From: Elusimicrobiota bacterium
GTDB taxonomy: Bacteria; Elusimicrobiota; Endomicrobiia; Endomicrobiales; Endomicrobiaceae
Assembly: GCA_017528425.1 (NCBI GenBank)
Contig: JAFXOV010000064.1
Coordinates: 1-60,966, forward strand
Reading direction: 5' to 3'
DNA length: 60,966 nt
Made by a program: the position numbers and the translations under genes. This document shows positions 1 through 60,966 of the stretch, piece after piece. Position 1 is the first letter of the stretch. Every line of letters begins with the position of its first letter. The notes under the pieces were generated by a model that saw only the letters and a list, made by a program, of their open reading frames with translations, had not been told where the DNA came from and did no database searches.

Positions 1-66
1 AAGGCTTTCCTGCTCTGCGACAGTCAACTTACCGATAATATCTAATGCGTCTTTGATAGTAGGCAT
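1..66 (-). CDS. 5' end of an unidentified gene running off the window
   Basis: Only the first 22 codons are present, starting MPTIKDALDIIGKLT and leaving the window with no stop. The start is supported by a near-perfect Shine-Dalgarno sequence, AAGGAGGT, a few bases upstream on the minus strand (about 75-82). The short predicted helical N-terminus gives no recognisable function; the ending TVAEQESL is loosely like the N-termini of small antitoxin or regulator proteins, but that is not evidence of a family. It is divergent from the truncated pglX-like frame, which starts only 77 bases away, so it occupies the place where the 5' part of pglX should lie. Confidence 0.5.
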   Translation of the reverse strand, partial: MPTIKDALDIIGKLTVAEQESL

Positions 67-143
67 ATCCAATTACCTCCTTCGGTGGTACTGTTTCTTA
101 CTATTATTATACGCTATTTCTCGTCAAAAATCAACCATTTATT

Positions 144-2420
144 GTGACAGAGCCTTTGAAAATACTAACTACTAAATTTGATGTAGTAACGGCTAATCCC
201 CCATATACGGCTTCAGCAGATTATGGCGAAGAATTAAAATTTTTTATAGAAAAAAATTATAGGATTACTAATTATAAATTTAGCGAAAATTTATATAGTG
301 CCTTTTTGAAAAGATCATATGAATTATTGCATAACCACGGATTTATTGGAATGATTCATCCTTATACATTTATGTATATATCTGATTTTAGTGATGTTAG
401 AAAATATATATTAGATAACTCAAATATTAATTTACTTGTAGAATTAGATATTGGTGGAGTTTTCAAAGATGCAAATTTAGAACCTGTAATGTATGTTTTT
501 GAAAAAAATATGAAATCTTCTAAATCAACATTCTTTGATTTAAAACCATACATAGGGCTATCAAATAAACAAGAACTATTTGATAATCTATACAATAATT
601 ACATAAATAATTATAATTTGGAAAACATATACATTTTGGATCAAAACAAATTATTCCAAATAAAGGATGCTCCTTTTATATATTGGATTTCGGATGATTT
701 CAGAATGAAATTTAAATCCTCACCATTAAAGGATTATATTGATATAAGACAAGGAATCGCAACAGGGTGTAATGATAAATTTCTAAGATTCTTTTGGGAA
801 GTTAATAAAAGTGATATTACAAAGATTAATGAAACTGAACGAAAAAGATATGTTGGCTATGCTAAAGGTGGAAGATTTAATAGATGGTCTGGAAACTTAT
901 GGTTAACAATAGATTTTTCTGAAAAAAGTTATAACACATTACTAACCGTTGGAAATACTTTACCAAGTAGGCAATATTATTATAAAGAAGGAATTACCTA
1001 TTCTGCAAGCGGGAGAGGAGGATATGCATTTAGATACTTACCTAAAAACCACGTTTTTGACGTAGGTGGCTCCTCTATGTTTTTAATTCGAGAAGATGTT
1101 AAACTAATGTATGTTTTAGCTTTCCTAAATTCTTCATTGGGATTTTATATTGCTGATAGTTTGAATCCAACTGCTAATATTCAAGTTGGAGATTTAAAAA
1201 AAGTTCCATTTGTTTTACCTGATGAAGACACTCAAAATGAAGTAGGTCAATATGCACAGCAAAATGTCGATCTCACGAATAGCTTATTAAAGTACAAGCC
1301 AAATGAACCTATTTTTGAAAATACAGCTATTGAGGAGTATAACAATAATAAATCTTGGATTGATATTTTGCACTCATTTATACAAGATTATATTGGTATA
1401 AAAGCACTTATACTAAATAATGAAGCAATAATAAATAATAAAATATTTAAAATATTTGATTTATCTGAACAAGACAAAACTTTAGTTGTTAAAAAGCAGG
1501 GTATAAAAATTGGGAATGAGCCGGTAACTAAACAAGCGGCAACTGCCTTTATTGATAAATTTAACAATCAATTGCTTAATGGAACAATTGAACATATAAA
1601 TAATATTGCTAATAAAGGATGTATAGAAAATGAGAAAGACATAATAAATAATTTTGATAAATTTCTTACCTCAAATAATGATCTTGAAGAATTTTCAAAA
1701 AGTTATAATGTTAATCCAATAGATGTTTGGTACATTTTTACAAACAATAAAGTAATTCCAACTGCATTTTCCAAAGAACTTGGTTTTGAGTTTGTGACAA
1801 AGATAGTTACTGATGTTCTTAACAAAGATGATGATGGAATTATACCTTTAGTCAAAAATGCGGGCGAAAAAACCTTGATTGAATCATTGGAACAAGAATT
1901 AATAAATAAAAATTATGATCTTGCTCAAATAAGTTCTATAAAACAACTTATAGGAAAAGAATTAAATGAATTTATTGTTGAAGATTTCTTTAAAATACTT
2001 TCAGATTACTTAAATCCATTTAGAAATTTACCAAAGACTCCTTACATTTGGCATTTAACGAGTGGAAAAGAAAAGGCGTTTGAATGCTTTATATCGATAT
2101 ATAAATGGTCTCGTGATAATTTAATGAGATTAAGATCTGTTTATGTTGAACATAGAGAACGTTCTTTGATTAATAGGGAATCAGATTTACAGAATAATAA
2201 TTCTGCTCAAGCACAAGCGGAAAAATCCCAAATTAAACTTCAATTAGATGAGTTAAAGGAATTTAAAAATAAGATAGATAATTTGTTGGCTTCCGGCTAT
2301 GATCCAAAATTAGATTCTGGTGTTGGCAAAAATATTGCTCCATTACAAGAACGAAAGATGCTTTCTTGTGATGTTCTAAACGCAAGTCAACTTAATAAGT
2401 ATTTAAATGCAGATTGGTAG
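144..2420 (+). pseudogene. pglX: 5'-truncated BREX adenine-specific DNA methyltransferase (PglX-like)
   Basis: The 758-codon frame encodes the C-terminal two thirds of a PglX-type N6-adenine methyltransferase. The catalytic NPPY motif appears within the first 25 residues, after KFDVVTA, and the PglX-like stretch PYIWHLTSGKEKAF lies near the C-terminus. Intact BREX PglX proteins are about 1,200 aa and carry the SAM-binding motif well before NPPY; here it is absent, so activity is not expected. The only nearby start is a GTG at 144 without a clear ribosome binding site. The reading frame stays open upstream to about 63, but that DNA is the leader of a divergent gene. The downstream partner is a pglZ-like frame 6 bases away, the order seen in type 1 BREX. 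The call as a BREX remnant is firm; whether the 5' part lies elsewhere, for example by inversion, cannot be seen. Confidence 0.85.
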
Positions 2421-2426
2421 AGTGAT

Positions 2427-2993
2427 ATGTTAGATAAATGGCTTAATGACGATATTAATAATTTGTTCAATAACGGTTCAACTATTGTTTTAATAGATGA
2501 ATCAGGTGAAATGAAAAATATTCTTACTAAATTAAACCTTAATTGTAAGGTATATGAGGTAAATTCTCCATTGGAAGAATTAAAAGCACGCTATGAGATA
2601 GAAAAGTACTATGGAGAACAAAATCTAATATATACAAATACCCAATACAACAAGTTGAAATTTGTATTAGAATATGCCTCAATAAATGGTTATATTGATA
2701 TATATTCTCTTGCAGATTATGTTAAAAATAAACTTTATAACAATTACAAAATAGTTATTAACAATTTAATACCTGAAGAATATAAATCTGCCGCTATATA
2801 TAGTATAGGCAAAGATATCTCGTATTGGCATAATATTCAAACTGTTGGTGCTGAAGGTATATTAGACATTAAACGTTCTTCATTAGACTTCTTAAATAAT
2901 CCTGATAATTATTTAAAATCATTAGATGAAACATCGGTTGAGGCTTTTTGCAGAAAAATATTTGAATTGTTAGAACTTGAATATATGGTATAA
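2427..2993 (+). pseudogene. pglZ: 3'-truncated BREX alkaline-phosphatase-family protein (PglZ-like) N-terminus
   Basis: The 188-aa product starts MLDKWLNDDINNLF and contains IVLIDESGEMKNIL, the pattern of the N-terminal region of type 1 BREX PglZ. Intact PglZ proteins are several hundred residues longer and carry the alkaline-phosphatase-like core, which is missing. The frame ends where a 37-bp repeat begins: the last codon (GTA) and the stop codon (TAA) at 2988-2993 are the first six bases of that repeat. Six bases separate it from the pglX-like frame, so the two were one transcription unit. It is a broken gene; the remaining protein, if made, has no catalytic domain. Confidence 0.75.
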
Positions 2994-3024
2994 AAAGGGT
3001 GGTTTGTTTTATACAAATTTAACT
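2988..3024 (+). repeat. 37-bp palindrome-bearing repeat, copy 1
   Basis: This is an exact match to the copies at 3309-3345 and 3614-3650. Its left part holds an inverted repeat, GTATAAAA and TTTTATAC, with an 11-base loop, and its right end is AAATTTAACT. It interrupts the pglZ-like gene and supplies that gene's stop codon. Confidence 0.95.
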
Positions 3025-3308
3025 TAACTTGTTCTTTTTGCTCTTCGAACAAATAAGGATTTCCTTTATAATCCTTGACACCTGATAACATTTCTGTTAT
3101 ACTTATTGTGCTGGGTAGGTGCGAAAGCTGATAACTTCGGCTTAACTTACCCAGCTTTTTTATTTCTACAACATCATATAAATGAACTACATTAGGATTT
3201 ATTTCTTTTTCTCCTTTCTTTTGCTCTGCAAATAATTTAACCGTATAAATAGAGTTTCCAAACCTTACAGGCACATAAAAATAATAATAACTCTCTACAT
3301 TCTTTTTT
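3025..3308 (-). pseudogene. fragment of a phage or mobile-element polyvalent protein (nuclease-like domain)
   Basis: On the minus strand this segment is open throughout and encodes about 95 residues, including YVPVRFGNSIYTVKLFAE and SITEMLSGVKDYKG. This resembles the end of the barnase/EndoU/ColicinE5-RelE-like domain found in large polyvalent proteins of phages and conjugative elements; the assignment is from memory and is moderate. The frame runs on through both flanking 37-bp repeats with no start codon of its own, so both ends look like interior parts of a longer protein. It is opposite in strand to the pglZ-like fragment and to the next fragment. Confidence 0.45.
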
Positions 3309-3345
3309 GTATAAAAAGGGTGGTTTGTTTTATACAAATTTAACT
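3309..3345 (+). repeat. 37-bp palindrome-bearing repeat, copy 2
   Basis: Identical to copies 1 and 3 over 37 bases, 321 bases after copy 1. The same GTATAAAA/TTTTATAC inverted repeat is present. It separates two unrelated gene fragments on opposite strands. Confidence 0.95.
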
Positions 3346-3613
3346 GTTGATAATAAAAATACGAACGGATCTGATATATGGGGTAAAGTATCATACTTTG
3401 CTCGCCAAAATCAAATCCGCAATTTAAGTGTACTACAAAAATCGGATATTGTCAAGAAGTTTAGTACACTACAGCAGCAACAACAAGAGCAGCCGAGAGG
3501 ATCTATAACTTCTTTTGACAGACAATATTGGATTGATTTGTTTAGCGGAAGCGATAAGAGTACTTTGTTGCATGAAGGTAGTCATGGATTTTTAAGTGAA
3601 GTGCTTTATTTTG
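3346..3613 (+). pseudogene. fragment of a polyvalent protein with a zincin-like HExxH motif
   Basis: The plus-strand frame between repeats 2 and 3 encodes DRQYWIDLFSGSDKSTLLHE followed by GSHGFL. HEGSH fits the HExxH zinc-peptidase motif, and the context of a short beta-strand region, DKST, then HExxH is typical of metallopeptidase domains in phage polyvalent proteins. There is no start codon or ribosome binding site that belongs to it; the apparent start lies in the preceding repeat and the frame ends inside the following repeat. It is therefore a remnant, probably of the same prophage-like source as the neighbouring minus-strand fragment. Confidence 0.5.
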
Positions 3614-3650
3614 GTATAAAAAGGGTGGTTTGTTTTATACAAATTTAACT
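3614..3650 (+). repeat. 37-bp palindrome-bearing repeat, copy 3
   Basis: Third identical copy, 305 bases after copy 2. It ends the zincin-like fragment. A diverged partial copy of the right half follows at 3721-3740. Confidence 0.95.
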
Positions 3651-3720
3651 ATCCAAACACATTTCTTTTCTTTGCAAAGTGTAACTAAACTATGTTAGAA
3701 TAAAATTACCGCGAAAAATT

Positions 3721-3740
3721 TATTTTATACAAACTTAACT
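3721..3740 (+). repeat. partial, diverged copy of the right half of the 37-bp repeat
   Basis: Twenty bases match the last 20 bases of the repeat with two differences (TTTTATACAAACTTAACT against TTTTATACAAATTTAACT, plus one further change). The left half is missing. It lies about 20 bases before the start of the M20 peptidase gene and marks the right edge of the scarred region. Confidence 0.6.
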
Positions 3741-3760
3741 AAAAACCATAGGAGCAAATC

Positions 3761-4924
3761 ATGGATATCAGTGAATTAAGAAAAGAAAACGAATTAATAA
3801 ATTTATTTTGTTCCATTGCGGAAATTCCGTCACCGTCACTAAAAGAGGAAAAAGTCATCGATTGGATTTGCAATTATTGTAAAACAAATAATTTGCCTTG
3901 CGAGACAGACGACTATAAAAATATATACATAACAATACCTGCAACGGATAAGAATAAGAAACCGATTTTGTTGTCAGCACATATGGATGTTGTAGGAGAT
4001 GATTCCCCCGTTGCTCCTTATTTGGACGGCGATTTAATAAAAGCCAAAGGCAGAACTCTCGGTGCAGACGATAAGGCTGGTGTTGCAAATGCATTATATT
4101 TCGCGAAAGAACTTATAAAAAGGTCTGATATAAAGCATGGTGGACTAGAACTTCATTTTACCAGAGACGAAGAAAACGGTATGACCGGCATAAAAAATAC
4201 GGACTTTTCAAAAATAAATTCAAAGTATGTGTTGGTATTAGACAGCGATGCTCTCGGACAATGTTTGGTTGCAGGAGCAAGTTATGTAGATGTAAATTTA
4301 AAAGTATCTGCACCAAAAGGCGGACATTCCGGGAACGATATCGGGGATAACACAAGAAAAAATGCAGCAAAATTAATTGCGGAGTTGGTTTCCGATATGC
4401 CGCAAGGTGTTTTTTACAGTGAAAACGGGCAAGTTGTAACTTCTTGTAATATCGGCGGAATTTCAGCGGGCAACTTAAATGTTACAAACGTTATAAATAC
4501 CGATGCTGAGGCAACATACTCTATAAGAAGTTCAAATAAAGCAAAAGAAAACGATCTTATACAAACGATGCAGAAAACAGTTGATGCGTTTAACAAAAAA
4601 TATGAAGGTATAGCAACGGCAACAATTGTGTTTAATGTAAAAATGCCGATGTTCGAAAAAAATCAAGATGAATATATGCCGAATTTATTTTCAAAAGTAG
4701 CTAAAAAAATCGGAATAAAGCCTGAAATTTCATCGTTTCATGCGGGAGCGGAAACTCATATTTATGCCAACAAACAAAATGCTAAAGGTGAAACTTTTTC
4801 CCCGTATTTAATAGGATTGGCAACCGTATGCAATATGCACTCCGCCAACGAATATGTTGATTATAAAACAATGATAAAAGGCCAAGAGTTGCTAAAAGCT
4901 TTATTCGAAGCTTATAATGCTTAA
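3761..4924 (+). CDS. M20 family metallopeptidase (PepT-like tripeptidase/dipeptidase)
   Basis: This 387-aa cytosolic zinc exopeptidase should trim small peptides. It has the M20 metal-site pattern: H74 and D76 in SAHMDVVG, D103 in GADDKAG, the acid pair E137-E138 in TRDEENG, and a late His in NMHSANEY. The central segment GGHSGNDIGDNTRKNA is the dimerisation-domain signature of the PepT/YqjE branch. An AGGAGC ribosome binding site precedes the ATG. The GT9 gene follows with overlap or near contact, so the two are probably cotranscribed. It is the first intact gene after the BREX and phage scar. Exact substrate is unknown. Confidence 0.9.
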   Translation: MDISELRKENELINLFCSIAEIPSPSLKEEKVIDWICNYCKTNNLPCETDDYKNIYITIPATDKNKKPILLSAHMDVVGDDSPVAPYLDGDLIKAKGRTLGADDKAGVANALYFAKELIKRSDIKHGGLELHFTRDEENGMTGIKNTDFSKINSKYVLVLDSDALGQCLVAGASYVDVNLKVSAPKGGHSGNDIGDNTRKNAAKLIAELVSDMPQGVFYSENGQVVTSCNIGGISAGNLNVTNVINTDAEATYSIRSSNKAKENDLIQTMQKTVDAFNKKYEGIATATIVFNVKMPMFEKNQDEYMPNLFSKVAKKIGIKPEISSFHAGAETHIYANKQNAKGETFSPYLIGLATVCNMHSANEYVDYKTMIKGQELLKALFEAYNA

Positions 4925-4943
4925 CAAAAAACAGGACTCAAAA

Positions 4944-6044
4944 ATGAAATATAAAAATATTGTAATACTCGCGAATACCGGAATCGGTGATTTTGTTAGG
5001 GCAACATCTGCCTTATCTTTGATAAGACAGTACGATAAAAATATTGAAATAACATTAATTACTTGTAATAGGTATGTAGATCTTATAGATAAAAGTTTAA
5101 ATATCAATAAAATTATCACCGCAAACAATAAATATTATTCCAATTACAACAGATTTATAAGAACTTTTTATAAGTTGTTTTGGTCAATAAAAAACTTAAA
5201 ATATTTTTATAAAAAAGATGCCTTCTTGTTTTTAGATATCTCGATGTTTTTTGCCATAATAGTTAAATACTTATACAGAATAAAAAATATTATAGGTCCG
5301 GACAATTTTTCCTTTGGGTATAATATACCTAACAGCTCTTCCAAATTTTACACGATAGCAGTGAAAATGCCAAAAGATGCGGATAGAGATTCTGTTATTA
5401 TGAGATATCAAATGATTACAAGATTTGTTTTTCCTACATATAATTTATGTTTACCTGTGTTGCCAAACACAAAACATTTAAAAGATAAAATATTGAATCT
5501 AATGGGTAAAACAAATAAATATAAAATAGTTATTTCTCCGTGCGGTTCTGTTCCTTGGAGAAGATTCGACACACAATTTCTTAAAGATTTAATATTAAAG
5601 CTGAATAATTTATATGATATAACGTTTTTTATTGCGGGTAATTCTAAAGCCGATAAAGAATGTTGTTTGAAATTATTGAATTTAATAAAACAAGAAAATG
5701 TCGATATTAGAAATATTGTCGGGGAAACATCGTTATTGGAATTAAAAGAATTGTTTTATAATACCGATTTACTCATAACGGTTGATACAGGTACCTATCA
5801 TATTGCAGCAACAACAAGCGTGCCTATAATATCGGTACACAGCGGTGTTTTTCCGGAAAATTCCGGAGCTATTAGTTCTAAGGTTATACCATTGTGCTCT
5901 TACAGAGAATGTGCACCATGCGGATTAAAACTGTTTAAGACAAAATTTGTTTGTAAAAATCCGTTATGTGTTAAAGATATAACTTCCGAAATGGTCATTG
6001 ACAAAGTAACAGATATTCTGTCTTCAAAGATAAAAGAGTCATAA
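4944..6044 (+). CDS. glycosyltransferase family 9 (heptosyltransferase-like)
   Basis: The product (366 aa from the chosen start) resembles ADP-heptose:LPS heptosyltransferases: NIVILANTGIGDFVRATSAL at the N-terminus, VISPCGSVPWRRF in the donor-binding half, and LLITVDTGTYHIAATTSVPI near the C-terminus. It should add a sugar to lipopolysaccharide core at the inner face of the membrane, which fits the gmhA and rfaE2 genes further right. An in-frame ATG at 4917 overlaps the previous stop, but CAGGA sits 7-8 bases before the ATG at 4944 and the family homology starts there. A cysteine-rich tail (CAPCG, then CKNPLC) could bind a metal or form disulfides. Confidence 0.85.
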   Translation: MKYKNIVILANTGIGDFVRATSALSLIRQYDKNIEITLITCNRYVDLIDKSLNINKIITANNKYYSNYNRFIRTFYKLFWSIKNLKYFYKKDAFLFLDISMFFAIIVKYLYRIKNIIGPDNFSFGYNIPNSSSKFYTIAVKMPKDADRDSVIMRYQMITRFVFPTYNLCLPVLPNTKHLKDKILNLMGKTNKYKIVISPCGSVPWRRFDTQFLKDLILKLNNLYDITFFIAGNSKADKECCLKLLNLIKQENVDIRNIVGETSLLELKELFYNTDLLITVDTGTYHIAATTSVPIISVHSGVFPENSGAISSKVIPLCSYRECAPCGLKLFKTKFVCKNPLCVKDITSEMVIDKVTDILSSKIKES

Positions 6045-6095
6045 TAACAGAAACTATTGAGATAAAATCGGATATAGACTAAAATATACAAGAGG

Positions 6096-6151
6096 GAGTT
6101 TGTTGTAATAATAAACTCGGATTTTGCAAATTGCAGCAATATCGCGAGTTT
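6096..6151 (+). promoter_or_regulatory. two mutually exclusive hairpins in the leader of the giant gene
   Basis: AAACTC at 6113-6118 can pair upstream with GAGTTT at 6096-6101 (11-base loop), or, extended to AAACTCG, downstream with CGAGTTT at 6145-6151. The longer arm encloses a small inner hairpin, TGCAA-A-TTGCA, at 6125-6135. Such competing pairings are the layout of an attenuator, but there is no long T run after the second one and no known riboswitch class is recognised. Confidence 0.25.
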
Positions 6152-6199
6152 GGTTTTCGTGGTGTATAAAAATAAAATTGAATTTTATAAAAATACAAA

Positions 6200-9100
6200 A
6201 TGCTCGAAACGGTAAAAACAATATTTTTTAAAAATATAAATAAATATACAGCTGTTTTTGTGACGATAGGGTTAATCCTGTCATCATCCGGTATTGATGT
6301 GTTTGCTGTACCGGCAACTTCCCTTTCAACTTTAAATTATCCCGCATATATTGAAAATAACGTTGTTCCTTTCAATCTCGGGAAAGTTACAAGTTCCGCA
6401 GATTTTTCGACATCTAAAGTTGTAATTCAACTTCAAGATTTGCACGGAGATCCCAAAACTCAAAAAAATATAGCTTCAATCCTTTCTTTTTTAGATAAAA
6501 AATACGGTATATCCGACATTTATGTTGAAGGTGCACCTAAAGGAAAATTAAGTACAAAATGGCTTTCCGATATATCCGACAATTCAACAAAAAAGGCATT
6601 TGTTGAAACAATGATATCGTCCGGAGAACTGTCCGGGGCGGAATATTTTTCTGTTACTGACGGGAAACCAAACATTTTAAACGGTATTGAAAATTTTGAT
6701 GCATACTCCGCAAATCTTGTAAGACTGGGAGAAATGAAAAAAAATCAAGCCGTTGTCGAGGCACAACTTTTACCTTTACGTACACAAATAGAAACACTTG
6801 GCCAAAAGATTTATGGTAAAGATAACAAAAACATTTTTGTTTTATCTAAGAAATATAAAGAAAATAAAATTGTTGCAGGAAAATATTTCGGAACTTTATT
6901 TAAGTTTGCACAAAAATACAATATAAGCATAGATAAATATCCGCAACTTTCGTTGTTCAAACAAATTATTTCAATAAGAAAAAAAATCAATACCGATGCA
7001 ATAGCTAAAGAAGTGGCGGTTGCAGTGAATTTGTTGAAAGAAGAGTTGCCTTTTACCGAATATAAAGCGTTGACAGAACTATCGAAATCCGATGAAACAA
7101 AAAATATTTTTTATCTTGAAATATATAGACTTTTACAAAAAACAAAAAACTATGAACGATTCACACAAATAAAACTTTTTGCTTCTTATATTCTCCTTAA
7201 TGCGGAAATAAATCCTATTGATTTTGTTCATCAGGAAGAGATGTTAGTGAATGAAATAAGAAACAAATCTGCAAAAACTTCAAGTGAACGAGAAGTTTTA
7301 TTTATGGAACGATTTGCTTCGATTTTTGAATCTTTGCTGCAAAATAAAATCAGTTTTAGAGAATACAAGAATTATAAATATTCTGTTACGGAATTTGAAC
7401 GAGTTTTAGGTAAGTATATCGTTTTCGATAATCTGAATGCTTTAAAAAGCTTTATAGATACGGCTGAAAAATTTTATTCCGTGAATACAGACCGTGACGA
7501 ATATTTTGCAAAATCTATCATTGCCGACAACGATAAAACTGTAGCCAAAAATAATCCTGTGCTACGGGGCAATGTTGAAGATATGTTAAAAAATGCCGCA
7601 AAAATAGATGTTATAATTTCCGGCGGATTTCATACGGCAGGCATTTCAAAACTTCTTGAAAACAAAAAACAAAGTTATGTGGTTATTACTCCGGAAACAA
7701 CCGGTGCGGTTTCCGAGTATGATAATTTGTATGATTCGATAATCAACCGCCAAGCAGCATTGTTTGAGAAAAATGCTTTCGATTTTATTAAAAAGTCCGC
7801 TGTTTTTGAGTTGTCTCCACTAACGGCAGATCCTATTAAAGTTGTGTTCACCATAATTTTTTCCGAACAAACTTTAAGAAAACTTCAAGAAAACAAAATG
7901 CTTGATACAAAGGCTATAGAAGATACGGTAAATTCCGGGTACGGGAAAAAAGTTGTAGAAATTGAAAGTATAGAAATTAATCCGGACACAATACGTATAA
8001 ACGCTAACGGTAAAGAGCTTACAATTAAAAACGGTAAAGTGTTTTACGAAAACGAACCTATAGAAGAAGAAATACCTGCTTCTGTTACCGAAACGGAAGT
8101 TAGTGATGGTATTGCTGTTCAAAATGCGGTAATAGACTTTTTGATTTTATCGGTAAGAAAAAATGTTACCAACGACGAAATCGATGCTGTTTTCGATACG
8201 TTTAACAAACATTATTTGGATACACAAACAATATCCCTATTAAAAAACGCTGCACAAAAGTTTTCTGCGGAACAACGAAAATATATAGAAACAAAAATTG
8301 CCTTAATAGAAAATAATCAAGGTAGACCGTTACTTTCCATCTATAAGTCGTCTCTTGCATCAAAAATAAAATTTAAACCGTTAGCTGTTGCTGTTGAAAA
8401 TTTTTATTCTGTTTTTATAGTTCCTTTTAAAGAACTTAACGATATGGTATCGATAGTAAGCGGTACAATGACACAGAAAGATTTTCTTGAAAAGCACAAA
8501 CAATATGTAAATGGCGATGATAATACAAGACTTGTTATGGAACGAGCCCTTGATTCGATAATACAAACTACCGTTATGTTCGGCGGAAACAATATTTTAG
8601 GGAAAGCCGTAAACTATGTTTTGCATATGTTGCACAATGCAAAAGCGATAGCTTCTCGTTCGGAATTTCAATTTTCAAAAGATAAACATATAACAACCAG
8701 CATTTATGAGTTGATGAAACGAAACGGGCTTGGCGCCATTTATGACGGTCAAGGTACCAATTTCGGAGTATATTCAAAAAATGCTACAAAAATGGAATTG
8801 TGCCTTTTCGATGAACAAGGTAACGAAACAAGATACGAAATGTCTAAAAACAAAAAAGATGTTTGGAATATTTATCTTCCAAATGTAAAACCGGGACAAA
8901 GATACGGTTTCCGTGCATACGGTCCGTACGAACCGCAAAACGGACATTATTTTAATCCCAACAAACTTGCGGTAGATCCTTTTTCGTTCCAACAGGAATC
9001 CCGTTTTGTTTTTGACGATTCTTTAATAGTGTGCGAAAAAGGAAATTTGTATAAGCCCGATACAAGAGATTCCGCACCATTTGTACCTAAGTCTATTGTT

Positions 9101-12100
9101 GTGGATTTAAGAAAGTTAGACTCCGTTGAAACGGTAAAACCGCCTGTTTTATCGGAAAGTCAAAGACCGGTTATTTATGAATTGCATGTCGGCGGTTTTA
9201 CCGCTTTAAAACAAGATTTATCGCAGGAAAAAAGAGGAAGATTGCAAGGCCTTGCCGATGATGAAGTTATTGAACATTTAAAATCCATCGGAATAAATAC
9301 GGTGGAAGTTCAACCGATACAGTCCGATGCAAACGATCCGTATTCCCATGAAAGAGGTTTAAGAAACAATTCCGGTTATCAAACGGTAACATTTTTTGCT
9401 TTAAATCCGGATTTCGGTGATCCGTCAAACCCGCAGGAAAATTTAATAACTTTAAAAGAAACTATAGGAAAATTAAGCAAAAACGGTATCCGTTTCGGAA
9501 TGGACGTGGTTGATAACCATACAGGAGAAGGCAGAGCGGAAACAGACCCTTCTTTATGTTACAGGTTGTTGGATAATTCAACTTACTATTTACTTAACCC
9601 TAACAATAAAGCCGGCTACGATGATGCTTCCGGTTGCGGAAATGCTTTCAATACAAACAATCCCGTAGTGCTTAATATGATGACAAAATATAAAGAAATG
9701 TATGCTCTTATGGGCGTCCGTTTATTCAGACACGATTTGATGGCTGCAGCAGCAAGAAACGAAGAAACAAGAGAATTTGATCCTACATCCGAATATATGC
9801 AAATATTCGATAACAGTCCGATTCTTTCCGAAATAAAAGAAAGAGAAGGGATAGAAGTTGTAGCCGAAGGATATATGGCAACAGGCGGTGTAAAAGGTGT
9901 AAGGTCTTATTATACCGACGACTTCCACAAAGATATTTTTACATGGAACAGCGGAATAAGAGAAGCAATTCGTAACTTTATAATGGGAAGGTCCGGCCCG
10001 GGAGCTCTTGCTGCCGCTATTGCCGATCCAAATGAAACGGGCAGCAGAAGGCAACCTTATGTTTATTATATGGGCTCGCATGACGGACATCCTTATGCAC
10101 AACTTTTGGCTGTTCGTGAAAAAAATAATCTTGATAACGGCTGGAACAATAACGACGGGCCTAACGAGTATGGTATGGGGTTGGGATACGATAATGAACA
10201 TATAGGTGAATATGTTGCTGCCGCTATGACAATTTTATCTTTTTGCCAAGGGCCCGTAATGTTTTCCATGGGTGACGAATTTTTAAGAACACAGCACGGA
10301 AACAACAATCCGTATAATCAAAGTAACGAATATTTGAATATGCGTTGGGATAATCAGGCACCGTTGGCAAGGTATATGGGAGCACTTGCAAAATATCGTT
10401 CGGAACACCCTTCTTTGGATAGTTCCATAGGGGAACCGTTTTCCGGTAAAGTTGTAAATAAATACGGTGATCAAGATATTACATGGGTAAATCCGGAAGG
10501 ACAAGAAGCACAATCTCAAGATTGGCAGGAACAATATTTCGGTTTTATGATTTCGGGAGACAGGTTAAACGGTTATGGTATTTACGATGATGATACTCTT
10601 GTGTTAATGAATATGTCGAATACTCCTATTCATTGGAAACTTCCTTCTTCCGTAAAAACTGGTCCGTGGCGTGTTTATTGTTCTACAAGAGATTTGGATT
10701 TATCCGAACAAGGAAACGAAGTTTATAACAATGTATATGTCGTTATGCCGGGTGAGGCAGTTGTTCTATATAAAACCGATGAACAAGGAAGAGAAGATGA
10801 AGAAGAAGACTCATTAATAATGGCACTTACGGTATCATATCCTGACTTTATCGAAAATATAAAATTTATGCCTTTAAAAAGTGCATTGCACAACATTTAT
10901 TCTGTTTTTGTTGCACCTTTTTCGGAACTTGGTGATATGATGGCGATAGTAAGCGGAACGATGACTCAAAAAGAGTTTCTTGAAAAACATAAACAATATA
11001 TAAACGGAAACAAAAATTTGCGACTTTTTATGGAAAACAGGTTATCGTTTATAATAAAAACGACTACTCTTTTCGGCGGCACAACTTTGACGGGAAAAGT
11101 TGTGAATTATATTTTGCATATGTTCAATAATTTCGAATATTTCATAGTTTCCGTAGTTGAAGATATAAAAAATTCAGCAAGAAACTTTACAATTAAAAGA
11201 CAAATAAAAAAACTTGCCGATACAACCTATGTAATAAACACGGCAGAATATAACGGATTTGTACGCAGGAGAGCAGAAGAACTTTCCGCTATGGGTGTTA
11301 AAGTTGCAGTCATAGCAGATTATGCCGATGATAATTTATTCCCGGAAGATTTAAAACGCGATGAGTCGCTCGGTTTTGCAACGGCAAAAATGTCGGTTGA
11401 TGAAAATGTTGATGTATATTTTACTTCAATTCTCGGCAATGCCGATTCTACCGATATTTTTGATGCTTTAAGTAATAACGGCACAAAACGCATTATATTC
11501 GAAGAAAGAGTTAAAGAAAACGAAAAAGAACAAGTTTTGCTCGGGCGAATCGATAATGTAATTCCGGTAAATCCCGAATATCCGACATTTGAAAATATTG
11601 AAATAGCTTTACAGTCTGCCAGAAGCGAGGAGCGTGTAAGAGCTATGAAAAAAAGACCGATAAATATGGATTATGTTTTTGAAGATGAGCTTTCTTCTTT
11701 TGAATCCATACAAAACAGAGTTGTCGAAACCGTTAATAAAAATTTCGATACGATAGTCGTTTCAAGCAGTTTGTCTTCCGACACGTTGCAGTCTTTGGTT
11801 GCGGAAGCTTCAAGCAAAAATGTCAGAGTGATGCTCACACATAAAATAACAAATGCCGATATGAGTTCCGATATTTCTTCTTTACTTGAAAAAATGTCGT
11901 CTTCAAAATATATGTTAAACGAAAATGATTTTGTTGCGATTGAAGGTGTAATTTTGCAGTTTGAACAAATTGATACAACCGATACCGCTGCCGTTCAAAA
12001 TGTTGAAAATTCGGTAGCAAATATCGAACAAGCTTTGGATATTTTAACTCGTTCGGGATATATCGGTATTCAGCTTGATGAAAAAAATAAATTTTCGGAT

Positions 12101-13120
12101 TTTAAATTTAAAAATGAAGATATAGTAAATATATCGTTATCGGACATGAACGACAAACGTACTTATCCGAAAGATGCAACAGTATTGTTTTATTTGGACA
12201 AGAATTCGATTTCTCCGGACAGCATAACTCCGTCTGATATGGCAGATGTAATAAAGAGATTTGAAAATGCGCAGGCGGTTATTATGCCGGGTTGGCTTGT
12301 AGATTTTGCCGAAAATTCAAGTGTCGGTTTTGATCCGGTAAGATTCTTGAGAAAGAGGCTTGGTAACAGAAGTCGTATAGCTGCAACTTTAGCGGAAGCA
12401 ACGAATAAAGGAAGACTTGATGCTACGGAAAAAGGTTATTATGTGCAGGGAGAAAATTTAAATATTCTATACAAACTGCTTTCGGCGGTAAGAAAAGGTG
12501 AATATGTTGACGATAAACTTATAGATGAAGCACTTAATGTTTCCGTAAGTTATAAATCTTTATCGGGTAAAATCAGGGAAATAAAACTTGCCGAAACACC
12601 TATAGTAAAAGGAGAATTGCTCGATGTTTTAGTTAATTACAGGAACGAACAGCAAGGAAGAATTGTTTTAAAACAGTTCGGTGCTATAGTGCAGGGTATT
12701 CTTGAAACATCGGAATTTAAAAAATATGTTAACAGAAAATATTCTGATACGGACGATTTTGAAAACTATACTTTAGCTTTGGTTGAAGCAAGATTATTAT
12801 GCTTTGAATCAGGAGTAGAAGTTGCAGAAACTTATGGCGAAGATGAAGTTCCATATTTAAAAGCTTTGGAAAAAGTTGCCGGAGTAACAATTGACGGTCT
12901 ATCATACAACGATACGGACGGCAACCGTCTTTTAAGAGAGCAGATAAACGTTCTTTTTGCAACGGTAAATAATTCCGAAACGAGTCCGCAAGATAAAGCA
13001 TTGGCATTGGCAGACTTGTTACAATTGTTAGCTATGGATGTTTCCGAAATTGATATTACGAAGATATTAACTAATAGTGACGAAATGAAAAACATTAAAG
13101 CCATTTTGTCTGCAGCATAA
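6200..13120 (+). CDS. giant exported protein: DLH/VEGAP/GGFH domain, GH13 isoamylase module, unknown C-terminal region
   Basis: The 2306-aa product has an N-terminal hydrophobic export segment (about residues 18-37). Residues 70-490 form a domain with D80-L-H82, VEGAP (E110) and SGGFH (H478), also present in the 1025-aa MFS fusion protein at 23714-26791. Residues about 830-1530 are a GlgX/isoamylase-type GH13 module with its four regions: DVVDNH (D1102), RHD (nucleophile D1179), VVAEG (acid/base E1223) and SHD (H1294, D1295), preceded by a CBM48-like stretch. It should cleave alpha-1,6 branches of glycogen or starch. Two related segments, about 722-820 and 1554-1650, flank the GH13 module. 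Residues 1660-2306 are unrecognised. No ribosome binding site is seen; TATAAA lies 8 bases before the ATG. It may act outside the cytoplasm, unusual for GlgX. Confidence 0.85.
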   Translation: MLETVKTIFFKNINKYTAVFVTIGLILSSSGIDVFAVPATSLSTLNYPAYIENNVVPFNLGKVTSSADFSTSKVVIQLQDLHGDPKTQKNIASILSFLDKKYGISDIYVEGAPKGKLSTKWLSDISDNSTKKAFVETMISSGELSGAEYFSVTDGKPNILNGIENFDAYSANLVRLGEMKKNQAVVEAQLLPLRTQIETLGQKIYGKDNKNIFVLSKKYKENKIVAGKYFGTLFKFAQKYNISIDKYPQLSLFKQIISIRKKINTDAIAKEVAVAVNLLKEELPFTEYKALTELSKSDETKNIFYLEIYRLLQKTKNYERFTQIKLFASYILLNAEINPIDFVHQEEMLVNEIRNKSAKTSSEREVLFMERFASIFESLLQNKISFREYKNYKYSVTEFERVLGKYIVFDNLNALKSFIDTAEKFYSVNTDRDEYFAKSIIADNDKTVAKNNPVLRGNVEDMLKNAAKIDVIISGGFHTAGISKLLENKKQSYVVITPETTGAVSEYDNLYDSIINRQAALFEKNAFDFIKKSAVFELSPLTADPIKVVFTIIFSEQTLRKLQENKMLDTKAIEDTVNSGYGKKVVEIESIEINPDTIRINANGKELTIKNGKVFYENEPIEEEIPASVTETEVSDGIAVQNAVIDFLILSVRKNVTNDEIDAVFDTFNKHYLDTQTISLLKNAAQKFSAEQRKYIETKIALIENNQGRPLLSIYKSSLASKIKFKPLAVAVENFYSVFIVPFKELNDMVSIVSGTMTQKDFLEKHKQYVNGDDNTRLVMERALDSIIQTTVMFGGNNILGKAVNYVLHMLHNAKAIASRSEFQFSKDKHITTSIYELMKRNGLGAIYDGQGTNFGVYSKNATKMELCLFDEQGNETRYEMSKNKKDVWNIYLPNVKPGQRYGFRAYGPYEPQNGHYFNPNKLAVDPFSFQQESRFVFDDSLIVCEKGNLYKPDTRDSAPFVPKSIVVDLRKLDSVETVKPPVLSESQRPVIYELHVGGFTALKQDLSQEKRGRLQGLADDEVIEHLKSIGINTVEVQPIQSDANDPYSHERGLRNNSGYQTVTFFALNPDFGDPSNPQENLITLKETIGKLSKNGIRFGMDVVDNHTGEGRAETDPSLCYRLLDNSTYYLLNPNNKAGYDDASGCGNAFNTNNPVVLNMMTKYKEMYALMGVRLFRHDLMAAAARNEETREFDPTSEYMQIFDNSPILSEIKEREGIEVVAEGYMATGGVKGVRSYYTDDFHKDIFTWNSGIREAIRNFIMGRSGPGALAAAIADPNETGSRRQPYVYYMGSHDGHPYAQLLAVREKNNLDNGWNNNDGPNEYGMGLGYDNEHIGEYVAAAMTILSFCQGPVMFSMGDEFLRTQHGNNNPYNQSNEYLNMRWDNQAPLARYMGALAKYRSEHPSLDSSIGEPFSGKVVNKYGDQDITWVNPEGQEAQSQDWQEQYFGFMISGDRLNGYGIYDDDTLVLMNMSNTPIHWKLPSSVKTGPWRVYCSTRDLDLSEQGNEVYNNVYVVMPGEAVVLYKTDEQGREDEEEDSLIMALTVSYPDFIENIKFMPLKSALHNIYSVFVAPFSELGDMMAIVSGTMTQKEFLEKHKQYINGNKNLRLFMENRLSFIIKTTTLFGGTTLTGKVVNYILHMFNNFEYFIVSVVEDIKNSARNFTIKRQIKKLADTTYVINTAEYNGFVRRRAEELSAMGVKVAVIADYADDNLFPEDLKRDESLGFATAKMSVDENVDVYFTSILGNADSTDIFDALSNNGTKRIIFEERVKENEKEQVLLGRIDNVIPVNPEYPTFENIEIALQSARSEERVRAMKKRPINMDYVFEDELSSFESIQNRVVETVNKNFDTIVVSSSLSSDTLQSLVAEASSKNVRVMLTHKITNADMSSDISSLLEKMSSSKYMLNENDFVAIEGVILQFEQIDTTDTAAVQNVENSVANIEQALDILTRSGYIGIQLDEKNKFSDFKFKNEDIVNISLSDMNDKRTYPKDATVLFYLDKNSISPDSITPSDMADVIKRFENAQAVIMPGWLVDFAENSSVGFDPVRFLRKRLGNRSRIAATLAEATNKGRLDATEKGYYVQGENLNILYKLLSAVRKGEYVDDKLIDEALNVSVSYKSLSGKIREIKLAETPIVKGELLDVLVNYRNEQQGRIVLKQFGAIVQGILETSEFKKYVNRKYSDTDDFENYTLALVEARLLCFESGVEVAETYGEDEVPYLKALEKVAGVTIDGLSYNDTDGNRLLREQINVLFATVNNSETSPQDKALALADLLQLLAMDVSEIDITKILTNSDEMKNIKAILSAA

Positions 13121-13398
13121 TTTTTATTTTATTTAGCTAAGCACCTTTAGTTTTTGAATTATAACTTTGCATTGTGCTCCTTTATGTACCATTCGCTAAC
13201 GCTTATATTTCAGTACACTGCAGTCGCAAAATGCTTTGTTCTAATTCAAAACCTGAAAAGGTTTCAAGAGTAGGCAACGACAAAGAGGTATATATAATTT
13301 TTTGTACACTTCATTCGTTAGTTGCAAATCTTAAGGTCTTAAACGACAACGACATTAAATATAAATTATCATAAAAATTGTTTAACTTGGAGCTTTAT
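13121..13398. other. intergenic region with no supported gene
   Basis: This 278-base stretch has a frame of 66 codons without a ribosome binding site or protein-like composition, which I do not accept as a gene. Two loosely similar motifs occur, TGTACCATTCGCTAACG near 13177 and TGTACACTTCATTCGTTAG near 13303. A small hairpin, AACCTGAAAAGGTT, lies near 13249. Their role is unknown. Confidence 0.4.
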
Positions 13399-13926
13399 AT
13401 GAAAAAAGTATTATTTTTGTTGGTAGCATTTGTTGCTTTAATAGGTTGCTCAAGTAGACTTGTTGAAAAACAACAGGGATTTGTAGGTATACCAAATCCT
13501 TGGACGGATTGCGGTACGGATTTAGAACAAGCATCACAAATAGCAGGATTTTTCTTTCCTGTAACACTTTCAAACTATGATGTTAGAGCAATGAAAGATA
13601 TGATAGAAATAAATTATCCGTTGGATGAAAACAGAACGGTTTGTTTAAGAAAAACGAATTCCGCAAAATTTACTTCTGATACGGGCGGAGAGTATAAAGG
13701 AGATATCAGCGGGGTATATATAGATTATCCGGTAAAAAAAGTAATTACAATAAAAAATTCCGTTCCGGTATACATAAGGGGAGCAAAAGACAAAATATAC
13801 GTTATGAATATGGCCGCTTCAAACGGATATTATTCCGCTTACTGTAAACAAGGTATGAGTTTAGAAGAAATAGAACAAATATACGAAACTATTGCTGAAG
13901 CCGAATCGCACAATCTTATTTATTAA
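13399..13926 (+). CDS. small outer-surface lipoprotein of unknown function
   Basis: The product (175 aa) begins MKKVLFLLVAFVALIGCSS: a positively charged end, a hydrophobic segment and a lipobox LIGC, so it should be cleaved and lipidated by signal peptidase II. The mature part has no family I recognise; it contains NPWTDCGTDLEQA and a tail of acidic helices. An in-frame ATG at 13378 is rejected because GGAG at 13389-13392 lies just before the ATG at 13399 and the signal peptide starts there. The stop overlaps by four bases with the end of the convergent membrane-protein gene. Confidence 0.7.
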   Translation: MKKVLFLLVAFVALIGCSSRLVEKQQGFVGIPNPWTDCGTDLEQASQIAGFFFPVTLSNYDVRAMKDMIEINYPLDENRTVCLRKTNSAKFTSDTGGEYKGDISGVYIDYPVKKVITIKNSVPVYIRGAKDKIYVMNMAASNGYYSAYCKQGMSLEEIEQIYETIAEAESHNLIY

Positions 13927-14285
13927 ATATGAAAATAGTCGGCTAATTTCCACTCAAAAGCAAGATTCATACAAATTTGAAGGAACACCATCATAAGTGC
14001 AGCTTTTATTGCTGCGCCAAATCCGTCAACACGGAGCAGTTTTGTTATTTTTGCGACAATGTATATTGCAAACATATATATGATAGGATAAACAAATATA
14101 GTTAAAATTATATTCAGTTTAAAAAAGTGTTCCAATGTAAATTGGAACACGGTTATAATAATCGAAAAAAACAATAATTTTATTGTATCGTAATGAAGAT
14201 CATTAACAATTTTTGATGCAATAACAACAGCAAGTAAATTAGTTATGAAATAAGCTATAAAATATATCATCTGTGCTCTACTCAT
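13923..14285 (-). CDS. small integral membrane protein, about four helices
   Basis: This 120-aa product is almost wholly hydrophobic, with helices around residues 7-25, 35-50, 57-77 and 88-108 broken by short charged loops (KLLRVDG, HYDTIK). Function is unknown; the size and topology are like holin-type or regulatory membrane proteins, but no family is recognised. GGAGG stands a few bases before the ATG. It is the last gene of a leftward run that starts with the PorV-like gene, and its end overlaps the convergent lipoprotein gene by four bases. Confidence 0.65.
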   Translation of the reverse strand: MSRAQMIYFIAYFITNLLAVVIASKIVNDLHYDTIKLLFFSIIITVFQFTLEHFFKLNIILTIFVYPIIYMFAIYIVAKITKLLRVDGFGAAIKAALMMVFLQICMNLAFEWKLADYFHI

Positions 14286-14318
14286 TTAATTCCTCCAAAA
14301 AGTTTTAATTTACACTCA

Positions 14319-14585
14319 TTATATAATTTTTTTTGCAATTAACAAATTTCTGTAATACAGGCATATATCTACTAAAACCAACAGAAAATTAAATAAGTAT
14401 AAATAAAAAACTCCGTCCATATTATAAAAATATTTGTGTAGTAAACCTGCAATATAACCTACTTCCACAACATACATAAACAAAAGACTTTTCCCTGCAT
14501 TTTGTCTGGATGTGTAACTTTTATAAATTGAAAAAGGCCACGCGCTTGCAAAACATAGTAACATCAATATTTCAAAATGACTCAT
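14319..14585 (-). CDS. small PQ-loop-like membrane protein
   Basis: The 88-aa product has three hydrophobic segments. Its start, ILMLLCFASAWPFSIYKSYT, then SRQNAGKSLLFMYVVEVGY resembles small bacterial PQ-loop/SemiSWEET-like proteins, in which three helices dimerise to make a carrier. The resemblance is in helix layout and the WPFSIYKSY segment; a transported substrate cannot be named. GGGAG precedes the ATG. It is followed by the other small membrane protein after 33 bases and preceded by the flavoprotein gene, all leftward. Confidence 0.6.
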   Translation of the reverse strand: MSHFEILMLLCFASAWPFSIYKSYTSRQNAGKSLLFMYVVEVGYIAGLLHKYFYNMDGVFYLYLFNFLLVLVDICLYYRNLLIAKKII

Positions 14586-14598
14586 AAAATACTCCCTT

Positions 14599-15837
14599 CT
14601 ACCCCTCTAGTTGTCCGGCTAAATAGCCGGTAGAAAATGCTGCCTGCAAATTAAATCCGCCGGTCGGTCCGTCTATATCTAAAATTTCACCGCAAAAATA
14701 AAGATTTTCTATTAACTTTGATTTCATTGTGTTTTGTTCCACTTCTTTTAACGATATTCCGCCTTTTGTAATAATAGCTTCATCGATAGGCCTTGTAGAA
14801 ACAATTTTAAATTTCATTTGCCTTAACCCGTCAAAAATTTTTTTTCTTTTTTCTTTGTTTATTGCAGAACAAGTTTCAGTCCATTTTATATTGTTTTTTT
14901 TCATAAACGGTTCTATCATTTGCATCGGCAAAAGAGTTTTCAACATGTTTCTTACGGGATTATTGCCGAAACTGTTCAATTCTCTTACAAGTCTGTCGTC
15001 CAACTGTTTATCGTCAAGGGCAGGCTTTAAATTTACGGATATATCTATCGATTTTTTTTGTTCAAGCAAAGAAAATACCTGCGAACTTACCGTAAGAATT
15101 AAAGGTCCGGTTAAGCCGAAAACAGTAAATTCTATTTCTCCGAACAATTTTGCTACGGCTTTTTCGTCGGCAATAACAGAAATTTCAATGTTTTTAAGTT
15201 TTAGTTTATTTAATTGTTTTAAATTTTTATCGTCGGATACTAAAGGAACAAGTGCAGGTTGAGGTTTTATTATTGTGTGCCCTGCACTTTTTGCCAAATT
15301 GTAACCGTCACCGGTTGAACCGGTTAACGGATAAGATTTTCCGCCGGTCGCTAAAATAAATTTAGTTGCAGAATATTGTGTACCGTTTTTTAATAAAACG
15401 CTTTCTATTTTTTTATCTTTAAAAACAAATTTTGTTACTTCACTGCCGGTAATAATTTTTACATTGTTGTTCTTAACAAATTTTATTAAAGCATTCACTA
15501 TATCGTGAGCATCGTTACTTTCCGGAAAATATCTTCCGCCCCTTTCAAGACGGCATTTAACACCTAACTCTTCAAAAAATGCTATTGTATCGGTATTAAA
15601 AAATTTACTGAAAGCACTATACAAGAATTTTCCGTTGTTACCGAATTCTTTAACAAATTCCTGTAAATCCGCACTGTTTGTAACGTTGCATCTGCCTTTA
15701 CCGGTAATGGAAAGTTTTATTGCGGGACGAGTTTTTTTCTCGAGCAATAATACATTTTGATATTTTTGTGCGGCAACACCCGCGGCAATAAGTCCCGAAG
15801 CACCCGCACCTATTACTATAACATCCGAACTATTCAT
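14599..15837 (-). CDS. HI0933/YhiN-family flavoprotein (NAD(P)/FAD-dependent oxidoreductase)
   Basis: This 412-aa product has an N-terminal dinucleotide fold, VIVIGAGASGLIAAGVAA, and the family signature KLSITGKGRCNVTNS. Further family patterns are LATGGKSYPLTGSTGDGY in the middle and GEILDIDGPTGGFNLQAAFS at the C-terminus, which completes the FAD site. HI0933-family proteins are cytosolic flavoenzymes of mostly unknown physiological substrate; some relatives reduce bile-acid intermediates. Its start overlaps the end of the kinase gene by eight bases, so translation is likely coupled. Length is normal for the family (about 400). Confidence 0.9.
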   Translation of the reverse strand: MNSSDVIVIGAGASGLIAAGVAAQKYQNVLLLEKKTRPAIKLSITGKGRCNVTNSADLQEFVKEFGNNGKFLYSAFSKFFNTDTIAFFEELGVKCRLERGGRYFPESNDAHDIVNALIKFVKNNNVKIITGSEVTKFVFKDKKIESVLLKNGTQYSATKFILATGGKSYPLTGSTGDGYNLAKSAGHTIIKPQPALVPLVSDDKNLKQLNKLKLKNIEISVIADEKAVAKLFGEIEFTVFGLTGPLILTVSSQVFSLLEQKKSIDISVNLKPALDDKQLDDRLVRELNSFGNNPVRNMLKTLLPMQMIEPFMKKNNIKWTETCSAINKEKRKKIFDGLRQMKFKIVSTRPIDEAIITKGGISLKEVEQNTMKSKLIENLYFCGEILDIDGPTGGFNLQAAFSTGYLAGQLEG

Positions 15838-16393
15838 GATATTTTGATTTTAAATCTTTTAACAGATTATCTATTTTTGTATAAAGACCGTTTATATCGT
15901 TCGTATCGTTAACAAAAACGAGGTCTGCCATTTTGCAACATAATGCAACTTGTTGTCCCGAACCGGAAGATTGAGATTCTTTCTGTTCAAGTTCTATAAA
16001 CTTTTCCAATGTTTGAGGATCGCCCGGTCTTTTTCTTGTTTGCATTCTGTCGAATCTTATTTGTTGAGGAGCATCCACGTTTATTAAAATAAAATTAGGA
16101 TTCGTTTTAAATGTTTTTACTTCTTCACTGTGTCTTATTGAAGTAATACAATAATTTTTGCCTTGTTCGAATTTTTTCATAACGGATTTTGCCAAAACTC
16201 CGTTACCGTTATCTTGTCTTAATTGAGTTCCGAACTTAATTAAATTTTCTCTTGTCGGTTCTATGCCTTGTTCTTTCATTAAAAGTCTTATTTCGTCCGA
16301 CAATGAAAAATGTGTGAAACCGTTATTCTTAACAATATAGTCTGCAACCGTGTCTTTTCCCGAACAATACGAACCTGTTAATCCTATAATCAT
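15830..16393 (-). CDS. P-loop nucleotide kinase of the dNMP/dephospho-CoA kinase type
   Basis: The 187-aa product starts with a Walker A motif in MIIGLTGSYCSGKDTVADYI and contains ITSIRHSEEVKTF and a lid-like RKRPGDPQTLEKF segment. This is the pattern of a family annotated as AAA-type or deoxynucleoside monophosphate kinase-like proteins, which transfer phosphate to a nucleotide or CoA precursor; the true substrate is not evident. It overlaps the PorV-like gene by four bases and the flavoprotein gene by eight, giving a tightly packed leftward operon. Confidence 0.7.
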   Translation of the reverse strand: MIIGLTGSYCSGKDTVADYIVKNNGFTHFSLSDEIRLLMKEQGIEPTRENLIKFGTQLRQDNGNGVLAKSVMKKFEQGKNYCITSIRHSEEVKTFKTNPNFILINVDAPQQIRFDRMQTRKRPGDPQTLEKFIELEQKESQSSGSGQQVALCCKMADLVFVNDTNDINGLYTKIDNLLKDLKSKYHE

Positions 16394-17334
16394 AATTTTT
16401 CTACCTTTTGACCAAATTTTATACTGAAAGAAAGTCTGTGAGTCATACCGATATCCCCGTAAGGAACAAAAGCATAATCAAACACATAATCTAAATATTC
16501 AAAACCGAACCCGAGATTCATCCAATTAAATCCCGGAACATCTTTGTTTCTCCCTTCATAGCCGATTCTTAAAGCCAAGTTTAAATTTTCCGCTATTTCC
16601 ATACCGTATTGTGTTCCGAAATTTACATATATATCATTATCTCTCGGAAAATTTAAATCCAAAGAAACAAGTAAATTGTCGATAATGTAATGTGAAGCAC
16701 CTATTGTAAACAATAACGGTAAAGGCTCTGTATCCCTATTGAATTTCATTTCCGTACCGAAATTTTTAAGAGTTGCACCGATAGCAGTTTTATCTGTTAA
16801 ATTATATTTACCGCCGAAATCAAATGCCAATGCTGATGCGGATTGTTCAATTTTTGAATAAATATATTTAAGGTTTAAACCGAAATCAATTTTCTCGTAA
16901 CTGTTGGCATAAGATAAATATAAAGCCATATCTACAGGGGATATAGAACCGTCATGATTTTGTTCGTTATCTATTTTGTCGATAGTTCCATAAGAAACAT
17001 ATTGTAATCCGATACCGAAAGTGCCATATTCTTGGGTAGGTAAAGCAAACGCCAGCCATTCGTAATTTACATCTTCAAACCATATAGCATGAGAGAAGGA
17101 CAACTCTTTTTTATTGATAAAATTTAAGTTTGAAGGGTTCCAATAAATAGCATCTGTTCCGTTAAATACGGTAGTTACCGCATTTCCCATACCCGCACTG
17201 TGTGCACCTATACCGAGCTTTAAAAATTGTGCTGTTGTTGAACCGATATCGTCCTTTGAAAAAAAGGCTTGTGCATTTGCATAAGCAAAGAAAATCAATG
17301 CAAATGTGATGAACAAACTTTTAAGATATCTCAT
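16390..17334 (-). CDS. PorV/PorQ family outer-membrane beta-barrel protein
   Basis: The product (314 aa) has a signal peptide (MRYLKSLFITFALIFFAYAN, then AQA) and then GSTTAQFLKLGIGAHSAGMG, the N-terminal signature of the PorV/PorQ (UPF0164) family. Alternating beta-strand patterns such as FGIGLQYVSYGTIDKI follow, typical of an FadL-like barrel. In type IX secretion PorV shuttles substrates that carry C-terminal signal domains; two such proteins occur in this window. The ATG at 17352 is possible, but the signal peptide begins at 17334, where TAAAAT stands 8 bases upstream. It is divergent from cysE. Confidence 0.85.
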   Translation of the reverse strand: MRYLKSLFITFALIFFAYANAQAFFSKDDIGSTTAQFLKLGIGAHSAGMGNAVTTVFNGTDAIYWNPSNLNFINKKELSFSHAIWFEDVNYEWLAFALPTQEYGTFGIGLQYVSYGTIDKIDNEQNHDGSISPVDMALYLSYANSYEKIDFGLNLKYIYSKIEQSASALAFDFGGKYNLTDKTAIGATLKNFGTEMKFNRDTEPLPLLFTIGASHYIIDNLLVSLDLNFPRDNDIYVNFGTQYGMEIAENLNLALRIGYEGRNKDVPGFNWMNLGFGFEYLDYVFDYAFVPYGDIGMTHRLSFSIKFGQKVEKL

Positions 17335-17386
17335 AATCTCATATTTTAACATATTTTTTTAATATACAAAAGAAGATATTTTTTTG

Positions 17387-17392
17387 TATAAT
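17387..17392 (+). promoter_or_regulatory. -10 box of cysE, predicting a leaderless mRNA
   Basis: TATAAT ends exactly 7 bases before the cysE ATG at 17400. With normal sigma-70 spacing the transcript would start at or next to the A of the start codon. A weak -35-like TATACA lies 18 bases upstream (17363-17368). No Shine-Dalgarno sequence exists before the ATG. Confidence 0.6.
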
Positions 17393-17399
17393 TAGCATT

Positions 17400-18044
17400 A
17401 TGAGTAAATTTCAATTGTTAAAAGAAGACGTTCAAACTGTGTTTCAAAAAGATCCTGCAGCCCGTTCGTGGTTGGAGGTCATTTTGTGCTATCCGGGGCT
17501 TCATGCTATCTGGTCGCACAGGTTTGCGCACTATTTGTGGAAACACAAATTTTTCTTTATAGCAAGATTATTATCTCATATAACAAGATTTTTTACCGGT
17601 ATAGAAATTCATCCCGGAGCAAAAATCGGAAGACGATTCTTTATAGATCACGGTATGGGAATCGTTATAGGAGAAACTACCGAAATCGGTAACGATGTTT
17701 TATTATATAAAGGTGTTGTTTTGGGCGGAACATCGTTGGAAAAAACGAAAAGACATCCTACGCTGGGCAACAATATTATTGTTGGATCAAATGCTATTGT
17801 TATGGGAGCAATTACCATCGGAGATAATGCAAGAATAGGTGCGGCTTCGGTTGTCACCCATAGTGTTCCTGCAAATGCTACGGCGGTCGGTATTCCTGCA
17901 AGAGTAAGTATGGGCAACACTCAAGATGAAATTAACAAATTGGAACACTCCAAACTTCCTGATCCTGTTGCCGATGCAATGAAATATGTTCTTAACGAAC
18001 AAAGAAAACTCAAAGAAAGAATTGATCAATTAGAAAAGAAATAA
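17400..18044 (+). CDS. cysE: serine O-acetyltransferase
   Basis: This 214-aa enzyme acetylates L-serine with acetyl-CoA, the first step of cysteine synthesis. It has the short-form (EpsC-like) N-terminal helical part, [19 protein letters not shown], and a left-handed beta-helix made of hexapeptide repeats: [58 protein letters not shown]. The DHG histidine is the catalytic base of the family. It is transcribed alone, divergent from the PorV-like gene. The start codon appears leaderless because the -10 box is 7 bases away. Confidence 0.95.
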
Positions 18045-18087
18045 TACATTAGTTTGTGGTTTATGGTTTATAGCTTGAACGACGAAA

Positions 18088-18837
18088 CTACAACGACTTT
18101 GCTAACAATTTGTATTGATCTAATGTAAGTTTGTCAGGTCTTAACATTACATCAATGTTGTTATCCGTTAAGATTTTTGCGGTTGAAGTTTTATCTGTTT
18201 TCAAAAATGTTGATAAACAGTTTAACATTGTTTTTCTTCTCATTGTAAAACAATGTTTTATTAACGGAAACAACTTTGCATTAGGTTCATCCGGCAATTT
18301 GTTTGTAAATTTTGCTACGGCCGACATAACTTGCGGTTTCGGATTAAAGCATCCGGGGGGAACATCAAACAAAAATTCCCCGTCGGCATAATATTGCCTG
18401 AACAAAGAAATATAGCCGTAATCTTTTGTCCCCTTGTTACCGATAAGCCGTGTAATAAGTTCTTTTTGTAACATTATTATACCTGAAACAAAATTTTTGT
18501 TCGGTAAAAACTTTTGGACGATTGCAGTACCGACATTGTAGGGAAGGTTTGCAACAATTTTAAATTTTGTGTCGGGCAAATCAAATTTTAAAAAATCTTT
18601 GTTTATTATCGTTATATTTTTGTTGTCTTTGTATTTTATTTGTAATGCCTGAGCTAAAATTGAATCTATATCAACCGCAATTAAGTTGTCGGTATAATCT
18701 TTTAATATATCGGTAAGCGCGGCTTTTCCCGGTCCGATTTCTATAACTGTATCGGTTTTTTGTATATCTGCACTTTCAACAATTCTATGTGCAACATTTT
18801 TATCTGTAAGAAAATTTTGTCCGTGCGGCTGTCTCAT
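18088..18837 (-). CDS. rsmA: 16S rRNA dimethyladenosine transferase
   Basis: The 249-aa product matches RsmA/KsgA, which dimethylates the two adjacent adenines in helix 45 of 16S rRNA during small-subunit maturation. Visible motifs: QNFLTDKNVAHRIV at the start, the SAM site VIEIGPGKAALTDIL, DFLKFD, and the catalytic NLPYNVGTAIV. C-terminal FTMRRKTMLNCL is also typical. AGGAAA precedes the ATG. Length is near the lower end for the family. It is a stand-alone leftward gene, converging on cysE. Confidence 0.95.
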   Translation of the reverse strand: MRQPHGQNFLTDKNVAHRIVESADIQKTDTVIEIGPGKAALTDILKDYTDNLIAVDIDSILAQALQIKYKDNKNITIINKDFLKFDLPDTKFKIVANLPYNVGTAIVQKFLPNKNFVSGIIMLQKELITRLIGNKGTKDYGYISLFRQYYADGEFLFDVPPGCFNPKPQVMSAVAKFTNKLPDEPNAKLFPLIKHCFTMRRKTMLNCLSTFLKTDKTSTAKILTDNNIDVMLRPDKLTLDQYKLLAKSL

Positions 18838-18908
18838 AATTATTTCCTAAGTTTAGTATAAAATTATTATATAAAATTATTATTGTGTTTTATATGAATA
18901 AAAAAAGG

Positions 18909-18931
18909 AGAATAATAAAAATTATTATTCT
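18909..18931. terminator. perfect AT-rich hairpin downstream of the TonB receptor gene
   Basis: AGAATAATAA at 18909-18918 pairs with TTATTATTCT at 18922-18931 across a three-base loop. It lies 28 bases after the receptor stop codon on the minus strand. The stem is all weak pairs except one or two and no clear T run follows, so it is only a possible terminator. Confidence 0.4.
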
Positions 18932-18958
18932 ACTTAAAATTCTAACAAACTTGTTATA

Positions 18959-20767
18959 TTAAAATTTAATTTGTGCTCCGAAATATACTGCAGCGCCCGG
19001 CATTTTTGTAATAGGATAATTGTCGGCATCTCTGTCTAAAAATATTTCATATTCCTGATTTGTTAAGTTTTCCCCGTCAACAAATAATTTTATGTTGTCA
19101 TTTACGGCAAAAGATAATTTTGCACTTACAACGGCAAAATCATCAAGTCTTTCCGCTTTTTTATCTTGGCTGTAATAATTTCCTACATACATACCATTCA
19201 ACGATAAACTCCATCTGCTAATGTTAAAATTTACGTTCAAATCTATTTTGTCTTGAGGTCTTCCTTGTGTATGTTCACCGGCATCAAAATAAGTGTATCC
19301 GGCTTGTGCATCAACAAATTTGTTGAAAAAATAACTTAAATACAATTCAACGCCTTTAAATTCGTATTCTCCGACATTTTGTAAAAGCATCGGTGGCGGA
19401 GCCATTTTGTTGGGAGCTTTTTGTATTAAGTTATCGCCTTTCATAACAAAACCGGTAACATTAAAAATAAAGTCATCTTTTTTAAATTCTGCACCTATTT
19501 CATAATTATCTACGATTTCAGGTTCCAATTTTTCATTTCTTACAGGGACTAAATAAAGTTCGTTTAAATAAGGGCTTCTAAAACCTCTACTATACAAACT
19601 TTTAACCGACAATGAATCCGTAAATTGATATTCTACTCCTGTTCTTGGAACAAACTGTTCACCTGCAACCTCGTTATTGTTGTATCTTGCACCTAAAACT
19701 AGCGTTAATTTATTGATAATTTTGTATTTATCTAAAGCATAGAATGCATACTCATAAAGTTTCCAGTTGCCGATATTCATTCTTCCGCCTGCTGATTGAG
19801 ATAAAAGTTCGCCTTCCTGTTGTTTATAATCTGCACCTATTTTCAGTAAATTGTCATCACCTATTTCCCAATCGTAGATTGCCATTGCACCGGTTAAACT
19901 GTCTTTTGAATGCCAATTATTTGAAAATTTATGATCCCCGTCGTTTCTGTATGCTCTAACGGATAAACGGCCTCTTGGAAACAATTTGTCGAAATTCAAT
20001 TGGTATGAATTTCTGTGATAATCTTCCCAATAATTATTTAAATAAATCATACCGCCGTCTTTCGTTCTTGTTTCCGGTTCATGTTTTACACCTTGAAACT
20101 GTTTTGCTTCAAAAATTAACGAAGAACCGTCCCTAAAAACATAACCTAATTTTTCATATAAGTCAGTTGCATTATATTGCGAATTAGGTAAATGGCCGTC
20201 GCTTGTTATTTTGTTTGCCGCAACTTCGTACAATATGTTACTTTGTAAACCGCCTACATAAACTTTTGAATTTTGTGTATTGAATGAACCGAAAGAAACG
20301 TCTATTTTGCCTTCAAGCGGTTTTGTAGGAGTTTTTGTTATTATGTTTATTACTCCGCCGAGAGCACCCGAACCGTACAAAACACCGTCGGGACCTTTTG
20401 TTACTTCTACTCTGTCTATATTGCCGGCAAGCATAGAATGTGAAACTCCGCAACCGAACAACGACATAAATTCCGGTTTACCGTCAATCAATACTATTAT
20501 TCTTCTGCAATTATCACCGAATCCTCTTATGGAAGGATCTGTTCTTCCGGTATCACCTGTTTTTTGAACAAGTATTCCGGGCACACTTTTTAAAACTTCC
20601 AGAGCTTCAACAGGATTAACTTTTTCAATATCTTGGCTTGTTACATCTTGAGTTGTTGTGATGGTATTTTGTTGTTCATAAAGCTTTTCCAAACTTAAAT
20701 TAACATCGGCAGCAAATAAAGTTGTGCTAAACAATAAAAAACTTAGCAGCACTAAACCTTTTTTCAT
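18959..20767 (-). CDS. TonB-dependent outer-membrane receptor (BtuB/siderophore type)
   Basis: The 602-aa product has a signal peptide (MKKGLVLLSFLLFSTTLFA) and a plug domain, about residues 45-155, with ALEVLKSVPGILVQ, SIRGFGDNCRRIIVLIDG and GVLYGSGALGGVINIITK. A 22-stranded barrel follows and the C-terminus ends in phenylalanine (YFGAQIKF), as outer-membrane barrels do. It would import a cobalamin or iron complex using TonB energy; the substrate cannot be decided. The size is like BtuB (about 600). GGGAG precedes the ATG. A TTGACT -35-like element lies about 70 bases upstream. B12 import would suit the riboswitch found at nrdD, but no riboswitch is seen here. Confidence 0.9.
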   Translation of the reverse strand: MKKGLVLLSFLLFSTTLFAADVNLSLEKLYEQQNTITTTQDVTSQDIEKVNPVEALEVLKSVPGILVQKTGDTGRTDPSIRGFGDNCRRIIVLIDGKPEFMSLFGCGVSHSMLAGNIDRVEVTKGPDGVLYGSGALGGVINIITKTPTKPLEGKIDVSFGSFNTQNSKVYVGGLQSNILYEVAANKITSDGHLPNSQYNATDLYEKLGYVFRDGSSLIFEAKQFQGVKHEPETRTKDGGMIYLNNYWEDYHRNSYQLNFDKLFPRGRLSVRAYRNDGDHKFSNNWHSKDSLTGAMAIYDWEIGDDNLLKIGADYKQQEGELLSQSAGGRMNIGNWKLYEYAFYALDKYKIINKLTLVLGARYNNNEVAGEQFVPRTGVEYQFTDSLSVKSLYSRGFRSPYLNELYLVPVRNEKLEPEIVDNYEIGAEFKKDDFIFNVTGFVMKGDNLIQKAPNKMAPPPMLLQNVGEYEFKGVELYLSYFFNKFVDAQAGYTYFDAGEHTQGRPQDKIDLNVNFNISRWSLSLNGMYVGNYYSQDKKAERLDDFAVVSAKLSFAVNDNIKLFVDGENLTNQEYEIFLDRDADNYPITKMPGAAVYFGAQIKF

Positions 20768-20884
20768 ACTGAAAACTCCCTTATAAAATAACGACTTTAC
20801 TATTTTACTAAATTAGGGCAACTCTAAGTCAATATAGTAAATGTAAGTATTATATTAATTGTTTGTATTGTTGATAATTTTCAA

Positions 20885-21802
20885 CTACAAAAACATCAAG
20901 TAATTTAATATATTTTCCCAATAAACAGTTTTATTGTCTCCAACGGTTATTATGGTTCCGTCATTCTTTAAACCTACCGTATGATTATAACCTGCCGAAA
21001 TTGCTACTATATTTTTCAATTTTTCAACATTACATTGTCCGAATTCATTGTTGCCCACCGCTACTACGGTTCCATCTTTTTTTAATCCTACAGTATACGT
21101 ATCACCGGCAGATATTGCTGCAATGTCTTTCCAATTTTCAACATTACAACGTCCGTCTTCGTTAAAACCTGTAGCCAATACGGTTCCGTCTTTTGTCAGT
21201 CCTACAATATGACCGCTGCCGGCCGAAATAGCTATAATATCTTTCCAATTTTTAACATCGAATCGTTCAAATTTGCTTAAGGTAGTAACTACGGTTCCGT
21301 CATTCTTTAAACCTACAGGACGATCACTACAAACAGCTATCGCTGTTATATCTTTCCAATCGCTGACATCAACATCAATTTTAAGATCTTTTTTATTGTT
21401 TCCGACAACTACCACCGTTCCATTATTCTTTAGTCCTACGGTATTAATTGCACCTGCAGATATTGCCACTATATCTTTCCAATCTTCAATATTACATTGC
21501 CCATCTTCATTATAACCGACAGCAACAACCGTTCCATCTTTTTTTAATCCTACCGTGTGTCCTAGTCCTGCAGATATTGCTATTATATCTTTCCAGTTTT
21601 TAACATTGCATCTGTTAAATAAATTTAAACCAAAAGAAACAACGGTTCCATTTTTCTTTAAACCTACTGTACAATAACCATTGGCAGACACTGCTACTAT
21701 ATTTTTCCAACGGCCAATATTACTTATTACACCAATATAGACTAAAAAAGGGTAAACCGATAATAATAATATTAATAAACCAACCACTAAAATTTTTTTC
21801 AT
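20885..21802 (-). CDS. RCC1-like repeat protein with seven repeats, membrane-anchored
   Basis: The 305-aa product has an N-terminal membrane segment (LVVGLLILLLSVYPFLVYIG) and then seven copies of a roughly 38-residue unit of the form WKDIxAISAG, xHTVGLKKDGTVVAVG, then N-x-x-GQCNV. I count seven VGLK motifs. Seven units fit one seven-bladed beta-propeller of the RCC1/BLIP-II type, exposed outside the inner membrane. Such propellers bind partners; none can be named. It is a paralogue of the next gene upstream, which has fourteen repeats. AAAGGA precedes the ATG. Confidence 0.85.
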   Translation of the reverse strand: MKKILVVGLLILLLSVYPFLVYIGVISNIGRWKNIVAVSANGYCTVGLKKNGTVVSFGLNLFNRCNVKNWKDIIAISAGLGHTVGLKKDGTVVAVGYNEDGQCNIEDWKDIVAISAGAINTVGLKNNGTVVVVGNNKKDLKIDVDVSDWKDITAIAVCSDRPVGLKNDGTVVTTLSKFERFDVKNWKDIIAISAGSGHIVGLTKDGTVLATGFNEDGRCNVENWKDIAAISAGDTYTVGLKKDGTVVAVGNNEFGQCNVEKLKNIVAISAGYNHTVGLKNDGTIITVGDNKTVYWENILNYLMFL

Positions 21803-21860
21803 TTGAAAGATCCTTTAAAAAGCAACTTTTTAATAAATTATGGCAACACGAAATCAAATT

Positions 21861-23630
21861 TTAATACATTGTGTTTATTGTGTTAAAAAACTTTTTAGTA
21901 TTGCATTGACAATTTTTGTTATTACCAATGGCAACTACAATTCCACTTTTATTCAACCCTATCGTATGATTATCACCTGCGGCAATTTCTACAATATCTT
22001 TCCAGTCACTAACATCACATTGATTAAATTTATTGCTACCGGTTGCTACCACGGTTCCATCTTTCTTTAATCCTACTGTATGGAATTCGCCGGCACATAT
22101 TGCCACGATATCTTTCCAATCACTAACGTTGCATTGTCCTTCTTCGTTATTACCTACAGCTACCACGGTTCCGTCTTTCTTTAATCCTATCGTATGGAAT
22201 CCGCCGGCACATATTGCCACGATATCTTTCCAATCACTAACGTTGCATTGTCCTTCTTCGTTATTGCCTATTGCTACAACCGTTCCGTCTTTCTTTAATC
22301 CTATCGTATGGAATCCGCCGGCACATATTGCCACGATATCTTTCCAACTATCAACATTACATTGATTAAATTCATTGTTACCTATTGCTACCGGTGTTCC
22401 ATCTTTTTTTAATCCTACTGTATGAAAATATCCTGCAGCAATTGCTGTTATATCTTCCCAGTTGCTCACAGTATTTTGTCCCCATATATTATAACCGACA
22501 GCCACCACAGTTCCGTCTTTCTTTAGTCCTACAATATTGTCCATACCGGCAGATACCGCTGCTATATCTTTCCATGTATAAATATTAAATTTATCCAGAA
22601 GACTGCCGACAGCAATTACGGTTCCGCTGCTGCTTAATCCTATTGTTTTATCATGACCGGCAGATACGGATACTACAGAATTCCTGTATCTGATATTATT
22701 CATACTAAGAAAAAAAATGTCTGCTAAAGTATCCCAATCACTAACTTTTTTTCCCGCACATACTACAGATCCGTCTTTCTTTAGTCCTATAGTGTTATAT
22801 GTTCTGGCAGAAATTGATACAATATCTTTCCAGTCACTAACATCACATTGTCCGTACTCATTATAACCGATAGCTATTACAGTTCCGTCTTTCTTTAATC
22901 CTACAGTTTGTCCATCACCGGCAGAAATAGCTACAATGTCTCTCCATTTTTCTATATTGTTCAATTCATATTTATTCAAACCAACAGCTACCACACTACC
23001 ATCTTTTTTTAATCCTACTGTACTATACATACCTGCCGAAATTGCTACTATATCTTTCCAATCACTGACATTACATTGTCCGCTTCCATTACTGCCGACG
23101 GCAACAACGGTTCCATCTTTTTTTAATCCTATCGTATGATATGTTCCGGCAGATACTGTCAGTATATCTTTCCAGTCACTAACATCACATTGTCCGTCCG
23201 AATTTTGACCGGTAGCAACAACAGTACCGTCTTTCTTTAATCCTACCGAATGAAATGCACCAACGGAAATTATTGTTATATCCTTCCAATCAGTAACATT
23301 ACATGCTCCGTATGAATTACCACCGACAGCTACTACGGTTCCATCTTTTTTTAATCCCAGTGTATGGAATCCGCCGGCAGATATTGCTACAATATCTTTC
23401 CACTTACCGACGTTACATTGTCCGGTACCATTTCCGTATATTTTATTCCAACCAACAGCTACAACGGTTCCGTCTTTTTTTAATCCTACTGTATGATAAG
23501 TACCGGCAGAAACAGCTATAATGTCTTTCCAACTGCTAATATTACTACGCAAATAAAAGTAGCCAACAAAAGGGATACCTACAAACAACAATAAGGCAAT
23601 TACTAAAACAATTATTAAAATTTTTTTCAT
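21861..23630 (-). CDS. RCC1-like repeat protein with fourteen repeats, membrane-anchored
   Basis: The 589-aa product has an N-terminal hydrophobic anchor (IIVLVIALLLFVGIPFVGYF) followed by fourteen 38-residue RCC1-like units (WKDIVAISAG, HTVGLKKDGTVVAVG, GQCNV). The regular pattern is broken once, between units 7 and 8, by an irregular stretch containing DTLADIFFLSMNNIRYRN. This divides the protein into two sets of seven, suggesting two complete seven-bladed propellers. Units 11 and 12 are nearly identical at DNA level with a 114-base period. AAGGTGAG precedes the ATG. The 58-base gap to the seven-repeat paralogue suggests tandem duplication. Confidence 0.85.
   Translation of the reverse strand: MKKILIIVLVIALLLFVGIPFVGYFYLRSNISSWKDIIAVSAGTYHTVGLKKDGTVVAVGWNKIYGNGTGQCNVGKWKDIVAISAGGFHTLGLKKDGTVVAVGGNSYGACNVTDWKDITIISVGAFHSVGLKKDGTVVATGQNSDGQCDVSDWKDILTVSAGTYHTIGLKKDGTVVAVGSNGSGQCNVSDWKDIVAISAGMYSTVGLKKDGSVVAVGLNKYELNNIEKWRDIVAISAGDGQTVGLKKDGTVIAIGYNEYGQCDVSDWKDIVSISARTYNTIGLKKDGSVVCAGKKVSDWDTLADIFFLSMNNIRYRNSVVSVSAGHDKTIGLSSSGTVIAVGSLLDKFNIYTWKDIAAVSAGMDNIVGLKKDGTVVAVGYNIWGQNTVSNWEDITAIAAGYFHTVGLKKDGTPVAIGNNEFNQCNVDSWKDIVAICAGGFHTIGLKKDGTVVAIGNNEEGQCNVSDWKDIVAICAGGFHTIGLKKDGTVVAVGNNEEGQCNVSDWKDIVAICAGEFHTVGLKKDGTVVATGSNKFNQCDVSDWKDIVEIAAGDNHTIGLNKSGIVVAIGNNKNCQCNTKKFFNTINTMY
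22091..22320 (-). repeat. 114-bp near-identical tandem repeats within the RCC1-like gene
   Basis: Two adjacent units with a 114-base (38-codon) period are almost identical in DNA; the block starting CGGCACATAT at 22091 recurs at 22205. Other units of the gene differ much more, so these were duplicated or homogenised recently. Confidence 0.8.
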
Positions 23631-23713
23631 GTTAACTCACCTTATAAATTATTTTTATTATTTTATCAAATTAGAATTGCGATAGTATAAATTTAAATCT
23701 TAATGACGATAAA

Positions 23714-26700
23714 TTATGCACAAGATAACATTGTTCTTATTTGTTCGATACCTATATCTAAATCTTCGCTCAAAATATTTTCTTTCTTTTCTGTTCTGCC
23801 GATAAGTTTCGGTATTATGAACGATGCACCGGTAATAATACCGACTGCCCCTGCAATAATAATGTTGTTGGAAAGTCCTACTGCAAGAAGTCCGCTTATA
23901 GAAATTTGTGTTAAGGTGGAAATTATCATACCGAACATAGATTTGAACCCTAACCATTTTGATCTCATATTATCATCTAAAGTTTTATATACGGCAGAAA
24001 CTTCCGTTAACGAAGATGTTCCCTGCCAGAAGTTCATTAGAACATACACGGAAACCAAGAATATCGGGTGACCGGTTGCTGCAAACAAAGCAAACAGTCC
24101 TGCAGATACCGCAAAAGTTATTGTTCTTACCGCTTTGTTTTCCACAATAAAACTTACTTTGCTTATTAAATGTGATGCTAAAGATTGCATTAAATTTCCC
24201 GCAAAATAAACAGGAGCAAGCAGTCCTACATTTATACCGGTTGCCATTAGTGTCGGTTGTAAGAAGAAACATAAAACAACAAAGAACATATTGTTTACAA
24301 CTATATTTAATGTAGCAAGAGAGAATGTCTTTTTGTCTGTAGATAATTTCTTTACGGGAGCAAACAATTCCGAAACAAAATCTCTTATATTTTTCTTTTC
24401 TTTGGTTACTTTTTGTTCTATTTTTTCATCTTTACCGATATTTTCATCATGTGTAAACAGTAATGCACCTACGGCAATAATAATGTCCGGAATTGCCGCT
24501 ATTGCAATTACTGCCATTTGTCCCGTTATTGCGGCTAATGCTCCGCCAAGCAACGAAGATACGGACATTATTATCCAGAATAACGATAAGTTGGAACCGT
24601 AAATTTCTTTAAACGAATCTTTTTGTCCGAGATTATCCAACGATTTATATAAGAATGGACTTAATGTTAACGAAAGTAACGAAATTCCTATTGTAGGAAG
24701 TATCTGCGATGCTATAAGCAGTACAGGAGAAAGCCCGGACAATGTGAATGTTATTGTTCCCAATGCATGAACGATAATAGACAGAATAATCAATGTTCTC
24801 TTTGAGAATTTGTCTCCTATAAATCCGCCAATGCCCGATGTAGCAAAAGATATCGGTGCAAGTAACGACATTACCAAAGAAATAAACGGTAATCCGTAAC
24901 CGTTGGACTGCATAAATACCATTGAGAACGAACTGTATAAATCAAAACCGAGCATAAATTGTATGAACGGGAAATATCTGATATTTGATTCCATTTTGTT
25001 GATTGTTGCTTGGTCAATCCCGTTGGGATTTTCTCCTTCATATTTGTATAGAAATGCTGTTTTAAATGCCGATAAATCTCTTTTAATGAATTCTTTTGCT
25101 TTCAAGAACCAACCTTTTAAACTAAACTTGTTCGCTTTTAAAACTGTTTCGGTAATATTTGTATCGTTACTGAAAAAATCCGGATGTTTTTCTGCCCAAT
25201 CTTGAATAGTTTTGATTATTTCGGCATCTTTAAAACCCTGTTGTTTAAGTTCTGTTATCCACGATGTTAAAAATTGTTCTTGTTTTGGATTAGACAATAC
25301 GGAAACCAAAAGAGGTTCTGACAAACAATTGTTTAATAATGTAATGTCCGTCATTATTTTGTTGTAAATTTTATCATTTCCGGCTTGTGCGTTCGGGAAA
25401 ATGCTTATATATTTAATGTTGTCTTTATTCAACAATGTTTCAAGTTCATTATGGAAACCGCCGACAACAACAATGTTTGTTGTATCTTTTTCAATTTCAG
25501 TTACGATGTTTTCGGCAAATATGTTATTTCTTGTTATATGGTTTTTATAGTATTCGTTTATATGTTTATTATTTAAAATGTCTAATAATTTTATGTCTTC
25601 TGTTGTTTCCAATAAGTTTTGAATATTATCCAAATTAGAAAACAGTTCGGTAGTATCGTCATAACTCATTTTCAGTTGAACAAACTGTTTTAAAGTGTAT
25701 AAAAGTTTTGTTTGAGAGATTGTTTTTGATAGTAAGTCTGTATCAAAAATTTCTGTTGATAACTTTGTGTATAACTCTTTTTTCTCTTGTAAAAAGGTTT
25801 TAATATTAAGACTCGATAACAGTAAATGTTTATCTTGAATTTTTTCTATATAGTTATATTTTGATAATTCTTGTTCAGACAACATCTGTTTTACACTTGC
25901 ATATACTTGAGATAATTGGTTCTCCATATGTTTGTTTTTAAGATCATTTATTAATTTCAAATATATGTTAACGGGAAGTTTGTTTTTGCAGATATTTATT
26001 AATGTTTGTAAATCTTTATAATAATTTTTTGTGTTTATTTGTTCGTACTCTTTAATTTTTAAATATCTGTCCGTATTAGGATATTCCGACGATAAGTTTA
26101 TGTTGTGTTTTACCAAAAACGATCTTATTTCGGTAATGGTTTTCGAATCGTAATCTATATTTTCAAAAAACAATTTTTCAAAAAATTTCATGTCTGCGGA
26201 ATAAAAATTTCTTTTAATTTTTATTAAATCTTTTTCGGATTTTTTGATATAAGACAAATATTCTTTTTGAGAAGGTAAAACATCAACATATTCCTTTACG
26301 GTTTGCATATAAAGGTTTAAATCTTCTATTCCGTACAAATTATCTTGTGGTGATAAATAAGAAAACAGTTCCGTACCGCTCAAATATCCTTTTGATAACA
26401 TATTATTTAAAATATTTGTTCTTGTTTTAATATCGATATCTTTTATTGACGACATATCAATTTTACCGTTAGGTGCACCTTCAACAAAAATTTTGTTTAT
26501 TTCAAAGTTGGAATTTATATAGTTTATTATTGAATATATGTTGTTTTGTGCGTACGGTTGGCAATGTATGTCGTAAATTAATATGACATCAGGGGCTTTT
26601 TGTTCTTGAAGGTTTGTTTCAAAAACTCTTCCGATTTCTTTGGGAACTTGTTCCAATATCTCTAAAGAATCGTTTTGTGCGTTTTGAAAAGCACTGACAA

Positions 26701-26791
26701 TATTAGTAGCGGTAACTCCTTGCGGAATTACCGTCACTATTAAAAAACAAATTGTTAAAAATAAAGATAAAAATTTTTTAAAGGGGAACAT
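23714..26791 (-). CDS. fusion of a DIH/VEGAP/GGFH domain with an MFS transporter
   Basis: The 1025-aa protein starts with a signal or anchor segment (FLSLFLTICFLIVTVIPQG). Residues 65-470 form the same domain as in the 2306-aa giant: D74-I-H76, VEGAP (E104) and VGGFH (H447), followed by helical segments. The D-to-E distance of 30 residues is the same in both proteins. Residues about 605-1010 are a major facilitator transporter with about twelve hydrophobic helices, including FMQSNGYGLPFISLVMSL and the typical GFIGDKFSKRTLI loop after helix 2. The start lies two bases after the nrdG stop, so it is probably cotranscribed with nrdD and nrdG. The substrate is unknown. Confidence 0.8.
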   Translation of the reverse strand: MFPFKKFLSLFLTICFLIVTVIPQGVTATNIVSAFQNAQNDSLEILEQVPKEIGRVFETNLQEQKAPDVILIYDIHCQPYAQNNIYSIINYINSNFEINKIFVEGAPNGKIDMSSIKDIDIKTRTNILNNMLSKGYLSGTELFSYLSPQDNLYGIEDLNLYMQTVKEYVDVLPSQKEYLSYIKKSEKDLIKIKRNFYSADMKFFEKLFFENIDYDSKTITEIRSFLVKHNINLSSEYPNTDRYLKIKEYEQINTKNYYKDLQTLINICKNKLPVNIYLKLINDLKNKHMENQLSQVYASVKQMLSEQELSKYNYIEKIQDKHLLLSSLNIKTFLQEKKELYTKLSTEIFDTDLLSKTISQTKLLYTLKQFVQLKMSYDDTTELFSNLDNIQNLLETTEDIKLLDILNNKHINEYYKNHITRNNIFAENIVTEIEKDTTNIVVVGGFHNELETLLNKDNIKYISIFPNAQAGNDKIYNKIMTDITLLNNCLSEPLLVSVLSNPKQEQFLTSWITELKQQGFKDAEIIKTIQDWAEKHPDFFSNDTNITETVLKANKFSLKGWFLKAKEFIKRDLSAFKTAFLYKYEGENPNGIDQATINKMESNIRYFPFIQFMLGFDLYSSFSMVFMQSNGYGLPFISLVMSLLAPISFATSGIGGFIGDKFSKRTLIILSIIVHALGTITFTLSGLSPVLLIASQILPTIGISLLSLTLSPFLYKSLDNLGQKDSFKEIYGSNLSLFWIIMSVSSLLGGALAAITGQMAVIAIAAIPDIIIAVGALLFTHDENIGKDEKIEQKVTKEKKNIRDFVSELFAPVKKLSTDKKTFSLATLNIVVNNMFFVVLCFFLQPTLMATGINVGLLAPVYFAGNLMQSLASHLISKVSFIVENKAVRTITFAVSAGLFALFAATGHPIFLVSVYVLMNFWQGTSSLTEVSAVYKTLDDNMRSKWLGFKSMFGMIISTLTQISISGLLAVGLSNNIIIAGAVGIITGASFIIPKLIGRTEKKENILSEDLDIGIEQIRTMLSCA

Positions 26792-26793
26792 CT

Positions 26794-27387
26794 TTAATGC
26801 AATACTACAGGGTTACATTTTTGAACTTTATAATGTGTGTCAACATTAAGGAATTTTGTCATTGTTTGTATATCTTCATCGAACAACTTAGATTTATCGT
26901 AAGTCGTTCTGAACAAAAAGTCTATTCCCGAATTTTTAATTAATTCTATACTGCGTTTTATGTTGTCTATATTTACCGGAACACAACAAACAGAATCATA
27001 TTTATCAAAAGGAGCTTTTATATCCATAGCAATAAAATCTACCAACTTTTGATTTATAATTTGTTCCAATATTTGCGGGTTTGTTCCGTTACTGTCAAGT
27101 TTAACCAAAAAACCCATAGCTTTAACTTTTTTTATAAAATCAATTAAATCGGGTTGTAATGTAGGTTCACCGCCCGTTATTACAACTGCATCTAACTGAT
27201 TTCTTCTGCTTTCAAGGAAAGCAAATACTTGTTCTTCCGGCATAGGAACATGATACATGTTAGGATAAATAAGTTCCGGATTATGGCAATATGCACATCT
27301 GAAGTTGCAACCTTGAGTAAAAATAATGGCTGCAGTTTTATTCGGATAATCTATAAAAGAAAATTTTTGTAATCCGCCGATTCTCAT
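26794..27387 (-). CDS. nrdG: anaerobic ribonucleotide reductase activating protein (radical SAM)
   Basis: The 197-aa product is a radical SAM enzyme of the NrdG type: the 4Fe-4S ligands are C27, C31 and C34 in QGCNFRCAYCHNPEL, and VITGGEPTLQPDL is the SAM-side glycine motif. It makes the glycyl radical on NrdD. It starts MRIGGLQKFSFIDYPN, typical for the family. nrdD lies upstream in the same direction with a 143-base gap that holds a hairpin, so its expression relative to nrdD may be tuned. The MFS fusion gene follows after two bases. Confidence 0.93.
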   Translation of the reverse strand: MRIGGLQKFSFIDYPNKTAAIIFTQGCNFRCAYCHNPELIYPNMYHVPMPEEQVFAFLESRRNQLDAVVITGGEPTLQPDLIDFIKKVKAMGFLVKLDSNGTNPQILEQIINQKLVDFIAMDIKAPFDKYDSVCCVPVNIDNIKRSIELIKNSGIDFLFRTTYDKSKLFDEDIQTMTKFLNVDTHYKVQKCNPVVLH

Positions 27388-27454
27388 GAAAAAATACTCC
27401 GTGTTTACGACAATGTATAATGTACAATTTACAATTAACGACTAAACGACAATA

Positions 27455-27480
27455 GATTACGTCGCTTTGCTCGTAATGAC
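27455..27480. repeat. short intergenic inverted repeat (REP-like)
   Basis: ATTACG and CGTAAT surround TCGCTTTGCT in the nrdD-nrdG gap. This kind of unit (ATTACG, TCGCTTTGCTCG, TAATGAC) looks like a dispersed intergenic element rather than a gene-specific signal, but only one copy is in this window. Confidence 0.4.
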
Positions 27481-27487
27481 AATTTGT

Positions 27488-27520
27488 AACGAAGAGATAC
27501 CGATTTGGCATCTCTTCGTT
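27488..27520 (-). terminator. hairpin between nrdD and nrdG
   Basis: AACGAAGAGAT pairs perfectly with ATCTCTTCGTT over 11 bases with an 11-base loop, ten bases after the nrdD stop. No T run follows on the minus strand, so it is more likely a processing or partial-termination site than a full terminator. Confidence 0.5.
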
Positions 27521-27530
27521 GACAATTTTA

Positions 27531-29636
27531 TTACATGTTTGCTACTTTTCTGATCTTGAATTCTTCTTGTTTGCCGTCGTTCCACTGTGATACAGGTCTT
27601 AAATATCCTACAACTCTTGAATAAACTTCGCAAGTTGATCCGCAGTGAGGACAAACTTTTACTTCACCGTTTAAATATCCGTCGTTAGGACAAACGCTGA
27701 ATGTCGGAGTGATTGACATATAAGGTAACTTATAGTTTGTAAATGCTTTCTTAATGAAGTTCTTCATAGATTCGGTATTTGTAATTTGTTCACCGATGAA
27801 CATATGTTGAACTGTTCCGCCGGTATATAAAGATTGTATTTCATGTTGCAATTCCAAAACTTCAAACAAATCATCGGTATAATTTACCGGTAACTGTGTT
27901 GAGTTTGTATAGAAAGGCGGATGATTTTGTTTAACAGCATCATTGTTTGCAAATATTATATCGGAATATTTCTTTCTGTCTATTTTTGCAAGTCTGTAAG
28001 AAGTACCTTCTGCAGGTGTTGCTTCCAAATTATAAATATTTCCTGTTTCTTCCTGATATTTTTGTAAAGTATTTCTCATAAATGTTAATACTTTTATTGC
28101 GAAATCTTTACCTTTTTGGCTTGCAATGTTTTCTTTCAAGAAATTTAAGCAGCACTCGTTCATACCAACAACACCGATTGTTGAGAAATGGTTTTTCCAA
28201 TAGCAACCGAATCTCTCCTTAATGTTTCTTAAATAGAAACTCATGTACGGATAAAGGTTTTGGTCGGTAAGTTTTTCCAAAACTTTTCTCTTTGTTTCCA
28301 AACTGTTTTTAGCTATGGTCATTAACTTATCGAGTTTTTGGAAGAATTCTTCTTCTGTTTTTGATTCATATCCGAGTCTTGGCATATTTAATGTAACAAC
28401 ACCGATAGAACCTGTTAAAGGAGATGCACCGAAAAGTCCGCCGCCTCTTCTTCTTAATTCTCTGTTATCGATTCTGAGTCTGCAGCACATACTTCTTGCA
28501 TCGTCCGGATCCATATCGGAATTGATAAAGTTTGCAAAGTAAGGAATACCGTATTTTGCAGTTGCATCCCACAACAATTTCAATTCAGGATTATCCCAAT
28601 CGAAATCTTTACTTATGTTATATGTAGGTATAGGGAAACTGAAAACTCTGCCTTTTGCATCACCTTCGAGCATAACTTCCAAAAATGCTTTGTTTAACAT
28701 ATCCATTTCTTTTTGGAAATCGCCGTATGTTTTGGCTTGTGGTTTTCCGCCGATGATAACCGCTTCGTCCTTATAGTGTTTAGGAACTTTCAAATCAAGT
28801 GTTAAGTTTGTGAAAGGTGATTGGAAACCTACTCTTGTAGGAACGTTTAAGTTGAACAAGAATTCCTGCAATGCTTGTTTAACTTCAGGATAAGATAAAT
28901 TATCGTATGCGATAAACGGTGCAAGCAGTGTATCGAAACTTGAAAAAGCTTGTGCACCTGCAGCTTCACCCTGTAATGTGAAGAAGAAATTTATTATTTG
29001 TCCCAATGCTGTTTTAAAATGTTTTGCAGGTCTTGATTCAACTTTACCTGCTACACCTTTAAAACCGGTAACCAACAAATCGTGTAAATCCCAACCTACA
29101 CAATATACACCTAAAATACCTAAATCGTGTATATGTAAATCACCTTCGCTGTGAGCTTTTCTTATATCTTCGGTATAAATTTTGTTTAACCAATATGCTT
29201 TACTGACTTCGGAAGATATATAGTTGTTTAAACCCTGAAGGGAATAACACATATTACTGTTTTCTTTTACTTGCCAATCTGCTTTAGACAAGTATTGATC
29301 AACCAAATCCACATTAAACTTAGAAACAATCTCTCTCATTTTTGAGTGTTGATCTCTATATATAATGTATGCCTTTGCAGATGCTTTATAAGGAGAATTT
29401 AATAAAACTTCTTCAACAATATCCTGTATCTGTTCTACGGTAGGATGTCCGTCCGTGATAGTTTCTTGAGCGATACTTAAAACTTTTACTGTTAATTTTG
29501 AAGCTACTTTATCGTCGAATTCTTCTGTTGCCTGACCTGCTTTTAAAATTGCCTGCTGAATTTTTTTAGAATTGAATTTTTCCTGTTTTCCGTCTCTTTT
29601 TACGATACAATCAAACACCGATAAGGCTTGTTCCAT
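27531..29636 (-). CDS. nrdD: anaerobic (class III) ribonucleoside-triphosphate reductase
   Basis: This 701-aa glycyl-radical enzyme reduces ribonucleoside triphosphates to deoxyribonucleotides without oxygen. An N-terminal ATP-cone (about residues 8-100, VIKRDGKQEKFNSKKIQQAI) gives allosteric control. The C-terminus has zinc-site cysteines (C649, C662, C665, C669) and the glycyl-radical motif RVVGYLRPV with G677. AGGAG precedes the ATG. The long leader carries a cobalamin riboswitch and the promoter lies next to two NrdR boxes, so transcription should respond to dNTP status and B12. nrdG follows. Confidence 0.96.
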   Translation of the reverse strand: MEQALSVFDCIVKRDGKQEKFNSKKIQQAILKAGQATEEFDDKVASKLTVKVLSIAQETITDGHPTVEQIQDIVEEVLLNSPYKASAKAYIIYRDQHSKMREIVSKFNVDLVDQYLSKADWQVKENSNMCYSLQGLNNYISSEVSKAYWLNKIYTEDIRKAHSEGDLHIHDLGILGVYCVGWDLHDLLVTGFKGVAGKVESRPAKHFKTALGQIINFFFTLQGEAAGAQAFSSFDTLLAPFIAYDNLSYPEVKQALQEFLFNLNVPTRVGFQSPFTNLTLDLKVPKHYKDEAVIIGGKPQAKTYGDFQKEMDMLNKAFLEVMLEGDAKGRVFSFPIPTYNISKDFDWDNPELKLLWDATAKYGIPYFANFINSDMDPDDARSMCCRLRIDNRELRRRGGGLFGASPLTGSIGVVTLNMPRLGYESKTEEEFFQKLDKLMTIAKNSLETKRKVLEKLTDQNLYPYMSFYLRNIKERFGCYWKNHFSTIGVVGMNECCLNFLKENIASQKGKDFAIKVLTFMRNTLQKYQEETGNIYNLEATPAEGTSYRLAKIDRKKYSDIIFANNDAVKQNHPPFYTNSTQLPVNYTDDLFEVLELQHEIQSLYTGGTVQHMFIGEQITNTESMKNFIKKAFTNYKLPYMSITPTFSVCPNDGYLNGEVKVCPHCGSTCEVYSRVVGYLRPVSQWNDGKQEEFKIRKVANM

Positions 29637-29741
29637 TTAAATTTCTCCTTTTTTCTTTATTTTTTATTTTGATACTTCTGTTAATTTTGAACATAATTAT
29701 GGAAATGCACCCTGGTTTCTTGTTTTCCATTTGAATTATAA

Positions 29742-29781
29742 AAAGTCATTCCTCGACAACTCTTATAAATATTATGACTTT
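29742..29781 (-). terminator. predicted expression-platform terminator of the cobalamin riboswitch
   Basis: On the minus strand AAAGTCAT (29781-29774) pairs with ATGACTTT (29749-29742), followed by TTTATAATTC. It stands directly after the aptamer and about 105 bases before nrdD, the position of a riboswitch terminator. The T run is short, so efficiency is uncertain. Confidence 0.6.
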
Positions 29782-29925
29782 ATCGGCAGGTCTTCTGACT
29801 TAAGGATATTAACCTACTAAACTTCATCTTCCCGTTTCACAGCGAAACAGTGATTGTAAAAAAGTTTTTCGTCCCCTATCACAGCACCGGGAGTGTTTCC
29901 GATTCTAACGGAATTTCCTATTAAG
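29782..29925 (-). ncRNA. cobalamin (B12) riboswitch upstream of nrdD
   Basis: Read on the minus strand, the leader holds the cobalamin aptamer landmarks in order: GGAAATTCCG, CGGTGCTGTGATAGGGGACG (29892-29873 or so), AATCACTG, GAAACGGGAAGATGA, and the highly conserved GTCAGAAGACCTGCCGAT (29796-29785 region). Binding of adenosylcobalamin should fold the aptamer and shut off nrdD-nrdG. Known examples place such switches before B12-independent ribonucleotide reductases in genomes that also have a B12-dependent class II enzyme; that second enzyme is not in this window. Confidence 0.9.
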
Positions 29926-29968
29926 TTTGTGAAAAACACCGATAAAAGATCTCAAAAATTATAGATTG

Positions 29969-29997
29969 ATTATATGTTTTAATTTATGGCTTGTCAA
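29969..29997 (-). promoter_or_regulatory. consensus sigma-70 promoter of nrdD
   Basis: On the minus strand TTGACA (29997-29992) is followed after exactly 17 bases by TATAAT (29974-29969). Both hexamers are perfect. The predicted start, near 29962, gives a leader of about 325 bases that contains the whole cobalamin riboswitch. Confidence 0.9.
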
Positions 29998-30005
29998 TAC
30001 CCAAA

Positions 30006-30053
30006 ACACAATATATTGATTTTTTATATATGTTTGATACCTATATATAGTGT
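30006..30053 (-). promoter_or_regulatory. pair of NrdR boxes upstream of nrdD
   Basis: Two palindromes match the NrdR-box consensus: ACACAATATATTGATT at 30006-30021, with core CAATATATTG, and TACCTATATATAGTGT at 30038-30053, with core CTATATATAG. Their centres are 32 bases apart, three helical turns, the usual spacing for NrdR. They lie directly upstream of the -35 box. NrdR represses ribonucleotide reductase genes when dATP/ATP is sufficient. Confidence 0.82.
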
Positions 30054-30084
30054 TTTTGGATAAAAACAGATCTGTAAAAACTTA

Positions 30085-30663
30085 TTATATTAACTCAACT
30101 TTGCCGGTTGTATGTGAAAAATGGCACTTTGCAATATATAATTTTTCATTATCGACGGCATCTTTAATAATTTTAGAATTTTCAAGCAAATATTTTTCTA
30201 CCCACATAGTATGTTTTCTTGCAAACTCGTTATTACAATCAAATTTGCCTTTTCCGTCGATAACAGGATATACACATTTTAATATAGATTGAAAATGTTC
30301 GGGCATTTCGGGATATTGCTCGTTTGCATATTTCATAACACCGCAATCGTCGTGGCCTAAAAGAATAAGTAACGGAACGTGCAACTTTTTAACTGCATAT
30401 TCGATACTTTCTTTAACATTAGGCCCGACGGCAATACCTGCAACTCTGACAACAAACAGTTCTCCTATACCGCAATCGAAAATTATTTCGGGAACTACTC
30501 GGGAATCGGAACAACTTAACACACAAGCATACGGTTCTTGATACAGCGCAAGACTTTGCAATGTTTTTAAACACATATTTTTTGCGGTAGGTTTACCCTC
30601 TATAAAATTTTTGTTACCTTCCAACAATTTATTTAATTCATTTTGTGCAATTTTTGAAATCAT
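30085..30663 (-). CDS. beta-class carbonic anhydrase
   Basis: The 192-aa enzyme interconverts CO2 and bicarbonate in the cytoplasm. It has the zinc ligands and dyad of the beta class: C51, D53 and R55 in SCSDSRVVPE, and H104 and C107 in LLGHDDCG. VRVAGIAVGPNVKESIEYAV lies between them. Bicarbonate is needed by the biotin carboxylase AccC encoded further right. It is a single leftward gene; its stop lies about 30 bases before the NrdR boxes of nrdD. No ribosome binding site stands out beyond AGGATAAATC before the ATG. Confidence 0.93.
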   Translation of the reverse strand: MISKIAQNELNKLLEGNKNFIEGKPTAKNMCLKTLQSLALYQEPYACVLSCSDSRVVPEIIFDCGIGELFVVRVAGIAVGPNVKESIEYAVKKLHVPLLILLGHDDCGVMKYANEQYPEMPEHFQSILKCVYPVIDGKGKFDCNNEFARKHTMWVEKYLLENSKIIKDAVDNEKLYIAKCHFSHTTGKVELI

Positions 30664-30843
30664 GATTTATCCTCGAAATTTGCTGCTTTTTCCTTCTAGT
30701 AATATAACAATCTTTTATCTTTTTGTTTATTCTTTCAAATTTTTTATTTCAAATATAAAATTTTCCCATAATATTATCTCCCTATAGATAACATGTTTTT
30801 ATTATATCAATTTTTGCCGACAACATCTTGTCGCAATTTTGGT
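30664..30843. other. AT-rich gap with no gene seen
   Basis: About 180 bases upstream of the carbonic anhydrase gene. It holds the promoter region of that gene by position but no clear -35/-10 pair, RNA or reading frame that I can support. Confidence 0.4.
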
Positions 30844-30876
30844 ATAAAAAAAGCAGGGGAAAGTTTGCCCCTGCTT
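30844..30876 (-). terminator. intrinsic terminator of the decarboxylase-cupin gene
   Basis: AAGCAGGGG (30851-30859) pairs with CCCCTGCTT (30868-30876) with an 8-base loop. On the minus strand the stem is followed by a run of T residues, giving a classical GC-rich hairpin plus T-tract about 20 bases after the gene's stop. Confidence 0.9.
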
Positions 30877-30896
30877 AAATATTTTTAATTTTGTTA

Positions 30897-31907
30897 TTAC
30901 GGTAACTTGTCGTATTCTTCGTCTGAAACTTCTTCCAACCATTCCGTTGAACCGTTTTCGGAAGGAACTTCTATTGCAACATGACTGAACCAACTGTCTT
31001 TTGCCGCACCGTGCCAATGTTTTGTTTCCGCGGGAATATTTACCACATCACCTTTTTTAAGTTCCTGTGCCGGTTTTCCTGCTTCCTGATAATATCCTCT
31101 GCCGCCGGTAACCAAAAGTATTTGTCCGCCGTTGTGGTGAATATGCCAATTGTTTCTGCATTTAGGTTCGAAAGTTACATTTGCGGTGTGAACTTGGTCT
31201 TTCGTCAACGATTTTAAATAGCTTTGACCTATAAAATATTTTGCATAAGCATCATTTTTATCTCCGATAGGGAAAACTTCGGTATGAGGTTTTGATGTCA
31301 GTACAAGAATTTCTGTTATTTGTCCGTCGGTTAAACCGTTATTTTTACCTATTTGAATATGTGCATTAAGTTGAGGTTCTACCCCGTCCATAGAAGCAAG
31401 TGCTGCAATTGTTGCGATTTCTCTTTCTTTGTAAGACAATATTCCTCTTGAAAAAATGTCGCCGAACAAATGTTCTTTTAAATAGTCGTCTATTGCGGGA
31501 GCAAACTCAAAAAGTTCTCCTTCAACTTTCTGCCCGGTAAGTTCCGTTTGAATTTTTGTTCCTACTTTATTCTTGTCTTCTTTTTTAGATAACGGTTTTC
31601 CTTCTTTTCCTTCAATGTAGGAACCGTCTTTCGTTGATTGAAGCAAAACAGAAAGAGCATTTAAACTTCTCGGGAAACCGCAATAAGCATAAAGTTGAAT
31701 CATAACTTCCTTTATTTCGTTTACGGTTAATCCGTCACTTAAACTTTTATCCACGGATTTTTTTAAATTTTGTAAATCGCCGGCCGCGGTATATTGAGCA
31801 ACCGAAACAATATTTTTTTCTTTTTTTGTCAAAAAATTATCGGCAAAAACATTTATAAAACTTCCCCCGATGAAAAGAAAAGATAAAACAAATACTAATT
31901 TTTTCAT
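30897..31907 (-). CDS. exported carboxymuconolactone decarboxylase-family protein with C-terminal cupin
   Basis: The 336-aa product has a signal peptide (KLVFVLSFLFIGGSFINVFA), then two alpha-helical carboxymuconolactone decarboxylase/AhpD-like halves (YCGFPRSLNALSVL at about 75, and a second unit about 150-210 with REIATIAALASMDGVEPQLN). A cupin domain, about 235-320, has the metal-site pattern HIHHNGGQ, GDVVNIPAETKHWHG. Such fusions are usually annotated as decarboxylases or peroxidase-like proteins; actual activity is unknown. Export is the unusual point. AGGAG precedes the ATG, a strong promoter lies upstream and a terminator lies downstream, so it is monocistronic. Confidence 0.85.
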   Translation of the reverse strand: MKKLVFVLSFLFIGGSFINVFADNFLTKKEKNIVSVAQYTAAGDLQNLKKSVDKSLSDGLTVNEIKEVMIQLYAYCGFPRSLNALSVLLQSTKDGSYIEGKEGKPLSKKEDKNKVGTKIQTELTGQKVEGELFEFAPAIDDYLKEHLFGDIFSRGILSYKEREIATIAALASMDGVEPQLNAHIQIGKNNGLTDGQITEILVLTSKPHTEVFPIGDKNDAYAKYFIGQSYLKSLTKDQVHTANVTFEPKCRNNWHIHHNGGQILLVTGGRGYYQEAGKPAQELKKGDVVNIPAETKHWHGAAKDSWFSHVAIEVPSENGSTEWLEEVSDEEYDKLP

Positions 31908-31934
31908 GATAGCTCCTTTTTTTATATTTGCACT

Positions 31935-31963
31935 ATTATAAATATTAGACCGTTATAAGTCAA
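31935..31963 (-). promoter_or_regulatory. sigma-70 promoter of the decarboxylase-cupin gene
   Basis: On the minus strand TTGACT (31963-31958), 17 bases, then TATAAT (31940-31935). It stands 28 bases before the ATG at 31907, leaving a short leader with an AGGAG ribosome binding site. Confidence 0.85.
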
Positions 31964-32086
31964 ATTTTTGTAAAATAAAAAAAGCAGATAATTATACCCT
32001 TGAAGAAAATTAAATCATAAACTAAAATTTAAGATAGTCGTTCAATTTTGTAAAATAATAAAAATACAATTAATCGGAGCAAACTT

Positions 32087-32338
32087 ATGAAATCTTATAC
32101 AATAAATACAAAAGGAATATGTGCAATGCAAATTTCCTTTTCTTTGGATAAAGGAAAAATTTACAACATAAACTTTTTAGGCGGATGTCCCGGAAACACT
32201 TTGGCAATAAGCAAACTGCTCGAAGGAACAAGTGCAAAAAGAGTTGTTGAGCTTTTGAAAGGTAACGATTGTGACGGGAAAGGAACTTCCTGTGCTGACC
32301 AGCTGGCGTGCGGTGTAGAAAAAGCACTGAAAGAATAA
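32087..32338 (+). CDS. TSCPD domain protein (TIGR03905-like)
   Basis: The 83-aa product matches small stand-alone TSCPD proteins: INFLGGCPGNTLAISKLLEG and GTSCADQLACGVEKAL. The TSCPD domain is named for its Thr-Ser-Cys-Pro-Asp motif and is also found at the C-terminus of B12-dependent ribonucleotide reductases, where cysteines bind metal. Here the cysteines at GGCPGN, NDCDGKGTSC and LACG could form the site. Its function alone is unknown. CGGAGC precedes the ATG. The next gene follows after 12 bases, suggesting cotranscription. Confidence 0.85.
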   Translation: MKSYTINTKGICAMQISFSLDKGKIYNINFLGGCPGNTLAISKLLEGTSAKRVVELLKGNDCDGKGTSCADQLACGVEKALKE

Positions 32339-32350
32339 AAAACAAACAAT

Positions 32351-34771
32351 ATGAAAAGCGGGTTAAAATTCCTAATAAAAGTTTTCTTTTTGTTTTTTTT
32401 GTTGATGGGTATTGAATATTTAATAACACATCAAATAAAATACCTTTATATAGAAACTTATTTAATCGTTTCATTGGTTGTTGCACTTGCTTCGTTTATA
32501 TATAAATCCAAAATACAATATTACAAGTATTTCCTGTTATATTTTTTAATATTCATAAGTGTTTTATATGTTAAAAAAACAAGCGGTATATGTACCGCCG
32601 ATGATATAAAGTGCATAACAGCTTTTTATGCCGGTATAGCAAATATTAGTTTATTGGTATCTTCTTTATTAAATAAGAAAATTAAAATATTGGGTTATCT
32701 GTTTTCTTTAGTTTTATTAATTCCGACAATATTTATTTGGCAGTACTTTTTTATTTCTAACAGTTTCGCAAACGCAGATACATTACTGGCAATTTCGCAA
32801 ACAAATTTTTCCGAAGCAAAAGATTATATACATGATTTTGTCGGTATAAAACAGTTTGTGGGATTTATAATACTTTTATTTGTTTCCTTTATGCTTATAA
32901 AATTTAGTAACAGACTGAAAATCGAAAACATAAACAACAAAATAATTTTAATGTTGATATTAACATTGTGTTTAAACTTGTTTGTTGTATATAAGTACAG
33001 AGATAATGTTGTTACAAAAGTAGTAAAAAATATGAAAGCATATGTTGAAGGATATGAAAAGTTTAAACAAATGTCCGAAACACGAAATGTTGAAGAAATA
33101 ATATTCGATAATACACAAACCATAAACAAAGGAATATATGTTCTTGTAATAGGCGAGTCTCAAACAAAAACACATATGTCCGCATACGGATATGATAAAC
33201 AAACAACACCATGGTTGGATAGCATGGAACAAGATAAAAACTTTATAAAATTTACAAATGTTTACGGTTGCCATACACAAACCGCACAAGTTTTATCGTA
33301 TGCACTCACATCTAAAAATCAATACAATAGTTTTCCCGTATATAATTCCGTATCGATTTTAGATATAGCGAAAGTTCTTGATATAAATACTGTATGGTTA
33401 AGTAACCAAAACAGGTTTTGTTTATACGATAATATTGTTAGTGTAATCTCGGATTCCGCGCAACAACAAAAATGGATAAACAGAAGCTTTGAAGGAAAAA
33501 ATAAAAATAATGATACCGAAACAATTTTTTATGATATAGCTCTTGTTGATGCTCTAAAGAAAATAACAATTTACGACGATATGTTAATCATAATACACTT
33601 AATGGGAAACCATACCGTTTATAAAGACAGATATCCGAAAGAATTTGATGTTTTTAAAGATGAACAAAATAATAAAATTGCGGAATATGATAACAGTATT
33701 TTATATAACGATTATGTTGTAGAAAACATATTTAAAACCGTAAAAGATATGCCGAATTTTAAAGCTTTAATATATTTTGCGGATCACGGAGAAGCTGTAG
33801 ATACAAATTTCGGTCATGATTCGACCCGTTTTGTTTTGGATATGACAAAAGTGCCGATGTATATTTATTTTTCGGATGAGTATATAAAAGATAACAATGC
33901 AATTTTCAGCAGTTTGTATAATCATAAAGATTACTTTTTTACAAACGATTTATTCTTCAATTTATTGCTTGGAATTTGGAATGTTAAAGCGGAAAACATT
34001 TATGAAGAAAATAATGACATTATAAGCAATTATTATAATAATGATATCGACAGATTTAAATCTCTCCACGGTGCAAAAAAAATTGCGGATATAGAAGCTT
34101 TTTTTAAATTTAATAATTTTGTTCCCGCAACATGTACAAACAAGAGAAACATAACAATTCCAAAAGGCAGCATGTGGTTACACATGGTAAACGACAGAAG
34201 AAAATTACAAAAATTTGTTGATAAATATGACGGATTTGAAATAGATATTAATTTTAATGCTGAAAAAAAATATTTTAATGTAAGTCGCAACAAAATTGAC
34301 GGTAATGAAAATTTAGCTGATATGTTAAAAAACATAGTTGGTTTAGACCAAAAATATTTATGGTTTGATTTTAAAAATTTGTCCGACAGAAATAAAAAAA
34401 GCTCATTGGATACTTTAAATAAAATAGCGGAAGAAAATGGTTTAAAAAAAGAAAAGATTATTGTTGAAAGTAAAGATCCCATAAGTTTGGATGTTTTTTC
34501 AAAAGAGGGATATTACACATCTTTTGACTTAGACTGTTACAAATGGAGAAATGTTAAAGATGCTTATAATGTACTAATGAATAATATCGATATGCTGAAC
34601 AAAAGTAGAGTTGATTTTGTTTCTTCGGATGCTAAATATTTTGACATTGTAAAATACTGTTTTCCGAATATGCCGCACCTTTTTTGGATAGATGAAGCAA
34701 CAATGAAACCGAAAATGAGCGCCGACTATATTTTGAGAAATGATAACAATACCTATGTCGTTATAGAATAA
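32351..34771 (+). CDS. sulfatase-type phosphoethanolamine transferase fused to a GDPD/FAM151-like module
   Basis: The 806-aa product has five to six N-terminal membrane helices (to about residue 210). An alkaline-phosphatase-superfamily domain of the EptA/OpgE type follows: metal-site E269 in VIGES, the nucleophile region HTQTAQ (T309 or T311), HLMGNH, FADHGE (D478, H479) and GHDS (H489). It should transfer phosphoethanolamine onto lipid A, core sugar or glucan at the periplasmic face. Residues about 600-806 are an extra module with WLHMVND (H611), DGFEIDINF (E630, D632) and LWFDFKNL, the pattern of PLC-like/GDPD-like TIM barrels such as FAM151. This fusion is unusual. Confidence 0.8.
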   Translation: MKSGLKFLIKVFFLFFLLMGIEYLITHQIKYLYIETYLIVSLVVALASFIYKSKIQYYKYFLLYFLIFISVLYVKKTSGICTADDIKCITAFYAGIANISLLVSSLLNKKIKILGYLFSLVLLIPTIFIWQYFFISNSFANADTLLAISQTNFSEAKDYIHDFVGIKQFVGFIILLFVSFMLIKFSNRLKIENINNKIILMLILTLCLNLFVVYKYRDNVVTKVVKNMKAYVEGYEKFKQMSETRNVEEIIFDNTQTINKGIYVLVIGESQTKTHMSAYGYDKQTTPWLDSMEQDKNFIKFTNVYGCHTQTAQVLSYALTSKNQYNSFPVYNSVSILDIAKVLDINTVWLSNQNRFCLYDNIVSVISDSAQQQKWINRSFEGKNKNNDTETIFYDIALVDALKKITIYDDMLIIIHLMGNHTVYKDRYPKEFDVFKDEQNNKIAEYDNSILYNDYVVENIFKTVKDMPNFKALIYFADHGEAVDTNFGHDSTRFVLDMTKVPMYIYFSDEYIKDNNAIFSSLYNHKDYFFTNDLFFNLLLGIWNVKAENIYEENNDIISNYYNNDIDRFKSLHGAKKIADIEAFFKFNNFVPATCTNKRNITIPKGSMWLHMVNDRRKLQKFVDKYDGFEIDINFNAEKKYFNVSRNKIDGNENLADMLKNIVGLDQKYLWFDFKNLSDRNKKSSLDTLNKIAEENGLKKEKIIVESKDPISLDVFSKEGYYTSFDLDCYKWRNVKDAYNVLMNNIDMLNKSRVDFVSSDAKYFDIVKYCFPNMPHLFWIDEATMKPKMSADYILRNDNNTYVVIE

Positions 34772-34781
34772 CAATCATTAT

Positions 34782-35513
34782 TTATAAATATTTTTCCAAT
34801 TTACCGAAAAATTCCGTAGCTTTGGTTTGAAAATAATAATCGGTAATTTGTGATGTAAATGCCGATTCCAAAGTGTTAACTTCTATAATTTTAGCACCGT
34901 ATTTTTGTGAAGTAAACGGAAGATAACAGGCAGGCATAACTTGTCCTGCAGTTCCTACAATGATAACCAAATCGGCTTTTATTGCCATGTTTGTTGCCTT
35001 ATCATAATTGTTTTTGTTTATTCCTTCCCCGTAAAAAACAAAATCCGGCTTAAGTATTCCGCCGCATGACGGACATCTTGGTATGTCTTGAGATATATCT
35101 ATTTCTGTTGTTTTGTATCTTAAATTACAATCTACACATGCCAAAGTGTTGATTGTTCCGTGAAATTCTACCACATTTTTTGAACCTGCGGCCTGGTGAA
35201 GTCCGTCGATATTTTGAGTTATGATACCTTTAATTATACCTTTCTTTTCAAGGTCACCCAAAACTTGGTGAGCTTTGTTCGGTTGTGCCGTTCCCATAGA
35301 GTTGAAGAAAATTTTTCTCATTTCTTCCCACGATTTTTTAGGATTGGAATAGAAAAAACTTAGCTCTATAAATTTCGGATCGTATTTATTCCATAATCCG
35401 CCGGCACCGGTAAAAGGAGGTATACCACTTTCAACTGATATTCCCGCACCGGTGAAACCTATAGCATACTTTGATTTTTTTATCAGGTCTGCAACTATTT
35501 CAATGTTATTCAT
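34782..35513 (-). CDS. cobB: Sir2-family NAD-dependent protein deacylase
   Basis: The 243-aa sirtuin removes acyl groups from lysines using NAD. Motifs: GFTGAGISVESGIPPFTG at the N-terminus, TQNIDGLHQAAGS with the catalytic His in EFHGT, zinc cysteines CVDC and CPSC, and IIVGTAGQVMPACYLP. It is a normal length for bacterial CobB. It is the last gene of the leftward thiL-tsaE-tsaB-cobB run, with an 18-base gap after tsaB. The convergent neighbour is the sulfatase-type transferase. Confidence 0.93.
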   Translation of the reverse strand: MNNIEIVADLIKKSKYAIGFTGAGISVESGIPPFTGAGGLWNKYDPKFIELSFFYSNPKKSWEEMRKIFFNSMGTAQPNKAHQVLGDLEKKGIIKGIITQNIDGLHQAAGSKNVVEFHGTINTLACVDCNLRYKTTEIDISQDIPRCPSCGGILKPDFVFYGEGINKNNYDKATNMAIKADLVIIVGTAGQVMPACYLPFTSQKYGAKIIEVNTLESAFTSQITDYYFQTKATEFFGKLEKYL

Positions 35514-35531
35514 AAAAATATTACACCCCTT

Positions 35532-36179
35532 TTATTTTTGTTTTTCTTCCGCCCAAGATTTCCTTCCGTATATCGGTTCAATATTTTTAAATGAAACACC
35601 GTCGATTTTTTCTGCCATAAGTGCTAATGTTGAAGCTTTCGGAAAATGCAAATTCGGTTGCAAACTTACGGAGTTTTTTCCAAGCTCTTTAGATAATATT
35701 TTGTTATATACCGTTGCTGCGTTTCCTATAACTGTAACTTTATCTTTGTATTTTTTTAACTTTTTTACAAAAGTTTCTATCGGCAATATAACAATCTTTC
35801 CCTTTTCTTTAACATAAACTTCGTTTCTTAAAGCATCTGTTGCCGGAACGATTTTTGTGTTCTTTATGTTTAACTGATTTTGTAATATATCCAATGTATC
35901 AACGGACACTATCGGTTTATTTAATGTTTGTGCCAATGTTTTTATTACAGACATCGCAACTCTTATTCCGGTAAAACTGCCCGGTCCGCAGGAAACTGCA
36001 AACTTGTCTATATCTTTAAGTTCCCATTTTGCACCTTTAACTATTTTTTCCGTTAAAGGAACCAAAACATCGGAATGAATTTTGCCTGCATTATAAAAAT
36101 ACTCCGTTACAATATTGGAATTTTCGCTTATTGCAATACTTAACGACGATCCTGAAGATTCAATAGCTAAAATTTTCAT
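35532..36179 (-). CDS. tsaB: tRNA threonylcarbamoyladenosine biosynthesis protein TsaB
   Basis: The 215-aa product is the TsaB scaffold of the TsaBDE complex that makes the N6-threonylcarbamoyl group on A37 of ANN-decoding tRNAs. It starts ILAIESSGSSLSIAISENS and contains FAVSCGPGSFTGIRVAMSVI, the family hallmark. It overlaps the TsaE gene by four bases. tsaD and tsaC are not in the window. Confidence 0.93.
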   Translation of the reverse strand: MKILAIESSGSSLSIAISENSNIVTEYFYNAGKIHSDVLVPLTEKIVKGAKWELKDIDKFAVSCGPGSFTGIRVAMSVIKTLAQTLNKPIVSVDTLDILQNQLNIKNTKIVPATDALRNEVYVKEKGKIVILPIETFVKKLKKYKDKVTVIGNAATVYNKILSKELGKNSVSLQPNLHFPKASTLALMAEKIDGVSFKNIEPIYGRKSWAEEKQK

Positions 36180-36640
36180 AAAAATCTCTCAATTTTAATT
36201 TTTCTGCCGTTATCAATATAGTCTATATTTATATTCCATCTTTTTTTTATGTTGTAATGTTTTAATCTGTCGCACCATTCTACCAAAGAAATTCCGTCAC
36301 CGAACAAATATTCGTCTATACCCAAATCCAAAGTGTTGTTTTCATCAAGTCTGTACAAATCCAAATGGTATACCGGGCAAAGTTTTGTTTCAAACTCGCT
36401 AACGAGCATAAAACTTGCACTTCTTACAAACTTTTTTATACCGAAATAGGACAAAATTCCCTGAATAAAAGTTGTTTTTCCCGCACCTAAATCACCGTTA
36501 AAAAAAACGATATCTTTTGGTTTCAGTATCGAAGCAAACTTTTTACCTAGATTTCTTGTATCGATATCTGTTTCGGTTAAAAAAGTTTTGTTTTTAAAAG
36601 TGTTTATATCCGTTGTATTTGACGTTTTTTGTTTTACCAT
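36176..36640 (-). CDS. tsaE: tRNA threonylcarbamoyladenosine biosynthesis ATPase TsaE
   Basis: The 154-aa ATPase has the Walker A motif in FFNGDLGAGKTTFIQGIL, then SASFMLVSEFE, YHLDLYRLDE and LVEWCDRL, all typical of TsaE (YjeE). It resets the TsaBD complex during t6A synthesis. The ATG at 36640 lies 46 bases inside the end of thiL; no later ATG, GTG or TTG fits before the conserved core, so the first 20 residues (MVKQKTSNTTDINTF) form an extension with no family similarity. Coupled translation with thiL and tsaB is likely. Confidence 0.92.
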   Translation of the reverse strand: MVKQKTSNTTDINTFKNKTFLTETDIDTRNLGKKFASILKPKDIVFFNGDLGAGKTTFIQGILSYFGIKKFVRSASFMLVSEFETKLCPVYHLDLYRLDENNTLDLGIDEYLFGDGISLVEWCDRLKHYNIKKRWNINIDYIDNGRKIKIERFL

Positions 36641-37580
36641 TTTGTAAATATGTTACCTTACCGTTATTTATTGTTCCTATACAGGTTGCTCCCGGCAAAA
36701 ATTTTTTCAGTTTGTTTTCATCTTTTTTATTTATTGTAAAAACAAGTTCAAACTCTTCACCGCCGAACAGCGCATAGCTATATATTTTATCGAAATTGTT
36801 GTTAGTATATTTTATTAAATTTTTAGATAAAGGTATATTTTCCATGTTGATAACCGCACCTTTATTTTCGGTTAACAATTCTATTGATTTAAAAAGACCG
36901 TCCGAAGAATCGGTCATGGAAGTTATTTTTATATTTTGTGATATTAAATTTGCTTCTTTTAATCTTGCTTGCGGAACAAGATGTTTTTTTATTAATTCTT
37001 TTTCATAATTTTTTAAACTTTTTTTATCTTTGGATAAAATCTCAAGACCTGCGCAACTGTCTCCGAAAGTTCCGGTAACAAAAATTAAATCTCCGTTTTT
37101 TGCACCGGTACGGGATATAGGCTTATCATAACAGATACCCATCAAAGTTACCGATATTGTAATATCTTTTGCACCTACGGTATCGCCACCGGAAAGATGT
37201 ACCCCGTATTTGTTGCAGGTGCTTTTTATGGAATTAAACAGTTCTTTTATAAACTTTGTTGGTGTGTTTTTAGGCATTCCCAAAGAAATAAAGGCGTATA
37301 AAGGTTTTGTATTTCCCATGGAAGCTATATCACTTACATTTACCTCTATAGCTTTTTGGCCTATTTGTTTGGCTGTTGCCCACTGCCTTTTAAAGTGAAC
37401 ATTTTCAATTAAAATGTCGGTTGTTACTATATATTTTGATTTTGTGTGCGGATTGAAAGAAAAGCAGTCATCACCTATATCCAAGTACACATTATGGTAA
37501 CTTTTCGGCTTTGTATTGTGTTTTTTAATGAAATCTATTAGACCGAATTCGCCTAATTCTTTTATTGTTTTAGCTTTCAT
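36594..37580 (-). CDS. thiL: thiamine-monophosphate kinase
   Basis: The product (328 aa from the chosen start) phosphorylates thiamine monophosphate to the active cofactor TPP. It begins KTIKELGEFGLIDFIKKH and has DIGDDCFSF, TTDILIENVHF, EVNVSDIASMGNTKPLYAFI and GGDTVGAKDITISVTLMG, the AIR-synthase-fold signature set of ThiL. An ATG at 37637 would add 19 non-homologous residues. The ATG at 37580 has TATAAT exactly 7 bases upstream, so the mRNA is probably leaderless from there. It leads the thiL-tsaE-tsaB-cobB operon. Confidence 0.93.
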   Translation of the reverse strand: MKAKTIKELGEFGLIDFIKKHNTKPKSYHNVYLDIGDDCFSFNPHTKSKYIVTTDILIENVHFKRQWATAKQIGQKAIEVNVSDIASMGNTKPLYAFISLGMPKNTPTKFIKELFNSIKSTCNKYGVHLSGGDTVGAKDITISVTLMGICYDKPISRTGAKNGDLIFVTGTFGDSCAGLEILSKDKKSLKNYEKELIKKHLVPQARLKEANLISQNIKITSMTDSSDGLFKSIELLTENKGAVINMENIPLSKNLIKYTNNNFDKIYSYALFGGEEFELVFTINKKDENKLKKFLPGATCIGTINNGKVTYLQNGKTKNVKYNGYKHF

Positions 37581-37587
37581 AGAACTA

Positions 37588-37593
37588 ATTATA
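37588..37593 (-). promoter_or_regulatory. -10 box of thiL, predicting a leaderless mRNA
   Basis: TATAAT on the minus strand, within AAATATAGTATAAT, ends 7 bases before the thiL ATG at 37580. The same AAATATAGTATAAT string stands before the aminopeptidase gene at 50020. No clear -35 hexamer is seen. Confidence 0.55.
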
Positions 37594-37662
37594 CTATATT
37601 TAAGTTTGAAAAACATATAATAATTTTGTAAAATCATTGGTCTAATATAATGTAGGTAAACT

Positions 37663-39021
37663 ATGAAAAATATTTATGGTGTTATACTTGGAGCCGGTGA
37701 AGGCACAAGAATGAAGTCTTGTTTGCCGAAAGTTTTGCATAAAGTTGCAGGGAAAGAGTTAATTTCCCATGTGATAGATTGCATGAACAGTGCGGTAAAA
37801 ATGCAAAAACTTGCGATTGTTGTAGGCAGCGGTTCCGATTTGGTTATTGAACATTTAAAAAAATACAGTGCGGATTATGTTTTTCAGAAAGAAAGACTCG
37901 GTTCCGCGCATGCTCTTTTGCAGGCTAAAAACAAATTGAAAAAGGTTGACGGACAGTTGATTGTTATGTGTGGAGATACACCGCTTGTTAAAGCTAAAAC
38001 CATTAAAGATTTGTTGAAATATCATACAAAAAACAAAAATACCGCAACGGTTTTGTCCGGTATGGTAGAAAATCCTTTCGGGTATGGCAGAATTGTAAGA
38101 AACTCGAAAGGAAATGTCGTTTGTATAGTTGAAGAAAAGTCTGCAACAGATGAAGAAAAACAAATAAAAGAAATTAACAGCGGTATATATTGTTTCGATT
38201 TGAAAGTTCTTTGGAAAGCGTTAAGTAAAGTGGATAATAAAAACAGTAAAAAAGAATATTATCTTACCGATGTTATTGAAATATTAAATAAAGACGGATA
38301 CAAAACGGATGCCGTTGCACTTACAACAGAAGAAGAAATTTTGGGTGTAAACGACAGAAAACAGCTTGCCGTTGCCGAACAGATTTTAAGAGAAAGAAAA
38401 AACAATGAACTTATGGCAAACGGCGTTACGATTGTTGATCCTACAACAACATATATAGACAGCGATGTTGTTGTGGAACAAGATACAATAATAAAGCCGA
38501 ACACAATAATTGAAGGTAAAACAAAGATAGGCAAAAATTGTGTTATCGGTCCGGATACGACAATAACGGATTCCACAGTAAAGGAAGATGTTTTTATAAC
38601 TTATTCTTATATTGAAGAATCTGAAATAAAAAAAGGCGTGAAAATAGGTCCTTTTGCACATATAAGACCGAAATCCGTTTTGGAAGAAAATGTTAAAGTA
38701 GGAAATTTCAGTGAAGTAAAAAAATCCGTTGTAAGATACGGTTCGAAAATTAACCATTTATCTTACATCGGGGATGCGACAGTAGGTAAAAATGTAAACA
38801 TAGGTGCAGGAACAATTACCTGCAACTATGACGGCAAAAACAAGTTTCAAACTGTTATAGGTGATGATGTTTTTGTCGGTTCAAATGTAAATCTCGTTGC
38901 GCCTGTAAATATAGGAAAAAAAGTTCTTATAGCTGCAGGTTCGACAATAACCGATAATGTCTCGCCAAATAAGCTGACTATAGCGAGGGCAAGACAAGTA
39001 GTAAAAGTAAGAAAAAAATAA
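37663..39021 (+). CDS. glmU: bifunctional GlcNAc-1-phosphate uridyltransferase/glucosamine-1-phosphate acetyltransferase
   Basis: The 452-aa enzyme makes UDP-N-acetylglucosamine for peptidoglycan and lipid A. The N-terminal nucleotidyltransferase has ILGAGEGTRMKSCLPKVLHK and VMCGDTPLV; the C-terminal left-handed beta-helix has PFAHIRPKSVLEENVKVGNF, NHLSYIGDATVG and NIGAGTITCNYDGKNK. Both halves and length are normal. TATAAT at 37646-37651 lies 11 bases before the ATG, leaving a leader of only a few bases. It heads the rightward set glmU-prs-rplY-pth-metF. Confidence 0.96.
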   Translation: MKNIYGVILGAGEGTRMKSCLPKVLHKVAGKELISHVIDCMNSAVKMQKLAIVVGSGSDLVIEHLKKYSADYVFQKERLGSAHALLQAKNKLKKVDGQLIVMCGDTPLVKAKTIKDLLKYHTKNKNTATVLSGMVENPFGYGRIVRNSKGNVVCIVEEKSATDEEKQIKEINSGIYCFDLKVLWKALSKVDNKNSKKEYYLTDVIEILNKDGYKTDAVALTTEEEILGVNDRKQLAVAEQILRERKNNELMANGVTIVDPTTTYIDSDVVVEQDTIIKPNTIIEGKTKIGKNCVIGPDTTITDSTVKEDVFITYSYIEESEIKKGVKIGPFAHIRPKSVLEENVKVGNFSEVKKSVVRYGSKINHLSYIGDATVGKNVNIGAGTITCNYDGKNKFQTVIGDDVFVGSNVNLVAPVNIGKKVLIAAGSTITDNVSPNKLTIARARQVVKVRKK

Positions 39022-39030
39022 GAGGACAAA

Positions 39031-39957
39031 ATGAAGCTAAAACTTATCGCAGGTAATGCAAATCCAAAATTGGCACAAGAAATTGCTAAAAAAATGGGTA
39101 TAGAGTTGAGTCCTGCTACAATAGGAAGATTCAGCGACGGTGAAATTCAGGTAAAAATCACAAACAGTGTAAGAGGTGCTGATTGCTACATTCTTCAACC
39201 TACATGTGCTCCCGTAAACGAAAACATTATGGAATTGTTGGTAATAGCAGATGCTTTGAAAAGAGCTTCGGCAAAAAGAATAACCGCTGTTATTCCTTAT
39301 TATGGTTATGCAAGACAAGACAGGAAAGCAGAACCCAGAGTTCCTATCACGTCAAAACTTGTTGCAAACCTTATAACTGCTTCAGGAATAGACAGAGTTT
39401 TAACCGTAGATTTACATGCAAGACAAATTCAGGGATTTTTTGATATTCCCGTTGATCACTTGTATGCAAGACCGGTTTTATTCCAATATTTCAAAGATTT
39501 GAATTTGGACAATCCTATAGTTGTTTCACCTGATGCAGGCGGTGTGGAAAGAGCAAGATCTTTCGCAAAGCTTTTAAATGCGGATTTGGCTATAGTAGAT
39601 AAAAGAAGACCAAGACCTAACGAAGCAGCTATTATGAACATTATCGGTGATGTTAAAGGCAGAAACGCAATTATTCTTGACGATATGATAGATACCGGCG
39701 GAACATTAACAAAAGTTGCAAATGCAATAAAAGACGCGGGAGCAATTAAAGTTTATGCTGCGGCATCTCACGGAGTTTTGTCGGGAGAAGCTATTGATAA
39801 AATACAGAAATCGGCATTGGAAGAAGTTGTTATAACAAATTCCATTACGCACGATACGGCATTACCGAAAATTAAAGTTTTGTCCATAGCATCATTGCTT
39901 GCTGAAGCAATAACAAAAATATATAACGATGAGTCACTGAACACGCTTTTCGTTTAA
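39031..39957 (+). CDS. prs: ribose-phosphate pyrophosphokinase
   Basis: The 308-aa enzyme makes PRPP from ribose 5-phosphate and ATP for nucleotide, His and Trp synthesis. Motifs: GRFSDGEIQVKI, YYGYARQDRKAEPRVPITSK, the metal-site DLHARQIQGFFDIPVDHLYA, and the PRPP loop ILDDMIDTGGTLTK. AGAGGACAAA precedes the ATG, 9 bases after glmU. Gene order glmU-prs-rplY-pth is a common bacterial arrangement. Confidence 0.96.
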   Translation: MKLKLIAGNANPKLAQEIAKKMGIELSPATIGRFSDGEIQVKITNSVRGADCYILQPTCAPVNENIMELLVIADALKRASAKRITAVIPYYGYARQDRKAEPRVPITSKLVANLITASGIDRVLTVDLHARQIQGFFDIPVDHLYARPVLFQYFKDLNLDNPIVVSPDAGGVERARSFAKLLNADLAIVDKRRPRPNEAAIMNIIGDVKGRNAIILDDMIDTGGTLTKVANAIKDAGAIKVYAAASHGVLSGEAIDKIQKSALEEVVITNSITHDTALPKIKVLSIASLLAEAITKIYNDESLNTLFV

Positions 39958-39991
39958 AAATAAATTAGCAGAAATATAAATGGAGGAAGTT

Positions 39992-40654
39992 ATGAAGCAG
40001 GTAGTATTAGAAGCAGAATTAAGAGACGTATCAAAAAACTTGAATGTTCTTAGAAGTTCAGGAAAAGTTCCGGCAGTATTTTATGGTAAAAAGGAACAAC
40101 CTATAGCAATAAGTGTTGATTCAAAGAAATTTATGTCTATAGTAGAAAAAGAAGGAGCAAATGTTATCATTGAATTAAAATTCAAAGATTCTTCAAAGCC
40201 GGCTATTGTTAAAGAATTGCAAAGACATATTCTTACACAAGCTCCTAACCATATAGATTTTCAATCTATTTCGTTAACGGAAAAAATTGAAATTGCTGTT
40301 CCTATACATGTTGAAGGTATTGCAGACGGTGTTAAAAATGCAGGCGGTACATTGGAACATGTTATGAGAGAAATAAAAGTTCAATGTTTACCTACGGATA
40401 TGCCTTCAAAAATCAGTGTTGATGTTACTGCATTGAAAGTTGGAGACGATATCACCGTTGCACAATTACCTAAAATCGAAGGTGTTGAATATGTTCACCA
40501 CGATAAAGATGCGGTAGTTGTTACCGTTATAGGTCAGACCGTTGAAGAAGAAAAACCTGCAGAAACGGCAGAAACACAAGCTCCTGAAGTTATAAGCAAA
40601 GGTAAGAAAGAAGAAGAAGGCGCTGCAGCTCCTGCAGAAGGTGCAAAGAAATAA
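39992..40654 (+). CDS. rplY: 50S ribosomal protein L25, CTC (long) form
   Basis: The product (220 aa) binds 5S rRNA. It has the L25 N-terminal domain (ELRDVSKNLNVLRSSGKVPA, VFYGK) and the TL5/CTC C-terminal beta domain (VPIHVEGIADGVKNAGGTLE). A low-complexity tail is rich in Glu, Ala and Lys (EEEKPAETAETQAPE). An ATG at 39980 exists, but the GGAGG ribosome binding site lies inside that extension at 39982-39986, just before the ATG at 39992. Confidence 0.95.
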   Translation: MKQVVLEAELRDVSKNLNVLRSSGKVPAVFYGKKEQPIAISVDSKKFMSIVEKEGANVIIELKFKDSSKPAIVKELQRHILTQAPNHIDFQSISLTEKIEIAVPIHVEGIADGVKNAGGTLEHVMREIKVQCLPTDMPSKISVDVTALKVGDDITVAQLPKIEGVEYVHHDKDAVVVTVIGQTVEEEKPAETAETQAPEVISKGKKEEEGAAAPAEGAKK

Positions 40655-40669
40655 TATTGGTATTAAATT

Positions 40670-41245
40670 ATGCCAATTAAATTTGTAGTAGGCTTGGGTA
40701 ATCCGGGCGAAAAATATAGTAATACTCGTCATAATTTCGGTTTTAAGGCAGTTGATAAAATTGCCGACCAAGAAAATCTTTCTTGGAAAAACTGGAATGA
40801 TATGGCGAGTATTACATTTTATAAAAGAAACGACAATAATATACTTTTTGCTAAACCCATGACATTTATGAATAATTCCGGATTCCCTGTTGTCGGACTT
40901 TTAAAATATTATAAAATTTTGCCTCAGGAAATGCTTGTTTTATACGACGATTATTCTATACCGATAGGTGAATATAAGTTTAGAGCAACCGGCTCTTCAG
41001 GCGGACATAACGGTGTAAATTCAATTATTACTCAAACGGGAACTACGGCTTTTCCGAGAATGAAGTTAGGTATGGGCCCGTTACCCAAATACGCAAAAAT
41101 AGTAGATTTTGTTTTATCAAGATTCAATGATGAAGACACTGAAAAAATGAATTCGGTATTAGACAACATAAAGGACATGGTCGATACAATAATAGACTTG
41201 GGTTTTGATAAAGCAATTTCAAGAATCGCACAAGATAAAAAATAA
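40670..41245 (+). CDS. pth: peptidyl-tRNA hydrolase
   Basis: The 191-aa enzyme frees tRNA from dropped-off peptidyl-tRNA. Motifs: VVGLGNPGEKYSNTRHNFGF with the catalytic His, KPMTFMNNSGFPV, VLYDDYSIPIGEYKFR and GSSGGHNGVNSII. It lies 15 bases after rplY, its usual partner, and 9 bases before metF. Confidence 0.96.
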   Translation: MPIKFVVGLGNPGEKYSNTRHNFGFKAVDKIADQENLSWKNWNDMASITFYKRNDNNILFAKPMTFMNNSGFPVVGLLKYYKILPQEMLVLYDDYSIPIGEYKFRATGSSGGHNGVNSIITQTGTTAFPRMKLGMGPLPKYAKIVDFVLSRFNDEDTEKMNSVLDNIKDMVDTIIDLGFDKAISRIAQDKK

Positions 41246-41254
41246 GAATAAAAA

Positions 41255-42130
41255 ATGAAAATAAAAGAACTATTTGAACAAAAAGAAAAAACATTCTCTT
41301 TTGAAATTTTTCCTCCGAAAACTCCGGAAGGAGATATAAAGTTAATACATGAGACAATAAAAGAGCTTTCTTTATTGAACCCCGATTTTGTTTCTTGTAC
41401 TTACGGTGCCGCAGGCGGAAACAAAGATAAAACATTAGCGCTTGTTGAGCATATTCAAAAAGCTTACGACATTCCTTCAATGGCGCATTTAAGTTGTATA
41501 ACTCATACTAAAGATGAAATACACGAAATAGTAAAAAAAATTAAAGCTAAAGGTATAGACAATATTCTTGCACTAAGAGGAGATCCTCCGAGAGATAATC
41601 CCGATATGGTTCCGGGAATAGATAATTATAAACACAGCAGCGAGCTGATAACTTTTTTAAGGCAAGAATATAAAGATGATTTTTGTTTGGGTGTGGCAGG
41701 TTTTCCGGAAATGCATCCGTTATCTCCTACAAAAGAATCCGATATAAAATATTTAAAATATAAAATAGATTGCGGTGCAGACTTTATAATAACACAACTT
41801 TTTTTTGATAATCAAATATATTTTGATTATGTTGAATCTGTAAGAAAGGCAGGAATAACAAAAAGAATTATTCCGGGAATTTTACCTATAACATCTTACG
41901 ACGGTTTAATAAAATTCTGTAACACTTGCGGAGCATCTGTTCCGGATAAAGTTCATAAAATATTTGCTCCTATAAAAGATAAACCGGATCTAATTGTTAA
42001 AGCCGGTATAGAATTTGCCGTAAATCAGTGCAAAGAACTTTTGTCTAACGGTGCACCGGGAATCCATTTTTACACCTTAAATAAAGTGCAACCTATAAAA
42101 GACATAATACGATCTGTTAAAAGACAATAA
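41255..42130 (+). CDS. metF: 5,10-methylenetetrahydrofolate reductase
   Basis: The 291-aa flavoenzyme reduces methylene-THF to methyl-THF for methionine synthesis or acetogenic-type C1 metabolism. Motifs: KTFSFEIFPPKTPEGD, FVSCTYGAAGG, HLSCITHTKDEI, ILALRGDPPRD and FIITQLFFDNQIYFDYV. The length is normal for the MetF short form. It is the last gene of the glmU run. A methionine synthase, which would be B12-dependent if MetH, is not in the window. Confidence 0.95.
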   Translation: MKIKELFEQKEKTFSFEIFPPKTPEGDIKLIHETIKELSLLNPDFVSCTYGAAGGNKDKTLALVEHIQKAYDIPSMAHLSCITHTKDEIHEIVKKIKAKGIDNILALRGDPPRDNPDMVPGIDNYKHSSELITFLRQEYKDDFCLGVAGFPEMHPLSPTKESDIKYLKYKIDCGADFIITQLFFDNQIYFDYVESVRKAGITKRIIPGILPITSYDGLIKFCNTCGASVPDKVHKIFAPIKDKPDLIVKAGIEFAVNQCKELLSNGAPGIHFYTLNKVQPIKDIIRSVKRQ

Positions 42131-42141
42131 AAGAAATCTTA

Positions 42142-42170
42142 TTGATAAAAAAATAATAATAGGTTATAAT
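42142..42170 (+). promoter_or_regulatory. sigma-70 promoter of the second PorV-like gene, leaderless start
   Basis: TTGATA (42142-42147), 17 bases, TATAAT (42165-42170). The -10 box ends 8 bases before the ATG at 42179, so transcription should begin at or within two bases of the start codon. No ribosome binding site is present. This is the best-supported leaderless start of the window. Confidence 0.8.
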
Positions 42171-42178
42171 TTATAAAT

Positions 42179-43078
42179 ATGAAATCGAAAATTATTATAA
42201 CACTTTTGTCGGTTATAATATTTACACAATTTGTTTTTGCAAAAGGTACAGGAACGACTATGTTCCAAATTTTGCAAATGCCGACTACGGCTTGTGACGC
42301 GGCACTTGCAAATACTTACATCGCGAATGAAGTTTCTTCTTTATCAAATCCGTCTTTAATTCCTTTTTTGTTTCGTTCGGTAACATTATCGCATGTTGTT
42401 TATCTTGAAGATATGAGATATAGTGTCGGTGATATAAACATACCTTTAAGCAGCAGATCCGGTATAAATTTTAGTTTTTGTTACTTCGATTCCGGAGATA
42501 TGGATAGACTTGAAACAAGCGGTAACAGTTATAAGACTAAAGGTACATTTAAAGCTGATGATAAAGTTTTCAATTTATCTTACGGAACGCGTTTAGGTTC
42601 TGCTTTTTCGGCAGGATTATCTTTAAAATATGTACAACAAAATATAGATGATGTTTCTTATTCAAACTTTTTAGTCGGTTTAAACGGATTATATTTTGTT
42701 TCAAATAATGTATTTCTTACAGCAGGTATACAGAATTTCGGTTCGGATGTTAAGGGATACAGCATGCCTACAAGCCTATATTGCGGTTTAACAGCCTCTC
42801 TCAATGAAACAACAACGTGGGTTTTTCAGCTTGATGATTATTACAATGAAGATTTATGTGAATTTAAACTTGCTCTTGAAAAGAAAGTAGATAAATTTGC
42901 AATGAGATTCGGTTATATCGTTCCCGGTAAAGATTATAACGGAACAAATAATGCTTTCATTACAAATTTAACGCTTGGATTAGGGTTGGATTTAACAAAT
43001 TTTATTGTTGATTATGCATGGTTGCCTAAAGGAGATTTAGGTAATGTGCATATGTTTACTGTGAGGGTAAATTTTTAA
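42179..43078 (+). CDS. PorV/PorQ family outer-membrane protein, second copy
   Basis: The 299-aa product has a signal peptide (SKIIITLLSVIIFTQFVFA) and the family start GTTMFQILQMPTTACDAALA, followed by beta-strand-rich sequence such as FSAGLSLKYVQQNI and a last strand NVHMFTVRVNF ending in Phe. It should be an outer-membrane barrel. The M6 metalloprotease with a T9SS-like C-terminal domain follows after four bases, so the pair may be a transporter subunit and its cargo. It is distantly related to the copy at 16390-17334. Confidence 0.82.
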   Translation: MKSKIIITLLSVIIFTQFVFAKGTGTTMFQILQMPTTACDAALANTYIANEVSSLSNPSLIPFLFRSVTLSHVVYLEDMRYSVGDINIPLSSRSGINFSFCYFDSGDMDRLETSGNSYKTKGTFKADDKVFNLSYGTRLGSAFSAGLSLKYVQQNIDDVSYSNFLVGLNGLYFVSNNVFLTAGIQNFGSDVKGYSMPTSLYCGLTASLNETTTWVFQLDDYYNEDLCEFKLALEKKVDKFAMRFGYIVPGKDYNGTNNAFITNLTLGLGLDLTNFIVDYAWLPKGDLGNVHMFTVRVNF

Positions 43079-43082
43079 TATT

Positions 43083-45032
43083 ATGAAAAAAATATTTATA
43101 TTATCATTTGTTTTTTTTAGTTTGATTTTGTGTGATTTGTCTTTTGCCGTTATGGCAAATCCTAAAACCATAAAATTAAAACAGCCTGATGGAACGGAAA
43201 TAAATATAAAATTATACGGAGACGAATTTTATAGTTGGTTTGAGGATACCGACGGATATACTGTTGTACAAGATGCACAAACAAAAGCTTGGTCTTATGC
43301 TCAACAAAATGAGTTTGGTGAATTAAAGCCTTCCGAAAATTTAGTCGGAAAAGTAAAACCGGTTGACTTAAACATAAAAAAATCATTGAAAGATGAAAAT
43401 AAATTTTTTAAAGCGATTCAAAACAAAGTACAAAAGAATAGTTTACAAAAAACAAAATCTTCATCTAAAGATAAAATAAATTCGGCAAGTCCGCAATATA
43501 TAAATAATAATGACTTTATAAAATTTACAGGGAAAAAAACATGTTTTGTTTTGTTGGTAGAATTTAAAGATTTAAAATTTAACAATAATCCGCCCTTTAA
43601 ATCTTTAGGAAATGAACAAATACGTACTACATTTGATCAATTGCTAAATAAAGAAGGTTATAGCAGTGATGGTGCGGTAGGTTCTGTAAAAGATTATTTC
43701 AAAAAAGCTTCTTACGGAAAACTTACATATAATTCGGTTGTTTCCCCTATAGTAACTTTGGAACAGAGTTATCTTGATTTTGCTTGGAGCCAGGGAGAAG
43801 ATGCTGCTGCCGAAAAGTTGCAGGAAGCAATAATAGCTTCATTAAAAAAATTAGATCAACAAGGATATGATTTTAAAGCGTTGTGGCCTAATTCAAATGA
43901 GCCGGATTTATTTTTTGTTATTCATGCCGGAGGCGGAGCTGAAGCCGGTAATACGAAATTTATATGGTCTCATCAGTCTCCAATGGAAGAAACTACATTA
44001 GACAATATCACTTTTTCGAAATATTGTACAGCTCCCGCAGGAAGAGGTTACTACGGTGATGAAGGACTTATAAGAATAGGAGTTATTTGTCATGAATCCG
44101 TACATTTTTATGGAATACCGGACTTGTATGATATTACTTATTTAACAAGCGGTTTAGGAGCCTTTTGTCTTATGGCCGGCGGAGAATGGAATGGTAACGA
44201 AGGTGCAAGACCGGGATATCCGTGTGCATGGGTAAAAAACAAATTAGGTTGGATAGAAAATTTTCAAACCGCTGTTGAGGGTATAAATACTATTGGAAAT
44301 TCCTCAAGAGACGAGAATGCTTTTTATAAGTTTGCGCCTTCAAATTTCAGTTCAACAGAATATTTTTTAATGGAAAACAGGCAATCTGTAGATTTTGATA
44401 AAGATTTGCCCGGTAGCAAAAAGGGTATATTAATTTATCATGTGGATGAAACAAAAAATGGTAATTATTTGATTATACAGGATAATTTTTTAGTTCAATT
44501 GGAAGAAGCCGGTGCCAAAACATCTGTTTGGAGACAGTTTCCTTTGCTGAAAAATAGCGGGGTGAATGGTTCCGATTCGGATTATTTTAGAAATGATACG
44601 GTATCGTATTTTAATGATTCGTGCACGGCAAGTCCGAACAGTAAAAGCTATTCCGGAGAACCATCCGGTATAAAAATATCTGAAATTTCTTCGAGTTCTT
44701 CAAATATGTCTTTTGTTTTAGGAAAAGATCCTGTTATAATTGGTGATTTAGATGATGTTAAATGTTATCCCAATCCGATAAGGGATGGAAATGTTACTAT
44801 AATGGGACTTCCTACAACTATGGTGGATTTCAGTGTTGAAGTGTTTACGGCCACATCTAAATTAGTAAAAGGATTTTCTGCCGATGATACAGAATTTACA
44901 AATGATGGTTTCAAATATATAAAATGGGATTGTAAAAACGATTCCGGTGAAGATGTTGCTCCCGGAGTGTACCTTATTTTAGTTAAAAATAATTCCAAGC
45001 AAAAAATCTTTAAAGTTGCTGTAATAAGATAG
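43083..45032 (+). CDS. secreted M6-family metalloprotease with C-terminal FlgD/T9SS-like domain
   Basis: The 649-aa product has a signal peptide (FILSFVFFSLILCDLSFA) and a propeptide-like region with SWFEDTDGYTVVQD. The M6/immune-inhibitor-A-type catalytic domain has the zinc motif H337-E-S-V-H341 in GVICHESVHFYGIPDLYD. The last ~90 residues (CYPNPIRDGNVTIMG to APGVYLILVKNNSKQKIFKV) are a FlgD-like/type IX sorting-type domain. It should degrade external proteins. A strong bidirectional terminator follows. Confidence 0.88.
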   Translation: MKKIFILSFVFFSLILCDLSFAVMANPKTIKLKQPDGTEINIKLYGDEFYSWFEDTDGYTVVQDAQTKAWSYAQQNEFGELKPSENLVGKVKPVDLNIKKSLKDENKFFKAIQNKVQKNSLQKTKSSSKDKINSASPQYINNNDFIKFTGKKTCFVLLVEFKDLKFNNNPPFKSLGNEQIRTTFDQLLNKEGYSSDGAVGSVKDYFKKASYGKLTYNSVVSPIVTLEQSYLDFAWSQGEDAAAEKLQEAIIASLKKLDQQGYDFKALWPNSNEPDLFFVIHAGGGAEAGNTKFIWSHQSPMEETTLDNITFSKYCTAPAGRGYYGDEGLIRIGVICHESVHFYGIPDLYDITYLTSGLGAFCLMAGGEWNGNEGARPGYPCAWVKNKLGWIENFQTAVEGINTIGNSSRDENAFYKFAPSNFSSTEYFLMENRQSVDFDKDLPGSKKGILIYHVDETKNGNYLIIQDNFLVQLEEAGAKTSVWRQFPLLKNSGVNGSDSDYFRNDTVSYFNDSCTASPNSKSYSGEPSGIKISEISSSSSNMSFVLGKDPVIIGDLDDVKCYPNPIRDGNVTIMGLPTTMVDFSVEVFTATSKLVKGFSADDTEFTNDGFKYIKWDCKNDSGEDVAPGVYLILVKNNSKQKIFKVAVIR

Positions 45033-45062
45033 GAAACGGCAATTTATAATTTACAATGTATA

Positions 45063-45470
45063 TTAAAAGATGTTCTTGTATTTCAAGAACATCTTTTTTT
45101 CTATGGTATAAACTTCATATCTCAAAGCTTTATATTTTAATGCAATATTGAAATCGATGATTTTTGAATATTCTTCCAATACTCTTAAAGATTCTTCAGC
45201 TCTTTTAAAGTTTGCAATAACTATATTTCTTAAATTTTCTCTTGATTGTTCTTTTGCTTTTCTTCCGGAATCTTTTACACTGTCTCTTGCCGAAAGAAAT
45301 TGTTCATATCGGTCTGCTAAATATTTTGATGATAAATGCCTTACTTTTCGTATCTTTTTATAAAAAGTTGCATCACAAAAAACAAATCTGCAGGTATCTT
45401 CAATTACCCGCAGCCCTTCTTTACATCTGTTTAAATTTGTATCTAAAATTCTTACAAATCTCTTTTCCAC
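45063..45470 (-). CDS. stand-alone ThiD2-like domain protein (thiamine biosynthesis)
   Basis: The 135-aa product matches the domain often fused in front of thiamine-phosphate synthase ThiE: ILDTNLNRCKEGLRVIEDTC, FVFCDATFYKKIRKVRH, VIANFKRAEESLRVLEE and ALRYEVYTIEKKM. In other bacteria this ThiD2 domain is thought to substitute for HMP-phosphate kinase function. Here it stands alone, with no ThiE part. Its last codons, FLKYKNIF, are encoded within the terminator hairpin at 45066-45096. It is the last gene of the efp-acc-gmhA-rfaE2 run, two bases after rfaE2. Confidence 0.75.
   Translation of the reverse strand: MEKRFVRILDTNLNRCKEGLRVIEDTCRFVFCDATFYKKIRKVRHLSSKYLADRYEQFLSARDSVKDSGRKAKEQSRENLRNIVIANFKRAEESLRVLEEYSKIIDFNIALKYKALRYEVYTIEKKMFLKYKNIF
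45066..45100 (+). terminator. bidirectional intrinsic terminator
   Basis: AAAGATGTTCTTG (45066-45078) pairs perfectly with CAAGAACATCTTT (45084-45096), loop TATTT, followed by a T run on the plus strand. It ends the M6 protease gene, and in the other direction it overlaps the last coding codons of the ThiD2-like gene. Confidence 0.9.
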
Positions 45471-45472
45471 TT

Positions 45473-45952
45473 TTAATTGATTTTTCCGTATCTTTTTACT
45501 ATCAATTTTATTAAATTTGTTGTTGATTTTCCTTCAACAAGCGGATATCTGTAAACTTTTTTTACGAATTCTCTGCCTACGATATCTTGTATTTTATAAT
45601 CTCCGCCTTTAACAAGAACATCAGGTTTTAATTTGCTTAACAGTTCGTAAGGCGTTTGTTCCCCGAACACAACAACATAATCTATACAGCTTAATGCTGC
45701 CAACAATTTTGTTCTGTCCGTTTGAGGAACTAACGGTCTTTTGGGACCTTTAAGTCCGGCCAAAGATTTATCTGAATTTATTGCAACTATTAAAACGTCG
45801 CCCAATGTTTTTGCTTTTTGAAATAAACTTACATGACCGATATGTAGTAAATCAAAACAACCGTTAGTAAAAACAATTTTTTTGTTTTTCTTTTTAAGTT
45901 GTTTAACAATTTCTATTATTTTTTTTCTGGAACAGATTTTCTTATTCTGCAA
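45473..45952 (-). CDS. rfaE2: D-glycero-beta-D-manno-heptose 1-phosphate adenylyltransferase
   Basis: The 159-aa nucleotidyltransferase has VFTNGCFDLLHIGHVSLFQK (the HIGH-type motif), IVAINSDKSLAGLKGPKRPL and VKGGDYKIQDIVG. It makes ADP-heptose for LPS core; it is the separate C-terminal half of E. coli HldE. It overlaps gmhA by 11 bases. The sugar kinase half (RfaE1) is not in the window. Its product would serve GT9 enzymes such as the one at 4944-6044. Confidence 0.92.
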   Translation of the reverse strand: MQNKKICSRKKIIEIVKQLKKKNKKIVFTNGCFDLLHIGHVSLFQKAKTLGDVLIVAINSDKSLAGLKGPKRPLVPQTDRTKLLAALSCIDYVVVFGEQTPYELLSKLKPDVLVKGGDYKIQDIVGREFVKKVYRYPLVEGKSTTNLIKLIVKRYGKIN

Positions 45953-46517
45953 AGATTTTTTCCTCTACCAATTTTGCAAGTATATGTAAAACCAATATAT
46001 GACACTCTTGAATTCTTCCGGTAACTTTTGAGGGTGCTCTGTAGCACATATCGGACAAAAGTTTTAATTGTCCGCCGTCTTCACCGGTAAGACCTATAAC
46101 AAAAAGTCCCATTTCTTTAGCTTTTTCAACGGCTTTTATAACGTTTTCGGAATTCCCGGATGTCGTTATAGCGATAACGATATCACCTTTATTTGCGAAA
46201 GCTTCAATTTGTCTTGAAAATACATATTCATATCCGAAATCGTTACCTATTGCGGTAAGAGAAGAAATGTTTTCGGTTAATGCAATCGAAGGTAAAGCTT
46301 TTCTGTTTTTTTCGAATCTGCAAACAAGTTCCGCTGCAAAATGTAGTGCATCACAAGCCGAACCGCCGTTACCGAATATAATCGTTTTTTTACCGTGCTG
46401 ATAAGCTTCGTTTATTTTGTTTGCTATGGACTGGATATATACCAACTGACCTTCGTCTAACATTTTCTTCTTTGCATCAATACTTTCTTGAATTAAAGAT
46501 ATTATTGTGTCTTTCAC
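45942..46517 (-). CDS. gmhA: phosphoheptose isomerase
   Basis: The 191-aa SIS-domain enzyme converts sedoheptulose 7-phosphate into D-glycero-manno-heptose 7-phosphate. Motifs: IFGNGGSACDALHFAAELVC, ALTENISSLTAIGNDFGYEY and GDIVIAITTSGNSENVIKA. A GGAT sequence in AGGATAAAAG precedes the ATG. It pairs with rfaE2, supplying two steps of ADP-heptose synthesis. Confidence 0.94.
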   Translation of the reverse strand: MKDTIISLIQESIDAKKKMLDEGQLVYIQSIANKINEAYQHGKKTIIFGNGGSACDALHFAAELVCRFEKNRKALPSIALTENISSLTAIGNDFGYEYVFSRQIEAFANKGDIVIAITTSGNSENVIKAVEKAKEMGLFVIGLTGEDGGQLKLLSDMCYRAPSKVTGRIQECHILVLHILAKLVEEKIFAE

Positions 46518-46534
46518 TTTTATCCTCCAAGATT

Positions 46535-47884
46535 CTATTTATTGAAAACGTATTTAGGTAAAAAGTCCGTACAAATATTTCCTTCGTGGAAATATTCGTT
46601 AGCCATAATTCTTGCATGTAACGGAGCGGTGTTTTTTATTCCTTCAATGGTAACTTCTTTTAATGCTCTGGACATTTTCGAGATAGTTTCTTCTCTTGTA
46701 GGAGCATAAGCTATAATTTTTGCAATAAGACTGTCGTAAAAAGGAGGTATTGTGTACCCTGAGTATACATGAGTGTCAACTCTTATTCCCGGTCCGCCGG
46801 GTAAATAAAGTTTTCCGATTTTTCCCGGTGAAGGTATAAAATCTTTATCGGGATCTTCTGCGTTTATTCTGCATTCTATTGCATGATTTTTTATTTTTAT
46901 CGAGCTTGAATCGAAAGATAATCTTTCACCTGCGGCAAGTCTGATTTGTTCTTTTACCAAATCTATACCGGTAACAACTTCCGTTACGGGATGTTCTACC
47001 TGTATTCTTGTATTCATTTCCATAAAATAAAAATCCATATGTTTGTCTACAAGAAACTCTACCGTTCCAACTGTTATATATCCTACGGCCTCAGCCGCAC
47101 TTTGTGCAGCTTTTCCCATTTTTTTTCTTAAAGATTCCGAAATAAAAGGAGAAGGACTTTCTTCTACTAACTTTTGGTGTCTTCTCTGAATAGAACAATC
47201 TCTTTCAGGAAGATATACAACTTTACCTTTAGCATCTCCCAATATTTGAAATTCTATATGATGAGGTTCTTCAATATATTTTTCCATGTAAACGTCGGGG
47301 TTACCGAAATTAGCTTTTGCTTCGGTCTGTGCCATTATAATGGAATTTCTCAAGGCTTCCTGGCTAACAACAACTCTCATTCCTTTACCGCCGCCGCCGG
47401 CAGTAGCTTTTATTATTACCGGGTACCCGATTTTTTCTGCGAGTTTATATATTTCCGGATCATCGGCTGAAACTGGTCCGTCGGAACCCGGAACAACGGG
47501 AACTTTTGATTTTATCATAAGTTGTCTTGCGGCAATTTTATCACCCATTTTTTCAATAGAACTTCTTCTTGGACCTATAAATGTTATACCGCAACTTTCG
47601 CAAACTTCCGCAAAATATGTGTTTTCCGCTAAAAATCCGTATCCGGGATGAATTGCATCCGCGCCGGTAATTTCCGCGGCGGATATTATACTGGGAATAT
47701 TTAAATAACTTTCACTTGCCGATGCAGGACCAACGCATACGGACTCGTCTGCCATAGTTACGTGCATGGATTCTTTGTCCGCTTCGGAATGTATGGCAAC
47801 GGTTTTAATGCCGAGCTCTTTAGCTGCTCTTATTACTCTGCAAGCAATTTCGCCTCTGTTGGCAATTAATATTTTTTTAAACAT
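46535..47884 (-). CDS. accC: acetyl-CoA carboxylase, biotin carboxylase subunit
   Basis: The 449-aa enzyme carboxylates biotin on AccB with bicarbonate and ATP, starting fatty-acid synthesis. Motifs: ILIANRGEIACRVIRAAKEL, GYGFLAENTYFAEVC, the ATP-grasp glycine loop KATAGGGGKGMRVV, ERDCSIQRRHQKL, EFLVDKHMDFYFMEMNTRIQ and AIECRINAEDP. Length is normal. accB lies 20 bases upstream; the carboxyltransferase genes are not here. Confidence 0.96.
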   Translation of the reverse strand: MFKKILIANRGEIACRVIRAAKELGIKTVAIHSEADKESMHVTMADESVCVGPASASESYLNIPSIISAAEITGADAIHPGYGFLAENTYFAEVCESCGITFIGPRRSSIEKMGDKIAARQLMIKSKVPVVPGSDGPVSADDPEIYKLAEKIGYPVIIKATAGGGGKGMRVVVSQEALRNSIIMAQTEAKANFGNPDVYMEKYIEEPHHIEFQILGDAKGKVVYLPERDCSIQRRHQKLVEESPSPFISESLRKKMGKAAQSAAEAVGYITVGTVEFLVDKHMDFYFMEMNTRIQVEHPVTEVVTGIDLVKEQIRLAAGERLSFDSSSIKIKNHAIECRINAEDPDKDFIPSPGKIGKLYLPGGPGIRVDTHVYSGYTIPPFYDSLIAKIIAYAPTREETISKMSRALKEVTIEGIKNTAPLHARIMANEYFHEGNICTDFLPKYVFNK

Positions 47885-47904
47885 TTTTGTTCTCCAGATT
47901 ACTA

Positions 47905-48315
47905 TTATTCGGCGGCAGTATCTACCAAAAATAATTCCTGCCCATACTCTACGGATTGACCGTTAGTTACGGAAATTTTTACAACTTTACCTTTAGTGGT
48001 AGACATAACATCTTTTATTATCTTCATGGCTTCGATAGCACCGACTTTTTGACCTATTTCCACATGGCTGCCTTCCGATATATAAGGTGGTTTGTCGTGT
48101 GAAGATGCATTATAAAATGTGCCAACCATTTTCGATTTTATAGGCACAATAGTATCGTTTTTCTTTGCAGCTTCTTCTTTTTTTGGAATTTCGATTTTTG
48201 GTGTTACTTCACTTTTTTTTACATATATTGAAGTATCACCGGATTCGAACTCCATTTCTTCAATGTCTGTTTCCCTTATGGATTCTAAAAACTTTTTTAT
48301 TTCGTTAGTGTTCAT
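47905..48315 (-). CDS. accB: biotin carboxyl carrier protein of acetyl-CoA carboxylase
   Basis: The 136-aa product has the biotinyl domain with the modified lysine K98 in GAIEAMKIIKDV and the BCCP thumb-like region SKMVGTFYNASSHDKPPY. The N-terminal helix and a linker rich in Pro, Lys and Glu precede it. It is followed by accC after 20 bases and preceded by efp after 17, a common arrangement. Confidence 0.95.
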   Translation of the reverse strand: MNTNEIKKFLESIRETDIEEMEFESGDTSIYVKKSEVTPKIEIPKKEEAAKKNDTIVPIKSKMVGTFYNASSHDKPPYISEGSHVEIGQKVGAIEAMKIIKDVMSTTKGKVVKISVTNGQSVEYGQELFLVDTAAE

Positions 48316-48332
48316 AATCCCTCAAATAAAAA

Positions 48333-48896
48333 CTATTGTGAAATTCTTTCTACGTATTCTCCGGTTCTTGTATCAACTTTTATTCTGTCTCCTTCTTTAA
48401 TAAACAAAGGAACTTTTATTTCGGCACCGGTTTCTATTTTTGCAAACTTTGTTAAGTTTGTTACGGAATCACCTTTTATTCCGGGTTCTGCTTCTATGAT
48501 TGTCATTTCAACTATTAACGGCATATCGATACCGATTAACTCTTCTTCCAAATATATTGCATCGATTTCCTGGTTTTCTTTCAAATATTTTTCTTTGCCG
48601 TCTAACTTTTCTACAGGAACTTCAATTTGTTCGTATGTGTTCATGTCCATAAAATTATATTTGTCACCGTCGGCATATAAGAATTGTTTTTTATGTCTTG
48701 TTACGGACAATTCTTCAAACTTTTCACCTGACTTAAATGTTCTATCTATGGTACCGCCTTTTTTTACGTGTCTGAGTTTAACTCTCATAACGGCACCGCC
48801 TTTACCCGGTTTATGGTTTTGGAACCATGTTATTTGGTAAGGCTCATTATCAACTAAAATTACCATTCCGTTTCTGAAATCTGCTGTGGAAATCAT
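48333..48896 (-). CDS. efp: translation elongation factor P
   Basis: The 187-aa factor relieves ribosome stalling at polyproline. It begins STADFRNGMVILVDNEPYQI and has the loop NHKPGKGGAVMRVKLRHVK with K32 at the modification site (Lys rather than Arg). The C-terminal OB domain ends VDTRTGEYVERIS. No EpmA or other modification gene is in the window. AGGAGAG precedes the ATG and a promoter lies 60 bases upstream; it heads the efp-accB-accC-gmhA-rfaE2-thiD2-like run. Confidence 0.96.
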   Translation of the reverse strand: MISTADFRNGMVILVDNEPYQITWFQNHKPGKGGAVMRVKLRHVKKGGTIDRTFKSGEKFEELSVTRHKKQFLYADGDKYNFMDMNTYEQIEVPVEKLDGKEKYLKENQEIDAIYLEEELIGIDMPLIVEMTIIEAEPGIKGDSVTNLTKFAKIETGAEIKVPLFIKEGDRIKVDTRTGEYVERISQ

Positions 48897-48954
48897 TTTA
48901 CTCTCCTATTATTCAATTAAAATTTAATTTAAAGTAATTAAAACATGTCTAATA

Positions 48955-48984
48955 ATTTTATCTAAAAAGCAGATATATTGTCAA
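48955..48984 (-). promoter_or_regulatory. sigma-70 promoter of the efp operon
   Basis: On the minus strand TTGACA (48984-48979), 18 bases, TAAAAT (48960-48955). The leader to the efp ATG at 48896 is about 50 bases, with an AGGAGAG ribosome binding site. Confidence 0.75.
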
Positions 48985-49003
48985 ATTAAAATGCAATTAT
49001 AAG

Positions 49004-50020
49004 TTAGTATTTTGCGGTAGTGAGAACTTTGTATCCGTTTTTGGTTACAAGAACGGTATCTTCTATTCTTACTCCGAATTTTTTGTCCAGATATATTCCG
49101 GGTTCTATGGTTATTACCATCGATTCTTTTAAAATGTCTTTTGATTTTGAACCTACGGATGGTGCTTCATGTATATCCAAACCCACACCATGCCCTGTTG
49201 TATGTATAAAATTCTTTTCGTATCCGGCAAGTTTGATGGTATCTCTTGCAAACGAATCTATATCACTTGCTTTTATATTTTGTTTTACATTTTCCAGAGC
49301 TTTATCATGAGCAAATTTAACTATATCCCATATTTTTCTTTGATATTTGTTTTCTTTTCCTACAAAAAATGTTCTTGTTAAATCGGAACAATAACCGTTA
49401 TAAATACAGCCCATATCTATTAAAACAATATCGTTTTTCTTTACTTTTCTTTTACCGCTTATATGGTGCGGGTTTGCGGAATTCTGACCGGATGCCACGA
49501 TAGTCTTAAAACTTTGTACTACATGCTTTTTTGCAAATTCTTCTTCTATTTTGAAATGAATATCAAGTTCCGTCATTCCGGAGACAACTTTTTTCTTTAC
49601 CGTTTCAAACACATCCGAAACAATCTCGCAAGCTTTTTTTATGTTTTTTATTTCTTCTTTGTTTTTAATTTTTCTTTTTTCAAGAAGAATATTCCCGTTT
49701 GTAACAACCGATATTTTGTTTTCTTTTAGTTTATTATTCAATAACGAAAATAAAGTGTAATCGATATTTGTTGTATCTATATTTAAATTGTTAATTTTAT
49801 ACTTTTTACATATTTCGACAAGTTCATTACTGAAAGAAGATTTTATAACAAAAATTTGTGCTTTATTCTTAAAATGTTGTTTTACTTGTCCGAAAATCAT
49901 TTGAGAAGTTATTACTATGAACTTATTTTTGCGTATAAGCAACCAAAACCCGTCAAATGTTGCTCCGGTAAGATAAAAAATATTTTTGTTGTTTGTTAAA
50001 AGTAAAGCATCATTGTTCAT
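49004..50020 (-). CDS. M24 family Xaa-Pro aminopeptidase
   Basis: The 338-aa product has an N-terminal creatinase-like domain (to about 120) and a pita-bread M24 catalytic domain. Metal ligands can be seen in VLIDMGCIYNGYCSDLTRTF (two Asp), FIHTTGHGVGLDIHEAPSVG (His), VITIEPGIYL (Glu) and GVRIEDTVLV (Glu). It removes N-terminal residues before proline. AGGAGC precedes the ATG, and AAATATAGTATAAT (-10 at 50046-50051) lies about 25 bases upstream. efp, a polyproline-translation factor, is the next gene downstream. Confidence 0.93.
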   Translation of the reverse strand: MNNDALLLTNNKNIFYLTGATFDGFWLLIRKNKFIVITSQMIFGQVKQHFKNKAQIFVIKSSFSNELVEICKKYKINNLNIDTTNIDYTLFSLLNNKLKENKISVVTNGNILLEKRKIKNKEEIKNIKKACEIVSDVFETVKKKVVSGMTELDIHFKIEEEFAKKHVVQSFKTIVASGQNSANPHHISGKRKVKKNDIVLIDMGCIYNGYCSDLTRTFFVGKENKYQRKIWDIVKFAHDKALENVKQNIKASDIDSFARDTIKLAGYEKNFIHTTGHGVGLDIHEAPSVGSKSKDILKESMVITIEPGIYLDKKFGVRIEDTVLVTKNGYKVLTTAKY

Positions 50021-50108
50021 AAAAAGCTCCTAAAATATATTAAAAATTATACTATATTTGCATTATTATTAACAGTAAAAAAGTCTTTAAAAAAAAGTAA
50101 GTATATTG

Positions 50109-50114
50109 TATAAT
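50109..50114 (+). promoter_or_regulatory. -10 box of the CheY-like/GH81/M23 cluster
   Basis: TATAAT lies 37 bases before the ATG at 50152. A TTTAAA at 50086-50091 with a 17-base spacer is a weak -35 candidate. Confidence 0.45.
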
Positions 50115-50151
50115 AGTACATATACATATAGTCTATTAGGTTGGTTAAAAA

Positions 50152-50526
50152 ATGATTAAGATTTTAGTTTGTGATGATGAAATTTTTGCAAGAGATGCAA
50201 TGGCAAAAATCATCAGAAGGAAAGGTTTTGACGTTGTTGTTGCTTCCAACGGGGAAGAATGTATAGATTTGTTTAAGAAAGAAAACCCCGAAGTTGTTTT
50301 CTTGGATGTAATGTTGCCCGATTTGGACGGTGACCACATTCATAAATATTTGAAAGAATTGAAACAAGATATAAATGTTTATTATATTACCGGTTCGGAT
50401 TCTGTTTTTACACGAGAAAATGCAAAGATGGCCGGGGCTAAAGGTTATTTGCAAAAACCGGTAGATATAGATCTTTTGTTTGAAACATTGGATAACATAA
50501 AGAAAGATTTCGGAGAACAAAATTGA
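50152..50526 (+). CDS. CheY-like single-domain response regulator
   Basis: The 124-aa product is a receiver domain alone: acidic pair in LVCDDE (D8, D9), phosphoacceptor D52 in VVFLDVMLPD, and K102 in GYLQKPVD. Without an output domain it must act by protein contact. It is divergent from the aminopeptidase gene, and its end overlaps the start of the next gene by four bases, linking it with a run of exported proteins rather than with a kinase. Its partner kinase is unknown; no chemotaxis genes are near. Confidence 0.9.
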   Translation: MIKILVCDDEIFARDAMAKIIRRKGFDVVVASNGEECIDLFKKENPEVVFLDVMLPDLDGDHIHKYLKELKQDINVYYITGSDSVFTRENAKMAGAKGYLQKPVDIDLLFETLDNIKKDFGEQN

Positions 50527-51821
50527 AAATAAAAAAAATATTGTCAGTCTTGTTAACGTTGTGTTTATTTGTTAATGTTTCTTTTGCTTTCGATCCTTAT
50601 GCCGATGAAGAAGTAGAAAAAAAATCTTACAAAAAATTATATTACGGTATAGCACTTACCTTATTAGGCGGTTTTCTTGCATATGACGGTTTTTCTTTAG
50701 AAAAAGTCGACGCTTCCAAACCGAATGTGGATTTTCTTTCGGTCTCTCACTCCGAATGGGTACAATTAACAGGTGATAAAGAAGAAGAAAGTGATGATGA
50801 AGCAGAAAGTAATGACAAAGCAGAAAGTAATGACAAAACAAAACCGAGATATCAACTAAGATCAGGAATTTCACTGAATAACGTTCCAGGTATAAAGTAT
50901 TATAATAAAGATGGTACCAGAATTGTTGATTATAGCATATATGAAGTAAAGAAAAATTCAGACGTTAATTTAGATGATAATACTAATACGGGATTAAACG
51001 AACAAGAGCCTCCCTATGATCCCGCGGATTATGATCGATACACAGTAGAACCAAATATTTTATATAACAACGGTAATGTGGATTTAAGAGACATTACAAT
51101 AGAAGTCAGGTACAAATTTAGTGATGGATACATCGGAACATTTAAGAAAATAGATGAAGATGGTAACTATATTTTGAATGAAGAAACCGGAGAGCCGGAA
51201 ATAGTTGTAGTACATACGGATAAAAACGGTCATTACTCTTATGAAGACGAACAAGGAAATATGCATTCCGGTTATGTGGAAAATCAGGCATACCATACGG
51301 CAGAAATAAAAGCAGGCACGATAGATTATTATAATGAGAAAGATAAAGCTATTGAGATAAAAGACGGTGATGAAAGAGTTAAAGTGTATGAAAACCTGGA
51401 ATTAAAAAAAGGAGCATCTCTAACCTGGCAAGATGTTTGGGAATATACAACAGACAGAGAAGATTCTCCGGCAGATGCGAACAGAGCAAATCATTTTTAT
51501 GATCCGATAAACGAAGATCCGGATAAAAAATATGATCCGGGTACGAATGGCCTTAACTTAGGAAAAAACTCCACTGTTATTATGGAAGTCAGAGTAAAAT
51601 TAAAAAAGAATCAGCAATATACACCGATATACGAAACAAAGCATAAAAGCGATTTGGAAGGTGTTGCCGGTATGTTTATCGGAATTGCAGGGCTTTATTT
51701 TATAATTGATCATTTTTTTGATATGCATAAATTTAATGCTTATGCCAAAAGACATCATTTGAATTTGAAAATTGCAACCGCTGCTAACCAATATAAACTG
51801 ATGTTACAAAAAAGGATATAA
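50523..51821 (+). CDS. exported protein of unknown function with acidic repeat stretch
   Basis: The 432-aa product has a signal peptide (ILSVLLTLCLFVNVSFA), a hydrophobic helix about residues 41-57 (YGIALTLLGGFLAYDGF), and a long hydrophilic middle rich in Asp, Glu and Lys. This includes tandem AESNDK units at about 93-105 (DNA direct repeat near 50807-50835). A late hydrophobic segment, GVAGMFIGIAGLYFIIDHFF, follows near residue 385. No family is recognised. Its start overlaps the CheY-like gene by four bases; the GH81 gene follows after 18 bases. The paired helices at both ends suggest an inner-membrane protein with a large external loop. Confidence 0.6.
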   Translation: MKIKKILSVLLTLCLFVNVSFAFDPYADEEVEKKSYKKLYYGIALTLLGGFLAYDGFSLEKVDASKPNVDFLSVSHSEWVQLTGDKEEESDDEAESNDKAESNDKTKPRYQLRSGISLNNVPGIKYYNKDGTRIVDYSIYEVKKNSDVNLDDNTNTGLNEQEPPYDPADYDRYTVEPNILYNNGNVDLRDITIEVRYKFSDGYIGTFKKIDEDGNYILNEETGEPEIVVVHTDKNGHYSYEDEQGNMHSGYVENQAYHTAEIKAGTIDYYNEKDKAIEIKDGDERVKVYENLELKKGASLTWQDVWEYTTDREDSPADANRANHFYDPINEDPDKKYDPGTNGLNLGKNSTVIMEVRVKLKKNQQYTPIYETKHKSDLEGVAGMFIGIAGLYFIIDHFFDMHKFNAYAKRHHLNLKIATAANQYKLMLQKRI

Positions 51822-51839
51822 AGAAGAAAATATGGGAGT

Positions 51840-54578
51840 ATGATGAAAAAAACAGTTCTGCTTTTTACGGCGTTGATAGTTTTTTCTTCAATTTGTTTTG
51901 CCGTTCCGTCTCAACCTACAGACAAATCTTCTTTCAGCAACACAATTCCTACAGGTTCAATTCCTCCTGATCCGACTTTTATAACATCAAATATAACAAA
52001 TCCTATTCCTACAAATAAATTTTTTAATTCGGTAATAAATAATCCTTATCATAATTATTCATTAAATATGTACACATATCCGCAAGTTCTCAGAGCGGAA
52101 AGAACAGGCCTTTTAATAGAGTATCCGGAAATTATGTATTCGGCAGATAAAATAAATTATAAAGATAACGACTACGATGTTGGTGCCGATACAAAAGCAA
52201 ATACAATATCTGTTTCGATTTCAACAACAGTTTCAAACGGATATACTATTAATTTTCCGTCGGCAAAGTTAGACGGATATTCCGATTTTGCCGCTACAAT
52301 CAAATGGGAAAACGACGACGATTTTTGGATGAAATCAACGATAGTTCAAGGCTCTCCTTTTTCCTATTACGAATTTTGCAAAGGAGTATATCCTTCTATA
52401 GGTTTTCCGTACGAATGGGGAAATTATTGGGACGGTTCAACTCCCGGTTATACTTTATACGATGCCGGAACAGGTGAGCAAATAGAAGAATCTGTGCTGG
52501 AATATACAGCGGATGCAGCAATTTTACATGTTCATCTTACAACGAAAGATCTTTATTACGGAATATTTGTTCCTGCGGGAACAAAGTTTGTTCAAGACAG
52601 CAACAACTTGAGAGGAGGAACAAATTATTTCCCGTGGGTTAGAACTGTAATTAATTTTTCCGGAAATGAGAGATATATGTCTATAGCGCTTCTTCCCTCT
52701 GCAAGTTTGGAAGAAGCTGTTGAAGATATAAGCACATATTACAAATATGCTTATAATTTTGTTACCGACACTAAAGCAAATTGGGAAGTTTCTTCATCGG
52801 ATTATTCCTCACAAACAACATTTAATTTTATTACTGCAAAAAAAAGAACCGTTGCGGAACAACAAGAAGGTACAATATTTTGTTTATATCCTCACCAATA
52901 CAACAACGCTGTTTCGGTTAGTTATATAAACAACAAAACTTTTGATACTTTAAGAGGGAAATTAAAGGTAGCAAAAGGTACCGGCTTTTCAACAAAAGTT
53001 GAGTTCAAAGGAATAATTCCCTTTTTCCAGTATGATGTAGAAGATATAAAAGACGACTTAACTTTTTACTTAACAAATGATGCTAACGGAATAAAAATAG
53101 ATACGGATCCGTACTACGGGAACCCTTACAGAGCCGGAAAAGTTATTGCTAAACTTGCCAATCTTTTACCTATAGCGGATAATTTAAAAGACGATACCGT
53201 TAAAAAAAGTATTCTTATTAAACTAAAGGCATTACTTAAAGATTGGTTAACCTATTCCGCTAGTGAAACGGACAGATATTTTGCTTATGATACCATTTGG
53301 GGCGGTATTGAAGGAATAAGAGATAATGAATTTTATTCTTTTAGATACAACGATCATCATTTTCATTTCGGATATTTCATTTATTCTGCGGCAATTCTTG
53401 CAATGTACGATACAAGTTTTGCCAATGAATACGGACAAATGGTAAATCTTTTAATAAAGGATATTGCCAACACAACAAGAGACGATTCTAATTTCCCTTT
53501 CATGAGACATTTTGATTTTTATGAATCTCACAGTTGGGCAAACGGTATGGGCGGAGCGGACAATGGAGGAATAGATCAGGAATCTTCTTCCGAAGCCATG
53601 AATGCATGGAGCGCAATATATTTATGGGGCCTTGCTACCGGAAACAAAGAATATGAAAATCTCGGAATATACTTGTATTCCAACGAATATGAAGCAATCA
53701 AATATTATTATTTTGATATAGACGGAGAAATTCTAACCTCATCATATAACCACAATTCTATAGGAAGACTTTTCGGCGGGTTTGTTTCGTACGATTTGTT
53801 TTTCTATCCGATGATTCCTCAAACGATAAAAGGAATACAGGTTTTACCGATGACACCTGCAATGACATATTTAGCTTACGATAAATATTATCTTGATGAT
53901 TTTTATAGTCAATCCATAACCGAAAGCGGTGCTAATCAGGCTTTTTGGTACGATATTTGGTCAAGGCTCGTTGCTTTATATGATCCGCCGGAAGCAATAT
54001 CAAAATTTGATGCTTATAAAGAAACCGATCCTGAAGAAGGCAGCTCGATGAGTTTTACTTACCATTTCATAAATTTCTTTGATAAGTACGGAACACCGGA
54101 ATTTACACATACTGCCGATACGTCGAGTTATATGGTTTTGGAAAAAGACGGAATAAATACTTACTGTGCATATAATCCCGGCAGCAATTCAAAAAATGTT
54201 AAATTTTATAATTCTTCGGGAGAACTGTTAGGTTATTTACATGTACCGAGAAAATCTTTTGCAATGACACAAAAATTGTCGGAAAAAGTGCCGGGAGAAA
54301 AAATTTTGGTATATCCCATTCCTTATAAACCCAACAGCGGCGGAAAGTATGGCGGTGACGGAATATATTTTTCAAATATTGATGAAGGAACCAATATACA
54401 AATATTCAATATTGCAGGCGAAAAAGTCTTTGATAAAACGGTCGATGAGGATTCGGGAGAATTTTTATGGAATGCTAAAAATAATGCCGGTAACGATATT
54501 GCTTCCGGTGTGTATTTTTACTATATAAAAACGTCGGACGGTACAAAAGTAAAAGGTAAACTTGCCATAGAGAGATAA
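51840..54578 (+). CDS. secreted GH81 endo-beta-1,3-glucanase with FlgD/T9SS-like C-terminal domain
   Basis: The 912-aa product has a signal peptide (TVLLFTALIVFSSICFA) and a GH81 catalytic region: NKFFNSVINNPYHNYSLNMY at the N-terminus, NDHHFHFGYFIYSAAILAMY (D505) and GGIDQESSSEAMNAW (E581, E585) in the active site. It should cleave beta-1,3-glucans such as laminarin, callose or yeast wall glucan. The last ~90 residues, from ILVYPIPYKPNSGGKYGG to ASGVYFYYIKTSDGT, are a FlgD-like/type IX sorting-type domain, like that of the M6 protease. It lies between the unknown exported protein and the M23 gene, 3 bases from the latter. Confidence 0.88.
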   Translation: MMKKTVLLFTALIVFSSICFAVPSQPTDKSSFSNTIPTGSIPPDPTFITSNITNPIPTNKFFNSVINNPYHNYSLNMYTYPQVLRAERTGLLIEYPEIMYSADKINYKDNDYDVGADTKANTISVSISTTVSNGYTINFPSAKLDGYSDFAATIKWENDDDFWMKSTIVQGSPFSYYEFCKGVYPSIGFPYEWGNYWDGSTPGYTLYDAGTGEQIEESVLEYTADAAILHVHLTTKDLYYGIFVPAGTKFVQDSNNLRGGTNYFPWVRTVINFSGNERYMSIALLPSASLEEAVEDISTYYKYAYNFVTDTKANWEVSSSDYSSQTTFNFITAKKRTVAEQQEGTIFCLYPHQYNNAVSVSYINNKTFDTLRGKLKVAKGTGFSTKVEFKGIIPFFQYDVEDIKDDLTFYLTNDANGIKIDTDPYYGNPYRAGKVIAKLANLLPIADNLKDDTVKKSILIKLKALLKDWLTYSASETDRYFAYDTIWGGIEGIRDNEFYSFRYNDHHFHFGYFIYSAAILAMYDTSFANEYGQMVNLLIKDIANTTRDDSNFPFMRHFDFYESHSWANGMGGADNGGIDQESSSEAMNAWSAIYLWGLATGNKEYENLGIYLYSNEYEAIKYYYFDIDGEILTSSYNHNSIGRLFGGFVSYDLFFYPMIPQTIKGIQVLPMTPAMTYLAYDKYYLDDFYSQSITESGANQAFWYDIWSRLVALYDPPEAISKFDAYKETDPEEGSSMSFTYHFINFFDKYGTPEFTHTADTSSYMVLEKDGINTYCAYNPGSNSKNVKFYNSSGELLGYLHVPRKSFAMTQKLSEKVPGEKILVYPIPYKPNSGGKYGGDGIYFSNIDEGTNIQIFNIAGEKVFDKTVDEDSGEFLWNAKNNAGNDIASGVYFYYIKTSDGTKVKGKLAIER

Positions 54579-54581
54579 AAA

Positions 54582-55520
54582 ATGAAAAATATTATTATAA
54601 GATGGTCTGTTTTTTTTGTTTGTTTATTTGTTGTTTATTTTGTTGCAAATGCAAAAGTTCATGCAATAGCACAAGCTAATTTACAATCCGCAATGGTTGT
54701 GAATTTGCCGCAATACACAAAACAAGAACTTCTTGATGACGTTCAAGCAAGAATGAAATATATGCTTACAAGAACAAAAGGGGTAAAATTCTTTATACAT
54801 AAAGTAAAAAGAAGAGAAAATCTTTGGGGTATAGCTAAACAACACGGATATTCCGTTCATACCGTAATAGGCTGCAATCCTCAAATGAAAACATATAATG
54901 TAAGTATCAACGAAAAATTGTTAATGCCTTCAAGAGGCGGCAGTCTTCATCCGGTAAGCCAAACAGATACGTGGAAATCTATAGCGGAAAAATACGATAT
55001 AGATGAAACGATCTTAAAAGAAACAAATATCGGTATTAAAGATTTATCAAAAGAATTTTATGTTTTTATTCCAGGCAAAAAACCTGCGGTTGATTTGTTA
55101 AACGAATCTATGCAGGAAAAATATGCTTTAAGAGATTTGTTCAGATCTCCTCTTGCAGGCAGACTTTCGAGCACGTTCGGAACAAGAAGACATCCTGTAA
55201 CCGGTAAAGTAAGTAAACACGGCGGAATAGATATTGCGGTTAAAACAGGAACTCTTGTAGGGGCTGCGGCAGATGGTATAGTTACCGTTGCAAGTACTAA
55301 TGTAGGTCATTACGGAACGGCAGTTTTTATTGATCATCAAAACGGATATATAACTCATTACGGACACTTATCTAAAATTCTTGTCAGGGTAGGGCAAAAA
55401 GTCAGAGCAGGCCAGATTATAGCCAAGAGCGGTTCTACGGGAAGATCTACGGGGCCGCACTTACATTTTACCGTCAAGAAAAACGGTGTAAGTTTAGATC
55501 CGTTAAAGTTTTTATGGTAA
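54582..55520 (+). CDS. LysM and M23 metallopeptidase (cell-wall endopeptidase or activator)
   Basis: The 312-aa product has an N-terminal membrane or signal segment (WSVFFVCLFVVYFVANA) and two LysM-like units (HKVKRRENLWGIAKQHGYSV at about 70-115, then HPVSQTDTWKSIAEKYDIDE). The LytM domain has zinc-site patterns H213-G-G-I-D217, YGHLS and H293-L-H295. Such proteins cut peptide crosslinks of peptidoglycan, or act as NlpD-like activators if inactive; here the residues look intact. It is last in the CheY-like run and is followed by a terminator. Confidence 0.92.
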   Translation: MKNIIIRWSVFFVCLFVVYFVANAKVHAIAQANLQSAMVVNLPQYTKQELLDDVQARMKYMLTRTKGVKFFIHKVKRRENLWGIAKQHGYSVHTVIGCNPQMKTYNVSINEKLLMPSRGGSLHPVSQTDTWKSIAEKYDIDETILKETNIGIKDLSKEFYVFIPGKKPAVDLLNESMQEKYALRDLFRSPLAGRLSSTFGTRRHPVTGKVSKHGGIDIAVKTGTLVGAAADGIVTVASTNVGHYGTAVFIDHQNGYITHYGHLSKILVRVGQKVRAGQIIAKSGSTGRSTGPHLHFTVKKNGVSLDPLKFLW

Positions 55521-55545
55521 CGAAAAGATATTTTATAATTAATGT

Positions 55546-55575
55546 AAAAACGGGAAATTTTTTCTTCCCGTTTTT
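55546..55575. terminator. bidirectional terminator between M23 and response-regulator genes
   Basis: AAAAACGGGAA (55546-55556) pairs with TTCCCGTTTTT (55565-55575) with an 8-base loop. T-rich sequence follows on both strands, so it can end both convergent transcription units. Confidence 0.88.
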
Positions 55576-56608
55576 ATTTTGTTAAATTTTCGAGAATTAA
55601 ATTTTTTACCTGTTCGGTAACATTTCGTTTAGGCGAAGAAAATACTGTTTTTATTATCAAGTCTGCAGTCAAATCTTTAGCTTTTAAAAATTTCGTGTAT
55701 CTGTTGGCATTTTTTAAATCGAGTCCGCTGATATCGGTAGAATCGGTAAACACCGCAAATGTTTGTATGAAAGGTCTGTAAAATTCGTCGCGAATATTAA
55801 AATTATTTTCTTTTAATATCTTTTCTATTTTTTTACTTACTTGCTTAAATTGATTATCTGTTTGTTCAAAAAGATTTCTTCTTTTTTCGGATAGAACTTC
55901 TTTTTCGTCGATTATTATTTTTGTGTCTTCATTTACTCCGCCTACCAACTTTGCATTAGGGAAATATTTTGTTTCAAATATTAAAACCGCAAAAGGTAAT
56001 GGAGGTTTTGTAAAAGCAATAACGTCTATTTCTTGCCCGAATACAACCACATTTTTCTTGGGTGATAAAATAACTTTATTAAACCGAGATATTTTATTAA
56101 ATATTTCTTCTTCAAACATTCTTCCCGCACCGTTTTGAGATTGCTGTTTGCTGTCCAACATAGAATTTAAAATAGTGTTTTTCGATTGCAACTCCTGGAC
56201 GGTTTTGTTTAACGAACTTTCCTGTGCTCTAAGAGCTTTTTTTATTTTTACTATAAGTTCTGTTTCTGTTACAGGTTTGGACATAAAATCGAAAATCATA
56301 TCTCCGGCAACTTCTGTTACCGACTCTCCGTAAGTTTTTTCCATTGCCGATAACAAAATAACTTGTACGGAAGGTGCGGTTTGTTTTATAAACGGCAAGA
56401 TATCTATTCCTGTTTCGCCTAAACCGAAATGAATATCCAAAATCAAAAGATTAATTGTGTTTGGATTATTAAGTAAAAATTTTTTTATTTCAAGTGTCGA
56501 AGAAAATTGTTTTACTTCAACATTATCAAAATGTTTAAGAATAGTTCTTTCAAGAGCATTTCTTATGTTTGAATCATCATCGGTTAAAGCAATAATTTTC
56601 TTCTCCAT
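55574..56608 (-). CDS. response regulator with a NERD (nuclease-related) output domain
   Basis: The 344-aa product has a receiver domain (residues 1-125: acidic DDD at 10-12, phosphoacceptor D58 in LLILDIHF, K111 in FMSKPV), a coiled-coil linker (about 125-158) and a C-terminal region. That region (160-340) resembles the NERD domain: G-x-M-F-E-E-E-I at 162-169, then D195 in QEIDVIAF and E212-T-K214 in LIFETKY, a D/E-x-K arrangement like PD-(D/E)XK nucleases. It lacks a DNA-binding helix-turn-helix. AAGGAGAAC precedes the ATG. The kinase gene is 9 bases upstream, so they form one two-component system. Confidence 0.75.
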   Translation of the reverse strand: MEKKIIALTDDDSNIRNALERTILKHFDNVEVKQFSSTLEIKKFLLNNPNTINLLILDIHFGLGETGIDILPFIKQTAPSVQVILLSAMEKTYGESVTEVAGDMIFDFMSKPVTETELIVKIKKALRAQESSLNKTVQELQSKNTILNSMLDSKQQSQNGAGRMFEEEIFNKISRFNKVILSPKKNVVVFGQEIDVIAFTKPPLPFAVLIFETKYFPNAKLVGGVNEDTKIIIDEKEVLSEKRRNLFEQTDNQFKQVSKKIEKILKENNFNIRDEFYRPFIQTFAVFTDSTDISGLDLKNANRYTKFLKAKDLTADLIIKTVFSSPKRNVTEQVKNLILENLTK

Positions 56609-56617
56609 TTGTTCTCC

Positions 56618-58624
56618 TTAAATTTTATACATAGGAATTGAAATGTTTGTTTTCAACCCTTTTTCACTGTTTTCTACAACATTTGCAGCTGTTATTTTAC
56701 CATTTAATATAGATACAAAATAAGCGGTATGGATAGTTCCTTCTCCCAACCTCTTACCTTTTGAACTTTCAATTTGTTCTTTATAAAGTTTTTGTAATTT
56801 TGTTTCTTCGACACCGCCCGCATTATCCGTAACGGATATTATTAAATTTTTTAAATCCTGTGACATTTTTAACGAAACATTTAATTTTGCAACAAAATTA
56901 TCGTCGAGCAACAATTTTTGTAAAGCAAATATGGAATTATCTAAGATATTATTTATGGCAACAAAAATTAATCTGTTCGTATAACAATAAAATTTTGTTA
57001 TATCTTCATCAAACTTGTTTAAATTTATTTTTATATACGGAGCTAATTTTAAATTGTAAAATTCTATTTGATTCTCTATCTGTTCCTGAATATACGAAAC
57101 AGTATTTTTAGACAGCTTTCCTGTTCCCAGCTCTTCAATATGTTCTCTTGTGTTTTTTTGATTTTCCAAAATGGCATCTTTGTAGGGTTTTACTATTTTT
57201 TCGTAAACTTCAGATAATAAATCGTTGAATCCCGTATTGGTTTTTTCAAGTTCGTTTATTAAATCGTGTCTGCTGCTTCTCAAAAGTTCAACCGTATCTT
57301 GTGACCAGTTAAGTTCCAACGCCTGAAGTTTTTGTCTTTGCGTATCGAAAGAATCTGAAATTTCGGTAATGGTTTGCTTCTTTATTAACTCATTTTCAAG
57401 TGTTATATCTCTGGTCATATTGTTGTTATGTTTGTCTATCAAAATAAATGTTACGATAAGGATTATAAGCCACAAAAAATTGCTTACGTTTGCAGGGGAA
57501 ACAGAATTTGACTGATAGTATCTTATAGGTGTTATTCCCGTCAAATTTATAATGATGGAAATGTATATCAAAACAATAACAATCGAAACCAAAAATAATG
57601 TCAATATAAAATTCATAATATCGGAATCAAACTCTTTTTTATTTAAAATGTTTCTTTGTAAATAACTGAAATCAAATGAGTTTTTGCGAACGGGAATCAA
57701 TATTTTCAAAAATAGCAACAATATTATTATAATCAGCGGAATAGAAATCATTTCCAGAAAGATAAAACCTTGAACGGAATTTGCCGAAATATCAGTCATA
57801 ATGTTAGTCAGTATTGTATTCGAAACGGATTTTACGGTGGTAATGTATATGTATCCGGTAATAACGAAAATTATAAATTCTACTATGGATATATTTGCCA
57901 TACAAATTTTGAACCAAAAGATATTATTGTTTTTTACTTTTTGTTGATAATGTTGAGTAAACATTGTTGTGTTATATTTTAATATTGTCATTGAAATTAT
58001 AGAACCTATGAATACTGTAACTATAATGTTTGGAATTTCTATAAATGTTTCCGCAATGTAGTTTGCTATTATGGATAAATATCCGGAATTATCAATAAGA
58101 AACATATTTCTGAACAGTTCCGTAAAATAAATGGAATAAGGTTGTTTAAATATTGCATCATGAAAAATTACATTTTTTACTATAGAAGACGGTATGGATA
58201 TTATAAGACCTGCGGCTATGGCTGCAAACAGAACAAACTTTATAACTATAAGAAATATTTGTTTAAAGTTATTTTTATTTTTGCTTTTTGTGTTGAATAT
58301 TATAAGGTTTCCGGTTTCGGCAAGCCAACCCCAAACAAGAGCTCCCGTCATATTTATAACGGCAACATAAATAAAATGGGGAGAAGTTATGTTTGATAAT
58401 ACAATAGGAGTTGCAATTGCGGCAATGAGTGCCCAAATAGTTCCGAGCGTCATTGCAACAACAAAAGTTCCTACCATATCGAAAGTCAAAAATCTGTAAC
58501 TGTTTTCGTAAACGAAACTGTGTCCTGCCCAATTTAACAATACGGCAAAACAAGTTATAAGAATATGAAATCTTTTCTTATAAAAAGAATCATACATATC
58601 TAAAAGAATATCTTTTATATTCAT
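56618..58624 (-). CDS. membrane sensor histidine kinase
   Basis: The product (668 aa from the chosen start) has about ten membrane helices. The first five (FLTFDMVGTFVVAMTLGTIW, MTGALVWGWLAE) look like an ECF-transporter S-component-type sensor, followed by a second helical block (to about 400). A coiled-coil region then leads to the H-box-like SSRHDLINELEKT and an HATPase domain with N box FVAINNILDNSIFALQ, G1 box SVTDNAGGVEE and RLGEGTIHTAYFV. The ATG at 58750 would run through tRNA-Asp, so the ATG at 58624 is chosen, though no ribosome binding site is seen. Its partner is the NERD response regulator. Confidence 0.82.
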   Translation of the reverse strand: MNIKDILLDMYDSFYKKRFHILITCFAVLLNWAGHSFVYENSYRFLTFDMVGTFVVAMTLGTIWALIAAIATPIVLSNITSPHFIYVAVINMTGALVWGWLAETGNLIIFNTKSKNKNNFKQIFLIVIKFVLFAAIAAGLIISIPSSIVKNVIFHDAIFKQPYSIYFTELFRNMFLIDNSGYLSIIANYIAETFIEIPNIIVTVFIGSIISMTILKYNTTMFTQHYQQKVKNNNIFWFKICMANISIVEFIIFVITGYIYITTVKSVSNTILTNIMTDISANSVQGFIFLEMISIPLIIIILLLFLKILIPVRKNSFDFSYLQRNILNKKEFDSDIMNFILTLFLVSIVIVLIYISIIINLTGITPIRYYQSNSVSPANVSNFLWLIILIVTFILIDKHNNNMTRDITLENELIKKQTITEISDSFDTQRQKLQALELNWSQDTVELLRSSRHDLINELEKTNTGFNDLLSEVYEKIVKPYKDAILENQKNTREHIEELGTGKLSKNTVSYIQEQIENQIEFYNLKLAPYIKINLNKFDEDITKFYCYTNRLIFVAINNILDNSIFALQKLLLDDNFVAKLNVSLKMSQDLKNLIISVTDNAGGVEETKLQKLYKEQIESSKGKRLGEGTIHTAYFVSILNGKITAANVVENSEKGLKTNISIPMYKI

Positions 58625-58670
58625 ATTAATATGATAGGAATAAAAAGAAAATTTTGCAAGATATAAAAAT

Positions 58671-58700
58671 TTGACAAAAAGATTAATATTGTTGTATAAT
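58671..58700 (+). promoter_or_regulatory. promoter of tRNA-Asp
   Basis: TTGACA (58671-58676), 18 bases, TATAAT (58695-58700); both boxes are perfect. The tRNA starts at 58723. Confidence 0.85.
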
Positions 58701-58722
58701 ACCCAAACAAGTTTTTGGCTTT

Positions 58723-58801
58723 GGGAATGTGGTGTAGCCTGGTTTAACACACTGCCCTGTCAAGGCAGAGACCGCGGGTTCAAATCCCGTCGTTCCCGCC
58801 A
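58723..58801 (+). tRNA. tRNA-Asp (anticodon GTC), CCA encoded
   Basis: The cloverleaf folds: acceptor GGGAATG with CGTTCCC, anticodon stem CTGCC/GGCAG with loop CTGTCAA (GTC at 58759-58761), T arm GCGGG-TTCAAAT-CCCGT, then discriminator G and CCA at 58799-58801. A terminator follows. Confidence 0.95.
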
Positions 58802-58813
58802 AAACTTAAATAA

Positions 58814-58850
58814 AAGTCCTTTCTTACTTTAGATAGGGCTTATTTTTTTT
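58814..58850 (+). terminator. terminator after tRNA-Asp
   Basis: AAGTCCT (58814-58820) pairs with AGGGCTT (58835-58841, one G-T pair), followed by ATTTTTTTT. It lies only 10 bases before the suhB-like start, so suhB is probably transcribed in part by read-through or from a promoter not recognised. Confidence 0.7.
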
Positions 58851-58859
58851 GGTGATAGT

Positions 58860-59657
58860 ATGAAATTCGATAAATTTACCAATGTAGCTGTTGAAAGCGC
58901 ACATAAAGGTGCCGAAGTATTGTTAAAATATTTTAACAATATTAAGAAAATAGAATATAAAGGCAGAATAGATCCGGTAACAGTAGCGGACAAAACTTCT
59001 CAAAAAGCCATAATCGATAACATAAAACAATATTTCCCTTTACATAATATTATTGCCGAAGAACAAGATGCAACTTTAGCACAAAACAGTAACGATTATT
59101 GTTGGATTATAGACCCGTTAGACGGTACGGTAAACTATATTCATGGTGTTCCGAATTTTGCAATATCTATAGGACTGAAATATAAAAACGAAATAATATC
59201 CGGCGTAATATATGCTCCCGCCTTAAAAGAAATGTTTGTCGCTCAAAAAGGTAAAGGTGCTTATTTAAACAATAAAAAAATTACCGTTTCAAAAATAAAA
59301 GAAATGGTAAGAGCGTTACCGGTAACAGGTTTTCCTTACTACGTAAAAGAAAAACCCAACAGAGTAATAAAAAACTTTAAAAATGTAATGCTTGAAACTC
59401 AAGGGCTCAGAAGGTTCGGTGCTGCCGCTATAGATTTGGCTTACGTTGCTTGCGGAAGATTCGATTTCTTTTGGGAAGAAGGTTTAAAACCTTGGGATGT
59501 AGCTGCCGGTATTGTTATATTGAAAGAAGCAGGTGGAAAAATAACCGATTTTTCCGGCGGTAAAGATTTTCTCTTTGGTAAAACAATAGTTGCTTCAAAC
59601 AAAATATTACATAAAGATATATTAAAGGTATTAAATGAAACAGGAAAAAGTAAATAA
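58860..59657 (+). CDS. suhB: inositol-monophosphatase family phosphatase
   Basis: The 265-aa product has the family motifs: E98-type acidic site in HNIIAEEQDA, WIIDPLDGTVNYIHGVPNFA (metal-binding DPLDGT) and KPWDVAAGIVILKEAGGKI. It dephosphorylates inositol phosphate or related sugar phosphates such as fructose 1,6-bisphosphate or NADP; SuhB also has a role in rRNA transcription in other bacteria. The next gene, nth, starts 23 bases inside its 3' end. Confidence 0.9.
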   Translation: MKFDKFTNVAVESAHKGAEVLLKYFNNIKKIEYKGRIDPVTVADKTSQKAIIDNIKQYFPLHNIIAEEQDATLAQNSNDYCWIIDPLDGTVNYIHGVPNFAISIGLKYKNEIISGVIYAPALKEMFVAQKGKGAYLNNKKITVSKIKEMVRALPVTGFPYYVKEKPNRVIKNFKNVMLETQGLRRFGAAAIDLAYVACGRFDFFWEEGLKPWDVAAGIVILKEAGGKITDFSGGKDFLFGKTIVASNKILHKDILKVLNETGKSK

Positions 59658-60267
59658 AATCATTAAGATACTTGAAAAAGAATATGGTGATGTTGATATT
59701 GCACTTCACTTTTCAAACGTGTTTGAACTTATGGTTGCAACCATACTTTCGGCGCAATGTACGGACAAAAGAGTAAATATTGTAACTTCTACATTATTTA
59801 AAAAGTATAAAACAATAAAAGATTACGCTAATGCAGATTTAAAAGAGTTTGAAAACGATATAAAATCTACCGGTTTTTACAGAAATAAAGCAAAAAATAT
59901 TATAGAAACGGCAAACATAGTATTAAATAAGTTTGACGGCGTTGTTCCCAAAACAATGGAAGAACTTATAACCCTTAAAGGCGTGGCAAGAAAGACTGCA
60001 AATATAGTTTTAGGCAGCGGATACGGAATAAATGTGGGGATAGCGGTTGATACACATGTTATCAGATTAACTAATTTAATAGGATTATCAAAAAATTCCG
60101 ATCCGAAAAAAATTGAACAAGATTTAATGAAAATCATTCCGAAAAAATATTGGAAAAATATTTCTTTTATGATACAAACATTGGGCAGAAGAGTATGTAT
60201 AGCAAGAAGACCGAAATGTGATATTTGCCCGATAAAAGAATTGTGCAATCACTATAAAAAGAGATAG
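59635..60267 (+). CDS. nth: endonuclease III (DNA glycosylase/AP lyase)
   Basis: The 210-aa repair enzyme removes oxidised pyrimidines. The helix-hairpin-helix region is LITLKGVARKTANIVLGSGY with catalytic K120; D139 follows in GIAVDTHVIRL. The 4Fe-4S cluster ligands are in CIARRPKCDICPIKELC. It overlaps suhB by 23 bases and is followed by the YbaK-like gene after 6 bases. Confidence 0.96.
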   Translation: MKQEKVNKIIKILEKEYGDVDIALHFSNVFELMVATILSAQCTDKRVNIVTSTLFKKYKTIKDYANADLKEFENDIKSTGFYRNKAKNIIETANIVLNKFDGVVPKTMEELITLKGVARKTANIVLGSGYGINVGIAVDTHVIRLTNLIGLSKNSDPKKIEQDLMKIIPKKYWKNISFMIQTLGRRVCIARRPKCDICPIKELCNHYKKR

Positions 60268-60273
60268 ATAAAT

Positions 60274-60759
60274 ATGTCCATAGAAAAAGTAAAAGAATAT
60301 TTTAAACAGTTTAATATAGAAGATAAAATAAAAGAGTTTGACGTATCAAGTGCGACTGTAGAACTTGCAGCTAAAGCATTGAATTGTGAACCCGGTAGGA
60401 TTGCAAAATCTCTTTCTTTTAAAATTGCTGACAACAAAGCTGTTATTGTTGTTGCAGCGGGTGATGTCAGAGTTGATAACAAAAAGTTTAAAAGCTTTTT
60501 TCAAAAAAAATTAAAGATGTTGTCCGGTTATGAAGTAAAATTTTTTACGGGACACGAAATCGGCGGCGTATGTCCGTTTGCCGTAAATAATGGTACGGAT
60601 GTGTATCTGGATGTTTCTCTTAAAAGGTTTGGTGCTGTTTTCCCGGCATGCGGAAGTTCCAACAGCGCAATAGAATTCACAATGGAAGAACTTGAAAAAT
60701 ATTCGTCAAATTTTAAGCAGTGGGTTGATGTTTGTACCCAACCGCAACAACAAGTATAG
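60274..60759 (+). CDS. YbaK/EbsC-family aminoacyl-tRNA deacylase
   Basis: The 161-aa product is a YbaK-type editing domain, probably clearing mischarged Cys-tRNA-Pro or Ala-tRNA-Pro. Motifs: SSATVELAAKALNCEPGRIA, SLSFKIADNKAVIVVAAGDV, TGHEIGGVCPFAV and YLDVSLKRFGAVFPACGSSN. It lies in a row with nth and upstream of tRNA-Cys, a suggestive but unproven link to cysteine editing. Confidence 0.92.
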   Translation: MSIEKVKEYFKQFNIEDKIKEFDVSSATVELAAKALNCEPGRIAKSLSFKIADNKAVIVVAAGDVRVDNKKFKSFFQKKLKMLSGYEVKFFTGHEIGGVCPFAVNNGTDVYLDVSLKRFGAVFPACGSSNSAIEFTMEELEKYSSNFKQWVDVCTQPQQQV

Positions 60760-60831
60760 TAATACTTAATTGACTGTTTTTTAATATTTTTATATACTTT
60801 ACAAGCTTTATTTGTTATGAATAGTAAAAAT

Positions 60832-60905
60832 GGTGCGATGCCCGAGTTGGTTAAGGGGACGGTCTGCAAAACCGCCTTGCATCGGTTCGAATCCGATTCG
60901 CACCT
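60832..60905 (+). tRNA. tRNA-Cys (anticodon GCA)
   Basis: Acceptor GGTGCGA pairs with TCGCACC; anticodon loop CTGCAAA gives GCA at 60866-60868; T loop TTCGAAT is normal. The discriminator base is T, as in bacterial tRNA-Cys. CCA is not encoded; a T-rich tract follows directly. Confidence 0.95.
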
Positions 60906-60915
60906 TTTTTATTTT

Positions 60916-60966
60916 GCTCGGTTAGCTCAGTTGATTAGAGTGCTTCCTTGACGTGGAAGAGGTCGT
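60916..60966 (+). tRNA. tRNA-Val (anticodon GAC), cut by the window end
   Basis: The 5' half is present: acceptor GCTCGGT, D arm GCTCAGTTGATTAGAG, anticodon stem CTTCC/GGAAG with loop TTGACGT (GAC at 60950-60952). The T arm and 3' end lie beyond the window. It is 10 bases after tRNA-Cys and probably cotranscribed. Confidence 0.88.

What the first reader, a model, noticed from the sequence alone, without database searches (positions are those of the whole stretch)
55574..58624. Two-component system with a nuclease-like (NERD) output domain
The response regulator joins a complete receiver (D58, K111) by a coiled coil to a region with D195, then E212-T-K214, a PD-(D/E)XK-like triad in a NERD-type context. 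The kinase has an ECF S-component-like membrane sensor. A phosphorylation-controlled nuclease would be an unusual output and might serve DNA uptake, repair or defence.
Basis: partly seen in the sequence, partly recalled or inferred. Interest (0 to 1): 0.75.

Follow-up and report, generated by a model that had tools for sequence, protein, structure and literature searches.

The report
Two-component system with nuclease-like output
A gut bacterium of the Endomicrobiaceae carries a sensor kinase paired with a response regulator whose output domain has the fold and all the active-site residues of a nucleic-acid-cutting enzyme, where most regulators carry a DNA-binding domain; a nuclease switched directly by phosphorylation would be an unusual bacterial signalling output, but cutting has not been shown.

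Summary
On the minus strand, 55574-56608 encodes a 344-aa response regulator (receiver, coiled coil, C-terminal domain) and 56618-58624 its 668-aa kinase. They are invariant in all 27 aligned homologues, together with E166, N245 and Q249.

The C-terminal domain is a divergent NERD, PD-(D/E)XK-type domain. Pfam NERD matches 22 of 29 family members, three of ten tested over the curated cut-off, although the window's own copy is missed. The PADLOC MkoA model matches 26 of 29. A confident AlphaFold2 model (pLDDT 89, pTM 0.87) finds mostly PD-(D/E)XK nucleases in the PDB.

Kinase and regulator occur in exactly the same 32 of 77 Endomicrobiaceae genomes; the regulator was found in no other family of the phylum. 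They are retained together even where unlinked and decay together in one genome. Purifying selection is strong.

Best reading: a dedicated, vertically inherited two-component system whose output is a phosphorylation-controlled nuclease. Catalysis and its control are inferred. Links to DNA uptake or defence are not supported: comEC is kept without the system, no defence genes adjoin it, and no phage or plasmid homologues were found. New variant of a known kind.

The parts
55574..56608 (-). Response regulator with NERD-type output, 344 aa
56225..56608 (-). Receiver domain (res. 1-128): D10, D11, D58, S87, K111 retained
   Evidence: Pfam Response_reg 40.7 bits; D10, D11, D58 and K111 invariant, S87 is S or T in homologues; predicted REC fold
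56129..56224 (-). Linker with a long helix, probably coiled coil (res. 129-160)
   Evidence: helix 132-153 in the model; least conserved part, 3 of 32 positions invariant
55577..56128 (-). NERD/PD-(D/E)XK domain and C-terminal extension (res. 161-344); motifs E166, D195, E212-x-K214, N245/Q249/N252/Q253
   Evidence: Pfam NERD in 22/29 members, over cut-off in three; MkoA in 26/29; hhalign P 4.8e-5; AF2 pLDDT 89.4; PD-(D/E)XK hits in PDB
56618..58624 (-). Membrane sensor histidine kinase, 668 aa; H453 in RHDLxN, N559, D600, GEGT 627-630
   Evidence: same phyletic distribution as the RR
58304..58561 (-). ECF S-component-like part of the sensor (about res. 22-107)
   Evidence: NCBIfam NF045596 in homologues at the same position, E down to 8.5e-9
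55544..55577 (.). Terminator-like hairpin found on both strands, between the RR and the convergent M23 peptidase gene
   Evidence: consensus match only

Best explanation
This is a dedicated chromosomal two-component system whose response regulator carries a NERD-type PD-(D/E)XK nuclease domain as its output. The kinase senses a signal at or in the membrane, perhaps a small molecule bound by its S-component-like part (inferred). It autophosphorylates at H453 and passes the phosphoryl group to D58 (inferred from complete motifs and exact co-occurrence). Phosphorylation changes dimerisation or domain packing through the coiled-coil helix and so switches the NERD domain, which uses E166, D195, E212 and K214, and probably Q249, to cut nucleic acid, most likely DNA (inferred). 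Shown: gene structure, motif conservation, fold class by prediction, NERD membership of the family, co-inheritance and purifying selection. Not shown: catalysis, substrate, direction of the phosphorylation effect, signal.
For: Invariant motifs in 27 homologues. Pfam NERD matches 22/29, spanning profile positions 2-111 and over the cut-off in L040, L025 and L066. The MkoA model (defence system Mokosh, in which NERD is reported, PMC10952713) matches 26/29. hhalign against separately collected NERD proteins, P 4.8e-5, aligns E166, D195, E212/K214 and N245/Q249 with the NERD motif. Domain model pLDDT 89.4, pTM 0.87. PDB matches are EndoMS, NucS, SduA (Shedu), Bax1, FokI, Card1 and others; the viral library gives an annotated NERD protein at probability 1.00. 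HK and RR are in the same 32 of 77 genomes, unlinked in G018 and G011 yet both kept, and both decayed in G297. dN/dS 0.03-0.06 in the NERD core.
Against: The window's own copy is not detected by Pfam NERD. Foldseek E-values are modest (none below 1e-3) and TM-scores low (query-normalised about 0.2-0.45). Active-site geometry could not be measured. In S. aureus SmdA the function of the domain is known only from mutants and not as a nuclease (PMC9040797). The relative placement of REC and NERD is uncertain (pTM 0.53). No substrate or phenotype is known.
Confidence: 0.58

Rival explanations
1. The NERD domain no longer cuts; it is a phosphorylation-controlled nucleic-acid- or protein-binding module, possibly acting on the chromosome, transcription or cell division.
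For: The NERD-type domain of SmdA is important for cell morphology although that protein lacks several conserved NERD residues (PMC9040797); PD-(D/E)XK folds are often reused for binding (general knowledge).
Against: Unlike SmdA, this family keeps every active-site residue in all 27 homologues, including E166 and Q249 beyond the triad, under strong purifying selection.
Confidence: 0.22
2. The domain is a phosphodiesterase for RNA or a nucleotide second messenger, in the manner of the PorX output domain, giving a post-transcriptional or signalling output.
For: PorX is a precedent for a response regulator with a phosphodiesterase output acting on cyclic and linear oligonucleotides (PMC12839542); Card1 is among the structural neighbours.
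Against: PorX uses an unrelated PglZ domain; most structural neighbours here are DNA endonucleases.
Confidence: 0.13
3. It is an anti-phage or abortive-infection defence system with a kinase trigger.
For: [quoted passage not shown] the MkoA model matches the domain.
Against: No phage, plasmid or viral-contig homologues; housekeeping neighbours and no helicase or PLD partners; single copy confined to one family, with synteny conserved within the genus.
Confidence: 0.05
4. It processes DNA during natural transformation.
For: Competence genes are kept and expressed in Endomicrobium (PMC8809381); among all 77 genomes comEC and the system co-occur somewhat (P = 0.014), though genome completeness and reduction confound this.
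Against: comEC is present in all 11 checked large or near-complete genomes that lack the system.
Confidence: 0.02

Closest known systems
NERD domain family, PF08378
   Same: Motif order G-E, I-D, E-x-K, N-x-x-x-Q, then a V-x-F strand; members of the family pass Pfam's cut-off
   Different: Fused to a receiver domain; conserved insert and C-terminal extension (K242-R243, R278-P-F-I, P326-K-R); the N-P-x-x-Q motif reads N-L-F-E-Q; the window's copy is below Pfam detection
PorX of PorXY (Bacteroidota, type 9 secretion)
   Same: Response regulator with an enzymatic phosphodiesterase output rather than a DNA-binding one; the REC region matches PorX among other regulators
   Different: PorX uses a PglZ domain; here the output is PD-(D/E)XK
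PglW (type 2 BREX) and DndF with NERD and Ser/Thr kinase domains
   Same: A NERD-REase coupled to phosphorylation signalling (PMC12839542)
   Different: There the kinase is a Ser/Thr/Tyr kinase in the same chain and in a defence system; here it is a His-Asp relay with the kinase in a separate gene and housekeeping neighbours
Response_reg_2/HEF_HK systems near R-M genes (PMC8011034)
   Same: Two-component-like pair associated with restriction functions
   Different: Those regulators carry no other known domain and only neighbour nucleases; here the nuclease-type domain is part of the regulator
S. aureus SmdA
   Same: NERD-type domain with a cellular, non-defence role (PMC9040797)
   Different: Membrane-anchored, lacks several conserved NERD residues, no receiver

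Membership tests
NERD (PF08378) | Profile match over the curated cut-off | tested here: inconclusive
   Not met by the window's own copy; met by orthologues L040 25.1, L025 24.9 and L066 22.9 bits against 22.1; 22 of 29 match at E <= 1
NERD (PF08378) | Conserved motif E...(I/V)D...E-x-K...(N-P-x-x)Q | tested here: met
   E166, D195, E212, K214, N245 and Q249 invariant in 27 and in register with NERD proteins in hhalign; the P of N-P-x-x-Q is not kept (Leu in the window protein)
PD-(D/E)XK nuclease superfamily | alpha-beta-beta-beta-alpha-beta core fold | tested here: met
   Predicted order H161-175, E180-189, E192-200, E207-214, H246-267, E280-287; best PDB neighbours mostly PD-(D/E)XK enzymes
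PD-(D/E)XK nuclease superfamily | Active-site geometry, metal binding and catalysis | not testable with these tools
Response regulator | Receiver with acidic pair, phosphoacceptor Asp, Ser/Thr switch and Lys | tested here: met
   D10, D11, D58, S87 (S or T) and K111
Histidine kinase | Phosphoacceptor His and N-, G-boxes of HATPase_c | tested here: met
   H453, N559, D600-x-A-G-G and G-E-G-T invariant in 17; HATPase_c found in 17/17, best E 9.3e-9; the window copy is 18.8 bits against a cut-off of 26.4
ECF S-component-type sensor | Profile match of the N-terminal membrane region | tested here: inconclusive
   NF045596 in six homologues, up to 35 bits against a cut-off of 180; no Pfam match; hhalign with four local S-components negative
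PorX | PglZ output domain | tested here: not met
   No PglZ match; output fold is PD-(D/E)XK
Mokosh / BREX defence | Helicase, PLD, kinase or PglX/PglZ partners in a defence island | tested here: not met
   Neighbours are M23 peptidase, a large secreted protein, IMPase-like and nth-like genes and tRNA-Asp

The most novel reading that the evidence does not exclude
A two-component system whose direct output is phosphorylation-gated cleavage of nucleic acid by a PD-(D/E)XK (NERD) domain, serving ordinary physiology rather than defence, and triggered by a small molecule through an S-component-like sensor.
Probability: 0.35. Interest if true: 0.78.

Novelty: new variant of a known kind. Interest (0 to 1): 0.58.

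Why it matters
Most response-regulator outputs bind DNA, RNA or proteins, or make and break second messengers (general knowledge). A nuclease under direct His-Asp control would link an environmental signal to cutting of nucleic acid in one step. It would also give the widespread NERD domain, whose biochemistry is almost unstudied (PMC9040797), a system in which activity can be switched and assayed.

Tried and rejected
DNA uptake: comEC does not follow the system. Defence: no defence neighbours, PADLOC finds nothing for the window proteins themselves, no phage, plasmid or viral-contig relatives. Other REC-NERD fusions in the phylum: 16 other NERD-profile hits were read in full and look like YraN-type proteins, ATPases with a C-terminal nuclease-like domain, or short nucleases, none with a receiver. 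PDB by sequence: only chance matches for the output domain and for the kinase membrane region. A survey outside the Elusimicrobiota was not possible because only genome handles can be search centres. The full-length fold search listed receivers only, so the domain was modelled alone. Literature: no REC-NERD protein was found in the open-access library; subscription papers are not covered.

Full report
What is there. The window is contig 19 of a 2.08-Mb genome, by its nearest named relatives an uncultured 'Candidatus Ruminimicrobiellum'-like member of the Endomicrobiaceae, phylum Elusimicrobiota. On the minus strand a kinase (56618-58624, 668 aa) is followed by a response regulator (55574-56608, 344 aa) with 9 bases between them. 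In some relatives the two genes overlap by 4 bases. A terminator-like hairpin separates the regulator from a convergent M23 peptidase gene. Upstream lie tRNA-Asp (58723-58801, plus strand) and genes that look like inositol monophosphatase and nth, named here from sequence only.

Receiver and kinase. The receiver scores 40.7 bits against Pfam's 30.2 and keeps D10, D11, D58, S87 (S or T) and K111. The kinase has about ten hydrophobic stretches, a SpoOB/DcuS-like dimerisation region with RHDLxN (weak SPOB_a match in 14 of 17) and an ATPase domain (17 of 17 homologues). Its N-terminal about 100 residues resemble an ECF S-component in six homologues (best E 8.5e-9), far below that family's own cut-off. 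This fits a small-molecule-sensing fold but does not prove it.

The output domain. Pfam does not see it in the window's copy, which could have ended the matter. Its orthologues tell more: NERD matches 22 of 29 members, along the whole profile and over the curated cut-off in three of ten tested, and the model of the defence protein MkoA (Mokosh, a system in which NERD is reported) matches 26. Profile-profile comparison with NERD proteins of the same phylum gives P = 4.8e-5 and puts E166, D195, E212/K214 and N245/Q249 on the NERD motif. The only Pfam-NERD hit elsewhere in this genome, on contig 31, is a short YraN-like protein. The domain's predicted structure is confident (pLDDT 89.4, pTM 0.87) and has the order helix, three strands, helix, strand. 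Its PDB neighbours include SfsA, EndoMS, Shedu SduA, NucS, Bax1, FokI, Card1, N.BspD6I and MunI. A phage NERD protein is among the best viral-library matches at probability 1.00. Individual E-values and TM-scores are modest, so the argument rests on the agreement of independent lines.

Conservation and inheritance. All motif residues are invariant in 27 homologues; 46 of 136 positions of the core are invariant against 3 of 32 in the linker, and dN/dS in the core is 0.03-0.06. In 341 genomes of the phylum the domain occurs only in Endomicrobiaceae, once per genome. Kinase and regulator occur in exactly the same 32 of 77 family genomes. In G018 and G011 they lie on different contigs, and the contig around the regulator holds no kinase next to it, yet both are kept (one in-frame stop in the G011 kinase). 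In G297 the kinase's sensor region has many stops and a deletion has removed the receiver, joining kinase remnants to the NERD domain in one frame: the pair decays together. It is missing from most reduced endosymbiont-like genomes, and also from some larger ones such as G019, a single-contig genome.

What it does. The retained catalytic set, the constraint and the dedicated kinase favour a phosphorylation-controlled nuclease. The substrate, the direction of control and the signal are unknown. DNA uptake is disfavoured because comEC is kept without the system, and defence because neighbours are housekeeping genes and no mobile relatives were found. NERD biochemistry is little studied: the S. 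aureus SmdA paper states that NERD function had not been tested before (PMC9040797).

Novelty. The parts are known; this combination was not found in the open literature held. PorX is the nearest in principle, a response regulator with an enzymatic phosphodiesterase output of a different fold, and PglW the nearest in coupling NERD to phosphorylation. I rate it a new variant of a known kind. Other phyla could not be searched, so REC-NERD fusions may exist elsewhere.

Noticed in passing
L145/L069 (G297:C19, 28956-31309): Decayed copy: kinase sensor with many stops and a deletion that fuses kinase remnants in frame to the NERD domain, giving a 555-aa open frame without a receiver.
   Followed up: partly
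window 50152-54578: A stand-alone receiver protein (124 aa), a 432-aa secreted protein and a 912-aa secreted protein with a C-terminal sorting-like region form a cluster conserved beside the system in several relatives.
   Followed up: no
window 58671-58700: A perfect 12-of-12 sigma-70-type promoter match (TTGACA, 18, TATAAT) just upstream of tRNA-Asp on the plus strand, facing away from the kinase.
   Followed up: no
L094 (G001:C189): A NERD domain followed by a UvrD-like helicase in a relative of the same genus.
   Followed up: no
L047 (G018): Regulator gene separated from its kinase and placed next to genes that look like dnaX and recR.
   Followed up: partly
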